From Anaerolineales bacterium (GTDB lineage: Bacteria; Chloroflexota; Anaerolineae; Anaerolineales; UBA4823), in contig PQAL01000014.1 of the NCBI GenBank assembly GCA_003105035.1, positions 62,001 to 126,000 on the forward strand: 64,000 nucleotides of DNA. The letters are read 5' to 3'. Below, piece after piece: positions 1 to 64,000 of the stretch. The notes beneath the pieces were generated by a model. The model did not search any database and had not been told where the DNA came from. It worked only from the letters and a program-made list of their open reading frames with translations. Position numbers and translations under genes: made by a program. Each line of letters starts with the position of its first letter. Positions within the stretch are counted from its first letter, which is position 1.

Positions 1-57
1 TACCTCCTTGTTTTATAAGGCAGGTAACCATCAGGTACCAAGAGCATGTGAGGCGCA

Positions 58-1260
58 ATGAATTCAAAAGAATATATTCAACTGGAAGAGCAATATGGAG
101 CGCACAACTACCATCCGCTAGATGTGGTCCTGACCCGTGGGGAGGGGGTGTGGGTTTATGATATTGACGGGAACCGCTACCTGGATTGCCTGAGTGCCTA
201 TTCGGCTTTAAACCAGGGACATGTGCATCCCAAGATCTTGAATGCCCTGCTCCAGCAAGTGGAAAATCTCACCCTGACTTCGCGCGCCTTCCGCAATGAC
301 CAGCTGCCTCTGTTTTACAAGGAACTGTCGGAATTGACCGGTTACGAAATGTCGCTCCCCATGAATTCTGGGGCAGAAGCCGTGGAGACTGCGATAAAGC
401 TGGCGCGCAAGTGGGCATACCGGGTTAAAGGCGTGCCCCGTCACCATGCCGAGATCATCACCTGCCAGAATAATTTCCATGGTCGCACAGTATCCATCAT
501 ATCCTTTTCCACCGAACCGCTCTACCGGGATGATTTTGGCCCCTTTACCCCCGGGTTTGTGACCGTTCCCTATGGGGATGCCGATGCAATCGCAGCTGCA
601 ATTACACCGCATACCGCCGCGGTCATGGTTGAACCGATCCAGGGGGAAGCTGGTGTGAATATCCCACCAGCCGGCTATCTCAAGCGCCTGCGAGAAATTT
701 GCACGAAAAACAACGTCCTTTTTATTGCGGACGAGATCCAAACTGGCCTGGGGCGAACCGGCAAGCTATTCGCCTGTGAACATGAAAGCGTCCGGCCTGA
801 TATGGTGATCATCGGCAAGGCCCTCTCGGGGGGCTTTTACCCGGTTTCCGCTGTGGTTGCAGATGAAAAGATCATGGGCTTGTTCCAACCTGGTGAACAC
901 GGTTCGACCTTCGGGGGTAACCCACTCGCCATGGCGGTGGCGCGCGCCGCATTAAGCGTTCTTGTGCAGGAAAAAATGGTGGAGAATTCCGCCCGTATGG
1001 GCGAGTATTTTCAGGAACAGCTGGTTGAAATTTCAAGCCAGCACATCAAGGAAGTACGTGGGAGAGGCCTATTGATTGGCGTAGAGCTGAAACCAGAAGC
1101 TGGTGGAGCCCGGCGCTTCTGCGAAGCTTTGGTTAAAGTTGGCATTCTTGCCAAGGAAACCCATGAAAGCGTCATCCGCTTCGCCCCACCGTTGATCATC
1201 GACAAGCCAACCATCGATTGGGCAATCCCACGCATCCGGGAAGTCTTACATTTGAAATAA
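58..1260 (+). CDS. rocD: ornithine--oxo-acid aminotransferase
   Basis: A 400-residue fold-type I, PLP-dependent aminotransferase, matching the usual length of ornithine delta-aminotransferase, which converts ornithine and 2-oxoglutarate to glutamate semialdehyde and glutamate in the cytosol. The family signature is easy to see: the N-terminal [20 protein letters not shown] segment, [16 protein letters not shown] near residue 103 for phosphate binding, [15 protein letters not shown] near residue 222 (the Asp that contacts the PLP ring nitrogen) and [15 protein letters not shown] near residue 252 with the Schiff-base lysine. The ATG has GAGG about five bases upstream. It is first of three genes on this strand (then an alanine dehydrogenase-family gene and a CoA-transferase), which suggests amino-acid catabolism. 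Other class-III aminotransferases, such as acetylornithine aminotransferase, are less likely because of the N-terminal motif. Confidence 0.9.
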
Positions 1261-1325
1261 AAAGGCATACCCGTGCGTCTGCTCGGATAATTAATCGCAA
1301 GATCGTTTACAAAGGAGTGAAATCT

Positions 1326-2420
1326 ATGAACATTTGCGTTCCAAAAGAAAGACGGACCTTTGAGTTCCGGGTCGGGCTGACCCCTGGTGCGGTGCAGATG
1401 CTCACCAAGGAAGGTCATGTCGTTTATGTCGAGCATAATGCCGGGGTGGGCGCGGGATTCAGCGACCAGGAATATGAAAAGGCTGGTGCGCGACTCGTCT
1501 ATACCCCGCATGAAGTTTTTGGCCGGGCTGATCTTCTGTGTAAGGTTGCCCGTCCGACCTACGAGGAGCTGGAGTGGCTACGCTCTGAAATCACCATCAT
1601 GGGCTTGCTGCACTTGTTTTCCTCACGCCAGGACAAGATCGATATCATCAAGGAAAAGAACCTCACCACCATATCTTACGAGCAGATTCAATTACCTGAT
1701 GGATCGCAGCCTGTCCGTAAGCCGCTCAGCCAGATCGGTGGTCGCCTGGTTGCTCAGATCGGCGCACACCTGTTACAGAACGATGCGGGGGGTAAGGGTA
1801 TCATGTTGGGAGGCATGGGTGGTGTGCCCCCGGCTGAGGCCGTAATCATCGGAGCCGGTATCAGTGGTACGGCTGCAGCCCGCTCTTTCCTGGGTGTTGG
1901 TGCCCACCTGACAATGCTGGATACCAACCTGGATGCCCTGCAGTTCATCCACGAAACGTTCCCGGGTGTAGCCACCATGGTATCCAATCCACACAATATC
2001 GCCCGTGCCACATCTTATGCTGATATCGTGGCAGCCTGCATCCAGGTACCAGGCGATCGTCCACCAATCGTAATTTCGCGCGAAATGCTGCGCGGTATGA
2101 AACCGCGTTCCTTGATTATGGATGTAAGTATCGATGAAGGCGGCTGTGTGGAAACATCCCGCCCAACGACCCATGAGCACCCGACATTTATTGAGGAAGG
2201 AATTATTCATTATTGCGTGCCGAATATGGGTAGTGCTGTGGCACGCACTTCGACCTACGCTTTCCTGAATGCTGCTTTTCCATTTATCAAGGAAATCGCT
2301 GAGAAAGGAACTGAGCTGGCCATAGATGAAAATCCTGCGATTGAGACAGGCGCTCTGATTGTCAAGGGTGAGGTACGTCGTCTGCCTGGCATGCGCGCCG
2401 GCTTGGAAGAAGAGGAGTAG
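1326..2420 (+). CDS. ald: alanine dehydrogenase family oxidoreductase
   Basis: A 364-residue NAD-dependent enzyme of the alanine dehydrogenase/transhydrogenase family, which interconverts alanine with pyruvate and ammonia. The N-terminus MNICVPKERRTFEFRVGLTP is the family start, a KVARP lysine lies near residue 73 and GLLHLF near residue 90 supplies the expected catalytic His. The Rossmann glycine motif is AVIIGAGISGTAAARSF near residue 175. DVSIDEGGCVETSRPTTHEHP near residue 262 holds the catalytic Asp. The start was set to 1326 rather than an upstream in-frame ATG at 1218, because AAAGGAG stands just before 1326 and the longer version would overlap rocD with non-family sequence. The next gene begins four bases after the stop. 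Substrate specificity for alanine is inferred from the family. Confidence 0.82.
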   Translation: MNICVPKERRTFEFRVGLTPGAVQMLTKEGHVVYVEHNAGVGAGFSDQEYEKAGARLVYTPHEVFGRADLLCKVARPTYEELEWLRSEITIMGLLHLFSSRQDKIDIIKEKNLTTISYEQIQLPDGSQPVRKPLSQIGGRLVAQIGAHLLQNDAGGKGIMLGGMGGVPPAEAVIIGAGISGTAAARSFLGVGAHLTMLDTNLDALQFIHETFPGVATMVSNPHNIARATSYADIVAACIQVPGDRPPIVISREMLRGMKPRSLIMDVSIDEGGCVETSRPTTHEHPTFIEEGIIHYCVPNMGSAVARTSTYAFLNAAFPFIKEIAEKGTELAIDENPAIETGALIVKGEVRRLPGMRAGLEEEE

Positions 2421-2423
2421 AGA

Positions 2424-3734
2424 ATGGATCTTAATAAGTTATATCAATCCCGCGTCGTCACCGCAGAAGAAGCGGTCAAGAAAATCCAATCCGGCCAGCG
2501 GGTATTCCTTACTGGTAACTGCTCTACACCTCAGACTGTCCTGGCTGCCCTGGTCAAGCATGCCCCCAATTTAAAGGATGTTGAGATCTGTCAGGCACTC
2601 AGCGTTGGGCCGGCTGACTACGTCAGCCCCGAAATGGAAGGACACTTGCGGGTCAATACCATGTTCATCAGTGCGAACATCCGCAAGGCTGTTCAAGAAG
2701 GGCGAGCTGATTTCACTCCCGTTTTGCTGTCAGAATTTCCCTTGCTCTTTAAGAACAAGCACTTGCCTATCGATGTAGCCCTGGTGCATCTCTCACCCCC
2801 CGATGAGCACGGCTTCCTGAGCTTTGGTATTGAAAACGGCTTGACCAAGTCGGCCGCTGAATCAGCGCGCATCATCATCGCCGAAGTTAACCAGCAAATG
2901 CCCCGCACCCTGGGTGACTCCTTCATCCACCTGAGCCGCCTGAATTACATTGTTCCGGTCAATTACCAGCTAGCAGAGATGTCTATGGGTGGCGAAGGCG
3001 CGGATCCGACCACAGAAAAGATCGCCAGCTACATCGCCGAGCTGATCCCGGATGGTGCCACCATGCAGATGGGTATTGGGGCTATCCCAGATGCCGTTCT
3101 GAAATATCTTTACAACAAGAAAGACCTGGGTGTGCATAGCGAGTTGTTCTCGGATGGCGTGATCGACCTGGTGGATGCCGGGGTCATGACCAACGCTCGT
3201 AAGAGCCTGCACACGGGGAAGATCGTAGCCGGGTTTATCATTGGCTCGCGCCGGTTGTACAACTGGGTGGATGACAATCCCATGATTGAACTGCATCCCA
3301 CCGAATACATCAACGATCCTTATGTGATTGCCCAGAATGATCGCATGGTGGCAATCAACTCCGCCATCGAAGTGGATCTTACCGGTCAGGTGTGCGCTGA
3401 CAGTATCGGACCCAAGCTGTACTCGGGTGTGGGTGGCCAGTTGGACTTCATCTATGGGGCTTCACGCTCTAAGGGTGGTGTGCCTATCATTGCCTTGCCC
3501 AGCACTACGACAACTCGCGATGGCACGGTCATCTCACGGATCGTAACCATGCTCAAGCGAGGCGCTGGTGTGGTCACCAGCCGCAACCATGTTCGTTATA
3601 TCGTCACCGAGTACGGAGTGGCAGATGTGTATGGCAAGAGCATCCGAAAGCGCGCCGAAGCACTCATCGGAGTAGCGCACCCAGACTTCCGTGCTGAGAT
3701 GCGCAAGGAAGCGACTGATTTGAAATACCTGTAA
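2424..3734 (+). CDS. acetyl-CoA hydrolase/4-hydroxybutyrate CoA-transferase family
   Basis: A 436-residue family I CoA-transferase. It moves CoA between acetyl-CoA and a carboxylic acid such as 4-hydroxybutyrate or butyrate. The N-terminal half carries GQRVFLTGNCSTPQTVLAAL, the middle has the glycine-rich MQMGIGAIPDAVL, and GVHSELFSDGVIDL (about residue 233) contains the glutamate that forms the glutamyl-CoA thioester in this family. GGQLDFIYGASRSKGGVPII is another conserved block. Length fits AbfT and butyrate CoA-transferases. It follows the dehydrogenase gene by three bases (GAGGAGTAGAG serves as the ribosome site), so the three genes are almost certainly one operon. The combination suggests fermentation of amino acids with CoA-ester exchange. 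The exact acyl substrate cannot be read from sequence. Confidence 0.85.
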   Translation: MDLNKLYQSRVVTAEEAVKKIQSGQRVFLTGNCSTPQTVLAALVKHAPNLKDVEICQALSVGPADYVSPEMEGHLRVNTMFISANIRKAVQEGRADFTPVLLSEFPLLFKNKHLPIDVALVHLSPPDEHGFLSFGIENGLTKSAAESARIIIAEVNQQMPRTLGDSFIHLSRLNYIVPVNYQLAEMSMGGEGADPTTEKIASYIAELIPDGATMQMGIGAIPDAVLKYLYNKKDLGVHSELFSDGVIDLVDAGVMTNARKSLHTGKIVAGFIIGSRRLYNWVDDNPMIELHPTEYINDPYVIAQNDRMVAINSAIEVDLTGQVCADSIGPKLYSGVGGQLDFIYGASRSKGGVPIIALPSTTTTRDGTVISRIVTMLKRGAGVVTSRNHVRYIVTEYGVADVYGKSIRKRAEALIGVAHPDFRAEMRKEATDLKYL

Positions 3735-3758
3735 GAACCAGATCAAAACCTTAATATA

Positions 3759-3789
3759 CAGCCAGCAGGTGAGCAAAGCCTGCTGGCTG
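3759..3789 (+). terminator. intrinsic-terminator-like hairpin
   Basis: A perfect 11-bp inverted repeat (CAGCCAGCAGG and CCTGCTGGCTG) with a 9-base loop lies 25 bases after the CoA-transferase stop and is followed by ATTTATTTAAA. It probably ends the rocD operon before pyruvate kinase. The downstream T-run is imperfect, so termination strength is uncertain. Confidence 0.7.
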
Positions 3790-3832
3790 ATTTATTTAAA
3801 CGGGAAGGTATAATAATCGTGGAGAGTGCCTT

Positions 3833-5266
3833 ATGGAGCGTCGCACGAAGATCGTTGCCACAATTGGTCCAGCCAGCCAGAGCGAAGAAGTGCTGCGTGA
3901 GCTGATAAAAAAGGGGGTGAATGTTGCCAGATTGAATCTTTCGCACGGCTCCCATTCCGAGCATGAACTTATTTATGGTCGCCTTCGAAAGCTGGCTCAG
4001 GAGCTGGGAGTGCCAGTGTGCGTCCTGCTGGATTTACAAGGGCCGAAAATTCGCATAGCCAAATTAGCGGGTGAGCAAATGGAACTCATCCCGGGAAAGA
4101 AGGTTGTGCTGACGACTTCAGGGAATGTTACCGGGAGCGTTGAAATACCCGTTGAGTTTCCCGAGTTACCCCGCAGTGTCAGGCCAGGGGAGCGGATATT
4201 GCTTGATGATGGCGCCCTGGAATTAAGTGTAGATCGTGTGGACGAGGATAATGTGTTGGCGACAGTAGTCATAGGTGGGATATTAAGATCCCACAAGGGG
4301 ATCAGTCTGCCTGAAGCCCATCTGGATATTCAAGCACTGACGGAAAAAGACCTGAACGATCTCGAGTTCGGCATGCGGCTTGGTGTTGATGCAGTAGCTC
4401 TATCCTTCGTTTGCTCTGAAGACGATGTGCATGCTCTTCGAGAAAATATATTGCGGATCGACTCTACACAAAAAAATCTCCTGGTGATTGCCAAGCTCGA
4501 GCGACCTGAAGCCCTTAATCATCTGGATCAGATCATACAAGCCGCCGACGGGGTAATGGTGGCTCGGGGCGACCTGGGGGTCGAGATGCCTCCCGAGAGA
4601 GTACCAATCGCCCAAAAACAGATCATCGAATGTGCAAACCGGCATGCGAAACTGGTGATTACTGCCACCCAGATGCTTGAATCGATGATCCACAGCCCAC
4701 GTCCAACTCGCGCGGAAGCTTCGGATGTAGCTAATGCGATCTTTGATGGCACCGATGCAGTGATGCTGTCGGGTGAAACCGCCGCGGGTGAATACCCTGT
4801 CCAGACAGTGCAGATGATGGACCGAATCATCTGCCAGGCTGAAGCGCACGTCGGGGAGTGGGGCCATTGGCATGGTCCGACCTCCGTGGATGTCGAAGAG
4901 GATGACACACAGTTTATGTCCCTGGCAGTCAGGGAACTAGCCCACGACCGAAGTGTCGCAGCAATCGCAGTCTTCACCATGAGCGGGAGAACTGCTATGT
5001 TTGTCTGCAAAACCCGCCCTGGCGTACCCATCTTAGCTTTTACACCGGATTCGCGAACTTATCAGAAGATGCAGATGTATTGGGGGGTTTCCCCGTTCAT
5101 GGTGCCACAATCGAATAACCTGGATGCCATGCTTGAGGATGTCGATCGAGTGATTAAAAGCTTTGGGATTCTAAAACCCGGCCAACGTGTCGCCCTGACT
5201 TGCGGCTATCCCGTGGCCACGATTAGCCCCACCAACCTGGTATTGCTGCACTGTATCCCTGAGTAA
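3833..5266 (+). CDS. pyk: pyruvate kinase
   Basis: A 477-residue pyruvate kinase, transferring phosphate from phosphoenolpyruvate to ADP in the last ATP-forming step of glycolysis. MERRTKIVATIGPAS is the classical N-terminus and LNLSHGSHSEHE follows. The active-site lysine segment is VIAKLERPEALNHLDQII, and MVARGDLGVEMPPERVP precedes ITATQMLESMIHSPRPTRAE. GTDAVMLSGETAAGEYPVQT closes the barrel, and the C-terminal domain runs from about residue 350. Length is normal and there is no extra PEP-utiliser domain. GGAG lies eight bases before the ATG. A TATAAT at 3809-3814 just after the upstream hairpin could be a -10 box, but no clear -35 was found. It stands alone, separated from the preceding operon by the hairpin. 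Confidence 0.95.
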   Translation: MERRTKIVATIGPASQSEEVLRELIKKGVNVARLNLSHGSHSEHELIYGRLRKLAQELGVPVCVLLDLQGPKIRIAKLAGEQMELIPGKKVVLTTSGNVTGSVEIPVEFPELPRSVRPGERILLDDGALELSVDRVDEDNVLATVVIGGILRSHKGISLPEAHLDIQALTEKDLNDLEFGMRLGVDAVALSFVCSEDDVHALRENILRIDSTQKNLLVIAKLERPEALNHLDQIIQAADGVMVARGDLGVEMPPERVPIAQKQIIECANRHAKLVITATQMLESMIHSPRPTRAEASDVANAIFDGTDAVMLSGETAAGEYPVQTVQMMDRIICQAEAHVGEWGHWHGPTSVDVEEDDTQFMSLAVRELAHDRSVAAIAVFTMSGRTAMFVCKTRPGVPILAFTPDSRTYQKMQMYWGVSPFMVPQSNNLDAMLEDVDRVIKSFGILKPGQRVALTCGYPVATISPTNLVLLHCIPE

Positions 5267-5486
5267 GGCGTCGGATAAGGCGCTATCGTCATTATCGGTT
5301 TTTATGATTGTTGGTGGTCATAATTGTCTCCAGAGCAGGCGACAAGTGGTGAAAAACTTGCAACAATACGCTAACTTGCTCAATGTCTACAATGGCCAAG
5401 GACAGGGTGAAGAGTTTTTTTAAGCGCAATTATTTTAGATAAACTTATTAAAAGATGCCTTTGATCAGTTGCCTGGAGATTGTGTG

Positions 5487-8400
5487 ATGCGTAAAAATAA
5501 AATTATCATTTACACCATCATCGCGTTTGTGTGCCTTATCATATTTTCCATTCCAGCAGCTTCTTCTGCTTTATCTGCTGAACCAACCAGGCCGGAAAAC
5601 CAGTCGATTAACGATCAGATTGAGGAGGCAGTATTACAGGCGATTGGTATAAACAGTCGCTATATTCAGGGCGACGCGGTTAATAATCTCCAGGTTTCCG
5701 ATATTAAAGTTTCGCAGGATCAACAGTGGGCTACAGCCTGGGTAGTCTATTACGATCCACAGATTGGTGCCATCCTGCCCACCGAACCGGCCCTGGCAGT
5801 TGTGCATAATGTTGAGGGTACATGGTTTGTGTATCTGCCGACAGATCCCGGCTGGCAGGCGGCCCTCTTAGCAGTGCCCGATGACCTGTTAACAAAAGAG
5901 GAAAAGGACATGTGGTTGGCTATGAACCAGGGTACGGAAGAAGCATTCCCAACCCAGAGCGGATATTACCTGCCCTGGCGTGGTGGTCAGACTGCATACC
6001 TGTCGCGCAGTGTCGGTCATGATGCGGATTTTTCAACCGCACATTATTCCTTCGATTTTTTTGTCCCTGGCACTACGGTTTGTCCAAGCGGAGGGGCAGG
6101 GAACATCCTAAACGGTGCGGGAACGACGGGTTTAAATTTTGGCCTCTATGCTTCTCGAGCTGCAACCGTCTGGGGATGGGATGATTCGGTAGAGGATTGT
6201 AACCATAGTAAGGTGAATTTCATCGTCCTACGGAATGTGGATGATCCCAGTATCTACCAGCTATACATGCATCTCTCACAGGGCAGCATTCCGGCGACTC
6301 TGAAGACGGTTGGTGCACCTGTTGCCAGAGGGCAGTTCATTGGTTTAGCGGACAACACAGGCAACAGTACCGGCTCACACCTGCACTTCCAGATCGAACG
6401 CCAGCCCACCTGGCCTGAAGCAAATCCATACTGGAATAGGGCCCTCGATGTGACTTTCAGTGATGTTTCGATCAATGGCGGCAGGCCCCGCGTAAATCCA
6501 CCGGATGCAGCCTACTGCCTGCCTACTGATATTTGCAATGTTTTTCAGCAAACCTACATCTCTGGGAATTATTTCCAGGGAGATATGCAACCTCCAATTG
6601 GTGAATTGATCGGGGTAAACTACGGACAGGTTATCACGTCTCAGACGATCTCGCTCAGTGGTTGGGCAGCTGATGATATCTCCGGACTAGATTATGGGCA
6701 GTTAATTGCGAATTTCGACGGATCATGGCACAATCTTGGCCCACGCTTCAACCCCGACTTTACCTATTCCTGGGATCTGTGCAACCCAGGGTTACCTGTG
6801 CCTAACGGGCCAATCAGTCTGGCGCTACTCTTGTTTGATGTGGCTGGCAACTCTGCCCCACGAGTAGATTTAACCAACATCACCAAAAGTTATTCCTGCC
6901 CCGTACCACCGACAATCTGCATTCCTGGAGCAAACCAGGTCACGTTATTTGAAGATCCTTTTTACCATGGAGGCTGTGTGAAATTTGGCGTGGGAGAGTA
7001 CCCTACAGGCCAATCGCTTGATCCACTAGGAGATAACGATGTTGAATCGATCCTCGTGGGGAATGGTGTTATTACTACGCTGTATTCAGATGAAAACTAT
7101 TCCGGTCATTCTCTGGCAATTTTGGATGGCACTGCGTTTATCCAATATGGGTGGGTTCCCGCCAACTCACTATCATCGATGAAAGTCGCATCACGAAATC
7201 TCGCTCCACTCACGCCGATTATTGTCTATCCGGTCTCTTCGGCATTAATTCGAGATGGTGATGTCATCCCGTTCTCATGGCGAAATGCAGGAGGGGTGAC
7301 TGAATACCAGATTCAGATTTTCAGAGGTGCTGACCTGTACAAAACATTCCCCTGGCAATCAGATCCAGTCTTATTTGTAGATTCATTGGCTGAAGGGAAT
7401 TATAGCTGGCGAATCCAGGGAAGAAACGGGGTTGGGATAAGCCCATGGACTGCAAAAACGGACTTCTCCATCCAGTCACCGATTGTATTCCCACCCAATG
7501 TAACTGCCCCCTATAGCGATACAATGGAGCATACCGAATCGGCTTGGGTACCAGATGGAATCTGGGCGTACAAGACCAATCCCACTATGGCTCATAGCGG
7601 GTCAGCCAGCTGGTGGTTCCAAAATGAATTTGGTGATTATGCTAACGGCCAGCCGAACTCAGGTTCATTGACCTCGCTACCAATCCGCATTCCCAGAACG
7701 GGTTTTTATCTACGCTTTTATTACCGCGTTGAAACTGAGACTACTGGCGCAGCTTGGGATCAACGCTGGGTACAGATTTCTGTTGATGGCGGGCGTTTCC
7801 AAAACCTTGTGCAGCTATCTGATGAGCCGCAAATATCTGAAACTGGCAGCTGGATGCGTAGCAAGGCAATCGATCTGACAGGTTATAACGGTCACACCAT
7901 CCGTGTCCGCTTCCATTTTTCAACCCTGGATGCAACTGCCAATAATTATGCTGGTTGGGGAATTGATGATGTAGGCATCACGGATACTCCTCCGCCTACC
8001 TGTTCTGATAACCGACTGGATGAGACCCCGGTTAACGCCTATTTATTAGCTTATGATACGAACATCAAGGTACCTGGCCAGATTTGTCCCAATGGTGATT
8101 ATGATTACTATAAGTTCTTCGGACATGCAGGCGATCGCATCGTTGCTGACATTGATGCTATGGTAAACGGTTCACCCCTGGACTCTTTTCTCTACCTGTT
8201 GGATACCGATGCTAAGACTGTCCTGGCTGAGAACGACGACGAGATATACGCCACACTCCGTGATCCTTTGCTCAGCTACACTCTACCAGACGATGGAACG
8301 TATTACCTTAAGCTGAAAGCGTGGAAACATCCTTTGTTGGGGGGCGATACTTATAACTATACCATTCGTCTATATGAAGATCATAATGCGCCTTCCCTGG

Positions 8401-9437
8401 CGATCACCTGGCCTACTCAGAACATATACCTGCCAGATTCTGAAATGACCCTTTCAGCTAATGTCAGTGATGTCACGAATGGGGTAAACCGGCTCGAATT
8501 TTATTGGCACTCATCAGATTGGTTGTCAGGTATTTGGCAGAAGATTGACACTGATCGGGATGGGACTGATGGATGGAGCGTAGTTTTCAATCCTGCTGGA
8601 CAACCCGAGGGGAATGAAGGCGCGATCTTCGCCCAGGTCATCGATATGGCAGGGAACTGGGTTGGCAGTGGCGTGTGGAACCTGGGGATAGATAAAACTC
8701 CCCCGACAACTGCAATGAACACCTTGCCAGGCACGCAGACGAGCAATGCCTTTTTACTGACCTGGACCGGATCAGATAATCTGTCTGGCATTGATTACGT
8801 AGAGATCCAGCAGAAAATAGGCGGAGCCGCCTGGATTACCTTGCCTCCGATAGATGGTTCTTTAACCCAATCCTGGATCATAGCGAATGCTGGAAATGCA
8901 TATTCGTATCGCATGCATGGTGTAGATCTTTCGGGGAATACCGAGAATTACCCATCATCTGCTGAAACGGCAACTTCCATTCCTGACGCAAATGTCCTGT
9001 GTTATGCTCCTGACTCCTTTGATAGCTCTGGTGATGATGATAACACCCCTGAGCATGCCAGCCAAATCTTCGCTGATGGTGCCAGCCAGGTTCACAATTT
9101 CTGTAATCCGCTCGCACCAAATTTCCAAAATGATGAGGACTGGGTTAAGCTCTCTGTTTCACCTGGGCAGAATATCCTGGTCAAAAGTATGAACACCAGT
9201 CTGCCAAGCGCTACAGTGATCAGCCTATATGCGCAGGATGGGCACACGCTCCTTGCGGAGGTCACCCCAGCACAGTTTGGCGACGATTCCTTCCTCCTAT
9301 GGACTTCCGATCGTGAAGGGTTGGTCTATCTTCGCCTCCATCACCTGGATGGACGTGTAATCGGGAGTAAAGTTGGCAGTACTCTTTCGGTAAAGATCGT
9401 CGAATTGACATTTATGCCGGTTGTGTTGGGGAAATAA
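5487..9437 (+). CDS. secreted M23-type protein with crystallin-like and PPC modules
   Basis: A 1,316-residue exported protein. The ATG at 5487 is chosen because GGAG lies eight bases before it. A TTG at 5469 would add six residues. A signal peptide (KNKIIIYTIIAFVCLIIF) is followed by an N-terminal domain and then an M23/LytM-like domain with HYSFD near residue 186 and SHLHFQIE near residue 297, the HxxxD and HxH zinc-ligand pattern. These enzymes cut peptidoglycan or other glycyl peptides. Next come a beta/gamma-crystallin-like segment (about 480-570, VTLFEDPFYHGGCVKF), an Ig/fibronectin-like stretch, a MAM-like jelly roll (about 680-840), a PPC-like module (YDYYKFFGHAGDRIVADID), Ig-like repeats and a final PPC-like module. 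It ends eight bases from the convergent ion-channel gene. The substrate is unknown and the accessory domain names are by resemblance. Confidence 0.75.
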   Translation: MRKNKIIIYTIIAFVCLIIFSIPAASSALSAEPTRPENQSINDQIEEAVLQAIGINSRYIQGDAVNNLQVSDIKVSQDQQWATAWVVYYDPQIGAILPTEPALAVVHNVEGTWFVYLPTDPGWQAALLAVPDDLLTKEEKDMWLAMNQGTEEAFPTQSGYYLPWRGGQTAYLSRSVGHDADFSTAHYSFDFFVPGTTVCPSGGAGNILNGAGTTGLNFGLYASRAATVWGWDDSVEDCNHSKVNFIVLRNVDDPSIYQLYMHLSQGSIPATLKTVGAPVARGQFIGLADNTGNSTGSHLHFQIERQPTWPEANPYWNRALDVTFSDVSINGGRPRVNPPDAAYCLPTDICNVFQQTYISGNYFQGDMQPPIGELIGVNYGQVITSQTISLSGWAADDISGLDYGQLIANFDGSWHNLGPRFNPDFTYSWDLCNPGLPVPNGPISLALLLFDVAGNSAPRVDLTNITKSYSCPVPPTICIPGANQVTLFEDPFYHGGCVKFGVGEYPTGQSLDPLGDNDVESILVGNGVITTLYSDENYSGHSLAILDGTAFIQYGWVPANSLSSMKVASRNLAPLTPIIVYPVSSALIRDGDVIPFSWRNAGGVTEYQIQIFRGADLYKTFPWQSDPVLFVDSLAEGNYSWRIQGRNGVGISPWTAKTDFSIQSPIVFPPNVTAPYSDTMEHTESAWVPDGIWAYKTNPTMAHSGSASWWFQNEFGDYANGQPNSGSLTSLPIRIPRTGFYLRFYYRVETETTGAAWDQRWVQISVDGGRFQNLVQLSDEPQISETGSWMRSKAIDLTGYNGHTIRVRFHFSTLDATANNYAGWGIDDVGITDTPPPTCSDNRLDETPVNAYLLAYDTNIKVPGQICPNGDYDYYKFFGHAGDRIVADIDAMVNGSPLDSFLYLLDTDAKTVLAENDDEIYATLRDPLLSYTLPDDGTYYLKLKAWKHPLLGGDTYNYTIRLYEDHNAPSLAITWPTQNIYLPDSEMTLSANVSDVTNGVNRLEFYWHSSDWLSGIWQKIDTDRDGTDGWSVVFNPAGQPEGNEGAIFAQVIDMAGNWVGSGVWNLGIDKTPPTTAMNTLPGTQTSNAFLLTWTGSDNLSGIDYVEIQQKIGGAAWITLPPIDGSLTQSWIIANAGNAYSYRMHGVDLSGNTENYPSSAETATSIPDANVLCYAPDSFDSSGDDDNTPEHASQIFADGASQVHNFCNPLAPNFQNDEDWVKLSVSPGQNILVKSMNTSLPSATVISLYAQDGHTLLAEVTPAQFGDDSFLLWTSDREGLVYLRLHHLDGRVIGSKVGSTLSVKIVELTFMPVVLGK

Positions 9438-9445
9438 TCCAACAT

Positions 9446-11326
9446 CTATCTCAGGAACACCAGCGCCGTCAGGCCAAAGGAAAGCAAGTACGCAAGTGGA
9501 TAGATGTAATTCATCGGTGCTTCCAACCGGTCAGCCTTCTCACGCTGATCATTCTGCTCCAACCACTTGAAGTAAACATTCATGGCAACGACGATCGTGT
9601 TTATTATGAATGTGATCGCCATGATCGCATCCATGAAGGTCAGGTATCCCATGCGTGGGTAATTATCTCCCAGGCTGAAGCTAAATGCTATGAAAAGCAG
9701 CAAGTTTCCTGTGGCGATTTCAATTCTCCGGGAGTAATCCTTCAAGAAGAAGGTGATATACGACACAATGATAATCAGTAAAATGGGGATGAAAACACGG
9801 AATACGTAATAATCCAAATGGCGAGGAGCAGAGAAGTGAAAGGCGAATCGTGAGGTTGGCATGATCCTGCTCGATGTCACAGTGCTGATTTGTGTGTCGA
9901 ATCCATTCAACACAAATTCATCTTCTCCATTCTCCGGGTCGATGGCATTGAAGTTTTCCATTGGAACAAAGACGTACCTGTCTTCTGGGTAAAACATATC
10001 CACATAGATATAAAAGTCTTGCTTGTCGAATGGATATGCCGTCCAGTCGAAATTCAACTGGAAATTAGTGGTGAACCGTTCACCGTATGTCGCGTGCCCA
10101 TTAGAAGCAATCTCAACAATTCGGTTTTGGGTCCAGCGATTCCCCTGTTGGTTAAAAAAGGTGAAATCTGGCCAGTTTCCATTGACATCGGCAAGGAATT
10201 TGTTGAAGTCGTTCTCGGTGTATATCTTCGTGGTACAGTTACATTCATCTGGATTAAACGCCAGTGCAGGGTCGGTCCATTCCAATTTAAGCGTGCCAAC
10301 ATCATACATGATCTCATTAGGTTGGTCGATGTTCACGATCTGCTGCAGCTTGAAGCCTACTTTAACCGGTATAGCTAGCTTCAATAAGCTTTCAGTGTTG
10401 GCTTGCACTTGGCCCAACAGCACATCCGGTGCATTTAAACCAACCTGCAATTGATAATCACCACTCGTGGTTTCCCCATTAATCATAGCTGCCTGGATAT
10501 CCAGGGTGAAATTTTGTCCTCCATCAGGAAAGTTCTGTTCGATTTTTGGAGATGATGCCTGCCCGTTCAGGTTGGTAGCATTGACAGGCTTGTTGCCGTA
10601 ATCGCGCAGTATCAGGATGGGTTTAAGGTTTCCACTGGCTGCCTGCAGGTTGATATACAAGGTGTCCCCCGGTTTGACGTCACTCAACCTGACAGTTGTT
10701 TGTGGATTTTCTCCGCCCAAGTTACCACTCATCGTCTGGATCAGCTGGGTTTCCAACACCGCTTGATCCTGCACTGCGATGACTGCATCTGTAGATTCAA
10801 CAGTGCCATCCAGTACATTTGGCGAGTTGATCCCGAGTAGCAACCTGTAGGACCCAGATGTAGTCCGTCCTGCTGCAGAAAGGGAGCTTGAAGCTATCAA
10901 GTAGTAATCTCCCATTTCAGGTACAGTGAATGACAGTGCAGCCGAATATCCCGGACCACTGTCATCGTCCCATGCAAGTAAATACTTATCTCGTAATGCG
11001 GGTAATTCGAGCAGTGGAGTGGTTGAATTCGCCACCAGGGTGGTAACCTCTTTTTTATATTTCTCCAATGTGTTGTTCAAGTTTTGGCCATCAATAAGTA
11101 CTCCAACAAACGGATCGAGGTTTCCAGAAATGTTTTCCATGAAAACATCCAGAGTTTGGCCTTTTTGTAATTTCTCCACTAAGAAGACATCCACCTGATC
11201 AGGTGCCAATGTACCGTTAACTTCCTGAATAGACGGAGTATCTTGAGCTAGAACGATTCCGAGTGGTACGAATAAAGAAATCAGGGTGGTTACTAATAAA
11301 ACGGTGTGAGTGACATACCGAGACAT
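9446..11326 (-). CDS. pentameric ligand-gated ion channel with extra N-terminal domain
   Basis: A 626-residue prokaryotic Cys-loop-receptor homologue. After a signal peptide there are two beta-rich, PPC-like segments (about 35-170 and 180-310) not present in the short channels GLIC and ELIC. The extracellular domain follows, with the diagnostic YPFDKQDFYIYVDMF near residue 448. Four membrane helices come last: M1 about 507-528, M2 about 533-552 (RRIEIATGNLLLFIAF), M3 about 560-585 and M4 about 607-626. As is known for bacterial members, the disulfide-bonded Cys loop is absent, although a CNC pair lies near residue 365. The architecture recalls DeCLIC, a bacterial channel with a two-lobed N-terminal domain. 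GAGGAGA precedes the ATG. It sits 68 bases downstream of a potassium-uptake membrane subunit on the same strand, so co-transcription is likely. Ligand and ion selectivity are not readable, though a Glu at the inner end of M2 would fit cation flow. Confidence 0.88.
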   Translation of the reverse strand: MSRYVTHTVLLVTTLISLFVPLGIVLAQDTPSIQEVNGTLAPDQVDVFLVEKLQKGQTLDVFMENISGNLDPFVGVLIDGQNLNNTLEKYKKEVTTLVANSTTPLLELPALRDKYLLAWDDDSGPGYSAALSFTVPEMGDYYLIASSSLSAAGRTTSGSYRLLLGINSPNVLDGTVESTDAVIAVQDQAVLETQLIQTMSGNLGGENPQTTVRLSDVKPGDTLYINLQAASGNLKPILILRDYGNKPVNATNLNGQASSPKIEQNFPDGGQNFTLDIQAAMINGETTSGDYQLQVGLNAPDVLLGQVQANTESLLKLAIPVKVGFKLQQIVNIDQPNEIMYDVGTLKLEWTDPALAFNPDECNCTTKIYTENDFNKFLADVNGNWPDFTFFNQQGNRWTQNRIVEIASNGHATYGERFTTNFQLNFDWTAYPFDKQDFYIYVDMFYPEDRYVFVPMENFNAIDPENGEDEFVLNGFDTQISTVTSSRIMPTSRFAFHFSAPRHLDYYVFRVFIPILLIIIVSYITFFLKDYSRRIEIATGNLLLFIAFSFSLGDNYPRMGYLTFMDAIMAITFIINTIVVAMNVYFKWLEQNDQREKADRLEAPMNYIYPLAYLLSFGLTALVFLR

Positions 11327-11394
11327 AAACTTTCTCCTCAGGTCATAGCTTAACTTTGACGTGTAGTAACTATGTGAATCATGTGATTGAGAAT

Positions 11395-12801
11395 TTACCC
11401 AATTAGGATCGATTCCTCTGGGTACTCGACCAGATTCTTTCGCCTATCACGTCCGAGTAAGGAAATCATGATGGTGATTGCACCCAAACGGCCTGCGACC
11501 ATAGTGATCATGATAATGAATTGGCCGATGGTGTTCAATCCACTTGTGATACCGAGGGATAACCCCGTGGTTGAATACGCAGAAACGACTTCGAATAATA
11601 CTTGTTCTAAATTGAACGGGTTCGTCAGCAGGATCAACCACGTTCCCACAATAACCAACATCAAGCTGATCACAAAAACAACAAGTGCACGAATAATCAG
11701 GTTACTCGGTAGCGAGTGTTTGCCAACCTGAATTTTATCCAGCCCACGGGCATAACTGATAATTGCCAGCCACAGGATCACAAAGGTGCCCGTGGTGATA
11801 CCACCTCCAGTCGAAGCGGGAGCAGTACCAATGAACATCAGGCCGATCAATAATAAAATTGATGGGAAATTAAGCTCGCTGAAACCGGGTAAACTTGCGA
11901 AGCCCGCTGTCCTGGCCGACACCGATTGAAACCAGGCCAGGATAGACCTTTGACCAAAAGACATACTACTCAATACGCCAGGCTGGCGATACTCGGAGAT
12001 CAATAATCCTATCCAACCAATGAAGATAAGGATTAAAGTGATACTGATCGTGATGCGGGTGTGCAAAGAAAATGGTCGATGGCGGCGAAATATTAGGTCC
12101 ATATAAATGGGAATTCCCAGGCCTCCCAGGATGATCAACCCTCCAAGGATAAGCATACTGAGATTATCGGTTGGAATCCCATTGGGGTATTCGGGAAGAC
12201 CATAAAAGAGGTCGAAACCAGCATTGCAATAAGCCGTAACGGCATGGAAAATGGCATAAAAGATAGATTTCCCAGCTGGGACAATTCCAGCGAGCTTCCA
12301 GTGTAAGAATAGCGATGCGGCACCTAGACCTTCGATTAATAGCATTAACCCAATCGCCCGGAGCATTATCTTGATGATATCCTCCGATCGGTCTAAACCC
12401 AGAGAGCTGGTCACTGCCAGGCGATCACCGAGAGAGATTTGGTGCCCGATCAAGCGAAAGAATAGCGCAACAGACACGATAAATCCCACCCCGCCGACCT
12501 GGACTAATGCCAGGACAACCAGTTTACCCCATATGGTCAGCTCGGTGCTGATTGGGAAAAGGCTTAAGCCGGTGACTGCTGAGGCTGAAGTGGCTGTAAA
12601 AAGGGCTTCCATGAATGATAATCTTCGGTTGGCTGCACCGGGAATGAGCAGCAGGACGGTACCTATTGCGATCAACATGAGTAAACCCACTAGCAACTGA
12701 AGGGCTACCGGGAATTGTCGTCCTTCGGGAGTACCAGTAATCTGACGGATTTGGATCCTACGCTGCCTGTTAGCTTTGGATGCAGCACGCGAAATTTTCA
12801 T
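11395..12801 (-). CDS. Trk/Ktr potassium uptake membrane subunit
   Basis: A 468-residue polytopic membrane protein of the TrkH/KtrB superfamily, the ion-conducting subunit of potassium uptake. Family landmarks include MEALFTATSASAVTGLSLF near residue 64 (the first P-loop), VGGVGFIV, YAIFHAVTAYCNAGFDLF (second P-loop), SVSARTAGFASL (third) and VSAYSTTGLSLGITSGLN (fourth), each with a conserved filter glycine. The size is closer to KtrB than to proteobacterial TrkH. The start overlaps the stop of the upstream regulatory subunit gene by four bases (ATGA), so the two are translationally coupled. The ligand-gated channel gene follows downstream after 68 bases. Whether K+ or Na+ drives transport is unknown. 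Confidence 0.92.
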   Translation of the reverse strand: MKISRAASKANRQRRIQIRQITGTPEGRQFPVALQLLVGLLMLIAIGTVLLLIPGAANRRLSFMEALFTATSASAVTGLSLFPISTELTIWGKLVVLALVQVGGVGFIVSVALFFRLIGHQISLGDRLAVTSSLGLDRSEDIIKIMLRAIGLMLLIEGLGAASLFLHWKLAGIVPAGKSIFYAIFHAVTAYCNAGFDLFYGLPEYPNGIPTDNLSMLILGGLIILGGLGIPIYMDLIFRRHRPFSLHTRITISITLILIFIGWIGLLISEYRQPGVLSSMSFGQRSILAWFQSVSARTAGFASLPGFSELNFPSILLLIGLMFIGTAPASTGGGITTGTFVILWLAIISYARGLDKIQVGKHSLPSNLIIRALVVFVISLMLVIVGTWLILLTNPFNLEQVLFEVVSAYSTTGLSLGITSGLNTIGQFIIMITMVAGRLGAITIMISLLGRDRRKNLVEYPEESILIG

Positions 12802-13463
12802 TGCAGGTTACTGAATTCTACCAATCGTTCCTTATTACCCACCAGCACCAGAATATCATTTTGTAAGATGTGGGTGTTCAGGTCAGGACTAATAATCAGT
12901 TCATCGCCCCGCAGGATGAGCACCACAATCACATCATATTCCTCACATTCCTTAATCCCTTTGCCTAGCAACCAGGTCGAGGGTTTTATCTCGATCAGGT
13001 GATAATCCTGGCTTAACGGAAGCTCTTCAAGAATTCCCGGGATGCTAAGCTCCTCTGCTAGCCGGTGGCCACTCTCTTCATCTGGCAGGATCACCCGGTC
13101 AGCACCAATCCGTAATAATATCTGCCGGTGTCTATCCGTATTTGATAGGGAGATAACCTGGGGTATCCCCAGGTTTTTTAGCGTGGAGGTGATCAAGGCA
13201 CTCGCTTCAAAATTCCTGCCAATCGCTACCACCACTGTCTGAAAGGCGGTGATATCCACCTGGCGTAAAGCAGCTTCATTGGTGGCATCCAGGATGACAG
13301 CCTCATGAATTTCGTCTGTGATTGCCTTTACCCTCTGCGAGTCGTTGTCTATACCCAACACCGGATGGCCGAGTTCTTCCAACCGGCGTGCCAGGCTATT
13401 ACCGAACCGTCCCAACCCGATAATGGCAAATTCCTTCTCTTTATTTTTTGCGAGTGATGGCAT
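12798..13463 (-). CDS. Trk/Ktr potassium uptake regulatory subunit (RCK)
   Basis: A 221-residue cytosolic gating subunit of the KtrA/TrkA type, with one RCK_N Rossmann domain and one RCK_C domain. FAIIGLGRFGNSLARRLEELG is the nucleotide-binding glycine motif, and VLGIDND supplies the acidic residue at the end of the second strand. The C-terminal half (PSTWLLGKGIKECEEYDVIV) is the ligand-sensing TrkA_C domain. The start at 13463 is preferred over an upstream in-frame ATG at 13532, because GGAGAG lies just before it and the extra N-terminal residues are not family-like. Its stop overlaps the membrane-subunit start. By analogy with KtrA it should bind ATP, ADP or NAD(H) as an octameric ring. This is family knowledge, not seen here. 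Confidence 0.9.
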   Translation of the reverse strand: MPSLAKNKEKEFAIIGLGRFGNSLARRLEELGHPVLGIDNDSQRVKAITDEIHEAVILDATNEAALRQVDITAFQTVVVAIGRNFEASALITSTLKNLGIPQVISLSNTDRHRQILLRIGADRVILPDEESGHRLAEELSIPGILEELPLSQDYHLIEIKPSTWLLGKGIKECEEYDVIVVLILRGDELIISPDLNTHILQNDILVLVGNKERLVEFSNLQ

Positions 13464-13712
13464 GCTGCTCTCCGTATGTATATTAAAATCGAACTTCTTG
13501 ATTTTATAACAACTTTTAGGATGGATATCCAATTTGCAGCTAATATTTCTTCATCAGGCTAATATCAAGCTAATCCTTAATGCGAATTTGTGCAATCGCA
13601 GGAAAATCTCCTGCTGAGCCCACTAGAGTATCAGTAGGATAACCTGATCATCTCGACCAAATTCGGTAATCTTCTTATTACTCCTAAGGATTTCTTTTCA
13701 TAATTGAAATAA

Positions 13713-14453
13713 TCAGCCGGGCTGAAGCAGCATCATCGCAACCGCTACGCTGAAGCCAATGACCAGGAATAAACCGGTTTCCTTTCCGCCATGTTCAAAG
13801 GATTCTGGGATCATCGAATCAGTCAACATGACCAGTAATGCTCCTGCCGCGAACGAGTCAACCATGGCACCTGTAGCACCAGGTAGGACAGTCGCCAGTC
13901 CATATCCGAAGACTGCTGCAAGAATACTCAAACCACAAACTGCCAACCATAAGCGTGTGATCTTGGCTTTCGCCCAGCCGCTTTTTAACATTCCTGCGGT
14001 GCCTCCCAGGCCTTGGGGTATGTTGCTGATTGCTACGGCGAAAATAAAGGCCAAGGAGACTTGGGGTGAGTGAACCAGGGAGAGCCCGAGCACCAGGGAT
14101 TCTGGTACACCGTCGAGTAGGGAACCAAGCAAGATACCCAACCCGGATCCACTGGCCTGCCCGCCTTCCATGTCCATTCGATCTTCACCTCCGAGTTTAT
14201 CCACCCATTGATCGGCAAAGTAGAAGGTCAAAGCACCGAGGGCGATTCCAACCGCTATTAATATATATTTTCCCTTCACATCCAATACAGCACCGAGAAT
14301 TAGCTGATACGTTGCCGCGCTGATAATCGCACCTGCACCGAAGGCCATGATTAATGCCGTCCATTTATCGTTGATTAAATTACGATATGCCAAGACCATG
14401 CCGATCAACAAAGTAACCGTAGCTAAAAAACTCCAAAAAGCTGCTTGTCCCAT
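13713..14453 (-). CDS. ZIP-family-like metal permease
   Basis: A 246-residue membrane protein with about eight predicted helices. It resembles the ZIP divalent-metal permeases: LLDGVPESLVLGLSL sits where ZIP proteins carry their helix-4 metal motif, and AVAISNIPQGLGGTAGM replaces the helix-5 motif. The canonical His residues of those motifs are absent (Asp and Asn stand in), so metal specificity, or even transport, may differ from classical zinc importers. A short loop after helix 3 (GGEDRMDMEGGQ) is acidic and Met-containing rather than His-rich. The start at 14453 is chosen over 14552 because AAGGACAG precedes it and the extra 33 residues are basic and not membrane-like. It is separated from ktrA by about 250 bases. 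Confidence 0.65.
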   Translation of the reverse strand: MGQAAFWSFLATVTLLIGMVLAYRNLINDKWTALIMAFGAGAIISAATYQLILGAVLDVKGKYILIAVGIALGALTFYFADQWVDKLGGEDRMDMEGGQASGSGLGILLGSLLDGVPESLVLGLSLVHSPQVSLAFIFAVAISNIPQGLGGTAGMLKSGWAKAKITRLWLAVCGLSILAAVFGYGLATVLPGATGAMVDSFAAGALLVMLTDSMIPESFEHGGKETGLFLVIGFSVAVAMMLLQPG

Positions 14454-14589
14454 AATACTGTCCTTGTGCTCAAATAAGTGCAAAATTCTAGATTTCTTTG
14501 GTCTTAACGATTGACGATGAGATGGATAAAAATTTGTCCTTCGTCTACACAATTATTTCCTGTTTACCTAATCATTTCACCTGCTTCAG

Positions 14590-14964
14590 CTAGGATTGCT
14601 TGTGAGCGCGTTGCGAGCGGACAAAGCGGATGCGGTCGAAGAGAGCTAGCAGGATCACAATACCATTAATCAAATAGACAATCGTAAAAACCTTTCCCAC
14701 GGGAGTCTTGGGTGTGAAATCTCCATACCCCACCGTGCCCAGGCTGACAACACAGAAGTAGATTGAATCTAAAAAACTCCAGCCTTCAAACCAATGGTAG
14801 AATAGTGCCCCCAGAAACAGAGTGGCCAGGGCATAGAAAATAGTTGGCCTTGAATCGGGATCACTCAACACATCTAATAAAAATAAGCTCCTGACAGGTT
14901 GGTATTTCTTTACCCGATTAACAACAATTTCTTCCTCTTGATTCGTGCGTTGTTTCTCTCCCAT
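14590..14964 (-). CDS. small two-transmembrane potassium channel
   Basis: A 124-residue protein with two membrane helices flanking a pore loop. The potassium selectivity filter is intact: VSLGTVGYGDFTPKTPVGKV. The preceding pore helix is LDSIYFCV. The outer helix spans about residues 45-65 and the inner helix about 95-115, after which a short basic tail ends the protein. There is no RCK, voltage-sensor or cyclic-nucleotide domain, so it belongs with minimal Kch/Ion_trans_2 proteins that would assemble as tetramers. GGAGGAGA lies seven bases before the ATG. It lies between a metal permease and a META lipoprotein on the same strand, extending the ion-handling block. Gating stimulus unknown. Confidence 0.85.
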   Translation of the reverse strand: MGEKQRTNQEEEIVVNRVKKYQPVRSLFLLDVLSDPDSRPTIFYALATLFLGALFYHWFEGWSFLDSIYFCVVSLGTVGYGDFTPKTPVGKVFTIVYLINGIVILLALFDRIRFVRSQRAHKQS

Positions 14965-15004
14965 GTGCTGTCTCCTCCAAATAATCTTATTGCCTGAGAC
15001 TCTA

Positions 15005-15778
15005 TCACTTACGTATCAGGTCTACTGCCAGGGCACCATCCTGGGTCCGCAGTTCAAGTGCATTCCCTTCGACCACATATGCCTTACCAGACTCAAGAGC
15101 GAGCAGAAACTGTGTTTCCTGATCCATTGCACCAGCAGGCTCACCGCAGTACATCTTTGTAGAAACAAGAGGGCCAATAGAGATATTTTTACCATCAAGC
15201 TTGTAACTGCCGCTATAAGAATTACAACCGCTGGAGCCTGAGAGTGTGCCATCTTCACCAAAATCAGCAGATAATGTCGTTCCCGCTAAAACGCTCGTTA
15301 CTGCTTGTTTCCCATTGTTATAAGCTATCACTTCCCAGGAGGTACCCGCTAGCCCCTGGTTCTGTGCTTGATACGTGACTAATACTTTGCCACCTGCGTC
15401 CATCAGGCTTAGCTGATCAGCCTTGATCGAATATGACTTTGCCTCCTGCAAGGCTTTCAAGTAGACTTTTTCCTGGTTCATGAGCGAGCTTTCGCACATC
15501 ATCATGGTAGTGGCAAGAGTTGATGAGATCGAAATAGTGCTACCGGAGATTTGGTAGCTGCCCATATATCGATTGCAACCCGCTGATCCACTGATCTTCC
15601 CATCCTGCGTGAACATGGCTGAAATAGTGGAGCCTGCTACTAGCTGATTTCCATTTAACTCTGCTAGCATCCAAATTTGATCCGTCATATCACTTCCGTT
15701 ACTGGTTTTTGAAGAAGAACATGCTGCCAGTGCGATAAAAGCTACAGAGATACCAAGCGAATACAAGACTTTTTTCAC
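15005..15778 (-). CDS. lipoprotein with two META (HslJ-like) domains
   Basis: A 257-residue predicted lipoprotein. The start codon is GTG with GGAGG immediately upstream. The signal peptide ends in the lipobox IALAACSS, so the mature protein should be attached to the outer face of the membrane. Two META domains follow (about 32-125 and 143-257). Each has the typical pattern: W (MLAEL or EVIAY) near the start, FTQDGKISGSAGCNRYMGSY or FGEDGTLSGSSGCNSYSGSY in the middle, and a paired cysteine (MMCE or MYCG). In proteobacteria HslJ is linked to novobiocin and heat stress. No function is firmly known for double-META lipoproteins. It faces the divergent sensor-kinase gene across a 475-base gap. Confidence 0.8.
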   Translation of the reverse strand: MKKVLYSLGISVAFIALAACSSSKTSNGSDMTDQIWMLAELNGNQLVAGSTISAMFTQDGKISGSAGCNRYMGSYQISGSTISISSTLATTMMMCESSLMNQEKVYLKALQEAKSYSIKADQLSLMDAGGKVLVTYQAQNQGLAGTSWEVIAYNNGKQAVTSVLAGTTLSADFGEDGTLSGSSGCNSYSGSYKLDGKNISIGPLVSTKMYCGEPAGAMDQETQFLLALESGKAYVVEGNALELRTQDGALAVDLIRK

Positions 15779-16253
15779 TCATTCCTCCAGGGAATATATA
15801 AATTTCCGAAAAGTTGAAGATTCCATGTATTTTATCAAAATCCACTAGTTTCGCAGAGTGTGCTACTGGGAATAAAGTATTTCAAAAAAGAACCGGTAGG
15901 TTCAATTAAAAAGGTCAACCTATCCCAGACGGATATAAGTGTGTTCGGTTCTTAGGAAGGATTAGAAACACCGGATAAGGAAGGAGTCATTCCGGGAAAT
16001 TTCCCGGTAAGTGGTGTTCGAGAAGAAGGATTAGTCAACTCTTGCGTAATAAAAACTACCTGTTTACCAGGGTACTGCAACCTGATATTTGGCGAATACA
16101 CCATTTACACTGGAAAGCTCACGCTGCAGGGATTCTAAGGAAATTTCTATAATTATAAAGTAAGGAATGCCGAATTAGATATTAGTAATATTCTCGAATA
16201 TAATAGCCATTTATAGCCTCGAGTATTTCCATTGATCTGCTTCCCAGGCAATT
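15779..16253. other. divergent intergenic region
   Basis: This 475-base gap separates the leftward META lipoprotein gene from the rightward sensor kinase, so it should hold two divergent promoters. It is AT-rich near the kinase side. No open reading frame with a ribosome site was seen. The one clear structure is the palindrome listed separately at 15992-16007. Confidence 0.5.
15992..16007. promoter_or_regulatory. 16-bp perfect palindrome, possible operator
   Basis: CCGGGAAATTTCCCGG is a perfect 16-base palindrome near the middle of the divergent gap between the META lipoprotein gene and the sensor kinase. Its size and symmetry suit a dimeric DNA-binding protein. Which protein binds, if any, cannot be told. 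The nearby LuxR-type regulator is a candidate only by proximity. Confidence 0.35.
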
Positions 16254-19040
16254 ATGAAACGCTTTATCCCTATCCTCTTTGTGATCTTGTTAGCAACATT
16301 AATTACACCTGCCCTGGCACAAACCAGCTCACAACAAGTAGGAGAATCCATTGTACTCACCGGCGGGCAGGGGAACTATCCGCTTGGCTTGGACCTGCAA
16401 ATCCTTGAGGATCCTACTGGTAAGCTAACCATCCAGGATATAACCTCGGATCAATACTCTTCCCAGTTTCGACCCAGTAATGTATCGGTGCCGAATTATG
16501 GTTTTACGCAAAGTGCATATTGGGTGAGTTTCACCCTTGATAACCAAACCCAACAAATCACTGACTGGTTATTGGAAGTTGGCTTTGCTAACATGCATTA
16601 TGTTGATTTATATTCACCATTACCCGATGATATGGGATTCAGCGGGAAACAAACCGGTGTGCTAAGGCCTGTCGCATCCCGTGATCTCGTCTATCCCCTC
16701 ATTATTTTTAAATTACCCGTCCCATCCCAGAGTGTAGAGACGTTCTACTTGCGCTTCCAGAATGGTGGATCGATGACTTTACCACTTACACTTTGGGCTC
16801 CGAGTGCATTCATAAATCAGTCTACGATGAAGCAAGTGTTGGATGGGATCTTTTATGGGATATTGATTGGTTTATTATTCTATAACCTTTTCTTGCTTTT
16901 TACCTTGCGAGAAGGAAGTTATGCATTTTTCGTAATTTTACTTGCCAGTTTGATTATCGAAGAAGCAACATATGATGGTTATTTGGAAATCTACATTATT
17001 CCAAATTTATATTTCCTAATTGACCATATATATCCACTAACATTTTTCCTTCTGTTTACTTTTATGATTTCATTCGCTGATTCATTTCTACAGTTAAAAC
17101 ATCGACTACCAAAATTCCATTGGGTAGATCTCGGAATCATATCAGTGGGGATCGTATGCATGATCCTGTCGCTTTTAATTGATTATCACGTGATGGCCTT
17201 ATTGGGAGTTCCTTGGGCGATTGCATCTCTCATTGTAGTCGCTATTGCGGGGATCATTTCCTGGTTGCGCGGTTTCCGACCTGTGCGCCTTTTCATGATT
17301 GCCTGGCTTGGGTTGCTTCTCTCTATGGTATGGGTACTTCTGGTACGACTGCAATTTGCCAGCAGCAACGTAATTAGTGAAAACGCCTATCGTATTGGAT
17401 ATTTATGGATGGCGATATGCTGGTCCATCGCACTTGCAGATCGAATTAATCTATTAAAAGTCGAAAAGGAGAATGCATTTAACGAGTCTCAAGCAACTGA
17501 AAGCCGCTATCGCCAGCTGGTTGAAACGATGAATGACGGTCTAGCAGTTACAGATCAGGAGGCGCGCTACACTTATGTAAATCAACGGATGTGTACCATG
17601 CTGGGCTATCAAGCCGAGGAGCTCATCGGTCATAAAGCATTTGAGTTTATGGATAAAGTAAATGAAGTTATTCTCACGGAGCAACTTCAAGCGCGGAGGT
17701 CTGGAGCTTCTTCTGCCTATGAGCTGAAGATGCTTCGCAAAGATGGATCGGATTTGTACCTGAGCATCAGCCCAATGCCGCTATTTGAAAACGACCATCG
17801 ATACAAAGGATCGGTAGTCGTGGCAACCGATATCACTGAAAGAGTATTATCTGGTCATCTATTAGAACAACGTGTAAATGATCGCACTAAAAAGCTTTCT
17901 ACTTTACTGGAGCTTTCCCATGAGCTTAGCACATCCAAAGGGTTAGATAACCAGCTCCATGAAATACTGAAAAGACTTAAAACAGTAGTGGATTTCAACT
18001 ATGCAGTGATTGTTTTAGCTGAACGAGGTTTTTGGAAAATAAAAGTATGCTCACCTGCCACCATCATCCGAGAATCAGACGACCTGGTTTTATCCGTTGA
18101 AGAAGAATTAGCACTTACCACCGCCTTAAAATCAGGAAAACCTGTGATTACAAATGCATTAACAAGCATGGTAGCGGAATTGAGTGTTGTTAATAAGATA
18201 TACACCTGGCTGGAACAGTCCTGTACACAAGGATCCCTTTCAAGTAGCTGGATCCCCATAGTTTTAAAAGAAAATTTAATCGGTTTGTTCATCGTTGGTT
18301 GTGCCTCTGAGAGTGATTTCACAGATGAAAGCATCAGCATTGCATCTACGTTTGCTAACCAGGCAGCCATTGTCATCGAGAATGATCAATTATTCACCAA
18401 AGCTCAGGCGAGTGCTGCTGCTGATGAGCGTAACCGCCTAGCACAAGAATTGCATGATTCGGTGACTCAGACCCTGTTTACCGCCAGTATCCTTGCACAG
18501 GCAACCCCCCGCATTTGGAAACGGGATGTATCGCTTGCCCAGCAAAATATGGAGAAACTGAATACACTCCTTCGCGGGGCATTAGCAGAAATGCGCTCGT
18601 TATTCATTGAGCTACGCTCAGGCGAGCTTCAGAATCAGACGCTTGGCAAATTACTTACCATGCTTGTTGAAGCAGGGCGGACGCGGACTCTTGCCACAAT
18701 TACTTTAACAATCAATCGAGATCATTTTCTCCCCGGCAAGGTCATCACACCAATTTATCGCATTGCTCAAGAAGCCTTAAATAACGCGATTAATCATTCC
18801 AATGCATCACAAATAGAGATAAATATGGATAGCTCAGGTGAATTGCTGGAACTACATATTCAGGATGACGGTTGTGGGTTTATTCCAGAAGAAATACCTG
18901 CGGGGCATCTCGGACTCAATATCATGCAAGAAAGGGCAGCCCAAATCCAAGCAGGTTTACACATCCAGAGTGAGCCAGGAATTGGCACAGTGATAGCGAT
19001 CCGTTGGCCTGAAAAGGGAGAATATTCAGAAAATGAATGA
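16254..19040 (+). CDS. 7TMR-DISM sensor histidine kinase with PAS and GAF
   Basis: A 928-residue membrane sensor kinase. A signal peptide (ILFVILLATLITPALA) leads into a 7TMR-DISMED2-like extracellular domain (about 30-180) and a seven-helix 7TMR-DISM membrane domain (about 185-395). Then follow a PAS domain (about 410-535, RYTYVNQRMCTMLGYQ), a GAF-like domain (about 555-700) and a NarL-type kinase core. ADERNRLAQELHDSVTQTLF carries the phospho-accepting His at residue 734. The ATPase domain has the N box AQEALNNAINHSNAS and the G box DDGCGF. The DISM receptors are thought to sense carbohydrates or other small ligands. The ribosome site is weak (only an AGG). The regulator gene overlaps its 3' end by eight bases, which fixes the pair. 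Confidence 0.88.
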   Translation: MKRFIPILFVILLATLITPALAQTSSQQVGESIVLTGGQGNYPLGLDLQILEDPTGKLTIQDITSDQYSSQFRPSNVSVPNYGFTQSAYWVSFTLDNQTQQITDWLLEVGFANMHYVDLYSPLPDDMGFSGKQTGVLRPVASRDLVYPLIIFKLPVPSQSVETFYLRFQNGGSMTLPLTLWAPSAFINQSTMKQVLDGIFYGILIGLLFYNLFLLFTLREGSYAFFVILLASLIIEEATYDGYLEIYIIPNLYFLIDHIYPLTFFLLFTFMISFADSFLQLKHRLPKFHWVDLGIISVGIVCMILSLLIDYHVMALLGVPWAIASLIVVAIAGIISWLRGFRPVRLFMIAWLGLLLSMVWVLLVRLQFASSNVISENAYRIGYLWMAICWSIALADRINLLKVEKENAFNESQATESRYRQLVETMNDGLAVTDQEARYTYVNQRMCTMLGYQAEELIGHKAFEFMDKVNEVILTEQLQARRSGASSAYELKMLRKDGSDLYLSISPMPLFENDHRYKGSVVVATDITERVLSGHLLEQRVNDRTKKLSTLLELSHELSTSKGLDNQLHEILKRLKTVVDFNYAVIVLAERGFWKIKVCSPATIIRESDDLVLSVEEELALTTALKSGKPVITNALTSMVAELSVVNKIYTWLEQSCTQGSLSSSWIPIVLKENLIGLFIVGCASESDFTDESISIASTFANQAAIVIENDQLFTKAQASAAADERNRLAQELHDSVTQTLFTASILAQATPRIWKRDVSLAQQNMEKLNTLLRGALAEMRSLFIELRSGELQNQTLGKLLTMLVEAGRTRTLATITLTINRDHFLPGKVITPIYRIAQEALNNAINHSNASQIEINMDSSGELLELHIQDDGCGFIPEEIPAGHLGLNIMQERAAQIQAGLHIQSEPGIGTVIAIRWPEKGEYSENE

Positions 19041-19674
19041 TTCAAGACCCATCAAGGTGATGATCGTGGATGACCATCCGGTCGTTCGCGATGGCCTAAA
19101 GAGCATGTTCCTCGTTTTTAATGACCTTGAGTTAATCGGTGAAGCAGAGAATGGGCGCGCTGCACTAGAATTTTGCCAGAAAAACACTCCGGATGTAATA
19201 CTGATGGACATCCTTATGCCAGAGATGGATGGTATTAGCGCGACACAGCTCATCCGTAAGCAATACCCACAGGTGAAAGTTATTATACTGACCAGTTATT
19301 CCGAGGACTATCTGGTGCATAAATCCTTGGAAGCGGGAGCTATAGGCTACACATTAAAAAATGCGCCGATTGATGATCTCGCAAATGCGATCCGTTCCGC
19401 TTATGCTGGACGGCCAACCCTGGCATCCGAAGCTACCATGGCTCTCATCCGTTCGAAGACAGGCCCTCTTAATCCCGGTATGGACCTGAGCCCGCGTGAG
19501 CTTGAAGTATTGGCTTTAATCGTGCAAGGGTTAAACAATGAACAGATCGCCGATAAACTTGTTATCAGTCCAGCGACGGCCAGGCATCATGTCAGCGCCT
19601 GCCTCCAAAAATTAGGGGCGACCAACCGTGCGCAAGCTGCCTCGCTTGCGGTGAAATACCGATTGGTCAGCTGA
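19033..19674 (+). CDS. NarL/FixJ-family response regulator
   Basis: A 213-residue DNA-binding response regulator and the cognate partner of the overlapping upstream kinase. The receiver domain has the acidic pair IVDDHP at 13-14, the phospho-acceptor Asp at residue 59 in DVILMDILMPEMDG and the conserved Lys in GYTLKNAP. The LuxR-type helix-turn-helix occupies about 150-213 (LSPRELEVLALIVQGLNNEQ). All catalytic residues are present, so phosphorylation control should work. Targets are unknown. Likely nearby candidates are the genes around the 16-kb divergent gap and the downstream receiver-like gene. Confidence 0.92.
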   Translation: MNDSRPIKVMIVDDHPVVRDGLKSMFLVFNDLELIGEAENGRAALEFCQKNTPDVILMDILMPEMDGISATQLIRKQYPQVKVIILTSYSEDYLVHKSLEAGAIGYTLKNAPIDDLANAIRSAYAGRPTLASEATMALIRSKTGPLNPGMDLSPRELEVLALIVQGLNNEQIADKLVISPATARHHVSACLQKLGATNRAQAASLAVKYRLVS

Positions 19675-19773
19675 TCCATCTGTGGTGAATAATTCCTACT
19701 TCACAAGACTTGACAGCTTGTTGCCTGTAGAGCCTGAAAGTATAAACACGCATAATTCCGTCCGATAACTTTT

Positions 19774-19795
19774 AAATAGGCCGTTCGGCCTATTT
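19774..19795 (+). terminator. hairpin after the two-component pair
   Basis: A 9-bp perfect stem (AAATAGGCC and GGCCTATTT) with a GTTC loop lies 100 bases after the response-regulator stop. The right arm ends in TATTT and is followed by ATAGA, so the T-tract is poor. It may act as a weak terminator in either direction. Confidence 0.5.
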
Positions 19796-19885
19796 ATAGA
19801 TAGACCATACGTTGGATGCTGTTGCTCGACTTTTATGAGATACTGTCCGATGAGATATTGCATCCGCTCATTGGGAGTGAATCAG

Positions 19886-20278
19886 TTGGCAATCATGCGG
19901 ATTTTCCTGGCCTGTATGGATGAAGGGCTTCGACTGGCTTTGCTAATGCTGATAGACCATGAACCAGGTATGGTAGTAATCGGTATGTCAGATCGGATGC
20001 GCGGATTATTGAACCAATTGGAAGGCTCTCAACCTGATGTACTGCTGCTTGCCTGTGAGCAGACTGACCAATTGGTGATTGAACTCCTGTCAGAGTTACA
20101 AAAATTTACCCATTCACCAAAAATCGTGATGTTCTCGCGAAGGTTGGAAAATAAAGAGCATTTCCAGAATTATGGTGTGTACCACTTTATTGACATGGAT
20201 AAACCACCAGATGAGCTTTTACCAATACTGCGATGTTTTCGAGATGACCTGCAATATAGTGGTGTCAGAGTAACTTGA
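19886..20278 (+). CDS. receiver-like protein lacking the phospho-acceptor Asp
   Basis: A protein of about 130 residues that looks like a stand-alone receiver domain. IMRIFLACMDEGLRLALLML matches the first strand and helix of NarL-type receivers, QPDVLLLACEQTD matches the third strand, and SPKIVMFSRR matches the fourth. The position that should be the phosphorylated Asp is Ala (LLLAC) and the N-terminal acidic pair is missing, so normal phosphotransfer is not expected. The start is uncertain: TTG at 19886 has GGGAG eight bases before it, while the ATG at 19895 lacks a well-spaced site and an ATG at 19835 would add a non-family tail. It may be a decayed or pseudo-receiver regulator. Confidence 0.6.
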   Translation: MAIMRIFLACMDEGLRLALLMLIDHEPGMVVIGMSDRMRGLLNQLEGSQPDVLLLACEQTDQLVIELLSELQKFTHSPKIVMFSRRLENKEHFQNYGVYHFIDMDKPPDELLPILRCFRDDLQYSGVRVT

Positions 20279-20417
20279 TTTTTAATCTACCCTACCCACG
20301 ACCCATGATAAGGAGGTTGCTAATAGAATAAATCTACTGATGCAAGAACGAGAGATTGCTTGAATTGACGACCTGCGGAGAGTAAGCCGCAAATTATGGT
20401 AAATGGAGGACAAAATT

Positions 20418-20966
20418 ATGCGAGGTCGACGTGAAGAAAGACGTGACGATCGCCAGCTAGGACGGCCGGGTGGTGGAGGAACACGCTACCAGATGCGTCA
20501 AAAGATGGTGGCGATCGGTGATGATTTTTGGATCGAGGATGAACGCGGACAGAAAGTATTTAAAGTAGATGGAAAAGCTCTGCGTATTCGCCAGACGCTG
20601 ATTTTCGAAGATGCGCGGGGCAACGAACTTTGTAAGATCCAGGAACGCATGCTGCGTATCAAGGATAGCATGGAGATCGAAGGACCGCGCGGTGAACAGC
20701 TGGCGATGGTCAAGAAAGCTTTGATCACTCCCCTCCGTGAGAGGTGGGTGGTTAAGGTTAAGAATGGTCCAGACTTGGAGGTGCAAGGAAACATCTTAGA
20801 TCATGAGTACTCCATTGGTGAAGGTCGCGATAAGGTGGCAGAAGTCTCAAAGAAGTGGTTCCGCCTGCGTGACAGTTACGGGGTTGCGATCGAAACTGGT
20901 CAGGATGATGTGTTGATCCTGGCAGTGGCAGTCTGTATCGATGAAATGGCCCATGGCGGCCGGTAG
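20418..20966 (+). CDS. LURP-one-related family protein
   Basis: A 182-residue protein of the LURP-one-related (DUF567) family. After a basic and Gly-rich N-terminus (RREERRDDRQLGRPGGGG) it has the tandem strand pattern typical of the Tubby-like fold: YQMRQKMVAIGDDFWIED, VFKVDGKALRIRQTLIFED, ELCKIQERMLRIKDSMEI and later WFRLRDSYGVAI. The ATG at 20418 is preceded by GGAGGA, which lies inside a longer frame starting at 20403. The shorter start is therefore preferred. Bacterial LURP-one proteins have no established biochemical role. A lipid or membrane link is a guess from the scramblase-like fold. It is the first gene of a series of small + strand genes leading to the sulfatase. Confidence 0.8.
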   Translation: MRGRREERRDDRQLGRPGGGGTRYQMRQKMVAIGDDFWIEDERGQKVFKVDGKALRIRQTLIFEDARGNELCKIQERMLRIKDSMEIEGPRGEQLAMVKKALITPLRERWVVKVKNGPDLEVQGNILDHEYSIGEGRDKVAEVSKKWFRLRDSYGVAIETGQDDVLILAVAVCIDEMAHGGR

Positions 20967-21037
20967 GTAGTAATCGGCATTCTTGTGATGGATGCTGTAA
21001 TATTTAGCAAGTACATATAAAAAAAGGAGAAAATAAA

Positions 21038-21340
21038 ATGCCTTGTCTATTCGCACTTTTCGCTGGAATGTTCCCCCGTCTGGCGGACATTTTTATCTGG
21101 ATCGCCCGCCCAAATCAGTTCCTGCTGGCCTTCAATGGTAAGTGGTGGTGGCCTGTCCTGGGGATTGTCTTCCTACCATTCACTACCCTGATGTGGTTTA
21201 TCCTCTCTGTGGGTGCCGGTGGGATCAATGGCTTTGACTGGTTCTGGGTCATCCTGGCGGTGTTCCTTGACCTTTCACACTACGCTCATACTGTTTACAA
21301 CAATCGCAATGCGATTCCAGGCTACACTCCCGCTGCATAG
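21038..21340 (+). CDS. small membrane protein
   Basis: A 100-residue protein with two or three hydrophobic helices: FALFAGMFPRLADIFIWIA, WWWPVLGIVFLPFTTLMWFI and WFWVILAVFLDLSHY. A cluster of three Trp after GKW starts the second helix. It ends in a short polar tail (NNRNAIPGYTPAA). AAAAAGGAGAAAA gives a strong ribosome site. No enzyme motif is visible. Its position between the LURP-one and DUF6325-like genes suggests that it belongs to the same small-gene cluster. Confidence 0.75.
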   Translation: MPCLFALFAGMFPRLADIFIWIARPNQFLLAFNGKWWWPVLGIVFLPFTTLMWFILSVGAGGINGFDWFWVILAVFLDLSHYAHTVYNNRNAIPGYTPAA

Positions 21341-21466
21341 TTTAATTAAAAGCAGCAATTTGGGTAGTACTAGAAAGTATCGATTGGAATCGACAAAGCC
21401 GTGATGGAAGGGTATGGCTGAAAAAATCCATTATTAAAGATGAAACTATATCGGAGGTAAAGTCTA

Positions 21467-21898
21467 ATGTTGAAACATGGACCCGTTGATGTCCTCGTTC
21501 TGGCTTCTGGAGAGCCGAAGTTCGATGGCAGCATACTCAAAGAAATAGAAAAACAGGTCTCCAATAAGGTTATCCGTGTGCTGGATGCTCTGATCCTCGT
21601 GAAAAACGAGACAGGGGTACGTATGTCCATCGATATTGAAGACCTTCCTGCTAAAGATAAAGCTTCACTGGGTTTCATTGATACCGCGACGCGCGGCCTA
21701 TTCGACAGCACCGATGCCGACACTATATGGGAAGGCATGGTGCCCGGTTCAGCTGTGGTAGCCCTGGCGATCGAGCATGCTTGGGCTGTTGATTTGGCGA
21801 ATGCCATCTTAGCAAGCGGTGCAGAAGTAGCGTTGAATTTCCGCGTTCCTGCGCTTGTCATTGATGAGGCTTATGCCTCACTACAAGCTGGAGCGTAA
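21467..21898 (+). CDS. DUF6325-like protein
   Basis: A 143-residue protein without signal peptide or membrane helix. It begins MLKHGPVDVLVLASGEPKFD, which resembles the DUF6325 family start, has alternating strands and helices (IRVLDALILVKNETGVRMSI), and a middle acidic stretch. A second alpha/beta half follows (GSAVVALAIEHAWAVDLANA). The pattern recalls DUF1269-like ferredoxin folds, where a protein of this size folds as two related halves. CGGAGGTAAAG precedes the ATG. The next gene starts 12 bases after the stop, so the pair is co-transcribed. Function unknown. Confidence 0.72.
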   Translation: MLKHGPVDVLVLASGEPKFDGSILKEIEKQVSNKVIRVLDALILVKNETGVRMSIDIEDLPAKDKASLGFIDTATRGLFDSTDADTIWEGMVPGSAVVALAIEHAWAVDLANAILASGAEVALNFRVPALVIDEAYASLQAGA

Positions 21899-21910
21899 AA
21901 GGAGGTAAGA

Positions 21911-22237
21911 ATGCCAGGATTAATGAGAGGTATGGTACGGACAGCTGCCGTGGTTGGGACAGCTACCGCTACAAGGAATGCAGTGAACCGCCGCCAGGCA
22001 GATAAAAATGCCCAGGCTTATGCGAGTGCAATGAATACTGTCAATGCTCAAGCACCTCAACAGCAATACGCTCCACCGCCGCCCCAGGAGCAATACGCCC
22101 CACCGGCTCCAGAATATATACCAGCCCCACAGGATGATGTGATCACGCAGCTGGAACGGTTGGGTGCACTCAAAGCGCAAGGTCTCTTAACTGAAGAAGA
22201 ATTCCAGGCTCAGAAGGCAAAACTGCTAGGGATGTAA
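21911..22237 (+). CDS. SHOCT-domain protein 1
   Basis: A 108-residue protein: a short N-terminal helix (MPGLMRGMVRTAAVVGTATA), a basic stretch, a Gln/Pro-rich linker (about 45-75) and a C-terminal SHOCT domain (QLERLGALKAQGLLTEEEFQ). SHOCT is a short helical module found at the ends of many unrelated proteins, often for oligomerisation. AAAGGAGGT lies directly before the ATG and within the 12-base gap after the DUF6325-like gene. Its SHOCT domain is nearly identical to that of the next gene, which indicates duplication of the module. Confidence 0.78.
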   Translation: MPGLMRGMVRTAAVVGTATATRNAVNRRQADKNAQAYASAMNTVNAQAPQQQYAPPPPQEQYAPPAPEYIPAPQDDVITQLERLGALKAQGLLTEEEFQAQKAKLLGM

Positions 22238-22372
22238 CTTCTGTTGTAACCGGGCTGGGGAAGCATGCAAAGCAAGTAATTATTGGTATATTAGCTATGT
22301 GTGTTTTCCCAGCTTTCCTGGTAGAGATTGCCGTGTCAGGCTGGAAAAGCTCATTCTCGGAGGAATCTATCT

Positions 22373-22795
22373 ATGATGAGACGAAGGGCAATGGTACGGG
22401 GAGTACGCAGGCGCCGCCGCATAAGGAGACGCATGCGTCGACGACTGATCATCGGCGGTGCAGTACTGATTGCTGCTGGAACTTCTGCTGTGAAGATGAG
22501 TCCGAGCGAAGTACAGCAGGTTGAGCAGCATACCGGTCAGAAAGCCGAAGACCTATCCGAAGAACAGCTGGATGCTGCCATGGATGACCTGGGCATAGAA
22601 GGACAGGAACCCACCGACCAGGAAATCGCTATGCTTGAAGCAGAAGATCAAAACACACAGCCTACTCAAGTGAACCAACCTGTGTCTGAGGCTGAATTGA
22701 TTTCCCGGCTTGAACGATTGGGTGCACTGAAAGCACAAGGAATCCTTACTGAAGAGGAATTCCAAGCACAAAAAGCCAAATTACTCGGGTTGTAG
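22373..22795 (+). CDS. SHOCT-domain protein 2
   Basis: A 140-residue protein. It starts with a very Arg-rich stretch (RRRRRIRRRMRRR) followed by a short hydrophobic helix (LIIGGAVLIAAG), so it may be membrane-anchored with the basic side in the cytosol. Next is an acidic region (EEQLDAAMDDLGIEG) and finally a SHOCT domain (RLERLGALKAQGILTEEEFQ). The start at 22373 has GGAGGA eight bases before it. An in-frame ATG at 22328 would put a non-related tail in front. A damaged tandem copy lies directly downstream. Confidence 0.75.
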   Translation: MMRRRAMVRGVRRRRRIRRRMRRRLIIGGAVLIAAGTSAVKMSPSEVQQVEQHTGQKAEDLSEEQLDAAMDDLGIEGQEPTDQEIAMLEAEDQNTQPTQVNQPVSEAELISRLERLGALKAQGILTEEEFQAQKAKLLGL

Positions 22796-22925
22796 ATTTC
22801 ACTCCACCAGCTGGAGAAGCACACTCTGCCCTGAATTATTGATTAGGCTGTGGAGTGTGACTTCGCAGCTCAACCAGGAGAGACAATTAGTCATATAAAA
22901 AACTATTTCTCGAAGGAATCTACCT

Positions 22926-23204
22926 GTGTAGAGAATAAGGACGATAATACGGGGAGTACGCAGGCAGCGCCGCATTTGGAGACGCTCGCATTGCAGACTG
23001 GTCATTGCTGGTGCAGAAATGAATGATGCGGGTACCTCGGCTGTGAGGACGAGTTCGAGAAAAGTACAGCAGGTTGAGCAGCATACCGGTCAGAAAGTAG
23101 AAGATCAGCCGGAAGAACAGCTGGATGCAGCCATGGATGACCTGGGCATTGAAGGTCAGGAACCGTCCGACCAGGAAATCGCCATGCTTGAAGCAATGGA
23201 ATAA
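22926..23204 (+). pseudogene. decayed tandem copy of SHOCT protein 2
   Basis: This stretch aligns without any insertion or deletion to the first 86 codons of the preceding gene, including the upstream ribosome site (CGAAGGAATC versus CGGAGGAATC). The two ATG codons that begin the parent have become GTG followed by the stop TAG. The sequence ends at a stop after EIAMLEAME, so the SHOCT domain is missing. The frame from an internal ATG at 23019 is open and includes VQQVEQHTGQKVEDQPEEQL, but it would lack the Arg-rich segment and most of the hydrophobic helix. It is therefore most likely a recent pseudogene, although a short product from 23019 cannot be excluded. Confidence 0.75.
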
Positions 23205-23326
23205 ACGCACAACTATGCAGTAGATCGATAGCTACTGCAGGTGCAAAGGATCGGTAGAAAAACATAAAAGATAGCACACAATTCAAAAGTAGGAAAATAT
23301 AAAAAAACAGAAGAAGGAGTGAAAAG

Positions 23327-25696
23327 ATGCCGAAGCAACCTGATCGACACCTGCGTTCGATATTGCCAATCCCGGACTTAGTCAAACCAGGGTTGACTAC
23401 TTATGACGCGAAAGACCCGGATACAAAATACCCTCCCATCGAACCCCTACGCCCGCCTGATGGCGCTCCCAATGTATTGATCATCCTGCTGGATGACGTA
23501 GGCTTTGGAGCATCAAGCGCATTTGGCGGACCCATTAATACCCCGACGGCTGAAAAACTGGCGGCAAACGGCTTGCGTTATAACCGCTTTCATACCACTG
23601 CTTTGTGCGCACCCACTCGCCAGGCTTTACTGACCGGACGCAATCACCATTCCGTGGGCATGGGCAGCATCACCGAGACTGCTACATCTGCCCCAGGCAA
23701 CAACTCGCTACGACCTAATACAAAGGCACCCATTGCCCTAACACTCAAGTTGAACGGTTATTCGACTGCTCAATTCGGCAAATGCCATGAAGTCCCAGTC
23801 TGGCAGAGCTCTCCACTTGGGCCATTCGATGCCTGGCCAGCAGGTGGGGGAGGATTCGAGTATTTCTATGGTTTCATCGGCGGCGAAAATAACCAGTGGG
23901 ATCCGGCACTGTACGAAGGACTAACCCCCATCGAACCTCCGTCAACTCCAGAGGAAGGATACCATCTAACGGAAGACTTGGCGGATCATGCAGTCAATTG
24001 GGTACGCCAGCAGAAAGCTTTGATGCCCGATAAACCCTTTTTTATGTACTTTGCACCCGGAGCCACCCATGCGCCTCACCATGTATCCAAGGAATGGGCT
24101 GACAAATACAAGGGTAAGTTTGCTCATGGATGGGACAAACAACGTGAGATCACTTTCGCCCGTCAGAAGGAATTGGGCGTCATCCCCCCAGACGCTGATT
24201 TGTGCAAACGCCACACCGAGATAACTGCGTGGGACGATATGCCTGTTAATCTTAAACCTGTGCTGGAGCGTGAAATGGAGGTTTATGCTGGGTTCTTGGA
24301 GCACACAGATTACCACGTTGGGCGTGTGATCGATGCGATCGAAAACCTCGGGATCCTGGACAATACGTTGATTTTCTACATTATCGGTGACAATGGTGCT
24401 TCTGCAGAAGGCACGATAAACGGCGCATTCAACGAGATGGCGAATTTCAACGGCATGGCGGCTCTGGAAACCCCTGAATTCATGCTCTCCAAGATGGACG
24501 AGTTCGGCTCTCCTGAATCCTACAACCACTATTCTGTGGGCTGGGCTTGGGCGATGGATACACCCTACCAATGGACCAAGCAAATTGCCTCACACTGGGG
24601 TGGAACCCGCAATGGTACGATTGTTCACTGGCCTAAGGGCATCCAGCAAAACGGTGGTATGCGCTCACAGTTCTGCCACGTCATCGACATTGCCCCCACT
24701 ATACTCGAAGCTGCTGGATTGCCTGAACCAACCATGGTCAATGGCGTGCTGCAATCCCCGATGGAAGGTACCAGCATCCTGTATAGTTTCAACGATGGAA
24801 ACGCTCCCGAACGTCATGCGCTGCAGTATTTCGAGATGTTTGGCAACCGAGGTATCTACTATAAGGGCTGGAGTGCAGTTACCAAGCATCGCACTCCGTG
24901 GCTATTGGTAGAAAAAGCGCCAGCTTTTGACAATGATTTGTGGGAGCTTTATGACGGCAGCAAGGATTGGAGCCAGGCAAATAACCTTGCCAAGGAAAAT
25001 CCAGACATGCTGAGTCAACTCCAGCGACTGTGGTTGATCGAGGCTGTCAAGTATAACGTTGTTCCTATGGACGACCGCACCGGTGAACGCCTTAACCCTG
25101 ACTTAGCTGGACGACCAACGCTCGTGCATGGCAACTCGCAGATGTTCTTTTCAGGTATGGGGCGCCTGTCGGAGAACAGTGTGGTAAATATAAAGAATAA
25201 GTCGTTTTCCATCACGGCCGAGATCGAAGTAAAAGGAAAGCCCGCCAACGGTGTGATAATAGCACAAGGCGGCAAGTTTGGGGGTTGGAGCGTTTATGCC
25301 AAGAACGGTAAGCTTAAATTCGTTTACAATGTGCTGGGTATTCACATGTTTACTACTGAAGCCACAGAACCAATACCCCAGGGTAAGCATCAGGTGCGCA
25401 TGGAATTCGCTTACGACGGTGGTGGTCTTGCCAAAGGCGGCAATGTCATACTTTTCTACGACGGCAAGGAAGTGGGAAAGGGTCGCGTTGCGGTAACACA
25501 GGCGATGGTCTTCTCAGCCGATGAAACCACCGACATTGGATACGAGTCCGGCACGCCTGTGTGCTCAGATTACACACCCGCAACGAGTAAATTTACCGGT
25601 AAGATACGCTGGGTTCAACTAGACGTAGGCAAAGATGATCATGACCATTTTATTGATCCAGAGGAACGCTTGCGAATTGCCATGGCAAGGCAATAA
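23327..25696 (+). CDS. arylsulfatase (formylglycine-dependent)
   Basis: A 789-residue sulfatase that hydrolyses sulfate esters. NVLIILLDDVGFGASSAF (about 49-66) provides the metal-binding Asp pair, and the modification motif CAPTRQALLTGR begins at Cys94, the residue that becomes formylglycine. Other signatures are GYSTAQFGKCHEV near residue 145, where sulfatases normally have a Lys and His, YFAPGATHAPHH, and FYIIGDNGAS, with the metal-binding Asp-Asn pair. The last 200 residues look like a beta-sandwich. There is no signal peptide, so the protein should be cytosolic, as known for some bacterial arylsulfatases. Because the key residue is Cys rather than Ser and an anaerobic maturase is encoded 5 kb downstream, the two probably work together. 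GAAGGAGTG precedes the ATG. Confidence 0.9.
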   Translation: MPKQPDRHLRSILPIPDLVKPGLTTYDAKDPDTKYPPIEPLRPPDGAPNVLIILLDDVGFGASSAFGGPINTPTAEKLAANGLRYNRFHTTALCAPTRQALLTGRNHHSVGMGSITETATSAPGNNSLRPNTKAPIALTLKLNGYSTAQFGKCHEVPVWQSSPLGPFDAWPAGGGGFEYFYGFIGGENNQWDPALYEGLTPIEPPSTPEEGYHLTEDLADHAVNWVRQQKALMPDKPFFMYFAPGATHAPHHVSKEWADKYKGKFAHGWDKQREITFARQKELGVIPPDADLCKRHTEITAWDDMPVNLKPVLEREMEVYAGFLEHTDYHVGRVIDAIENLGILDNTLIFYIIGDNGASAEGTINGAFNEMANFNGMAALETPEFMLSKMDEFGSPESYNHYSVGWAWAMDTPYQWTKQIASHWGGTRNGTIVHWPKGIQQNGGMRSQFCHVIDIAPTILEAAGLPEPTMVNGVLQSPMEGTSILYSFNDGNAPERHALQYFEMFGNRGIYYKGWSAVTKHRTPWLLVEKAPAFDNDLWELYDGSKDWSQANNLAKENPDMLSQLQRLWLIEAVKYNVVPMDDRTGERLNPDLAGRPTLVHGNSQMFFSGMGRLSENSVVNIKNKSFSITAEIEVKGKPANGVIIAQGGKFGGWSVYAKNGKLKFVYNVLGIHMFTTEATEPIPQGKHQVRMEFAYDGGGLAKGGNVILFYDGKEVGKGRVAVTQAMVFSADETTDIGYESGTPVCSDYTPATSKFTGKIRWVQLDVGKDDHDHFIDPEERLRIAMARQ

Positions 25697-25706
25697 AGTG
25701 TGATTA

Positions 25707-25742
25707 GTTGGGGGTGGGCGTTTTAAGGTGCTCACCCCCACC
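25707..25742 (+). terminator. hairpin after the sulfatase gene
   Basis: An imperfect 13-base stem (GTTGGGGGTGGGC against GCTCACCCCCACC, with one mismatch and one G-T pair) lies ten bases after the sulfatase stop. There is no T-run after the right arm, so it may be an mRNA-stabilising or partly terminating hairpin between the sulfatase and the downstream membrane gene. Confidence 0.5.
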
Positions 25743-25763
25743 GTATGAAAGGCTAAAAAATCA

Positions 25764-26432
25764 TTGATCAAAGAAGACATACATCCCCGAGCTAGCCTGA
25801 CCACGCCGCGCGCCGCTGCGATTGCAGGAATCCTGTTTTCAGTTTTGCTATTAATCAGCCTGGTTCTGATAAAGCTTTCTGTGCCTGCCAATCCACAAGC
25901 TGAAGGAAATTGGCTGGCTGATAATTCTGCCAAGGTTAGCCTGGCTTTAAACCTGATCCCGTTCTCTGGGATAGCCTTTTTGTGGTTTATAGGCGTTATC
26001 CGTGATCGCTTGGGGTCGTCTGAAGATCGATTCTTTTCCACTGTCTTCCTGGGTAGTGGACTTTTATTTTTAGCGATGCTGTTCACTTCTTCTGGGGTAG
26101 CGGGCAGCGTAATTAGTTTGTACGGCATCAATCCCGACAGTTTTATCAACTCTGGGACGTATGCTCTGGGCCGTACGATCGTTTTTATGATAATGACGGT
26201 ATATACAATGAAAATGGCCGGGGTGTTCATGATCTCCACCAGTACCCTGTCAATCCGTACCGGGATTATCCCGCGCTGGATGGCATACCTTGGGATCGGA
26301 CTGGCATTATTTTTATTATTAAGCATGAGCTTTTTTGATTGGGCCTCGCTGCTATTTCCGATGTGGGTGTTATTGATCAGCATTCATATCCTGTGGTCAA
26401 ATCTAAAAACTAATATGAAGGTGAGCTTATGA
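25764..26432 (+). CDS. multi-pass membrane protein of unknown function
   Basis: A 222-residue membrane protein that starts with TTG (AAAGG lies about 12 bases before) and has about six hydrophobic helices: AAIAGILFSVLLLISLVLIK, LALNLIPFSGIAFLWFIGVI, FLGSGLLFLAMLFTSSG, RTIVFMIMTVYTMKMAGVFM, WMAYLGIGLALFLLLSMSFF and LFPMWVLLISIHILW. No known catalytic motif was seen. The layout resembles uncharacterised DUF4386-type proteins, but this is not certain. Its last four bases overlap the start of the K+ channel gene (ATGA), so the two are translationally coupled and may function together. Confidence 0.65.
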   Translation: MIKEDIHPRASLTTPRAAAIAGILFSVLLLISLVLIKLSVPANPQAEGNWLADNSAKVSLALNLIPFSGIAFLWFIGVIRDRLGSSEDRFFSTVFLGSGLLFLAMLFTSSGVAGSVISLYGINPDSFINSGTYALGRTIVFMIMTVYTMKMAGVFMISTSTLSIRTGIIPRWMAYLGIGLALFLLLSMSFFDWASLLFPMWVLLISIHILWSNLKTNMKVSL

Positions 26433-27262
26433 CAAAGGAAGAAACATCTCCACGGAAACACAGCAACTCGTACAATATATTTATCCTGGTGCTCACGGTC
26501 TTATCTTTACTCGTGATGGTGGCCTTATTGTTGCCATTATCTTCCGAAACGATCAAATTGCTTACATTCTACGACAACCTTATCTGCTTCATTTTCCTGA
26601 TCGATTTTTTTCTGAACCTTAAAAACTCCCCTAAAAAATCTGACTACTTTATCGGGCAACGCGGATGGCTCGACTTACTTGGATCGATACCTTCGCTCGG
26701 TCTTTTGAGCAATGTTGGTAAATACGCAGGCTTATTACGCCTGGCTCGCCTGAGCCGCCTCGCACGCATTACCCGTTTATTGCGTGGCGAAAATAAAAAA
26801 GCGCTGCTGAATGATATCCTCACTAACCGCAGCCGGTATGCCACATTTCTGACGATTTTACTGACGATCATCGTGTTGACCATATCCAGTGTGCTAGTAC
26901 TCCAATTTGAAAGTAAATCACCCGATGCAAACATCAAGAGCGGAGGTGATGCTTTCTGGTATTCAATCGTGACCATCACCACGGTAGGTTATGGTGACCG
27001 TTACCCGGTCACGCCAGCGGGTCGCATTACTGCCTTATTCATCATGTTTATGGGCGTTGGGATTATCGGTGCCTTGGCCAGTATTCTCGCCAGCGTGCTT
27101 GTCGGAGGTCAGTCAGCAGCTGAGGAAGAGAAAGCAGCTCCTCAAGCAGAGAGTTCGATCATTGCTACCTCTTCAGTCGAACAGGAACTGGCTGGGGTCA
27201 AAAATGAGCTGGCTGCCATCCGCCAACTCTTAGAAAAAAAGGATGAACCAGGAGACAGGTAA
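26429..27262 (+). CDS. voltage-gated-type potassium channel
   Basis: A 277-residue ion channel with six membrane helices. The S4-like segment LLRLARLSRLARITRLLRG (about 102-120) carries Arg at every third position, as in KvAP. The pore loop has the potassium filter ITTVGYGDRYPVTPAGRI near residue 185. The C-terminal tail ends in a predicted coiled coil (VEQELAGVKNELAAIRQLLE), which probably helps tetramer formation. The length matches bacterial Kv-type channels. AAGGTGAG precedes the ATG, which overlaps the upstream gene by four bases. Whether it is truly voltage-gated cannot be told from sequence alone. Confidence 0.9.
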   Translation: MTKEETSPRKHSNSYNIFILVLTVLSLLVMVALLLPLSSETIKLLTFYDNLICFIFLIDFFLNLKNSPKKSDYFIGQRGWLDLLGSIPSLGLLSNVGKYAGLLRLARLSRLARITRLLRGENKKALLNDILTNRSRYATFLTILLTIIVLTISSVLVLQFESKSPDANIKSGGDAFWYSIVTITTVGYGDRYPVTPAGRITALFIMFMGVGIIGALASILASVLVGGQSAAEEEKAAPQAESSIIATSSVEQELAGVKNELAAIRQLLEKKDEPGDR

Positions 27263-27562
27263 TTAATACTGGTTGCCTGACTGCTACATCCACTACTTCC
27301 AACTGCAATACCGGTTTCAACAATGATGATCGGGGCACTTACCGCTAAACGAAGAGCTCTGTTGTTTGTTGCATTCTTTTCCTTATTGTCTGTGAATGTG
27401 CCAACAATTTCGGTATGGCTATAATCGAATTATTTTATACGCGGGTACCTGCTTATTTGGCATTGTGACTGACTCATTCTGCGAGAGACATGCCACCTCC
27501 TGGGCTGGCATTGGCGCTGAAATATGCGATAATCAGGAGAGATTATTTATTAGGAGAATGTC
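27263..27562. other. intergenic region before the AI-2E gene
   Basis: These 300 bases hold no gene that could be supported. GCTATAATCG near 27418 contains a TATAAT that could be a -10 element for the AI-2E-family gene, but no convincing -35 was found. AGGAGA at the right end is the ribosome site of that gene. Confidence 0.4.
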
Positions 27563-28678
27563 ATGAATGAAATTCGAGGGCGGCTGGTTATTTATCTGGT
27601 AGGATTTGCTTCCGTATTTGTGATCTTATTTGGTGTGCGATCATCCGCCTCTATCATCAACCCAATATTACTGGCTATTGTAATAACGATCACGGTCTTA
27701 CCGCTACCCAGCCTGCTGACAAAACGCGGCATGCCCGGTTGGCTGGCATTAGTCCTGAGTATCCTATCAGTCGTTGTTATCTTGGGAGCGGTCATTGCCA
27801 CAGTTTTCTTCTCAGTAACTAAGCTAAGCACAGAATTGCCAACATACCTGGCAAGTGGTGCGGCTGAAGCCAGCCAGGAGCTCTCGGCGCCCGAAGGTAC
27901 ATCGTTAAATGTCCAAATTGCACAAGTCACTGCCGGTCTGGGAACAGTCGCACAGGGGCTGCTGGAAACCACACTTGGCTTGCTGGTCTCTTTCGGATTA
28001 GCGCTCGTGATTTTCCTGTTTATGATCAGTGCTGCCATGGCATTACCCACCCCCTCACGCTTAGGCCTGGACCCGACTACTCCAATCATTGGTCGGGTGT
28101 CATCCCTCACCGAAGATGTCCGTAAATACATGACCACCCTCACCTTTATTAATCTGTTGGTAGGCATAGGTAATACGATATTCTTGTGGATCATGGGCGT
28201 GCCTTATGCATTACTCTGGGGATTACTCGCATGGTTCATGGGTTATATCCCGTCCATTGGCTTCTGGATCGCCCTGATTCCCCCTGTTCTTCTTGCGTAT
28301 GCAATTTATGGTCTGAAGACTGCTGTGATTGTCTTTATTGTTTATGTTCTCATTAATGGCGGTATTCAAAATTTTGTCCAACCGAAGATCATGGGAGATA
28401 AGCTAAAAATATCCCCGGTCGTTGTATTCGTCAGCTTACTCATATGGGGATATCTCCTAGGCGGGATCGGCGCCATTCTGGCTGTGCCGATGACGCTATT
28501 AGTGCTGATCTTTATGGAGAATTTTGAAGGTACCCGGCCTGTGGCCATCCTTATGCGTTATACCGGTGGGGAGAAGAAAGAGGAAAGGGAAGAAGCCGCA
28601 AAGCATGTTGGCAGCCTTTGGGAAAAGGTAAAGGGGACAATTATCCCTTCGCGTGAGCAGAAAGATACCAGTGAGTGA
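27563..28678 (+). CDS. AI-2E family transporter
   Basis: A 371-residue membrane protein of the AI-2E exporter superfamily (PF01594 type), with two N-terminal helices, a long soluble segment (about 80-130, PTYLASGAAEASQELSAPEG) and five or six further helices. Typical stretches are LWGLLAWFMGYIPSIGFWIA and VQPKIMGDKLKISPVVVFVS near the end, followed by LGGIGAILAVPMTLLVLIF. The C-terminal tail is charged. Members include TqsA (autoinducer-2 export) and Na+/H+ antiporters, so the substrate is unknown. TAGGAGA precedes the ATG, and the SulP gene starts 28 bases after its stop. Confidence 0.85.
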   Translation: MNEIRGRLVIYLVGFASVFVILFGVRSSASIINPILLAIVITITVLPLPSLLTKRGMPGWLALVLSILSVVVILGAVIATVFFSVTKLSTELPTYLASGAAEASQELSAPEGTSLNVQIAQVTAGLGTVAQGLLETTLGLLVSFGLALVIFLFMISAAMALPTPSRLGLDPTTPIIGRVSSLTEDVRKYMTTLTFINLLVGIGNTIFLWIMGVPYALLWGLLAWFMGYIPSIGFWIALIPPVLLAYAIYGLKTAVIVFIVYVLINGGIQNFVQPKIMGDKLKISPVVVFVSLLIWGYLLGGIGAILAVPMTLLVLIFMENFEGTRPVAILMRYTGGEKKEEREEAAKHVGSLWEKVKGTIIPSREQKDTSE

Positions 28679-28706
28679 TTCATTATTTATGTCATGAGGA
28701 TAAACT

Positions 28707-30584
28707 ATGGCCTCTCAAGCGACAAGAAATAAAAATCGATTAAGCATCACCCGTTTCTTACCGATCATGAGCTGGCTTCCCAATTACCAGCGGATATGGC
28801 TGCGCGGGGATGTCCTGGCTGGTTTGACCGTGCTGGCTTTGTTGATCCCTGAGGGTATGGCCTATGCTGAAATTGCTGGTATGCCCCCCCAAACTGCCTT
28901 TTATGCTGCACCGATTGGCTTGTTGATGTACGCCATTTTCGGAACTTCACGTCAGCTTGTGGTAGCTGTCTCTGCAGCCATTGCGACAATGTCAGCAGCA
29001 GCAATTGGGCCGCTGGCGGCATCTGGTTCACCGGAATATGCCGCGCTGACCGCTGGATTGGCTATCCTGGCAGGCTTGGTCTCTATCTTTGCAGGGCTTT
29101 TCAAGCTCGGCCGCATCGCATCGTTCTTCTCTGAATCAGTTTTGGCTGGTTTTGTTACTGGACTGGCTTTGACAATTGCCATCAAGCAAGTGCCCAAGCT
29201 GTTCGGACTCGAAGGTGGGGCAGGAAACTTCTGGGAGCGGCTGTACGAGATTATCATACACTTGAACGAAACACACTTATTAACCTTAGTCGTGGGATTA
29301 TTCTCAATCGCCTTGATTTTCTTGCTGGAACACCGTTTCCACAAGCTACCTGCTGCGCTTATTGTCATGGTACTCGGGATCATTTTATCCAGCCTCTTTG
29401 CTTTTGAAGCGCTAGGAATAAAGGTGGTGGGCGACATCCCAGCTGGGTTGGCTCCACCAATACTGCCAAGTCTAGCTTTGGACCAATGGTTACTGCTAAT
29501 TCCAGCCGCACTCGGGCTGGCGTTGGTCAACTTCGCAGAAGCGTACGGTCCAGCACGTAATTTTTCTGCCAAGCATAGTTATGAAATATCCGCTAACCAG
29601 GAACTAGTTGGCTTGGGAGCTGCCAATCTAGGTGCTGGATTCTTCCAAGGGTTTTCAATCGGTTCAAGCCTGTCCAAGTCGGCTGCCAATGACCGAGCCG
29701 GAGCAAAGACACCAGTAGCCTTGATTGTTTGCGCATTTTTGACAATCTTTGTGGCGCTTTTCTTTACCCCGCTCTTTGCCCCCCTGCCTGAAGCGGTGCT
29801 TGCTGCTGTGGTGGTGGTTGCTATAACTGGAATGATAAAAGTTAAAGCAATTCGCCGTCTCTACCACTTGAACCGCATGGATTTTACGCTGGCAATCGTG
29901 GCGATATTCGGAGTTCTCACCTTTGAGGCACTTCAAGGATTAATGATCGCTGTGATCCTATCCCTGTTAGCCTTGGTATGGCGTGCCAGTCAATCGAAAT
30001 TAAGCGTCCTTGGTCGTGAACCTGGCAGACTTATCTTTAGCGATAATCGCTGGCATCCGGATAATCACACCATACCAGGATTGATGATCCTGCGGCCAGA
30101 TGAAGGCTTGTTCTTCGCCAATGCTGATGCTCTCCGAAACGAGATCATTACTCTTGTAGATTCTGCACAGCCACCCGTCAAGGTCGTCCTGCTCGACCTG
30201 GAAATGAGTAACCAGCTGGATGTACCTTCAATGGACATGCTGGTAGAGCTTCATGAGGAGCTAGTAAACCGAAACATCGATATGTGGTTATCTAGGCTGC
30301 ATGGACCAGTACGCAGGGCTCTCGAACGAGGAAATTTCTTCCAAAAGATCAACCTTAAAAACGTTCGGCCTCGGAATCTCGATAGTATGCTTGAGTATCT
30401 TACCGCAGACATAATCGATGGATTTGAGGATATTGAAGTGGTAAGAGATGGATTGAAGATGACCCAGGATGTGATTGAAAAGCTGCTCACAAATCCAACC
30501 GAAGAGCGACGGGAGGTTTTGGAAAATTATCATCAAAAACTGGCAGAAATGCTAAAGGCTACTAAATTAAATTCAATAAAATAA
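28707..30584 (+). CDS. SulP-family sulfate permease
   Basis: A 625-residue SLC26/SulP transporter. RGDVLAGLTVLALLIPEGMA (about 33-52) opens the membrane domain, AEIAGMPPQTAFYAAPIGLL is the classic SulP signature, and GFFQGFSIGSSLSKSAAND holds the GSSLSKSA pattern. The membrane domain runs to about residue 430, and a C-terminal STAS domain (about 455-575, VVLLDLEMSNQLDVPSMDML) follows. Length is normal and no carbonic-anhydrase fusion is present. Known relatives take up sulfate, bicarbonate or other anions. The position between an arylsulfatase and its maturase favours sulfate. The maturase gene begins seven bases after its stop, so expression is coupled. Confidence 0.9.
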   Translation: MASQATRNKNRLSITRFLPIMSWLPNYQRIWLRGDVLAGLTVLALLIPEGMAYAEIAGMPPQTAFYAAPIGLLMYAIFGTSRQLVVAVSAAIATMSAAAIGPLAASGSPEYAALTAGLAILAGLVSIFAGLFKLGRIASFFSESVLAGFVTGLALTIAIKQVPKLFGLEGGAGNFWERLYEIIIHLNETHLLTLVVGLFSIALIFLLEHRFHKLPAALIVMVLGIILSSLFAFEALGIKVVGDIPAGLAPPILPSLALDQWLLLIPAALGLALVNFAEAYGPARNFSAKHSYEISANQELVGLGAANLGAGFFQGFSIGSSLSKSAANDRAGAKTPVALIVCAFLTIFVALFFTPLFAPLPEAVLAAVVVVAITGMIKVKAIRRLYHLNRMDFTLAIVAIFGVLTFEALQGLMIAVILSLLALVWRASQSKLSVLGREPGRLIFSDNRWHPDNHTIPGLMILRPDEGLFFANADALRNEIITLVDSAQPPVKVVLLDLEMSNQLDVPSMDMLVELHEELVNRNIDMWLSRLHGPVRRALERGNFFQKINLKNVRPRNLDSMLEYLTADIIDGFEDIEVVRDGLKMTQDVIEKLLTNPTEERREVLENYHQKLAEMLKATKLNSIK

Positions 30585-30591
30585 ACCCGAT

Positions 30592-31923
30592 ATGGTTGAT
30601 ATAAACGAAATTAAGCCATCCAAGGCTTCGCCATTTCAGTCGAGTTCTCCGACTACTCCGCTGGCATTTCACCTATTAGCTAAGCCGACCGGCGCGGTGT
30701 GCAATCTTGACTGCAAATATTGCTTCTTTCTCTCCAAGGAGCTGCTCTACCCGGGTAGCCAGTTCCGTATGACCGATCAGCTGCTCGAGACCTATGTCCG
30801 ACAGTTGCTCGAATCCCAGCCGATTTCTGAAGTAACCATTGCCTGGCAAGGTGGTGAACCGACCTTGATGGACCTGGATTTTTTCAAACGATCTGTGGAA
30901 TACGTGGAGAAGTACAGAAAGACAGGGCAGCAGGTACAATTCTCGATACAGACAAATGGCACAAGGCTTGACGATGATTGGGCAAAGTTTTTCAAACAGC
31001 ACAATTTCCTGGTCGGGTTAAGCATGGACGGGACTAAAGAGCTGCATAATACCTACCGGGTGAATAAAGGTGGACAGGGCAGCTTCCACCAGGTGATGAA
31101 AGGTAGAGAAGCACTGATCAGGCATGGGGTGGATACAAACATCCTGTGCACAGTCCATGCGGCTAATGCAGATCACCCCCTGGAAATCTATCACTACTTC
31201 CGCGATGAGCTCAAAGCGCAGTATATTCAATTCATCCCAATCGTCGAGCGGGTGACTGCTGCCACTTTACCCCTGGCAAACCAGGGTTGGAGCGAGAATT
31301 CCGGAAGTGACCGTCCACTATATACTCAAAAAGGCAATCTGGTGACCGAGCGTTCGGTACACCCAGAGCAATTTGGGCGTTTCCTCATTTCCATCTTTGA
31401 TGAATGGGTAGGGAGGGATGTGGGCCAGGTTTTTGTGCAATACTTCGACTCAGCATTGGCCAATTGGGTGGGCCAGCCCAGCTTGTGCATTTTTCAGCCC
31501 ACTTGCGGTACCGCGCTTGCCCTGGAACACAATGGTGATTTATATGCCTGCGATCACTTTGTCGAGCCCACCTTTCTGCTGGGTAATATCACCGATACCC
31601 ATATGATTGACCTGGTAGCGTCGAAGAAACAACAAAAATTCGGCCAGGATAAGTTCGATAAGCTTCCCCAATATTGCCGGCAGTGTGAAGTGTTGTTTGC
31701 CTGTTACGGAGAATGCCCGCGCAATCGCTTTGTCAACACGCCCGATGGTGAGCCCGGGTTGAACTATCTATGCGCAGGCTATAAATCCTTCTTCAAGCAT
31801 ATCGATCGCCCCATGCGAATCATGGCCGATCTACTCCGCCGAGGACGTTATGCTGACGAGGTGATGCAAATACTGGCTCAGGAGGAGCTGCAAAGCTCTA
31901 GCCGCGGGAAGTTGGTCGAATAG
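30592..31923 (+). CDS. anaerobic sulfatase-maturating enzyme (radical SAM)
   Basis: A 443-residue radical-SAM protein of the anSME family, which oxidises the active-site Cys or Ser of sulfatases to formylglycine without oxygen. FHLLAKPTGAVCNLDCKYCF near residue 23 holds the CxxxCxxC motif for the SAM-binding cluster, and ITIAWQGGEPTLM-type sequence follows near residue 83. The C-terminal SPASM region has the further cysteines expected to bind two auxiliary clusters: CIFQPTCGTALALEHNGDLY, ACDHFVEPT, YCRQCEVLFACYGECPRNRF and YLCAGYK. The first ATG is used. No good ribosome site precedes it, and translation may depend on the SulP gene ending seven bases before. The sulfatase at 23327 with its CAPTR motif is the obvious substrate. 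Confidence 0.93.
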   Translation: MVDINEIKPSKASPFQSSSPTTPLAFHLLAKPTGAVCNLDCKYCFFLSKELLYPGSQFRMTDQLLETYVRQLLESQPISEVTIAWQGGEPTLMDLDFFKRSVEYVEKYRKTGQQVQFSIQTNGTRLDDDWAKFFKQHNFLVGLSMDGTKELHNTYRVNKGGQGSFHQVMKGREALIRHGVDTNILCTVHAANADHPLEIYHYFRDELKAQYIQFIPIVERVTAATLPLANQGWSENSGSDRPLYTQKGNLVTERSVHPEQFGRFLISIFDEWVGRDVGQVFVQYFDSALANWVGQPSLCIFQPTCGTALALEHNGDLYACDHFVEPTFLLGNITDTHMIDLVASKKQQKFGQDKFDKLPQYCRQCEVLFACYGECPRNRFVNTPDGEPGLNYLCAGYKSFFKHIDRPMRIMADLLRRGRYADEVMQILAQEELQSSSRGKLVE

Positions 31924-32366
31924 GGCAGGATAAAATTACCCCATAGATCTCTTTTTTACCTATATAGAAAAAAACTTATAGCAACTAGCAGAGCTGATTG
32001 CTCCCGTCTACAAGAATTTCCCTAGGTAGATAAGGAATCCTCGCCAGGTTTCTCATGTGCCCAAAGCTGCCTGACGGGACTCGCATCCAATATTGCTGGT
32101 TCACTTGCTTGGGGGTCTTCTATAGATACTGATGGGTACCTTTTATATACAACGCGGACCGATGCAATGCCCATTTTGTTTTAGATCTCGATCAGTCCCG
32201 TTCTGCTTGAGTAACTCATCGTCCCATTTGCTCGAATTCTTATTATCACGCCACCGTAGGTGACCGGTGACTTATTCCTTGGGTCTACTGTAATTTCACT
32301 TCCGTAAGATTTACCGATTAAAATTACCTGGGGAGCCATCCAGGCTCCCCAGGTTTCAATACTGGA
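31924..32366. other. intergenic region between convergent genes
   Basis: A 443-base gap between the maturase (+) and the long protease (-). It holds no supportable reading frame. It should contain the ends of both transcripts. The only clear one is the hairpin at 32327-32353. An A/T-rich run near 31950-31975 (CTTTTTTACCTATATAGAAAAAAA) could end the maturase transcript, but its stem is weak. Confidence 0.4.
32327..32353 (-). terminator. intrinsic terminator of the long protease gene
   Basis: A perfect 11-bp, GC-rich stem (CCTGGGGAGCC and GGCTCCCCAGG) with a 5-base loop lies 14 bases beyond the protease stop. On the minus strand it is followed by TAATTTTAATC, a reasonable T-rich tail. It is a good intrinsic terminator for the leftward gene. 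Confidence 0.8.
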
Positions 32367-35300
32367 CTAGCGTGATACGGTGGTGATTACTTTCGGTTTC
32401 ACCATCAAGTTGACCACGCCTGTCGGTAGATGTACTCCGTCGGCACTGGTCACGAAATTGTAGGTGACAGTCGGGTTGGGAGTGGTAATAGGTGTTCCAA
32501 CCAGGCTGTTTGGATTGTACTTCACCGCCACGTAGTAGGTTGCGTCGGGTGCTGCCCCGATCACGTTGATCGTGAGCGCACCGTTGGCCGGGTTGTAGCT
32601 CACCGAACCCAGCGCGCTCGACTTGGTGCAGTTCGCGTTATACAGGGTAACTGCAGTGCCCTTGGGAAGCGCTAACGGCACCCACACACCGGTGTTCGAC
32701 TGGCCGATCACCAAGGGGAAATCCGCCTCGGTTGCGGTGAACTTCTCGTAGAATGTCATCGTCCCGGGGGTGACCGCGTTGATCTTGCCTTTCTTAACCG
32801 TGTAGGTGAGCTCCGTCAGGCCTGCCTTGTTGCCTGAAGCGGCGAACTGCGCACAGGTCATCGAGGTCGGCTCGAAGCGGGTTGTCGTCTGTGGCACACT
32901 GGCCGAGGCTGTTGCAGAGACGGGGTTGGTTCCGCTCAGAGCATCAGCTGTGGCCGTGTTCACCACCGCACCCGTGAAGTCAGCTTTGACGTCAGAGGCC
33001 TGGGTCGTATAGTTGCCCGTGCAGGTCAGCGACTGGCCAGGTTGCAGGTCGACGGGTTGCGTGCAGGTGAGTGCGCCTAGCATCGGATCGCTAATCGAAA
33101 CGCCGGTCAACGCGCGGTTGCCTTCGTTCGTCGCCACCATAGAGTAGTGCAGTGTCTCGCCAGGCATGAAGTAGGCCGGGTCGAGGGCTGTCTTGGTGAG
33201 GCTGAGCAGGTCTCCAACGGTCATGGTGACCGGGATAGAAACGGTTGGGTGGACCGGGTCGGAGGTGTTATACCTCAAGGTGGCCTCATACACGCCAGTG
33301 ACGATACCTTCTGCTGCGGCATTGAAGTGTACGATGACAGCCTGCTGGCTGTCAGCAGCCAGGTTGCCAGAGGCCGGATCAACGCTCAGCCAGGCTACGC
33401 CGGATGCCGTGGTGCCGCTGGCGCGGATCATCCAGTTACCCGCGAAACCTAGTGAGTCGATCGTGCCCCAGGTGTTATCGGGCGGTAAGGCTGGTGGTGC
33501 GGGTGGGTCAGTATTCCACCAACCGATCCACGAGCGGCCCTGGCTGGCTGTCTGGTCGATATTGGCAGGCCACTGGGCGGGGGTCACTGCGCTGGTAACC
33601 CAGCGGTTGATGACACCGATCAAGATATCTCCCGGGCCGCCCAGTATGAGCGGGTCAGCCAGGGTGTAGACGTCCCAGGTTGTGCCATTAGCGTATTGGA
33701 TGGTTGCGTCAAAGTTCGCCATTAGCTCGGCATTGCTCGGGTCACCGTCGCCGTCCGCGTCCTGGTAGACCACCAACTCAATCGGGAGACCCACCGACAC
33801 CTGGCCTGCAGGCCACAGGATCGAGATATCATCCAGGTTGAAGGGGAAGTCTGCCGCATTGGGGGTGAAGCGGTTCATCCAGATGAACTGGTAGGATGAT
33901 ACACCGTCGGTGACGCCGATCGAGTTCTCGGCTGAGCCATCATCCAATGTGAATTGGATCGGACCCTGCGGAGTATAGTCTCCCGCCTTGATCGGGTTCG
34001 GTTCGCCGAGCGCCTTGACCGCCATCAGTTCGGCACCATTGTGCGAAGCACCGGCCACCGGAGGCGTGCTGATCGGCAGGGCGAACTCGTTGTGCGGGAT
34101 GGCTACGATCTCCCATTCCGTAGCAGCTGCGCCGTGGTTGAAGAGCGTCAACCCTTCGTCCAGGGTGTCATACAACGGGACGGTGACATTGAAGGAGGTT
34201 GGATCGACCGAGCTGCATGGCTTCAGCCAGCGCAGGCCGAAGTCCTGCGTGGTGGTCTGCCCGCCCACGATGGTCGCTGTGGCGCTGCCTTCCTGATGGT
34301 CAGCTGCACTCACAGCAATGCTCACCGGGCTGGCTGCTTCGTCGAACCAGTAGGAGTAGTAGCCGTTGGCGTCGGTAGTCAGCTCAACAAACGCCCCACC
34401 TGCCGTGGTGACGGTCACCAGGGCGTCTGTCAGCGGGGCTGGATCACTATCACAGTAGCCCAGGCCACTGACTGTGCCTTGCAGCTTACCCCAGGTCGCT
34501 GGTGCATTGACCGTCATCGTCACCGGAATGGAGTTCATCCCATTGCCAGGCGTGTTGTTGCTCATCTTGAGCTGACCCTGGTAGGTGCCCGGCTGGCTGA
34601 TCTCAGGCACAGCTGATGTGAGGGTGACGTCCACTGCCTGGTTTGCATGGTCGGGCACTGTGCCGGCGCTCGGTACGGGCACGATCCACGTGGCTGCACC
34701 CGCCAGGTAACCCATCGCCCTGCCCAGCACGGCGTCTTTATCCGCATCGGTGGTGCCGGTGTAGTTGAAGTTCCAGGCGAAGTAGATCCCTTTGTAGGCG
34801 TTCTTCTCAATGCGTAGGCCGGAGAGATCGGTCTTCGGTGCGTCGTTGGTGAAGATGGCTACCGCATTCGCACCGGTGATGGTGAAGCTGTCGGGGTATG
34901 GATCTGCGCTGATATCCATGTGCAAACCAGCCATGATGTCTGCACCAGTGATCCAGCCATCCGACCCTGCGTCAACACCCGTGTAACTAGCTTCGAGATA
35001 GTCGGTGTACAACAGGTCGGAGCCGTAGAAGTAACCGAGGTCGTTGTAGGCGATCAGGAAGCTGCCACCATTATCCAGGTAGGTCTTGATATACCCTGTG
35101 TTGGTGCTTCCGCTCGGACTGCCAGACCACACCACCGCGGCATAATCAGTCCACGTCCCCACAGGCGGCAGCGCGGAGTATGATACCCGGTTGTAGGTGT
35201 AGCCCAGGCGGGTCAGTGAAGCGGCTAACGCATCCGTGGCCGTCGAGTTGCTGTCGACCAGCAGGACGTCTTCGCCTGCTTGCGTGCCACCCATGGGGAT

Positions 35301-38300
35301 AAAGCCGGTGGTTTGACCACGCAGGCTGAAGTTGAGCGCAGCCCAGCCGGTGTTGGTGATCTCAGCCGGTAGTGTCGCACTCTGTCCGAGCTCAACTGTG
35401 GCTTCCAGTGAGGTGGGCGTAAGTGCGCCACAAGGCTGCAGCCAGTGCAGGTCGAAGTCCTGTTGGTTACGCGGGTCCGCTCCAGGCCAGAAGAAGATCG
35501 CTCGAGACTCTCCCAAATGGCCAGACGCAGATACATTCACACCGAGTGTCACATACTCGGCAGTAACCCAATACTGGAAATAGCCGTTCGCATCGGTTTC
35601 GACCTCGATGACTGGTAGAGCATCCACCACGATCTGCACCATGGCACCTTCCAGCGGGGCTGGATTGAGGTCACAGGCACCTAAAGTGCGTACCGTGCCC
35701 CACAGCTTGCCATACGTCGGCGAGGGGTTCACCACCATGCTCACTGGCACCAGGATGATGTCGTTCTGCGGGTCTTCGCTCTCGATCTTCAGCTGGGCGG
35801 TGTAGGTGCCCGGCTGCAGCACACTGGGTGCTGCACCGTTGAGCGTGACCTGGACGACCTGCGACCCGGTGTTGGCATCCAAGTTGCCCTGGTCGGGTGT
35901 TGCGCTGAGCCAGTCAACGTCCGCGGCGGTCAGCCATGGCATGACCTTGCTCATGATCTCGGTCTCGATCGCGTCACCTACTGCGCTGCCGCCTGCATAG
36001 TGATAGTCCCAGGCGAAGTAGACCGCTTTGTAGGCGTTGCGAGCGATGCGCATGCCCGCCCAATCTACCTTCGGTGCGGTGTTGGCAAAGATACCCACGG
36101 CATCCGGGCCGATTTTGAAGCTATCGGGGTAAGGGTCGCTGCTGATATCTGCGTCTGTTCCAGCCTCGATGTCCACGCCGTGGATCACGCCATCCGAGCC
36201 GGAGTCTGCGACATAGGTCGCTTGGAAGTAGGTCTGGTATAGAATTGTGGTCTTGTCGCTGTAGCCAAAGTCGTTGTCAGCAATCACCAGGCGCCCACCT
36301 GCATCCAGGTAGGCAACCAGCTGGTTCTGCTCGGCACCCGTGCTTGGCACTCCAGCGTAGAGCACCGCCAGGTAATCCAACGGGTTGGCAGGGATACCTG
36401 TGCTGGACGACGAGCTGACCACGTCAGAGGTGTAACCCAGGTTATCCATGGCCGTCTTGAAAGCGTTGGTCGGGTTGGCGTTACTGCCGCCATCGTTGAC
36501 GATCAGGATCTGGTTGCCCGTAACACCCATGGGGACGAACGTCCCGGACATCTCGGTGATCTTCCAGGGTGTGGCTGCTGCGCCTGTGTTCGCCAGGGTC
36601 ATCTGTAAGGTGGCGGATTGCTGCCACTCCACCGTGGCGCTCAAGGGGCTGGGTGTCTCGGTGACGCAGGGCTCCATCCAGCGCAGGCTCAGGTCCTGCG
36701 TGGTGGTGCCCAGGCCGGTCACGACGATGCCACTGGCACTTGCCGGTAGATGATCGGCTTCAGTCGCAAGTATTGTATACGGGCTGCCATAGTCAGGTAG
36801 CCAGAACTCGTAAGTGCCGTTAGCCCCGGTCGTCATCGTGCGGGTCATCCCGTTCGCTCCGGTGACGAGTAGGGTTGCTTCGCTCAACGGGGCGGGGTTT
36901 GCATCGCAGTAACCCAGGCTGCTGATGGTGCCCTTTAGGATACCCCAGTTGGCTGGGGCGGTAACCACCATGGTGGTCTGCACGTCGATCGCCTGGTTCT
37001 GTGGGTCGTTGCTGTTCACAGTAGCCGAGGCCTTATACGTGCCAGGCTTGTTCACCATGTTGGCGTCGAAGGTCACCACTACGGGCTGCATACCATCGGA
37101 AGGAACTGTGCCTTCAGCAGGCACTTCACTCAGCCAGGTTGCCGGGCCGCCCATACCACCCCCAGCCATCCCCGTGACGTTCATCACGATCATCATCTCG
37201 GGGAAGCCCAGGGAGGCTACAGTCGCAGGCTCAGTCACGCCGCAGTCTGCGGCTGCCAGGTAGCTGGGGCCGGTCTCACCCAGGCCATTCGAACCGATGA
37301 AGAATAAGTTGCCGGCTGCCTGGCCGTTGGGGGTGAAGATGTCCACCACCAGTAATGAACCCGCTGGGGCGGTACCTGTCACCGGCACATCGAGAATCGT
37401 CAATGTCTGGCTTGCCACGGCTGCGGTCGCGCTGCCGATGGGGGTCAGGTTGGCAAACTGGAACGCACCGTTCAGGGTGAACAGGCGTACCTCAACCGGT
37501 TGGGTCGCGCCAGCAGGAGCGGATGTCTCGATGCCGAACGACACATTGGTGATGGCGAAGTCGCCGTTGATGCCGAAGGTGGGCAAGTCAAACACCCGCA
37601 GGTAATGGTTATCTGTGTGAGCAACGCCATTATTGCACGATACCGAGTTGCCGGATGTGATCGTCTGGCTGTTGGATTGCGTGATGGTGGTACTGCCTGC
37701 GTTGACCTTATGCGCATAGCCTGCGTTCGGATCGGTGCTCTTGGTGGGCGGATTAGGATTGAGACTGAAACCCACGTCACCGATGGTGACCAGGTTAGTC
37801 GGTCCACCTTGCGGCCCTCCAGCGGGTGCTGTGTAACCAGTGGCCGTGTTAACGAAGTTAAAGACAGCTTCCGCGCCACCCAGGTTCCACAGCGTTAGTG
37901 GTTTGGTTGTGCTGGTACCCAAGGGTATCTCTGTCAGGATGCTGGGAGGTGCTGCGTTGAGGCACGGCTGCAAGTAGCGCAGGGTGAAGTCCTGGATGGT
38001 CGTCTGCCCACCATTCAAGATCACGCCGGTTGCGCTGCCAGTGGCGTAGTCAGCACCCGCATCGACATCTACGGTCAATGGACTGGTTGATTGGTCAAGC
38101 CAGACGTAGTAGTAACCGTTTTCGTCGGTGCTCAGCACCAGCGGCTCAGTGAATGCAGCGCTGTTGACCGTCACAGGTAGATTCGGTAAGGCGGCCGGGT
38201 TCGAATCGCAGTAGCCGTTGGTCGTGATATGGCCAGCCAGCTTGCCCATAGTGGGCGGGATGCTGGCGGTCATCTGCACCGGCATGTTGGGCACGTCATA

Positions 38301-41300
38301 GGGTGTATCATGCAAGAACTTGAGCTGGGCATTATACACTCCAGGTGCCACCAATGTGCTGTCCAGGGTGACGTCCACCGTCACGCTCCCGCCCGCTGGG
38401 ACGGTTGCAGTCGTTGGAGCTTCGCTTAACCAGGGCACGTCTGCGCCAGCACACAGGTTGGCAGTCTCACCTGACTGGACCTGGTAGGCTTTATCATCGC
38501 TCTGGCTGGCCAGCCACAGGTTGCCTTCACAGTCGAGTTCCATGCCTGCACCACCGCTTCCAAAGCCTGCGATGGTGAACTGGCCAAGCGGTGCATAGTT
38601 ATTGACCGCATCCAACACGTAGACCTTACTGGTCGTGGCGCTATCGACCACAAACAAGTGCTCTGTTTCCGGGTTGTAAGCCAGACCAGCTATGGAGATG
38701 CCCACGTTGACACTGGATAGGATTGTTCCAGTTGAATCGAAATGATGAATAGTCAGATCGGTCCAGTTGCCGGCATAATACGTGTCGGTAGTGGGATCAT
38801 AAGCCAGGCCTCTCTGTGAGGTGCTGAAACCTGTCCCGCCTCCCGGGCAGATCGTGTTGCCCGTGGGGCCGCTGTTCGGGTCGATCTCATAGATACAGTT
38901 GGATACGCCGGTGTTGACGTTCATCGTCCACAGCATGCCGGTGTTCCAGTTGTAGGTCATGTCAGCCGGGCCGTTGGTCGTCGGCCAGTTATAGGACCAC
39001 TGTCGTCCGGTAGCTGTCCCGTCAGGGGCATACTCCTTGACGGCGTCCAGCGTGCCCCAGCCGTCACCGATCCAGACCGTCCCATCTTGGCCGTCGAAGG
39101 CGATGCCCCATGGGGTCGCCATGCCGGTAGGCCAGCTCTGGAGGATATCGCCTGCCGCCATGGGTTCCATCTCAGGTGCTGCGGGGAGACCCAGATCTAC
39201 GGCGTTGGCCGAGTTCTGCTGGCTGGCTTCGAGAAGCGCCGGGGAATCTTCAATTGGTCCGAAAGGCACCGAACCCTTGTCCAGCTCGAGCAGCTCGAAC
39301 GAAGCAGCACCACCACCGATGTTATTGACGGTTACCTGGACGGTTGTGGTGCTACCCGCTGGGAGCGTCTCACTGATGGAGGCCGGCGTATATGTCAGGT
39401 GCCCGGTCTGCAGGGCGAAGTCCTGGCGGATGGTGCTGCCTGTCGGGACGCTCACCGAAGCTATCGCCGGGCTATATTTCTGCATCGTAGCGGTCAGCGT
39501 ATGGCTGCCAGCTGATTGGAACAGGGCATAGAAGTTGCCCATAGCCGGGTCAGCCGTGGCAGCCGCAGTGGCTTCGCCACTAATATCACCGGTCACCTTG
39601 GCACCGACCAGGGCATGGTTGTCATTGGCATCGGCCACGCGGCCAACCACCAAACCACCTCCCCCGATCGGGTGGCAAACCTTCTCGCCCACGAAGACGT
39701 TGTCGACCTCCCACCACCAGTCCCATCCGGGAGCGATGTAGTGGTAGCGGAGCTGGGCCTGGGTCGAGCCGCCCAGCAGGGAAGTCAGGTCCTGGGTGAA
39801 GGTGTTCGGCCCGCGCATGTCGGTGTTCCAATGATGGACATTGGTCCAGGTTGCGCCGCCATCCGCGCTCACATCCAGGTCTGCCGACTCGGTCGAGACC
39901 AGGTTGTTGTAATCGTAGTTATAGGAGAGGTTGACATTAACCAGCGTGGATACATCCATGACCGGGGAGGTCAAGGTCGTATCCATCGTCGTACCGCTAC
40001 CGCAATTATCGGAGTCGGCGATGGCGAACTGACCTGTTCCACCGGTCAGGTTGCCGCGCACACCAGGGTCATTGCCCACCCAGGTGCAGTTGCCGCCGCT
40101 TTGCGTCACAGTCCAGCCTGCGGGCGGGAAGGTGGCACTTTCGAAAGTCTCGTACACACCTGTAACGTCCAGTACGTAGCCGGGTGCCACGCAGTTGTCG
40201 TTATCTGCCAGCACGGGGATGTCGAGCACCAGGTCTCCTGCCAGCACACCGGTATCGAGTGCCGTAGGCAGGTAACCTGCGCTGAATACTTCCGCGTTAA
40301 AGGTGTAGTTCTGTCCCGCAACAAGTGAGATGCTGTAGTTGCCGGTGGCTGGGTCAGTCCAGATGGGTACCCCAGGGTAGCCGCCGATGGTGATCTTGGC
40401 ATATAATCCCCAACCGGCTGCTGGATCCCAGACCTTACCGGAGACCGTGTAGCTGGGTGCCGGGTCAAGAGCTACGTTGAGGGTTGTAGTCAGGTTTTCC
40501 TGGATCACAACACCCGGGATGCTCGCTGGTAGGAAGCTATACGCCGAGACGTTGATGGTGTAAGTACCTACAGGCAGGCTCATGGAGTACTGCCCTGCTG
40601 CGTCGGTTCTGGTTTCAAAGGTGCGCTCGGTGCCGACTGCCTGGACCATTGCATTGGCAATTGGGGTACCACTGCCTGCAGCTGTCACCGTGCCCTCGAG
40701 CGTCCCCATTGGACCGCAGGAGGTCAAGGCCAGCTGCACCGCCGCCAGGGCACGGATCTCGCCCCAGCCGGTGGACTGGTTGGGTACTTGCCCGGGACCT
40801 TCACCCGAGCATGTGCCAGGCACGCCGCTTGCTATAGCGGCAGACTGCTGGATGATGTTCTCGACCGCGGTGAAATTGCCTACCAGGCAGGGTCCTGCCT
40901 GGAAGATCAAGGCAGTCAGGCCCGTGACATGCGGTGCGGCCATCGAGGTGCCGCTCCAGCCACCTTCATACGCGGTGTCACTCGTGTTCACCGAAGAACG
41001 GATGTTGCTTCCAGGGGCAGCCACCTGAGGCTTGATGGTGGGGAAGTCACCGCCATTCTCTGTATCCACGTTATCAGTTGGGCCGCGGTTGGAGAAGGTG
41101 GCGTAGGCCCCGTTTGATTGCCCCGTAGCTCCGACGCCTGACACATTGCCATACCGCGCCGGGTTGCCGACCGTGCCGCAGGGTGGCGGGGATGTATAGC
41201 CGCAGTTTGTGCTGTTGCCATTGGAAAAGACAGGGTAAATACCTGCGGCGCGCCAGCTATCAACGACGCCGCGGAACCAAGGGTCGTAACTCTGGCTGCA

Positions 41301-42296
41301 GTCTCCCCAAGAGTTGTTGACCACATTGGGGCGCATGTCAGGGTTTGGATTGGCCTGGTTCAGATCCCATGGGGCTGCAATGAATTGGGCGCATTCAAGC
41401 AGTGCCGCATCGGTACAGCTGCTGGTGTTGCAGCCCCGGCAAGCCATCCATTTGGCACCGGGCGCCATGCCGATCTGGTTGCTTCCGCCATCATCGCCGA
41501 CCGTGGTGCCCATGGTGTGCGAGCCGTGGCCGTTGTCATCGGCAGGGGCAGTCGGGTGGTCGCCGTACGGGTCCCACCAGTTGTAGTTGTGGTTGAAGCT
41601 GCCACCGCCCAGGTTGCCGCGGTATTTTCCCACCAGGGCCTGGTGAGTGTAGCGTACGCCTGTATCGATACTCGACACCACGCTGCCCGCCCCGTTGATG
41701 CCCAAGGCCCAGGCATCAGGTGCCTGTACATGGGCGATGTTCGGCTCAATGCTCAAGATCCCATCAACCGTGTTGAAGGGGTCCTTTTCCGTGGGCTCGA
41801 TAAGCATTTCAGTCCGGCGTTCACGGATCGCGCTCACTTCAGGAAAGCTCGTGATGCTGTTGAGCACCGTTGTGTCTGACTGGTCGACGATGATGATATT
41901 GTCGATCCAGAAGCTCTGGTAGCTGATACCCATGCTATCCAGGTAAGCTCGCACGTTCATCTGCGAGCTCTCAGCCACGAATTGCAGCTGTTGGACGACA
42001 AAACGGCCGCGATCGATCCAGTCCATTTGCTCTGCTGCTGCAAGGCTGGACTGGCTGCGGAAATAGATCATATACCCCGCGCTGCCTTTTGTCTCCATTT
42101 GTTCAATCACGGCTTGTTCGACATTGACCAATCCCCCCGTTTGTGTATCTAAAGATTTGCCGGGGGAGAAGATATCGTTTTTGAAGTGCAGCGATGAAAA
42201 ATCACTATCTGCCAACGCTGCAGCAGGAAACAGGAAAAATAGGAAGGCAAGGATCAGGGTGATTGATAATATACGATGCTTTGCATGGTTTTTCAT
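32367..42296 (-). CDS. giant secreted subtilisin-family (S8) protease
   Basis: A protein of about 3,309 residues. The start at 42296 has GAGGAGA upstream and begins a clear signal peptide (ITLILAFLFFLFPAAALA). A longer frame from 42335 is not needed. An I9-type propeptide region precedes the S8 catalytic domain: Asp211 in SSIDTGVRYTH, His257 in DNGHGSHTMGT and Ser451 in GGWSGTSMAAPHVTGL, so the triad is intact. Next come carboxypeptidase-regulatory-like folds, a jelly-roll and an NHL/propeller-like segment. Four long repeats of about 410 residues follow (listed separately), two of which contain a GATase-like insert. Near the C-terminus is a DUF11-like domain (LSLTKTALDPAYFMPGETLH). There is no sorting signal. 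The DNA is visibly more GC-rich than its neighbours. The substrate is unknown. Such proteins are typically extracellular in Chloroflexota. Confidence 0.85.
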   Translation of the reverse strand: MKNHAKHRILSITLILAFLFFLFPAAALADSDFSSLHFKNDIFSPGKSLDTQTGGLVNVEQAVIEQMETKGSAGYMIYFRSQSSLAAAEQMDWIDRGRFVVQQLQFVAESSQMNVRAYLDSMGISYQSFWIDNIIIVDQSDTTVLNSITSFPEVSAIRERRTEMLIEPTEKDPFNTVDGILSIEPNIAHVQAPDAWALGINGAGSVVSSIDTGVRYTHQALVGKYRGNLGGGSFNHNYNWWDPYGDHPTAPADDNGHGSHTMGTTVGDDGGSNQIGMAPGAKWMACRGCNTSSCTDAALLECAQFIAAPWDLNQANPNPDMRPNVVNNSWGDCSQSYDPWFRGVVDSWRAAGIYPVFSNGNSTNCGYTSPPPCGTVGNPARYGNVSGVGATGQSNGAYATFSNRGPTDNVDTENGGDFPTIKPQVAAPGSNIRSSVNTSDTAYEGGWSGTSMAAPHVTGLTALIFQAGPCLVGNFTAVENIIQQSAAIASGVPGTCSGEGPGQVPNQSTGWGEIRALAAVQLALTSCGPMGTLEGTVTAAGSGTPIANAMVQAVGTERTFETRTDAAGQYSMSLPVGTYTINVSAYSFLPASIPGVVIQENLTTTLNVALDPAPSYTVSGKVWDPAAGWGLYAKITIGGYPGVPIWTDPATGNYSISLVAGQNYTFNAEVFSAGYLPTALDTGVLAGDLVLDIPVLADNDNCVAPGYVLDVTGVYETFESATFPPAGWTVTQSGGNCTWVGNDPGVRGNLTGGTGQFAIADSDNCGSGTTMDTTLTSPVMDVSTLVNVNLSYNYDYNNLVSTESADLDVSADGGATWTNVHHWNTDMRGPNTFTQDLTSLLGGSTQAQLRYHYIAPGWDWWWEVDNVFVGEKVCHPIGGGGLVVGRVADANDNHALVGAKVTGDISGEATAAATADPAMGNFYALFQSAGSHTLTATMQKYSPAIASVSVPTGSTIRQDFALQTGHLTYTPASISETLPAGSTTTVQVTVNNIGGGAASFELLELDKGSVPFGPIEDSPALLEASQQNSANAVDLGLPAAPEMEPMAAGDILQSWPTGMATPWGIAFDGQDGTVWIGDGWGTLDAVKEYAPDGTATGRQWSYNWPTTNGPADMTYNWNTGMLWTMNVNTGVSNCIYEIDPNSGPTGNTICPGGGTGFSTSQRGLAYDPTTDTYYAGNWTDLTIHHFDSTGTILSSVNVGISIAGLAYNPETEHLFVVDSATTSKVYVLDAVNNYAPLGQFTIAGFGSGGAGMELDCEGNLWLASQSDDKAYQVQSGETANLCAGADVPWLSEAPTTATVPAGGSVTVDVTLDSTLVAPGVYNAQLKFLHDTPYDVPNMPVQMTASIPPTMGKLAGHITTNGYCDSNPAALPNLPVTVNSAAFTEPLVLSTDENGYYYVWLDQSTSPLTVDVDAGADYATGSATGVILNGGQTTIQDFTLRYLQPCLNAAPPSILTEIPLGTSTTKPLTLWNLGGAEAVFNFVNTATGYTAPAGGPQGGPTNLVTIGDVGFSLNPNPPTKSTDPNAGYAHKVNAGSTTITQSNSQTITSGNSVSCNNGVAHTDNHYLRVFDLPTFGINGDFAITNVSFGIETSAPAGATQPVEVRLFTLNGAFQFANLTPIGSATAAVASQTLTILDVPVTGTAPAGSLLVVDIFTPNGQAAGNLFFIGSNGLGETGPSYLAAADCGVTEPATVASLGFPEMMIVMNVTGMAGGGMGGPATWLSEVPAEGTVPSDGMQPVVVTFDANMVNKPGTYKASATVNSNDPQNQAIDVQTTMVVTAPANWGILKGTISSLGYCDANPAPLSEATLLVTGANGMTRTMTTGANGTYEFWLPDYGSPYTILATEADHLPASASGIVVTGLGTTTQDLSLRWMEPCVTETPSPLSATVEWQQSATLQMTLANTGAAATPWKITEMSGTFVPMGVTGNQILIVNDGGSNANPTNAFKTAMDNLGYTSDVVSSSSSTGIPANPLDYLAVLYAGVPSTGAEQNQLVAYLDAGGRLVIADNDFGYSDKTTILYQTYFQATYVADSGSDGVIHGVDIEAGTDADISSDPYPDSFKIGPDAVGIFANTAPKVDWAGMRIARNAYKAVYFAWDYHYAGGSAVGDAIETEIMSKVMPWLTAADVDWLSATPDQGNLDANTGSQVVQVTLNGAAPSVLQPGTYTAQLKIESEDPQNDIILVPVSMVVNPSPTYGKLWGTVRTLGACDLNPAPLEGAMVQIVVDALPVIEVETDANGYFQYWVTAEYVTLGVNVSASGHLGESRAIFFWPGADPRNQQDFDLHWLQPCGALTPTSLEATVELGQSATLPAEITNTGWAALNFSLRGQTTGFIPMGGTQAGEDVLLVDSNSTATDALAASLTRLGYTYNRVSYSALPPVGTWTDYAAVVWSGSPSGSTNTGYIKTYLDNGGSFLIAYNDLGYFYGSDLLYTDYLEASYTGVDAGSDGWITGADIMAGLHMDISADPYPDSFTITGANAVAIFTNDAPKTDLSGLRIEKNAYKGIYFAWNFNYTGTTDADKDAVLGRAMGYLAGAATWIVPVPSAGTVPDHANQAVDVTLTSAVPEISQPGTYQGQLKMSNNTPGNGMNSIPVTMTVNAPATWGKLQGTVSGLGYCDSDPAPLTDALVTVTTAGGAFVELTTDANGYYSYWFDEAASPVSIAVSAADHQEGSATATIVGGQTTTQDFGLRWLKPCSSVDPTSFNVTVPLYDTLDEGLTLFNHGAAATEWEIVAIPHNEFALPISTPPVAGASHNGAELMAVKALGEPNPIKAGDYTPQGPIQFTLDDGSAENSIGVTDGVSSYQFIWMNRFTPNAADFPFNLDDISILWPAGQVSVGLPIELVVYQDADGDGDPSNAELMANFDATIQYANGTTWDVYTLADPLILGGPGDILIGVINRWVTSAVTPAQWPANIDQTASQGRSWIGWWNTDPPAPPALPPDNTWGTIDSLGFAGNWMIRASGTTASGVAWLSVDPASGNLAADSQQAVIVHFNAAAEGIVTGVYEATLRYNTSDPVHPTVSIPVTMTVGDLLSLTKTALDPAYFMPGETLHYSMVATNEGNRALTGVSISDPMLGALTCTQPVDLQPGQSLTCTGNYTTQASDVKADFTGAVVNTATADALSGTNPVSATASASVPQTTTRFEPTSMTCAQFAASGNKAGLTELTYTVKKGKINAVTPGTMTFYEKFTATEADFPLVIGQSNTGVWVPLALPKGTAVTLYNANCTKSSALGSVSYNPANGALTINVIGAAPDATYYVAVKYNPNSLVGTPITTPNPTVTYNFVTSADGVHLPTGVVNLMVKPKVITTVSR
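34435..38250 (-). repeat. four long internal repeats in the S8 protease
   Basis: A marker segment recurs four times at intervals of about 1.22-1.30 kb: KLAGHITTNGYCDSNPAALP (38185-38250), LKGTISSLGYCDANPAPLSE (36886-36950), LWGTVRTLGACDLNPAPLEG (35656-35720) and LQGTVSGLGYCDSDPAPLTD (34435-34491). Each is followed by a carboxypeptidase-regulatory-like fold, a WL/QPC-type linker and a module that differs between repeats. In the middle two the module is an alpha/beta domain of about 180 residues with DPYPDSF and IFANTAPK-like signatures. Confidence 0.8.
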
Positions 42297-42783
42297 ACGA
42301 TTCTCCTCAGTATCATGATAAAAACCAGAAAACAATGAATTTCCTATGGTCAGAACATTAGGATTTACGTGTGTATTATTCGCACCTCCTTTTTAAAACA
42401 TAAAAACAAGATTGTGCATGGATGCTGATATCCTCACTCACACTACCGTCTAAAGGCACTTGTAAAAGGAAGCGAACAGCTATTGTTTTGTCGGGATAAG
42501 AATAATTTAGGGGAAAACCAAATAAGCCGAATTTTTCTGTTGACCCAGCTCGCTCCCCTGAAGCGCCTGAGACCCACCAGTAAAATGCGAACTGACGATG
42601 CCTCTCGGATTTCGGTTATTTAGAAATGTTTATTAATTGGAAAACTCATATTCCTAGTTAATAATTATAAAGATAATTAGTTAAGAGTCAACAAGGAAAA
42701 TAGAGAAATTTCCTGCGAAAACTAACGTATTATGATTTCTCCACCCTATAAAATAAAAAAAGAGAACCCTCTCGAAATTTCCT
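42297..42783. other. intergenic region upstream of the protease gene
   Basis: This gap of about 490 bases should carry the leftward promoter of the protease and the end of the fused glycosyltransferase transcript. It is AT-rich. No supportable reading frame was found. A short hairpin with a strong T-run lies at 42752-42775. Confidence 0.45.
42752..42775 (-). terminator. weak-stem, strong T-run terminator
   Basis: On the minus strand, just after the glycosyltransferase stop, GAGAGGGTTCTCTTTTTTTATTTT gives a stem of only four or five pairs (AGAG with CTCT) followed by seven T. The T-tract is convincing, the stem is short. It probably ends the exopolysaccharide operon. Confidence 0.45.
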
Positions 42784-44391
42784 TCAGGAAGCGCCATTAC
42801 CCCGAATTACTGCAGGGATAGATTTATATATTATTACGAAATCTTTTCTAAGAGAGTAATTCTGTATGTATTCAAGTTCGAGTTGTATTCTCGCAGATAA
42901 GGTGAGTTCACCTCGACCTGAGATTTGCATCGGACCGGTTAAACCGGGTTTGATGATCAGGCGCTGACGTTGTTCATCGTTATACATAGCAACCAGCCAT
43001 GTCTCTTCTGGACGCGGGCCAACAAGGCTCATATCGCCTCGCAAAACATTCCAAAATTGGGGAATTTCATCCAGACTCCATCGCCGTAAGAATTTACCAA
43101 CCCGGGTTGCTCTTGGATCATTTGGAATTTTATATACAGGTTCTTTCAAGTCGTAAGGATTTAAATGTTTCGTTAACATTTTTTCCGCACCATTGACCAT
43201 CGTACGGAATTTTATTAACGTAAATGGTTTCCCATTTTCTCCCGCCCTTTCTTGGAAAAATAATACGGGGCCATGGCTATCAATTTTTATGGCGATTGCT
43301 ACGAAAGGGAATAGTAGGATGAACAAAATCATACCAAGCAAAGATATCAATATATCAAGGCTACGTTTGATGATCCATTGGGTAATCGATAAAGTTTTAT
43401 TTTCGGTAATACTGGCAGGTGAAAAAATAAAACCGGATATTAAACCAGCGCCAAGAGCGGTGGAACGAATAATCAGGAGAATAATCCCCGGAAAGAGCAA
43501 GCTTTTATCTCGATGGTACAAGAAGGATAAAAATGGCATGGTTGTAAGAAATAATAAAACCATTGATACAGCGCTAACCCATAACAAATTTGGCCAAAGT
43601 ACAGAAGGCAAGAGCAAAAGTAATGCTATCCCTAAAAATGCAATTTGCCATCGCTCAGAAGGTGGAGTGTGAGAGTCTTTTATACCCTTTTCAGGTAGCC
43701 AGCGTAACATGTACGCTTTCCAGAAGCCGATATTAAACTTGCGATGGTAATACTCCTGCAGATTCTTATCATGTTGATGATATACGATTGCAGATGGTTT
43801 GAATACCATTCGATAACCCTTTCGGGCAAGGCGAAACGAAAATTCTTGATCTTCAACTGAGGCAACTTTAAAATTTGTATCAAATCCACCATTTTCTATG
43901 AAGATATCTTTACGATAAGCAGCAGAATGAGTGTCAACAAAATCAATGTATTTCTGTCTTTGCAGGCGTAGATACTTTGATTCATACTCTAGTTGAACAA
44001 AGCGTGAGACGATACTAGATTGATGAGTACGGTAAGCTCCTTTTACGCCAACAATCTCGGGGTCCTGGAAAGGTAGTATCAGCTGGGAAAGCCATTCTTG
44101 AGAGGGGATACAATCAGCGTCAGTGAAAGCCAGGATCTCCCCTGCTGCCACATTCGCACCCGCATTCCTTGCGGCTGAAGGACCTCCATGTGTGATTTGG
44201 AGGTAGCGGACACCGGGATAGGATTCGATAATTTCCTTGGTTTTATCTTTAGATCCGTCATCGACAACAATAATCTCATAGGAATCATCTAGATTTGTTT
44301 GGTCTAGAAGTCCACTCAAACAAGATGAAATCGTATTCTGTGAGTTATATGCAGGTACAATGACTGAAATCTTGGGAAAGTTTAACCCCAT
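42784..44391 (-). CDS. GT2 glycosyltransferase fused to initiating sugar-phosphate transferase
   Basis: A 535-residue fusion. The N-terminal 230 residues are a family 2 glycosyltransferase (ISVIVPAYNSQNTISSCL, IIVVDDGSKDKTKEI, AFTDADCIPSQEWL), which uses an activated sugar. Two or three helices (about 245-320) follow. From about residue 335 the protein is a bacterial sugar transferase: KRSLDILISLLGMILFILLF, VLFFQERAGENGKPFTLIKF, RVGKFLRRWSLDEIPQFWNV and GDMSLVGPRPEET, which load the first sugar phosphate on undecaprenyl phosphate. Fusion puts initiation and the second step in one polypeptide. GGAGAA precedes the ATG. It is the last gene of the exopolysaccharide operon on this strand. Confidence 0.88.
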   Translation of the reverse strand: MGLNFPKISVIVPAYNSQNTISSCLSGLLDQTNLDDSYEIIVVDDGSKDKTKEIIESYPGVRYLQITHGGPSAARNAGANVAAGEILAFTDADCIPSQEWLSQLILPFQDPEIVGVKGAYRTHQSSIVSRFVQLEYESKYLRLQRQKYIDFVDTHSAAYRKDIFIENGGFDTNFKVASVEDQEFSFRLARKGYRMVFKPSAIVYHQHDKNLQEYYHRKFNIGFWKAYMLRWLPEKGIKDSHTPPSERWQIAFLGIALLLLLPSVLWPNLLWVSAVSMVLLFLTTMPFLSFLYHRDKSLLFPGIILLIIRSTALGAGLISGFIFSPASITENKTLSITQWIIKRSLDILISLLGMILFILLFPFVAIAIKIDSHGPVLFFQERAGENGKPFTLIKFRTMVNGAEKMLTKHLNPYDLKEPVYKIPNDPRATRVGKFLRRWSLDEIPQFWNVLRGDMSLVGPRPEETWLVAMYNDEQRQRLIIKPGLTGPMQISGRGELTLSARIQLELEYIQNYSLRKDFVIIYKSIPAVIRGNGAS

Positions 44392-44428
44392 CGTTCGTAT
44401 TCTCCGTTGTTCCTTACTTGCGTAAAGC

Positions 44429-45871
44429 CTACCGAAATATATAATGAAATAGACTATGGGCTGATTTGATTATCCTATACCTTTCACCTGGATGATATAT
44501 TATTTCCAAAAACTTGTCTAATAGATATTTTGGGCGAAGATAAAATGATCGTCGAGCATCATCACACCATTTTACTATGTCTTCCGAAGATAAACCTGGA
44601 TGTGAAACAATACTTTTGTGAAGACCATCTGTAGTCAGCCAATCTTGAAAATGGTTCGTATCTAGAAGTCCATTTGCATTCGCCCAATCATAAGCTTCTG
44701 TACCTGGATAAACCATGATTGGAAGAAATTGAGCCGTATCTGGGTTAAGCTGCTTTGCTAACTGAAGTGTTTTATCCAGGCTCTGCCGTGTCTCTCCTGG
44801 ATTCCCGGCCATGAAGCATCCATGCACCCGAACGCCTGCTTTCTTTGCCGATGCACAGAATTGATAAAACTGATCCACTTTTATATTTTTATGAATGTTA
44901 TCTAATATCGATTCATCACCGCTCTCAAAGCCAACACACACCAATCTGAGGCCAGCCTCTTTCAGGTTCTTAAGGGTTTCGTAACTTACATCGGCTCGGG
45001 AATTGGCGGTGAACGGTAATCGATTTCCACGCCGGATTAATTCCTGTGACAGGGAAATAGATCTTTTCTGATCGACTGTCAATGTATCGTCTTCCAAAAA
45101 TACTTCCTTTACTTGGGGAAGCTCCTGGGATATGTAATCAAATTCATCCGCTACATTGGTAATGCTCCGTTTGCGGTAACCATGACCGGTAAGGGTTTGA
45201 GGCCATAAGCAATATGAACACTGATAAGGGCATCCCCTGCCGGTGAGTATCGCTACTTCCGGATATCGCGTGATCGAGTAGAAATAGTCTTCTACATGCA
45301 AATGTCGTTTGTATACACTGCTCACAAAAGGGATCTCATCAAGTTCTTTGATGTACTCTCGTTGAGGATTATGGACTACGGATCCGTCGTTGTTCCGGTA
45401 ACTGATACCATCAATGGAACTGAGATCATCATTGCCATCCAATTGGATTGCAAGATCTCGCAATGTATAATCATATTCACCCCTGGCAACGATATTGACT
45501 GCCGAGCTGGAATTAAGCACCTCCTCAGGTAATGCGGTGACATGAGGACCAACCATTACGATATATGCTTTAGGATACCTGTTGTGGATTGCTTCTGCCA
45601 CCCCTATATCGTTCTCAATACTTGGTGTGCTTGTATCTAAGACAATTACTCTTGGCTTGAATTCATCAATTTGATGAATAATGTCTTCTAAATCAAATCC
45701 CCGCGCAGGGGCATCAACCAGGCGGACAGTAAATCCTGCCTTTTCCAGGACTGCGGTTGCATATGCCAGCCAAATTGGATAATAAATCACGCCGGATTTA
45801 ATCACCGCCGGACTACGCTGCGAGCGAGAAAATCTATGATGAAATGGTGGATTAAGTATATATATGTTCAT
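44429..45871 (-). CDS. B12-binding-domain radical SAM protein
   Basis: A 480-residue protein with an N-terminal cobalamin-binding-like domain (about 30-150, LVDAPARGFDLEDIIHQIDE and VIVLDTSTPSIENDIGVAEA) and a radical-SAM domain with CPYQCSYCLWP at Cys214, Cys218 and Cys221. GVRVHGCFMAGNPGETRQSL near residue 320 is a conserved barrel stretch. The start at 45871 is preferred (CGGAG nine bases before it) over an ATG six codons upstream. The family performs methylations or other difficult carbon modifications. In an exopolysaccharide locus the substrate could be a sugar, a sugar nucleotide or the lipid carrier, but none of this can be read from the sequence. Confidence 0.85.
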   Translation of the reverse strand: MNIYILNPPFHHRFSRSQRSPAVIKSGVIYYPIWLAYATAVLEKAGFTVRLVDAPARGFDLEDIIHQIDEFKPRVIVLDTSTPSIENDIGVAEAIHNRYPKAYIVMVGPHVTALPEEVLNSSSAVNIVARGEYDYTLRDLAIQLDGNDDLSSIDGISYRNNDGSVVHNPQREYIKELDEIPFVSSVYKRHLHVEDYFYSITRYPEVAILTGRGCPYQCSYCLWPQTLTGHGYRKRSITNVADEFDYISQELPQVKEVFLEDDTLTVDQKRSISLSQELIRRGNRLPFTANSRADVSYETLKNLKEAGLRLVCVGFESGDESILDNIHKNIKVDQFYQFCASAKKAGVRVHGCFMAGNPGETRQSLDKTLQLAKQLNPDTAQFLPIMVYPGTEAYDWANANGLLDTNHFQDWLTTDGLHKSIVSHPGLSSEDIVKWCDDARRSFYLRPKYLLDKFLEIIYHPGERYRIIKSAHSLFHYIFR

Positions 45872-45918
45872 ACCAGTAACTCCGGTCACATTAAACCCCT
45901 GAGTCCTATGTTTCGATC

Positions 45919-47025
45919 CTAGAGATAATCAGTATAAGTTTGTTCAATTTGGGTAACCATCCTGGATAGCGTAAATTGCTCTTCTAATAATTTCCTGCCC
46001 GAATTTCCCATTGACTTGGCTTGATCAGGATGAGCTATCAGTCGAAGAACCGATTCTGCCCAACCATTTACATCACCTGCATCGACTAAATAACCAGTGG
46101 AACCATCAATTACAGCCTCTGCGCAGCCATTCACAGCTGTTGATACTACCGGTTTTGAGCAAGCCATCGCTTCAAGAATTGAGTAAGGCAAGCCTTCCCA
46201 GCGGGAGGTAGAGGTCACTACGTCTGCAGCAGGTATATACCGATATGCTTTTTCAATTCGCCCCAAGAAGAATATATTCTCTTGTAGCTGTAAAGACGCT
46301 ACCTCGGTTTTTACATGGTCATATAGAGGACCTTCTCCAATCCAGACCAGTTGCACTTCTGAATTACCTGAAACAATAAGACCAGCTCCTTTTAGAAACA
46401 TTAGCGGGTCCTTTTGAGGACTGAGCCTACCGATTTGAAGAATCACTGGGCGATTTGTTCTTAAGCTCAATCGACCACATATCGTATCACGTGCCTCCAA
46501 GTTATCAAATTGCGTCAGGTCAATTCCATTTGGCACAACTTGGATCTTTTTAGCTGGTATACCCCAGCTAATCATGCGCGCAGCGTCTACCTGACTGACT
46601 GAAAATATCTGCGTGGTTATCCCAGCGAACATCCGCTCAAAGATCATATATAGCTTGTGCCAGCGTCTTTGTCGAATATCTATTGTTTGCGGTGTGTAAA
46701 AAATGTTAGGAGCATTTCCTACCTTTGACAGCCATCGGGCAATGATCCCTGCCTCCTGGCTATGTACATGGATAATTTCAAATCTCTCTTGCTGAATTAC
46801 TCTCATGAATTCCCGCATGGATTGCATCGGCCAGATTAATTTCCCCATAGGGAGTATTATAACTTTAATTCCTGCAGCGTTGAATTCTCTGTGTGCCTCT
46901 CGAATAGCATCTGGGAAGATAACGGTCACATCATGCCCACGCAAGACAAGCTCCTTGGAAAGCGATAAAACATGCGTTGTCTGCCCAGAAATCATGGGTT
47001 CGTAGTACACCTGAAGGATCTTCAA
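45919..47025 (-). CDS. family 4 glycosyltransferase
   Basis: A 368-residue GT-B glycosyltransferase. KILQVYYEPMISGQTTHVLS (N-terminal domain with the glycine turn), DVTVIFPDAIREAHREFNAA, VVPNGIDLTQFD and RPVILQIGRLSPQKDPLMFL in the hinge and donor domain, and EGLPYSILEAMACSKPVVST with the E-x7-E-type motif are all present. A TTG at 47025 is taken as start, since GTAGGGAAT lies before it and KILQVYYEP is the usual beginning. An ATG at 47052 would overlap the upstream gene by 19 bases. It is the third of a run of glycosyltransferase genes in the operon. The sugar is unknown. Confidence 0.87.
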   Translation of the reverse strand: MKILQVYYEPMISGQTTHVLSLSKELVLRGHDVTVIFPDAIREAHREFNAAGIKVIILPMGKLIWPMQSMREFMRVIQQERFEIIHVHSQEAGIIARWLSKVGNAPNIFYTPQTIDIRQRRWHKLYMIFERMFAGITTQIFSVSQVDAARMISWGIPAKKIQVVPNGIDLTQFDNLEARDTICGRLSLRTNRPVILQIGRLSPQKDPLMFLKGAGLIVSGNSEVQLVWIGEGPLYDHVKTEVASLQLQENIFFLGRIEKAYRYIPAADVVTSTSRWEGLPYSILEAMACSKPVVSTAVNGCAEAVIDGSTGYLVDAGDVNGWAESVLRLIAHPDQAKSMGNSGRKLLEEQFTLSRMVTQIEQTYTDYL

Positions 47026-47033
47026 GATATTCC

Positions 47034-48002
47034 CTACAATTCCATTATCCAAGGCCGAAAATTTGACTTCTTAACCATTTCCTTACCCCATAAGTATCGC
47101 CTCTTTTGCACCATTCTCTGAAATAGTTTAAAAAAGTCAAAAATCCCGAGTAGAACAGGAGGCATGTATATGGCAGCATAAAGCAGCCTGGGTACCTCGG
47201 AAGCGAAAATTATTGGAAAGTCAATAATAAAAGATGAAACGCGATCATTCTTAACAGACATCAGATACCGGTTGCGTAAGGCTAATCGAGGACCTGTAGG
47301 GTTTTTCTTCCGCTGTTTACGAAGGGAATCGCCCCACCCGCGCACATGGCTACCCACAGCAAGAGGTTCATAAATAGCCTGCCAACCACACAATTGGGCT
47401 CGCCATGCCAGGTCTGCATCTTCATAATAGGCAAAGAAATCTTCATCGAAGTATTCGTTGTTAACTGCCAGCTCCTCAAACATTTCTCTTCGATAAAGAG
47501 CTAAGGCACCGCAAGCACCGAAGATCTTCCTGCTCTGGTCATATTGCCCGTGATCAAGCTCACCCTGCCCACGATCATAAGGACAGCGGGACCGGTTGAT
47601 AAATAGCCCGGTAGAATCAAGCACCTGGTTATTTTCCGAACGAAGGAGCTTGGGGGCTATGATCCCAACTTTAGGCGCTTCAAGCATAACCTTGACTAAA
47701 TGACCCAAGCAATCAGGTCGCAGGATAACATCGGGGTTCACTGATAAGATGAATGGCGCATCAGTAGTCCGGATTCCCTCATTAAGTGCAAAAGCAAACC
47801 CCAGGTTTTTATCGCAACACTTCAGTAGAATCCCCGGGTAATTTTTTGTTATCCATTCTTGAGTCCCATCTTCAGATGCATTATCGATCACAACAACCGA
47901 AATTGGTCGGTAAACTTGCCCAAGTATAGAATCCAGGCATGTCCTCAAGAAGGGGAGTGAATTCCAACTGACGACGACGATAGATACGGAGATTTCATTC
48001 AT
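47034..48002 (-). CDS. family 2 glycosyltransferase
   Basis: A 322-residue GT-A glycosyltransferase of the rhamnosyltransferase-like (WbbL/RfbF) group. SIVVVSWNSLPFLRTCLDSI is the N-terminus, VVVIDNASEDGTQEW and NKGF-like NLGFAFALNEGI follow, and FILSVNPDVILRPDCL and GACGALALYRREMFEELA are typical. FDEDFFAYYEDADLAWRAQL is the ED-rich base motif. The ATG at 48002 overlaps the stop of the O-antigen ligase gene by eight bases (ATGAATGA), so the pair is translationally coupled. The last third has a hydrophobic stretch. The sugar donor and acceptor are unknown. Confidence 0.87.
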   Translation of the reverse strand: MNEISVSIVVVSWNSLPFLRTCLDSILGQVYRPISVVVIDNASEDGTQEWITKNYPGILLKCCDKNLGFAFALNEGIRTTDAPFILSVNPDVILRPDCLGHLVKVMLEAPKVGIIAPKLLRSENNQVLDSTGLFINRSRCPYDRGQGELDHGQYDQSRKIFGACGALALYRREMFEELAVNNEYFDEDFFAYYEDADLAWRAQLCGWQAIYEPLAVGSHVRGWGDSLRKQRKKNPTGPRLALRNRYLMSVKNDRVSSFIIDFPIIFASEVPRLLYAAIYMPPVLLGIFDFFKLFQRMVQKRRYLWGKEMVKKSNFRPWIMEL

Positions 48003-49899
48003 ACTTAGTCGTTGAGATAAATGCAAGCATCCCTGTTAATGTCCAAAACAAAGCATTGACTTGCTTGGCTTCCATATTTTGATACACCCAACCTTCGATA
48101 AAAATAATTATAAGGCTGGTAAGGATGCCAATCAGGATGGCTTTGTTTCTTGAGCTTAGAGGACGGGGAAACGTCTGAATACCAATTTTTACAATAGCAA
48201 ACCAGACAAAACCCCATAAAATAATCCCGGGAAGCCCCATCTCAGTTAATACTTTAAGTACTTGACTCTCCGTGACGAAGGCAGAGGTTGGATTCGAGCG
48301 CAATGCAGCAAACCCAGTCGAGCCCAGACCGGTACCTAGGATAGGTGATTTTCTCCAGGAATCAAAAGCAAGATTCCAGGCAGCTAACCGATCTAAGTTG
48401 GTTTCATCACGCGCCCAATCAGATATTGAGCGAAAGTATTTGAGGATGATATTTTCATTTGAATCTATTTTGGTGCTAAAGTACCCTTGAGGCAAGCTGA
48501 CGACAGACACATCTGCCCAACCTGACCAGTCGTAATCACAGTTCTGTGCTGGACCACAACCAGTTATCAAACTAATATTGACTTTTTTCCCAGACCACGG
48601 AGATAGATCCAACAAGTAATTTCTCCATCGCCGGTCGCTTGGATTGATTTTTGGATTGATGTAGCGGTCTAGCAAGAATTGGCCATTATTTGGCGTATCG
48701 ACAGGAGTAACGTACACCTGAAAATCGACTCCATCACCTTTCTCTGGTGACCATACTTGAGGGTCAAGTGCGATTGCCAGTTTCAATGCCCCCGAATCAG
48801 GAACTGTGATTGGGTAAATCACCTCTGATTTACCACTATTATTTGCAGGTTCGTTTATGACAGTGCGCTGATCATTCTGGTTTTGGAGGGGATCGAAAAT
48901 CGTCCAGGTTTGAAGCTCCGAATTTCCATAAGTGGGTTTTACTCGTAGAATGTTTTGATTGGCATCCAGCGCGGGTGCATCCCGGTATTGTGTTGAGGTG
49001 AGTTCAACCAATCCAGTGCGTACAGAGGGTAATTGGTTGGCCCGTAGTGAGGTAATAACGACCCAAGCAACCAGGCCAAAAATGACCAGCCCAACCAAAC
49101 TCAATGTCAATTTTTTATTCTGTTGGAAGATACCTGCCAACAGACCAATTACCACCAAGCCGACAGCAGACGCCACCCAGATCCCTCTACTAAAGGTTAA
49201 ACCAATACAAGTAATCATGATGAGGGTCGCAGCACCTGCCAGGATCTTGAGAGTAATATTCTTTGAAGCGTAGATCATCGCTAAGGACAACGGGAAAATC
49301 AGGGCTAATGTATTCGCCAGGGTGGTTGGAGAATCAAAAACAAAATACACTCGCCTTAGGTGGGTTCCGTATATGAAAACATCTGGAAAACCCTGTCGTT
49401 GGATGATTTCGCTAGAAGGCCATAGAGAGCGGTTGAGTATAAATTCTAGTACCCCTCCAAATGCGACGATTGATCCAAGAATAATGATCAACCATATGAG
49501 TTTTTCGAACCAATCAGGAAATCTGCGTAAAACACTCAGTACTACCCAAAATATGGGTAGATACATAATTGCTGAATAAAAGCCCCACCAGGTTTGATAT
49601 CCAAATCGATCGACGATTAATAGCACAATCACATAGCCTATATAAACCAACAAGGCTAAATCCATGGCAGTTCCACTCAACATGAGCTTGCGCTTCGATA
49701 AAGATAGTATTGCCCAGATTAAAAGCAAAACGCCTAATAGAAATTCTTTCCAATACGTACCCACAGGGCCTGGAATTAAGGATTTTATAACCAGCTGGAA
49801 TGGTAAACCAATTAAGAAAATAAATAAGCCAATTGCCATGATTAGTTCTAACCAGTTAATTAGCTTACTATTTGTCGATGTTATTTTCTCAGCTTCCAT
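47995..49899 (-). CDS. O-antigen ligase/polymerase family protein
   Basis: A 634-residue polytopic membrane protein with about 12 helices and a large extracytoplasmic loop (about 290-480), the Wzy/WaaL pattern. A typical early helix pair (WLELIMAIGLFIFLIGLPFQ) is present. The last part has RLAAWNLAFDSWRKSPILGT and GLGSTGFAALRS, the conserved GxG block before the final helices. The loop contains a carbohydrate-binding-like sandwich. Such proteins polymerise or ligate polysaccharide repeats outside the membrane. GGAGAAG precedes the ATG, which overlaps the flippase gene by 11 bases. Confidence 0.82.
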   Translation of the reverse strand: MEAEKITSTNSKLINWLELIMAIGLFIFLIGLPFQLVIKSLIPGPVGTYWKEFLLGVLLLIWAILSLSKRKLMLSGTAMDLALLVYIGYVIVLLIVDRFGYQTWWGFYSAIMYLPIFWVVLSVLRRFPDWFEKLIWLIIILGSIVAFGGVLEFILNRSLWPSSEIIQRQGFPDVFIYGTHLRRVYFVFDSPTTLANTLALIFPLSLAMIYASKNITLKILAGAATLIMITCIGLTFSRGIWVASAVGLVVIGLLAGIFQQNKKLTLSLVGLVIFGLVAWVVITSLRANQLPSVRTGLVELTSTQYRDAPALDANQNILRVKPTYGNSELQTWTIFDPLQNQNDQRTVINEPANNSGKSEVIYPITVPDSGALKLAIALDPQVWSPEKGDGVDFQVYVTPVDTPNNGQFLLDRYINPKINPSDRRWRNYLLDLSPWSGKKVNISLITGCGPAQNCDYDWSGWADVSVVSLPQGYFSTKIDSNENIILKYFRSISDWARDETNLDRLAAWNLAFDSWRKSPILGTGLGSTGFAALRSNPTSAFVTESQVLKVLTEMGLPGIILWGFVWFAIVKIGIQTFPRPLSSRNKAILIGILTSLIIIFIEGWVYQNMEAKQVNALFWTLTGMLAFISTTKYE

Positions 49900-51394
49900 A
49901 AAAACTTCTCCGAAAATTATGTGATAAATATAAACTTAGAAAATATACCAGCGCTCCGGTTATGGAGCAAATTAGGATAATTAATATCGAAGAGATAGAC
50001 TTCGTAGCATTATAAAGCAGAAAAGAAACACTTAAGGCTAAGAATGCAGCGAGAATGGTCCGAGTAATTTCTCGTCGATTTTGAATAGAAAGTTTAAAGC
50101 CATAGGTACTCCTGGTCCACCATGCTAGGACGACTACTTGTACCGCTAAACCGACAGCAGCTGAAACCGCCAGGCCGATGTAGCCTAACCAGGGAGTTAA
50201 TAACAAATTTAGGATTACGCGAATTGTGGTTTGCACGCCATTAATTCCAACCACCATCCATCCCGAACGATTTATATAAACAATCCGCCATAAAGGCTGA
50301 CAAAGGGAATCTGCGAGTGCGGCCAGACTATACCAAACAATTGGTGCGCTCACGAGGCTCGTGGCTTGTGCATCAAAAGCGCCATGCTCAAAAAGAACTT
50401 GAACGATAGGAGTGCGTAATAAGACCAGACCCGCACATGCAGGTAAGGCAATTTTAAACACCAGAATTAAAGCCCCAGTGAGCTCCTTTCCAGCTGTTTG
50501 AAAATCTCCACCAGCCACTTGCTCAGCCAGGCTTGGAAACAGCGCAGTTGATATCGCCAGACCACTCAACGTAATGATCACCTGGGTCAATTGATTGGAA
50601 TAACTTAGTGCAGCCACGCCACCCGTCCCAAGTGAAGTGGCCATCGCACGATCGATAAATATAATGGCATGGTGAACGCCATATCCGACAATGAGCTGAG
50701 AAGTAAAGTAACCCCACTGTATAATTTGGGCTTTTAGCTCAGATGTAGTCGATATGACGTGTGTGTGGGTTTGTGTCCACCAGAATGGTAAAAGGCAAAG
50801 CAAAGCTGCCCCAGCGCCAATCGTTACTGCCCATGAGGCCCGTAATTCAACTTGTGAAATAGGCAGGAAACCCAGCGAGATGATGAAAACCAGGTTATAT
50901 ACCGAAGTGATGATCACTGAGCGGAAGAATCGTCGATAAACCAGCAAAATAGTTGCGAGTAGAGTGGCGAGACCCATGAATAGAATGCCCGGCAACATTG
51001 GGTAGAACAAGGAAATTGCTTGTTCTTGTTCTGCAGCAGAAAAACCGGGCGACAGCCATTTAAGGAAAAATGGGGTTAGTAATGCTGCAAGAATGGTTAA
51101 TAAGAACAACGCAACACCGAGGATCAGGAATACCCTCTTCGCAAACAGCCACGCCTTCGCCTCACCTTCTTCTTGACGAATCTTGGTAAATATGGGCAGA
51201 AACGCCGGAGATATGATGATGGGTAAGGCGATGAAAAAAAACTCGGGGACTGCAAACGCCACCAGATAAATATCAGCTACTCGGCTCGCTCCGAGGAAAC
51301 GCGCAATAAAAACCTGACGCATAAAGCCAGTCAGCGTTGCAGCCAGGAAACCTAGCCCGACGAACAAAGAAGCGCGATAGTTATCTCGTTGCAT
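49889..51394 (-). CDS. MurJ/MviN-type flippase
   Basis: A 501-residue integral membrane protein with 14 helices in the MOP superfamily. FLAATLTGFMRQVFIARFLG, ADIYLVAFAVPEFFFIALP and ISPAFLPIFTKIRQEEGEAK near the N-terminus are the MurJ pattern, which is distinct from Wzx. FVGLG precedes the first helix. MurJ flips lipid II in peptidoglycan synthesis, but paralogues in exopolysaccharide clusters are thought to move polysaccharide repeat units. It is the first gene of the operon on this strand. Its ribosome site is weak. Confidence 0.85.
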   Translation of the reverse strand: MQRDNYRASLFVGLGFLAATLTGFMRQVFIARFLGASRVADIYLVAFAVPEFFFIALPIIISPAFLPIFTKIRQEEGEAKAWLFAKRVFLILGVALFLLTILAALLTPFFLKWLSPGFSAAEQEQAISLFYPMLPGILFMGLATLLATILLVYRRFFRSVIITSVYNLVFIISLGFLPISQVELRASWAVTIGAGAALLCLLPFWWTQTHTHVISTTSELKAQIIQWGYFTSQLIVGYGVHHAIIFIDRAMATSLGTGGVAALSYSNQLTQVIITLSGLAISTALFPSLAEQVAGGDFQTAGKELTGALILVFKIALPACAGLVLLRTPIVQVLFEHGAFDAQATSLVSAPIVWYSLAALADSLCQPLWRIVYINRSGWMVVGINGVQTTIRVILNLLLTPWLGYIGLAVSAAVGLAVQVVVLAWWTRSTYGFKLSIQNRREITRTILAAFLALSVSFLLYNATKSISSILIILICSITGALVYFLSLYLSHNFRRSFYGS

Positions 51395-51531
51395 TTTCTG
51401 ATATTCTGAAATCTATCTATCTCAAAAACTTTTGCCTTGATACAATGCGAAGCGATGATCAGTTGACGATGTGTTTGGTCGTCGCTCGGGTTACTTCATG
51501 GTGTTGATAATCTTGGTTCACCCCAGCCATA

Positions 51532-51959
51532 TCAATCATAACGATCATCGCCAATTGGGCCAGTATTTGTTTCAAATATTCGGGCAACCATCTTCCAAGA
51601 ATATTTACTCAAGTCGGTTACAGACTGATACCAGCGCTCCTTCGCTGAATCATGTTTTGGATCAGTTCTAAAATATAGAATGCCTAGCGGTGTATAGATC
51701 AGCGTGTATAAAAGCTGTTCAGCGATGCAAACGCGCCGTATTCCGTCGGGCCGAGCATCCGGCTCACCGCAAAGTGCACAAAATAGTTGATCGCAGCCAC
51801 CAGCGATGTGGCGATGAACATAAATCCAGCTCGCTTTAGCCCAAGCTGAAGACCTGACGGTTTGTTGCTCAGATCTAATTTCATGTTGGTGTATATGAGC
51901 TGGATATCCATTGATAAATTTTTCTTGATCATACCTGAGTGATTGCTTCCACGCGACAC
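51532..51959 (-). pseudogene. truncated flippase remnant
   Basis: The frame 51699-51959 (start about 51932) reads KRAGFMFIATSLVAAINYFV and SRMLGPTEYGAFASLNSF, the first helices of a Wzx-like polysaccharide flippase, then stops after FYTR. The neighbouring frame continues to 51532 as LLYTLIYTPLGILYFR and ends in LSKYSWKMVARIFE, which looks like the C-terminal end of a family 4 glycosyltransferase. So this spot seems to hold a broken flippase start joined to the tail of another gene. The second assignment is uncertain. The flanking 51395-51531 and 51960-52225 hold nothing recognised. Confidence 0.55.
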
Positions 51960-52225
51960 ATGAGAAATGCTGGCAGTAAACCTGCAGTAATCACATCAGG
52001 TAAAGTTCAATTGCCTCCATTTACACGGTTGGTAAATGCATTATCGATGCGGTCTATTTTTATACCCCAATGTAGATCCGGGTGCAGCTAGAATTATAAC
52101 ATTAAGGGCCGTCACTCATTTACCATTAAGATATTCGGTTGTAGGTTACCACCTGGGTACTTATCGCTGTATCTTAGCTAAATGATGTTGCTCTCCCAAG
52201 TTTCAAGTAGTCCACCATTATGCTT

Positions 52226-53782
52226 TTATTTCGAAGCTACGTACACGATCACCGGGATTGGGACCGGACCCGTCACATGGGTAGATCCCGCCATATCATC
52301 CTGCACTAGCTGGATTTGTATCGCGCCGTTTGTTTTATTGTCACCGTCTCCCGGTCCTCCATCCCAAATTTGAGTCACCTGTCCGAGATAATCGGTGATT
52401 TTTACCATCTTCGCCTGGGGGATGATCATGGGGACATCACTGCCCCAAGCAAAGATTTTCTCCTGGCCGCAAGAATTGCTGAACACATATCCTTCGCCTC
52501 CGGAGATATCTAGCGTCCGCAGGTAGCGGTAGCCCTTAAGGGCCTCTACCATCGTCTTGTAGGTGGTGAATCCCGGCTTGATTGATAAATCAGGATACAA
52601 CAGGCTCTGGCCGAAGCCATCCAGGTTATCTGCTAATTCGTACCAGGTGATGTTCTTTATCCCGGCTGCAAGGCCGCGCGTGTACCCTTTAATTACATAA
52701 TATGCCTGGTTTCTCAGTGAGCCCTCATCGCCAGTATATCCGTGCTGGCCTGTCTCTGTTAACCAGATGGGTTTGTATACCTGATAGCAGGTGTTCATCC
52801 GATTGTTGAAGTAGTTCCTCTTGGCTAAAATATCAATTCCGCCAGCGGTGTATGAGATACCGTCTTCATAACAGGTCGGCCGGGGTGGAATGTTCCAGCG
52901 TTCCCATTCAGGAGCAAAATCAGGGAAATAGTGGAAATTAAACGCATCCATGTAGCCTCCCCCATCCAAAAGCATGACATTGTCGGGGAAATAGCGGTCA
53001 AATGGTGCTTTTGGGTCTCCTTCACCTTTAAACCAATCATACGCGATTCCACCCATCAAGACCGTCGCACTCGGGTCGATTTCTTTTATTTTTTGGAAGC
53101 TTTTTTGTAAGAATTCGACATAAAGTGGATAATAATCTCCTCCGTAACAATTATCTGGCTCATTGAAGATCTCCCAGGTTTTGATATTGTAAGGCGGCTT
53201 GCGATACCTCGTAACAACCTGGGTTAGAAATTGTAGATACTCTGCTTCATGGGCTATCGTAAACCGTTCGCAGCTTGTTTGATCACCTGCCCAGGTCGGC
53301 GGTTGGTCGATGATTGCGATCATGTTCACCCCCGCCTCGCTGATCTGTCCCAGACGGTTGTCATAATCACTGAAGATCCATTCCTGAGCATTATTAGGCT
53401 GGATATCCTGCCATCGGATCATTACCCGTGTCCATTCAGCACCAATGTCCTTCAGAGCGTCGATTAATGTCGGGAAGGATTGGTTATACCAGCTATAAAA
53501 CTGCGCTTCATAGTCATCCTGGCTCATTGTACTCGTCGGGGTTAATTGATGCAGGGCTGCAATTTCAATCGAGAACGGCGAGTCCTGGTATTCGCTGTAA
53601 CAGACATTCCTGTTTAAACTGGGTAAATAGGTGTTGACTCTTACATTAAGCGTCTCTGATATCAGATTATCCGTATCACCATCCAGCGGATTGGCTTTCA
53701 CCGCTAGGTGAAATACCGCAAAGGCAGATAGTATGACGATAATGCTTGACAATAAAATGTAGCCCTTTACCTTACTGTGCAT
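52226..53782 (-). CDS. clan-A glycoside hydrolase (GH39-like), copy 1
   Basis: A 518-residue protein with an N-terminal membrane anchor or signal (KGYILLSSIIVILSAFAVF) and a TIM-barrel glycosidase. GAEWTRVMIRWQDIQPNN begins the barrel, KTWEIFNEPDNCYGGDYYPL holds the acid/base Glu of NEP, and KPIWLTETGQHGYTGDEGS holds the nucleophile Glu, the clan A pattern. The C-terminal 90 residues form a beta domain (GGEGYVFSNSCGQEKIFAWG). AGGAG precedes the ATG. The next gene upstream on this strand is a close paralogue. Position beside the exopolysaccharide locus suggests action on polysaccharide. The exact family could also be GH5 or GH44-like. Confidence 0.75.
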   Translation of the reverse strand: MHSKVKGYILLSSIIVILSAFAVFHLAVKANPLDGDTDNLISETLNVRVNTYLPSLNRNVCYSEYQDSPFSIEIAALHQLTPTSTMSQDDYEAQFYSWYNQSFPTLIDALKDIGAEWTRVMIRWQDIQPNNAQEWIFSDYDNRLGQISEAGVNMIAIIDQPPTWAGDQTSCERFTIAHEAEYLQFLTQVVTRYRKPPYNIKTWEIFNEPDNCYGGDYYPLYVEFLQKSFQKIKEIDPSATVLMGGIAYDWFKGEGDPKAPFDRYFPDNVMLLDGGGYMDAFNFHYFPDFAPEWERWNIPPRPTCYEDGISYTAGGIDILAKRNYFNNRMNTCYQVYKPIWLTETGQHGYTGDEGSLRNQAYYVIKGYTRGLAAGIKNITWYELADNLDGFGQSLLYPDLSIKPGFTTYKTMVEALKGYRYLRTLDISGGEGYVFSNSCGQEKIFAWGSDVPMIIPQAKMVKITDYLGQVTQIWDGGPGDGDNKTNGAIQIQLVQDDMAGSTHVTGPVPIPVIVYVASK

Positions 53783-54243
53783 TATTTGCTCCTAGAAATT
53801 AAAGATACCAACAATCAAATTTGTTGCGATATTGGCAGGATAAAATTCAAGTATATCGAAACCATTTTAATGTCATTACTAATATGTATAAAATATTGTC
53901 CTCGACAATTCTAATGATACAAATCGAGCAGCCACATCGGTGAATGCTCGGCGGATTATACTGTGATTAAATTCATCGCGCAAGGAGAACAAAAAATCAT
54001 GGGCATGTCCTTAAAAATATCGGAGCGTCGCTTTACCTTATAACTAATTCCAACCCTCGAATTATATTAAAAGGAAAATTATCCATAAATAGATGTACTC
54101 TTATCGTTACATGAATCCGTGAAGATGGAAATTATTCCTATAACTATCCTGGTTAATAACTGCGGGTAAGCAGCCCACTGATTTAAGTAAAACCGTATCG
54201 GGGAATTTGTTAAATCTCACCAATGAGTTAATGTAGAGGAAAT
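53783..54243. other. intergenic region between the two glycosidases
   Basis: About 460 AT-rich bases between the paralogous glycosidase genes. No reading frame or clear hairpin was found. It is long enough for a separate promoter of the left gene, but no convincing -35 and -10 pair was seen. Confidence 0.35.
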
Positions 54244-55872
54244 CTACGGGGAGGTCACACGAATAAATACAGGGATGGGCACCTGTTCATTTACCACGGT
54301 TGAGTCCAACATTGGATCGAGTGCTAAAGTTATGCGAATGGCATTGTTTCTGATTCCATCTTCGTCACCTAGCATCCCATCCTCGATCAATGCAGGTTCT
54401 CCAAGATAATCGGTCACTTCGATTTTAGCCGCTGGAGAAATGATCAACGGAACATTGTTGCCCCATGCAATGATTTTCTCGCTGTTACAAGAATTCCGAA
54501 ATACATATGCCTCGCCACCTGATATGGATAGTGCTCGTGCATACTGAAAATTCGTCAGCTGTGCAATCAAAGTTTTATAGGTTAAGAATCCAGGCTTGGG
54601 AGAAAAATCCGGATAAAGCAGGCTTTGATCAAAGCCATCATTGTTATCGGCCAGGGCGTACCAGGTGATATTTTTTATGCCAGCTGACAGGCCACGGGTA
54701 TAGCCCTTTATAACGTAATACGCCTGGTTTCTAAGCGAGCCTTGATCGCCTGGAACTCCGTGGGCCGAGAGCTCAGTTAGCCACATGGGTTTTTGCACGC
54801 CATAACAGGTGCTCATGCGGTTGTTATAATAATTTTTCTTGGCGATCAGATCAATCCCACCAGCAGGGAATGGCAAACCTTCCGTGTCTTCTGGATTTGG
54901 TGAACAGGTTGGCTGTTGTGGTCCATTCCAGCGTTCCCATTCACCATAATAATCAGGAAAATAATGAAAATTAAAAGCATCAAAGAAGTTCGTTTTCCCA
55001 CTATCATTAATCAGATCAAGTATAACTTTATCTGGGAAATTTCGGTAAAAAGGACCATCATACTCAGTAAACCAGTCATAAGCAATCCCGCTCATCAGGA
55101 TTGTCGCATCAGGTTCGATGCTCTTAATCGTCTCGTAGCTTATTTGTAGGATATCTGAATAGAGATACGGATCATTCCCAAAACAACCAAAAGGTTCGGC
55201 GAGGGAAACCCAGGTATTATCTGCTTCATTGAAGATTTCCCAGGTTTTGATGTTGTAAGGAGCTTCACTGTACCTGTTAACCAGGTCGCTGATAAATTGT
55301 CGATAATCTTCCAGGTGGACAGGTGAAATAGCTGGGCAAATTTTACCGTCACCAGCCCAGCCAGGCGCAGCATTAATAACCGCAATCATTTTTACTCCCG
55401 CTTGGGAGATCTGACCCAGGCGGTTGTCATACCACTGCCACATGCTCGTGTTGTAATCAGGGGGTTGTCCGGGAATCGGAGCATCTGGTTCGATGTCGAA
55501 CCATCTGATCACCACTCTTGTCCATCCCGCACCGCTGTCTTTTAAGGCAGATAGTAATGTGGGAAAGGACTGATTGTACCAGGTGAAATAATCCGTTTCC
55601 TCTTGCTTTTGAGCCATTATATTCGTTGCGGTAATTTGATGTAGAGCAGAGATGTTTATTGAGAATGGAGAATCAACAGGATCAGGAACACAAAATTTTT
55701 TCTGTAAACATGGCAGATAAAATTGTGTGCTTTCGGACGCAGTATTTATTTTATGTTCATTGGTGATTTGCGTTTGCTGGTTTGCAGATCCATCATGTGT
55801 AGTATCCCCCAAGATGACAATGAAGCCAAGAAACACGATCATTAAATTTATGATAAGTATTTTTTTTCGCAT
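54244..55872 (-). CDS. clan-A glycoside hydrolase (GH39-like), copy 2
   Basis: A 542-residue paralogue of the gene on its left, with the same plan: an N-terminal hydrophobic anchor (KILIINLMIVFLGFIVILG), AGWTRVVIRWFDIEPDAPIP, KTWEIFNEADNTWVSLAEPF and KPMWLTELSAHGVPGDQGSL. The acid/base Glu here is in NEA rather than NEP. Identical stretches include RNQAYYVIKGYTRGL and AGIKNITWY. The C-terminal beta domain (GGEAYVFRNSCNSEKIIAWG) is also shared. An insertion near residue 130 (DAPIPGQPPDYNTSMWQWYD) is specific to this copy. GGAG precedes the ATG. Gene duplication followed by divergence is the simplest explanation. Confidence 0.75.
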   Translation of the reverse strand: MRKKILIINLMIVFLGFIVILGDTTHDGSANQQTQITNEHKINTASESTQFYLPCLQKKFCVPDPVDSPFSINISALHQITATNIMAQKQEETDYFTWYNQSFPTLLSALKDSGAGWTRVVIRWFDIEPDAPIPGQPPDYNTSMWQWYDNRLGQISQAGVKMIAVINAAPGWAGDGKICPAISPVHLEDYRQFISDLVNRYSEAPYNIKTWEIFNEADNTWVSLAEPFGCFGNDPYLYSDILQISYETIKSIEPDATILMSGIAYDWFTEYDGPFYRNFPDKVILDLINDSGKTNFFDAFNFHYFPDYYGEWERWNGPQQPTCSPNPEDTEGLPFPAGGIDLIAKKNYYNNRMSTCYGVQKPMWLTELSAHGVPGDQGSLRNQAYYVIKGYTRGLSAGIKNITWYALADNNDGFDQSLLYPDFSPKPGFLTYKTLIAQLTNFQYARALSISGGEAYVFRNSCNSEKIIAWGNNVPLIISPAAKIEVTDYLGEPALIEDGMLGDEDGIRNNAIRITLALDPMLDSTVVNEQVPIPVFIRVTSP

Positions 55873-56080
55873 TCGATCTCCATTAAATTGCGAAATGACA
55901 TTGTACCAAATAACCTAACGGAAATTACTTCTGATTTAGAAAATTGTCTACACAACTCACCAAAGTCCACGTAGAGTCATTTTATGGCACCAAGAAATAT
56001 TTGAGGTAAAAACAAATCGAATAAGTATTGTTTGAGTCTGTTCGTTTCTTATGGAGTAAATACTTCGATTAATTGGGTCT

Positions 56081-57412
56081 TTACTCCGGACCGCCTCCAA
56101 TTTTATCCACGATCTCATTTTGTTCGGCTGCCACTGCCGAAGCTGGCTTTAAAGCCAATAGATTGTCAAATAGGATGATTTTTCCAGTGCGTACGGTAGA
56201 TTCCGCTAACAGATATAGCGCCGCTGACCAACCTTGCTGCTCGTACCCCATAGGTCGCCCACTGCTGCCATGCATCCACTCATTGAAACCCCAGCTACCT
56301 TGATTGCCCTGCTTTACACAGTTTGTGAGCGAATCCAAATGTTGTTCAGCATCGGACTGCCAGCCGCAACGAACCAGAGCAGCAACATGAAAACCACCAA
56401 TCATCGGCCAGATACCGCCATTGTGATATTGGTGGGGAAGGTTTAGGTTTCGGCTACGATAATATTCTCGCCAATGCGGCTCCCCAGGATAGATTGGCGG
56501 ATGAATAGCCTTGGTGGGGTACGGGTCAGCCATACCAACCTGAAGCATATAACGCAATATGTGATTGGAACGATTGCCATCAGCAATACCGGTTAGGATT
56601 GCCAGTAAGTTTGCCAGCCCATCGCACCAATCGCCATAATCACGAAATGCCACCCATGGCAGGTAGTATGGACGACTGGATATCGTGCCAATATTATGAT
56701 AGAGCATGAACCATTCCAGGCGGATGGCTTTTAACTTTTCCAAATGCTCAGCGAAGTGTGAAGCCACCCAACAACGGTCTATCCACATAAGGAGATTGAT
56801 CCGCTCATGAATACATTCCGCCGAGATACAATTCCCCTGGAAGAACCCATCCGACGATATCTGACGACTCATATCTTCGTAAGCCAGAGTGGCAGCGTAG
56901 TACAGCACATTATCGTAAAGTGTATTGTAGCGTACATCGAGCAGGTCCATCCAATTCCCAGCTTCGGGTATTTCAAGAAGTCCGCACTCATTCATATCCT
57001 GGTACTGGAGCCATAACAATGCCTGTTCAATACTGCTCCAGCTTTCTCGCAAAACTTTCTTGTCATGGGTGAAGCAAAAATCCATATAACGACCCAGGAT
57101 GTACCATAGGTTGGTATCGCAAGCCCCCGCGTTTTCGGAGCTGACATAGCCTGTGTCTGGATTAACATTCAATGGTATGAGACCATGAGGTGATTGATAG
57201 GCGCTGAGCGTGTCAAGTGAATGGCGCCCGGCTGCAATCAGCTCCTCTTCCCCACTAGCGAGTGCTCCCAGGAATATTATCGCACTATCACGCCCCCATA
57301 CTTGAGGGTATCCAATTGAATTTCCTGAAGCACGAAAACCGGATCGATCTGCGCATTTCAGGAGCACTTCTACTGCACGATTCCGTGCTTCTGCGATAAG
57401 TTTAGTATGCAT
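56081..57412 (-). CDS. (alpha/alpha)6 glycosidase, GH100 or debranching type
   Basis: A 443-residue cytosolic protein without signal peptide. GNSIGYPQVWGRDSAIIFLG near residue 30, GNWMDLLDVRYNTLYDNVLY in the middle and QYHNGGIWPMIGGFHVAALV followed by GFNEWMHGSSGRPMGYEQQG near the C-terminus are the conserved aromatic- and acid-rich blocks of (alpha/alpha)6-barrel glycosidases. It resembles GH100 neutral invertases and amylo-alpha-1,6-glucosidases. The two cannot be separated here. It lies 11 bases downstream of the ABC permease gene with AAGGAAA as ribosome site, so it is part of the sugar-import operon and probably cleaves the imported sugar. Confidence 0.72.
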   Translation of the reverse strand: MHTKLIAEARNRAVEVLLKCADRSGFRASGNSIGYPQVWGRDSAIIFLGALASGEEELIAAGRHSLDTLSAYQSPHGLIPLNVNPDTGYVSSENAGACDTNLWYILGRYMDFCFTHDKKVLRESWSSIEQALLWLQYQDMNECGLLEIPEAGNWMDLLDVRYNTLYDNVLYYAATLAYEDMSRQISSDGFFQGNCISAECIHERINLLMWIDRCWVASHFAEHLEKLKAIRLEWFMLYHNIGTISSRPYYLPWVAFRDYGDWCDGLANLLAILTGIADGNRSNHILRYMLQVGMADPYPTKAIHPPIYPGEPHWREYYRSRNLNLPHQYHNGGIWPMIGGFHVAALVRCGWQSDAEQHLDSLTNCVKQGNQGSWGFNEWMHGSSGRPMGYEQQGWSAALYLLAESTVRTGKIILFDNLLALKPASAVAAEQNEIVDKIGGGPE

Positions 57413-57423
57413 TTTTAGTTTCC

Positions 57424-58257
57424 TTATCCCTTCACCGCCCCTCCGAGGAGCCCTTTGATGAAGTAACGCTGGAATACAATATACACCAGCACAATCGGGC
57501 CGGCGACAATGATCGAGCCGGCTGCCATTAACGGGATGTTGGAAGTATATCGCCCCTGGAAAAATGCTAAGCCTACAGGAAGCGTGCGTAAGCTCTCGTC
57601 CTGAACCATTACAAGTGCCAGGAGGAATTCATTCCATGTCCACATAAAAAACAATACCAGCAGGGTCAACACAGCAGGTTTGGCGATAGGAAACAACACC
57701 TTCCACAGGCTTTGCCAGCGTGAGCAACCATCCAGCGCAGAAGCGTCAATCAACTCCTGTGGTGCACTTCGGAAGAAGCTGGTCATCCATAAAGTGCCGA
57801 AACTGATGCTCTGCCCGATCTGGGGAAGGATTAGTGCCCAGTATGTATCCGTCAAGCCAAGCCTGTGCATTGCATGGTACAGTGGGATAACCACCGCTTC
57901 GAAAGGAACCATGAAACCAATCAGTAAGACGATATAGAGTAAACGCTGCAGTGGGAATCTCAGGAGCCCAAAAGCAAAACCAATCAAGATGGATAAGAAG
58001 ACACTGACAGTCACAACGACCGTGGATACGATTACACTGCTGCGGAAATACATATTAAAGTGTCCGGCAGTCCATGCGTCCACAAAACTATCCAAACGAA
58101 ACTGCGCAGGCAGACTGAAAGGCCCTTTAATGATCTCAGAGTCGGTTTTAAAAGCACTCAGGACAATCCCGATGATTGGAAGCAATATTATCAGGAGAAA
58201 TATTGAAAGCAGCACATAATTCGGTATCAAACGCAATTGTCGCGGTTTTAGGATCAT
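57424..58257 (-). CDS. sugar ABC transporter permease (MalG type)
   Basis: A 277-residue inner-membrane permease with six helices. The EAA-type loop ASALDGCSRWQSLWKVLFPI near residue 192, which contacts the ATPase, and the C-terminal MAAGSIIVAGPIVLVYIVFQ and FIKGLLGGAVKG, are the usual MalG features. A first helix (VLLSIFLLIILLPIIGIVLS) starts near residue 14. The gene begins one base after the stop of the companion permease, so the two are co-translated. No ATPase gene is present in this operon, so a shared MsiK-like ATPase encoded elsewhere is likely, as is known for such importers. Confidence 0.92.
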   Translation of the reverse strand: MILKPRQLRLIPNYVLLSIFLLIILLPIIGIVLSAFKTDSEIIKGPFSLPAQFRLDSFVDAWTAGHFNMYFRSSVIVSTVVVTVSVFLSILIGFAFGLLRFPLQRLLYIVLLIGFMVPFEAVVIPLYHAMHRLGLTDTYWALILPQIGQSISFGTLWMTSFFRSAPQELIDASALDGCSRWQSLWKVLFPIAKPAVLTLLVLFFMWTWNEFLLALVMVQDESLRTLPVGLAFFQGRYTSNIPLMAAGSIIVAGPIVLVYIVFQRYFIKGLLGGAVKG

Positions 58258-58258
58258 A

Positions 58259-59152
58259 TTATGTCTCTGCTTTGGCTTGGAAGCGCGTGATACCGTAGGA
58301 GATCAGCAGAATGACACAGGTCATGATTGTGGCGACTGCTGCGGCATAGCCAATACGATTCTGCTGAAAAGCTGCCCGGTAAACTAAAAATGAGGTTACG
58401 AGTGTTGCATCACCAGGTCCACCGCGAGTGGTAACAAAAACGAGGTCGAACACCCTCAACGCTGCGATCACTGTGGTGATCAGGGCTACCCCCATTTCAG
58501 GACGCAGGCTGGGTATAGAAATATAAATCAATTGCTGGACTTCGTTTGCCCCATCCAGCTCGGCTGCCTCATAAAATTCTAATGGTATACGTTGCATGCC
58601 CGCCAGAAAAAGCACCATGCAAAAGCCATACTGCACCCAGCTTCCAATCAAACCTATTGCCGGTAATGCCCAAGTTGAATCTCCGAGCCAGGGGAGAGCC
58701 CATGCTTTCAATCCGATGGTTTTCAATAGAATATTTAATGGTCCAAATGCTGGATTAAAGATCCAGCGCCATACGACACCCACGACCACCATGCTCAATA
58801 CTTGTGGCAGGAACAACCCCGCTCTGTAAAAAGCCATCCCTGGTAATGCCCTCCGCCCTAATAGGCTTGCCAGTACTAATCCAATAAAGATGGGGATGAA
58901 GCAGTAGAAAATGATAAAGATCAGGTTATGCACAAGGGCTGATAAAAATTGCCCACGCTGGAATATTTCGGCGTAATTCTGAAGTCCAATGAACAAGCGG
59001 TTAGAGCTGAAACCGTCCCACTCGAAAAAACTCAGCCGGAAAGTTTCGACGATCGGGTAAAGGATGAAAAGCACATAGATAACCAGCCCAGGAAATAAAT
59101 AAAGCCAGCCCAGGAACTTTGATTCCCCCGGCCATGGATTACGATTGTTCAT
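58259..59152 (-). CDS. sugar ABC transporter permease (MalF type)
   Basis: A 297-residue permease with six helices. WLYLFPGLVIYVLFILYPIV begins it, the EAA loop is FYEAAELDGANEVQQLIYIS near residue 196, and FDLVFVTTRGGPGDATLVTS, with the GGP motif, precedes the last helices. It pairs with the MalG-type gene that follows one base later. The strong hairpin at 59163-59204 lies just before its start, which may lower its expression relative to the binding protein. The ribosome site is weak (ATCAGA before ATG). Confidence 0.92.
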   Translation of the reverse strand: MNNRNPWPGESKFLGWLYLFPGLVIYVLFILYPIVETFRLSFFEWDGFSSNRLFIGLQNYAEIFQRGQFLSALVHNLIFIIFYCFIPIFIGLVLASLLGRRALPGMAFYRAGLFLPQVLSMVVVGVVWRWIFNPAFGPLNILLKTIGLKAWALPWLGDSTWALPAIGLIGSWVQYGFCMVLFLAGMQRIPLEFYEAAELDGANEVQQLIYISIPSLRPEMGVALITTVIAALRVFDLVFVTTRGGPGDATLVTSFLVYRAAFQQNRIGYAAAVATIMTCVILLISYGITRFQAKAET

Positions 59153-59162
59153 TCTGATATAA

Positions 59163-59204
59163 AATTCATGCCATCAGAAGTCAATTCTTCTGATGGCATG
59201 AATT
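59163..59204 (-). promoter_or_regulatory. intercistronic hairpin in the sugar ABC operon
   Basis: An 18-bp perfect inverted repeat (left arm 59163-59180, right arm 59187-59204) with a 6-base loop fills the gap between the binding-protein gene and the MalF-type permease gene. After the hairpin the transcript reads TTATATCAG, not a T-run long enough for strong termination. It is more likely an mRNA-stabilising or partial-termination element that keeps the binding protein more abundant than the permeases, as known in many sugar ABC operons. Confidence 0.75.
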
Positions 59205-59213
59205 CTGATGTGG

Positions 59214-60578
59214 TTACTGACCTGAAAGGAATGCGCTATAGTCTTTTTCAACCTCGGCGGTGAAGGTCGCTGGGTCAATTTCATTAGCAAATAACTTTTG
59301 AAGCTGGGAAACAATCGTGTCATAGAACGTCGGAGTTGCCCAGTCAATATAATGACCTACACCATTATCCTGGTTGATGCGGTTCCAGGCTAGCACCGTG
59401 TCGGTAAAGAGCGAGCCCACTTCCAAAGTGAAATCAGCTGGAAGGGGCATGGCAGGAACATAACTGATCCCTACCCATAATTGGGCCGCCCGTGGGCTGA
59501 TCATCCAATCCAGGTATTCAGCAGCCAAGTCAGGGTTGGCAGTGCTTTTGCGAATAGCAAATGGAATGCCAACACCACCGACTGCCAGCTGTTTGGCATC
59601 TGCAGTTTTTTGTGGTAGCAGAAAGAAGCCAAATTCCTGATCAGTATCCACGAGTAGCTCTGGTGCCAACCAAGAGCCTGTAATGGTCATGGCTCCCTGA
59701 CCTGATTTGAAAAGCTTATTCACGTCATCATAACCAATTCCCATGAATCCATCGGTGAAATAACCAGCATCCACCCACTCCTGTATGATCTTGGCGGCTT
59801 CCTGGTTTTCCGGGGTATCAAAGCTGACATTATTGACACCATAAACAAAATTATCCAGATATTCACCGGTTACCAGCGTGTCCGCTACTGCACTGAATTC
59901 GTGGATCCCAGGCCAACCATCCAGTAATCCGAAAGCGATAGGTGTTTCACCTGCGGTCTTGATGTCTGCTAGCAGCTGGGTGAATTCATCAAAAGTAGTG
60001 GGGATATCCCATCCATATTTGCTGAACATGTTTTTATTGTAATAGACACCCACCACTTCAGCGGTGGGGCTCACCCCATAAAGATTACCGCTTCCAAATG
60101 TCTTCCCATCTTCGGAGAAACTGTTGCGATTATTCACCGAGGATGAGAAGCGTTCGCTCCAGTTATACTGGGTGGCATAATTATTTAAAGGCAGCAATAG
60201 ACCTGCCTCAACAAAAGCTCCCATATCTGGACGACCCTGGTTCACCTGGGCAACATCAGGACCATCAGCCTCACCAAGAGCTAGTTTAAGAGTTGCTTTC
60301 AGGTCATCCATGGTCTTGACTACCCGTTCAATCTTGACTCCCGGGTGGGCTGCCTCGAACTCAGCATTCAACGTGTCCATCACCTGGGTCTCGACATCCC
60401 GGTAGAACTGATCCCAGACAATCAATGTAACCGTCTCGGGAGCAGTTGTTAAGGTCACGTCAGGGGCTGTGGTTGCGGGCGCTTCTGTAACCGGAGTTTG
60501 TGTGGCTGCCGGTGCACAGGCTGTCAAAACCATAGCTGCCAGCACCATGAAAGAAATGAATTTCCAAATATTTTTCAT
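59214..60578 (-). CDS. extracellular sugar-binding lipoprotein (ABC)
   Basis: A 454-residue solute-binding lipoprotein. The start at 60578 follows GAGGAGAGATCAG. An ATG at 60593 lies inside the ribosome site. The signal peptide ends in the lipobox MVLTACAPA. A Thr/Pro/Ala-rich linker follows, then a bilobal type 1 sugar-binding fold with LIVWDQFYRDVETQVMDTLN, EAAHPGVKIERVVKTMDDLK, GEADGPDVAQVNQGRPDM and the C-terminal AAQLWVGISYVPAMPLP. It would capture an oligosaccharide outside the cell and deliver it to the two permeases encoded downstream. The GH100-like gene at the end of the operon hints at a gluco- or fructo-oligosaccharide. Confidence 0.92.
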   Translation of the reverse strand: MKNIWKFISFMVLAAMVLTACAPAATQTPVTEAPATTAPDVTLTTAPETVTLIVWDQFYRDVETQVMDTLNAEFEAAHPGVKIERVVKTMDDLKATLKLALGEADGPDVAQVNQGRPDMGAFVEAGLLLPLNNYATQYNWSERFSSSVNNRNSFSEDGKTFGSGNLYGVSPTAEVVGVYYNKNMFSKYGWDIPTTFDEFTQLLADIKTAGETPIAFGLLDGWPGIHEFSAVADTLVTGEYLDNFVYGVNNVSFDTPENQEAAKIIQEWVDAGYFTDGFMGIGYDDVNKLFKSGQGAMTITGSWLAPELLVDTDQEFGFFLLPQKTADAKQLAVGGVGIPFAIRKSTANPDLAAEYLDWMISPRAAQLWVGISYVPAMPLPADFTLEVGSLFTDTVLAWNRINQDNGVGHYIDWATPTFYDTIVSQLQKLFANEIDPATFTAEVEKDYSAFLSGQ

Positions 60579-61324
60579 CTGATCTCTCCTCATATGTAAA
60601 TACTTTTAATGATATTTTGAACTGCCTTAAAAGTATATCATAAGGGTGTTAAGCGATTTACTTTCTGCTTGAATACCAATGCGGCTCAAATTTTTCCCTG
60701 CTCGTTTAAAAACGGGATTCAGAGGTGGTTGAGACCATAAGTAAACATGGGGGTATCAATAATTGAACTTCGCTTCGCTCGATACGCTCGGTGTCGATGA
60801 CTATTTAGGGCATCGCCTGGGCAGATGGGGAGTGGAGATAGGTTCCCATGCAGCTTTGCATAAAGAAGGCGCCCCCGCCGGGGCCACCCCTGGTTTTGGA
60901 TCCGGGCTTTGCCCGAACTGCCGTGATTTTCAGCGGATCGAACTTCTCAATCAAATACCGATCGGTACTACGCACAACCGTCTGATCCGAAGTTCATGCG
61001 GGATAGCCTTCTTGAGGGCAACGTATCACTGGCGATTCTCAAAGTGAATCCCAATCCCGTCATCGATGATGAGAGTCGTTAAACTATAGATTTCTCGGAT
61101 ATAAATTTATCGAGACAAGTAATAATAGCTCATGAGTTTATCAGATATCTTTCATATAAGATCTTAGCTAGATCATAGTTTATTCGCTAGTGGAGTTGGT
61201 GTATTTTGTTGATATGGGAGGATTCGTAATGTGGTATATCGTATCGAGCACGACAATACCTGAACTAAGTCATGGTTTTATAGAATTGTCATGTGACTAT
61301 ATGAACGGACATCAACTTATAATA
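60579..61324. other. intergenic region with tRNA-like remnant
   Basis: A gap of about 745 bases. The promoter of the leftward ABC operon is expected near 60600-60680. TTCGCTTCGCTCGATACGCT near 60770 is a repeat-like motif. The tRNA-like fragment at 60868-60992 is listed separately. The rest (61060-61320) is AT-rich with no supportable gene. Confidence 0.45.
60868..60992 (-). pseudogene. tRNA-Arg-like remnant A
   Basis: The ends of this stretch look like the reverse complement of a tRNA-Arg gene. GGCGCCCCCGCCGGGGCCACC at the left resembles the acceptor and T-stem end, GGATCGAAC is T-loop-like, and CACAACCGTCTGATCCGAAG at 60973-60992 is the anticodon-arm and T-stem side, with the anticodon-loop signature CTTCGGA (TCG) in reverse. 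About 80 bases of other sequence are inserted between them and the D-arm and acceptor 5' half are gone. No cloverleaf can be folded. The same two pieces recur at 62986-63069. Confidence 0.5.
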
Positions 61325-62710
61325 TTAAGGTTGTAATAGCCAGTTTATGCCAAGTCCATAGCCAATATCTACATCAATGTTCCTAGATAGCATTATACGT
61401 ATATCAGATGGAAATTGATAAATATTCATCAGTTCGCCTGTTTCGTTATTTATAATCGCGATTTGTAGTATAGATGACAAATTGAAATCAAATTTTGAAG
61501 CATATTCTTGGTAGTTGCTCTGAAAATCTGTTGACATTCCAGATTCCTGCCATATATTTTGTGCTATTTCTCTACCTCCATCGGTGTAAATCACAGTGAT
61601 AAGACTGCTACGGTCAGGTGACCACCCGAGCAGCCAAAGCAACGAGGTACCCAGGTTTTTCTGCGATAAATCGTCTATATTGAATAAAAATGCATCATCT
61701 GGTCCCCAACCTTGGAAGCCTTGAATTAATAGCCATTTCCCGTCTGGGGATATTGTCGTATGATGACCACTCCACCCCCAAGGCGTAGTACAGATTGAAT
61801 GAGGAGTTGTTGTTCCTTTGAGGTAAATATAATAAAAATGACCACAATCATTATTATGAAAGTCGGGATTGCTCATATAGGCACCAATTTCAGGGATATA
61901 CCAGATGCCCCACCTGTGCTCAACATATACGGGTTGCTCCAAAACTTTTTTTGATTTAGTGAGCGGGTCATATCTTATGATTTGATCATCCTGATAGAAT
62001 AATTCATTTCCCTCTGGTGACCAGCCCAAAAGACTCCGAATTTGAGAAATATCCGCTAGCTTAATCACATTTCCGTCTGAAGTATCTGCTATAAAAACAG
62101 CCCCTTGACAACCATTCCTGCACGCTGCTAATTCATAAGCAACTAGTGGTCCGTCATAAGAAGACCACATTATTTGTGTGACAGCTGAACCGTCTGGGAT
62201 CGCCTGTAAGACGGTAATCTCCCCAGAACTTACATCCAATAACCTGACTTCGTCTGCCTGACTGGCACCTGTGCTGAATAAAATCTTGCTCCCGTCAGGC
62301 GACCAGGCGATCGAAATTCCTCCGCCTCCTATCCAGTCAAAAGGGCTTTGCCACTCCAGTGATGGTCCTTGCTCATATGAAATTGGAACAACAGCTGTGT
62401 ATTCATTTGTGTCCAAATTTCCTAAATAAAGCGAATAGTTCCCTTGGTCATCCATACCAATAAAAGCGATTTGCAGATTTCCACCTCCAATCGGAGTTGC
62501 TGTTGGAGTGTGTGTATCTGTCGAGGTAGGTGTGAAAGCTCGTGTCGGTGTAACAGTGGAAGTCGGTGTTATTGTAGTAGTTGCAGTTGGCGAGATAGTC
62601 GCAGTCCATAACGCCGCGATTATATTCTCAGCAGTCGCAGTTGGTGATGCAATATTGCATGACACAAGTAAGATACATATGATCGAGGTAAATAGATATA
62701 TCCTACGCAT
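61325..62710 (-). CDS. lipoprotein with WD40/TolB-like beta-propeller
   Basis: A 461-residue lipoprotein. The signal peptide ends in the lipobox ILLVSCNIA. A spacer rich in Thr, Pro and Ser (about 40-75, TPTSTVTPTRAFTPTSTD) follows, as in many Chloroflexota surface lipoproteins. The rest is a beta-propeller with repeated blade motifs: ISIAWSPDGSKILFSTG, RSLLGWSPEGNELFYQD, TISPDGKWLLIQGF and LLGWSPDRSSLITVIY, which resemble TolB/PD40 blades. Function is unknown, and such proteins often act as periplasmic or surface binding scaffolds. The gene is visibly AT-rich compared with the sugar operon to its left and stands alone between two tRNA-like remnants. Confidence 0.78.
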   Translation of the reverse strand: MRRIYLFTSIICILLVSCNIASPTATAENIIAALWTATISPTATTTITPTSTVTPTRAFTPTSTDTHTPTATPIGGGNLQIAFIGMDDQGNYSLYLGNLDTNEYTAVVPISYEQGPSLEWQSPFDWIGGGGISIAWSPDGSKILFSTGASQADEVRLLDVSSGEITVLQAIPDGSAVTQIMWSSYDGPLVAYELAACRNGCQGAVFIADTSDGNVIKLADISQIRSLLGWSPEGNELFYQDDQIIRYDPLTKSKKVLEQPVYVEHRWGIWYIPEIGAYMSNPDFHNNDCGHFYYIYLKGTTTPHSICTTPWGWSGHHTTISPDGKWLLIQGFQGWGPDDAFLFNIDDLSQKNLGTSLLWLLGWSPDRSSLITVIYTDGGREIAQNIWQESGMSTDFQSNYQEYASKFDFNLSSILQIAIINNETGELMNIYQFPSDIRIMLSRNIDVDIGYGLGINWLLQP

Positions 62711-63193
62711 TCACCCCTCCCTATTATATGGGAATCCCCCCAAACATTTGTCTAAACAATACTATAGCACTTTTGTGGGTTAATATCAATAACTTGGGGA
62801 AAGTAATATTTATCATGCTGATTATCATCTGCATATGAAACTGGCCTCCAGGGCGATTTGGAGACCGGGCTATTTTTTTCACCAGGAATAATCCTGGGAG
62901 CATTCTGATTGTGCTTTAATTGTGCTTTAATTCGGTCTTCTGGGAAAAAAATTCTGGAATCAGCTCAATTTTATCGAGTAAAATTGGCGCCCCCAGCGGG
63001 GCTACCTGTCGTGTTCTTCGACGGATCGAACCCACAACCGTCTGATCCGAAGAAGGATGCTCTACCTATTGGGTAGAAATTAATGTTGGGTTTCGGTCGG
63101 AAGAGTGCCCCTATCTACCCAGCCTACAATGGACTGGAGCGGGGAAGATGGATTACTGTCAGCTTCAGCGAGATGGCATATGGAACTTCAGCT
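62711..63193. other. intergenic region with second tRNA-like remnant
   Basis: About 480 bases between the propeller lipoprotein and the acyltransferase gene. It should contain the promoter of the leftward lipoprotein gene near 62720-62800. The only structured part is the tRNA-like fragment at 62986-63069. No coding frame is supported. Confidence 0.45.
62986..63069 (-). pseudogene. tRNA-Arg-like remnant B
   Basis: Read in reverse this stretch has the D-arm (GTAGAGCATCC), the anticodon loop CTTCGGA (anticodon TCG), the variable region and T-stem start (GGTTGTGGGTTCGATCC), and after a 17-20-base interruption the 3' end GCCCCGCTGGGGGCGCC. It is therefore a tRNA-Arg-like gene broken in the T-arm. 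The anticodon stem has mismatches (TCCTT with TCAGA), and no matching 5' acceptor is seen. It shares the exact 20-base sequence CACAACCGTCTGATCCGAAG (63033-63052) with remnant A. Confidence 0.55.
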
Positions 63194-64000
63194 TTATACG
63201 AATACGAATCGGTGGTATGGCGCAATATTCGGCGGGCCATAGCTGGCATAGAGCGCTGGCTCGTTCCCGAGAACCATGATCGTCGAGGCAAAGGTGAACA
63301 TTCCTAATTTGGTAAATAACTCGTCTGCGCCTTTAGAACCACAGATTGGGTGCTCTTTTGAATCCTTAGAGGTCAGGATCTCTTTGATTTGCTCCAAGCG
63401 CATGCCCTGGGATGAATGGACCAGTTGTTGCTCCATGCTCTGGTAACGTGTGGTGCTGTTAGGGAGGAACAGATTATTTTCAGCTTTGTACCACGGGTTG
63501 TAGTCGTTATTTGCCAGGGGGTGGTTGGTGTGCCAGACGACATTGGGCGGTTCTGTGGGTTCGAACTGGATGATCTGGTTAGCTGAGCATTCCAGATCGA
63601 ACACTCCACCAATCCCTCCAACAATATAGTTTTGCCCGGATGCATGGCGAATAGTTTGTAAAAACGTCACCGCCTCCTGCACGGTTCGCTGCTGCAAAAC
63701 GCCTCGGACGACGCAGGCTACCGGGAGACCATCACTACAACCGCGGAGTGGCGTCAAGGCATTGCAGCAAATACCGATGGAATGGTTGTTCATTCCATTG
63801 AAACCGATCAATCCGGCTGTGCTGAGGACAAACAACTCAAGATCGGAATCAGCGTACTTGATTTGCAGCAAGACCTGGAATCCGTCCCGATACGACTCAA
63901 CATCGATGTTCTGAGCCACATAGGCTGGCTCGGAGCCTTGAGCGGAAAAACCCAGGCTGCTGCAGTGCTCTTTAAAAATCACGTCCTCGTTACTCCACAT
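63194..64000 (-). CDS. C45-family acyltransferase/peptidase, partial
   Basis: The C-terminal 268 residues of a protein that runs off the right edge of the window. FKEHCSSLGFSAQGSEPAYV contains the Cys that in this family becomes the N-terminal nucleophile after self-cleavage. GICCNALTPLRGCSDGLP and VVWHTNHPL are other family blocks. The C45 family includes isopenicillin-N acyltransferase, which swaps the acyl chain of penicillins, but most bacterial members have unknown amide substrates. The first Met in the window could not be shown to be the start, since full-length members carry a propeptide of about 100 residues before the Cys. Confidence 0.75.
   Translation of the reverse strand: MWSNEDVIFKEHCSSLGFSAQGSEPAYVAQNIDVESYRDGFQVLLQIKYADSDLELFVLSTAGLIGFNGMNNHSIGICCNALTPLRGCSDGLPVACVVRGVLQQRTVQEAVTFLQTIRHASGQNYIVGGIGGVFDLECSANQIIQFEPTEPPNVVWHTNHPLANNDYNPWYKAENNLFLPNSTTRYQSMEQQLVHSSQGMRLEQIKEILTSKDSKEHPICGSKGADELFTKLGMFTFASTIMVLGNEPALYASYGPPNIAPYHRFVFV

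Follow-up and report, generated by a model that had tools for sequence, protein, structure and literature searches.

A DeCLIC-type ligand-gated ion channel gene next to ktrAB in an Anaerolineales genome

Gene layout of the locus

The window, which is the whole 64-kb stretch of DNA that was analyzed, contains three consecutive genes on its minus strand that are read in the order ktrA, ktrB, and the gene for a subunit of a pentameric ligand-gated ion channel (Table 1). The coordinates, strand, and lengths of these genes, the 68-base gap in front of the channel gene, and the overlap of the ktrA stop with the ktrB start as ATGA were all correct in the original prediction. A pore protein of the TrkH/KtrB family (PF02386, E 6e-42) is encoded together with a single-RCK KtrA, which carries TrkA_N and TrkA_C within 221 aa, and the genes overlap, as in the known KtrAB potassium uptake system. 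The ktrAB pair itself shows no special features, and only its neighbor is unusual.

Table 1. Coordinates of the features at the channel locus and of related genes elsewhere. Positions refer to the window unless a locus number precedes them.
Feature	Position	Strand	Evidence or remark
Channel gene, DeCLIC-type pentameric ligand-gated ion channel subunit, 626 aa	9446..11326	-	PDB 6v4a (DeCLIC) E 8e-113; Foldseek 9ev1 E 1.9e-62
Transmembrane domain, residues 503-626, four helices	9449..9820	-	Predicted model; PF02932 weak
M2 pore helix, E536 column	9668..9739	-	Glu/Asp in every relative, DeCLIC, and sTeLIC
Receptor-type extracellular domain, residues 318-502, with Pro-loop YPFDKQ (431-436) and loop-F EDE (468-470)	9821..10375	-	PF02931 E 2e-12; sTeLIC 6fl9 Z 29.9
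Cys-x-Cys C362, C364, extracellular domain	10235..10243	-	Nearly all NTD-bearing relatives and DeCLIC; absent in sTeLIC
N-terminal lobe 2 (NTD2), jelly roll, residues ~190-305	10412..10759	-	Predicted model; also Tk-SP 3afg Z 12.0, pre-peptidase C-terminal domain 5sv5 Z 10.6
N-terminal lobe 1 (NTD1), jelly roll with inserted helices, residues ~28-175	10802..11245	-	6v4b DeCLIC NTD1 Z 20.6
Calcium Site 1, D121-D122 (= DeCLIC D123-D124)	10961..10966	-	Identical 31/31
Calcium Site 1, D71-P72 (= DeCLIC D76-P77)	11111..11116	-	Identical 31/31; site definition PMC12664993
Signal-peptide-like hydrophobic segment, residues 1-27	11246..11326	-	Model helix 3-24, then low-confidence linker; inferred from sequence
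ktrB-channel gap, 68 nt	11327..11394	-	GAGGAG ribosome-binding site at 11334-11339; no terminator-like hairpin
ktrB, TrkH/KtrB-family potassium transporter subunit, 468 aa	11395..12801	-	PF02386 E 6e-42; TIGR00933 E 2e-75, below cutoff
ktrA, single-RCK regulatory subunit, TrkA_N + TrkA_C, 221 aa	12798..13463	-	
Triple-fusion channel ORFs	L027:67-3729; L017:1-3240; L022:1-3270; L020:61-3309; L019:79-3039		

The three genes had been regarded as probably one transcript. Within the 68-nt gap, no terminator-like hairpin was present and the folding was no better than that of shuffled sequences, a good ribosome-binding site preceded the channel gene, and the number of promoter-like sites in the region of the channel/ktrB gap was not above that in shuffled sequence. 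This makes co-transcription of ktrAB and the channel gene in this genome plausible. The adjacency of ktrB and the channel gene is by itself unremarkable because, within the 64-kb window and with mechanically called ORFs, 17 of the 39 neighboring ORF pairs were located on the same strand with a gap of no more than 68 nt.

Upstream of ktrA and on the same strand, a gene for a ZIP-like transporter and another for a two-helix potassium channel occupy positions 13713-14964, so that several cation-transport genes follow one another on the minus strand. On the opposite strand, positions 5469-9437 encode a secreted protein of 1322 aa that carries M23 peptidase and PPC domains, and the end of this gene is 8 bases from the stop of the channel gene. 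A search with the protein as query indicated a single copy of the channel gene in the genome.

Domain order and fold of the channel

Comparison with solved structures by phmmer gave DeCLIC, the Desulfofustis channel (PDB 6v4a, 6v4s, 9ev1, 9ev8), with an E value of 8e-113 over channel residues 15-616, and sTeLIC with 3e-73 for the channel core. The protein homology is far beyond chance. An AlphaFold model built from 31 aligned relatives had a mean pLDDT of 86. The best Foldseek match of this whole model was again DeCLIC (9ev1; E 1.9e-62, TM 0.82/0.85), and VIA-align superimposed 6v4a on the model with a Z of 29.3 over 577 residues. The N-terminal region folded alone matched DeCLIC with a Z of 23.8 over 255 residues at 3.4 A, and the isolated DeCLIC NTD1 (6v4b) matched it with a Z of 20.6 over 151 residues, so that the two N-terminal jelly-roll lobes have the fold of those in DeCLIC. 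The other matches of this region, to Tk-SP, collagen-binding, and pre-peptidase C-terminal domains, were far weaker than that to DeCLIC.

The receptor-type extracellular domain was recognized by PF02931 with 47.3 bits against a cutoff of 26, and the expected YPFDKQ loop was found in it. The membrane-domain model PF02932 reached 16.2 bits against a cutoff of 28.1; the four membrane helices, as originally proposed, were seen in the predicted structure at residues 504-527, 531-553, 564-591, and 595-624. The two additional N-terminal segments had been called PPC-like. Two beta lobes are indeed present, and the Pfam PPC model (PF04151) scored 18.5 bits, below its gathering cutoff of 25.9, and did so for the first lobe only. 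Judged by the model, PPC-like is a fair term as a description of the fold only.

Alignment and predicted structure together establish the domain order NTD1-NTD2-receptor domain-four helices, the match of the fold, and the conserved residues. They identify the channel as a full-length relative of DeCLIC, a known channel type with two extra N-terminal lobes, and the original description as a DeCLIC-like channel with extra N-terminal domains was borne out by the phmmer result, the structure prediction, and the conserved calcium-site residues. DeCLIC shares the full domain order, all acidic ligands of calcium Site 1, the equivalent of its E347, an acidic loop F, and an acidic residue in the same M2 column. 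It differs in that it comes from another phylum and is about 33-35% identical to the channel in structural alignments, in a one-residue gap of the channel at DeCLIC P434 near Site 3, and in loop-F E480, which is Asp in the channel. sTeLIC (PDB 6fl9) shares the receptor and membrane domains with 41% identity and a Z of 29.9, but possesses neither the N-terminal lobes nor the Cys-x-Cys motif. A disulfide is not mentioned in PMC12664993. GLIC and ELIC share the pentameric ligand-gated channel core fold; the identity to GLIC is about 20%, and both are without N-terminal lobes. The pre-peptidase C-terminal and collagen-binding domains (Tk-SP 3afg, ColG 1nqd, 5sv5) have the jelly-roll fold of a single lobe in common with the channel but are joined to proteases and not to channels.

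A different ligand-gated channel was observed in Anaerolineales relatives. It is encoded by one ORF of about 990-1220 aa and is fused at the N terminus to Peripla_BP_6, a class-I periplasmic binding protein. In the triple-fusion channels (Table 1), a C-terminal SBP_bac_1, a class-II solute-binding protein, follows the last membrane helix. In the passages of PMC549065 considered, PBP-I fusions and separate neighboring PBP-II genes are described, not such a triple fusion.

Calcium sites and gating

DeCLIC is named in PMC12664993 (2025) as the only prokaryotic ligand-gated channel with a partially characterized N-terminal domain. It is inhibited by Ca2+ (PMC9897478, PMC12664993), and its cryo-EM structures place calcium in Site 1 (D76, P77, D123, D124, Y129), in Site 2, which is looser, and at an interface of the receptor domain that involves E347 and loop-F E480 (PMC12664993). 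The Site 1 of DeCLIC is reported to overlap with a calcium site of Tk-SP (PMC12664993).

Calcium coordination in the channel was mapped from its alignment to DeCLIC, and conservation was counted in the alignment of the 31 full-length relatives. The Site 1 ligands D71, P72, D121, D122, and Y127 all align with those of DeCLIC, and the first four were unchanged in each of the 31 sequences. Residues of the interface calcium site are also present, namely E338, E468, D469, and E470; E468 and E470 in loop F were unchanged in 31/31 and E338 (= DeCLIC E347) was kept in 29/31. The one-residue gap in the alignment is at DeCLIC P434, which is a ligand of Site 3 through its backbone.

By analogy with DeCLIC, the protein is most likely a cation channel that is kept closed by extracellular Ca2+. 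Two jelly-roll lobes lie at the outer face of the receptor domain, and extracellular Ca2+ would bind to Site 1 in lobe 1 and to a site that lies between the beta1-beta2 loop and loop F. Bound Ca2+ would steady the N-terminal lobes and the closed pore. Loss of Ca2+, perhaps in combination with a low pH, would open the pore for a flow of monovalent cations.

Evaluation of this mechanism needs to consider the PDB entries of DeCLIC at pH 5 with Ca2+, which include one with a title indicating an open form (9fth), so that control may not lie with Ca2+ alone. The main gate could be operated by protons as in GLIC or by alkaline pH and amines as in sTeLIC, with the N-terminal calcium site being structural. 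Besides 9fth, this is in agreement with a receptor and membrane core that is closest to sTeLIC, a channel gated by alkaline pH according to the PDB titles, and with the related jelly-roll domains of Tk-SP and ColG, which bind Ca2+ outside any channel. Both DeCLIC calcium sites are conserved in the channel, however, and not the N-terminal one alone, and DeCLIC itself is inhibited by Ca2+ (PMC9897478). A main gate other than Ca2+ is rather unlikely, and closure by extracellular Ca2+ is kept as the preferred reading.

Gene neighborhoods of DeCLIC-type channels

Relatives were collected at the family, order, class, and phylum levels of the genome and in a set of 84,980 species. This yielded about 52 distinct other DeCLIC-type loci in Chloroflexota, methanogen-type archaea, Xenococcus, Nitrospirota, and other bacteria. 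Because antisense genes of GC-rich loci are missed when ORFs are picked mechanically, ktr genes were also sought by tblastn and six-frame profiles; the window served as positive control in the search of the channel loci with KtrA and KtrB profiles. Neither ktrA nor ktrB was found by BLAST, tblastn, or profiles in the available flanks of these loci, which extended up to 10 kb per side and were often cut by contig ends. The contigs were often short, and the locus L041 was almost without flank, so that the absence of ktr covers the sequence at hand. The short contig of L041 carries two tandem DeCLIC-type channel genes of an Anaerolineae genome (L112:530-3276).

The sister channel in RBG_16_57_11 (support 100/99) had other neighbors and no ktr. 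Genes of the TrkH family were present in 21 of the 37 channel-bearing genomes, including that of the window, and near the channel gene in the genome of the window only; none was contained in the fetched other loci themselves. Seen from the other side, relatives of ktrB occurred in 25 of 400 genomes of the order, and among these only the genome of the window possesses a DeCLIC-type channel. The nearest relative of ktrB that was found is represented on its contig by the last 66 residues only, over which it reaches 80%, and it was followed 16 nt downstream by a gene for a SulP-family transporter (L087:220-1698). Among 400 genomes drawn from across the phylum, there was no additional DeCLIC-type channel at E 1e-40, and a literature search for Chloroflexi Cys-loop channels in connection with Trk found no paper. 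As far as these sequences reach, the adjacency of ktrAB and the channel gene is peculiar to this genome or lineage specific. A link between the channel and potassium uptake had been proposed, to be given up if relatives did not share the neighborhood; the order ktrA-ktrB-channel was conserved at 0 of the about 52 other loci, many of them cut by contig ends. A functional link is without comparative support, and the comparison gives no reason to think of the channel and KtrAB as a conserved functional unit.

The three genes might nevertheless form an ion-homeostasis operon in this lineage alone, in which the channel would pass Na+ or K+ when Ca2+ falls and KtrAB would restore potassium. The common strand, the short gap with its good ribosome-binding site and no terminator-like site, and the cation-transport genes upstream of ktrA are all compatible with such an operon. 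Gaps this short between same-strand genes are frequent in the window, however, ktrAB was found at no other DeCLIC-type locus within the flanks available, the channel is missing at the nearest ktrB relative found, and the distribution among the 25 ktrB-bearing genomes of the order points in the same direction. An operon of this kind is decidedly improbable. With high probability, the protein is instead a DeCLIC-type, presumably homopentameric, ligand-gated cation channel with Ca2+-dependent closure that is not a conserved functional unit with KtrAB; the ktrAB genes upstream would make a Ktr-type potassium uptake system that may share the channel transcript in this genome.

Other gene families recurred around DeCLIC-type channels. 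DUF1269 genes were found at 6 of 38 loci compared to 0.44 expected from genome-wide counts (Poisson 7e-6) and P-type cation ATPase genes at 5 of 38 compared to 0.67 expected (Poisson 6e-4), with Poisson values that are a lead only because the neighbor families were selected after inspection. Genes for MscS-like proteins occurred at 5/38 and for the AI-2E family at 3/38 loci. The DUF1269 genes, about 14-fold the expected number, were located within about 10 kb around the channel gene (L045, L051, L054, L060, L076, L077, and also L134) in Chloroflexota and methanogen-type archaea, and P-type cation ATPase genes were near the channel at L047, L049, L051, L054, L063, and L148. A potassium channel of the two-helix type was close to a DeCLIC-type channel at L043, L065, and L134 besides the window; with three loci and no computed expectation, it is not claimed to be a recurrent neighbor.

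These counts, together with SulP-family genes beside the channel gene in two genomes (L064:8077-9837 and L136:6080-7741), could mean that DeCLIC-type channels are part of gene groups for ion and envelope stress comprising DUF1269, P-type cation ATPases, MscS-like proteins, and SulP, with ktrAB as the version of this genome. Since the families were picked post hoc, most loci are without such a neighbor, and no DUF1269 gene is on the contig of the window, membership in such groups is unlikely. The extended form, that DeCLIC-type channels of Chloroflexota, methanogen-type archaea, cyanobacteria, and other phyla, with their invariant N-terminal calcium site, are sensors of outside calcium in these stress groups and have KtrAB as a partner here, is slightly less likely again.

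The channel described here is a bacterial relative of the ion channels of nerve receptors. A link to potassium, if true, would have supplied a physiological role; it is not backed because the neighborhood is not conserved in the available flanks. Structurally, the channel is clearly identified; its calcium site is strongly conserved, and its gene neighbor is specific to the lineage. Within the N-terminal domain, conservation is highest at Site 1, across phyla and into the archaea, and calcium binding at this site is, judged from this conservation, likely the general purpose of the DeCLIC-type N-terminal domain.
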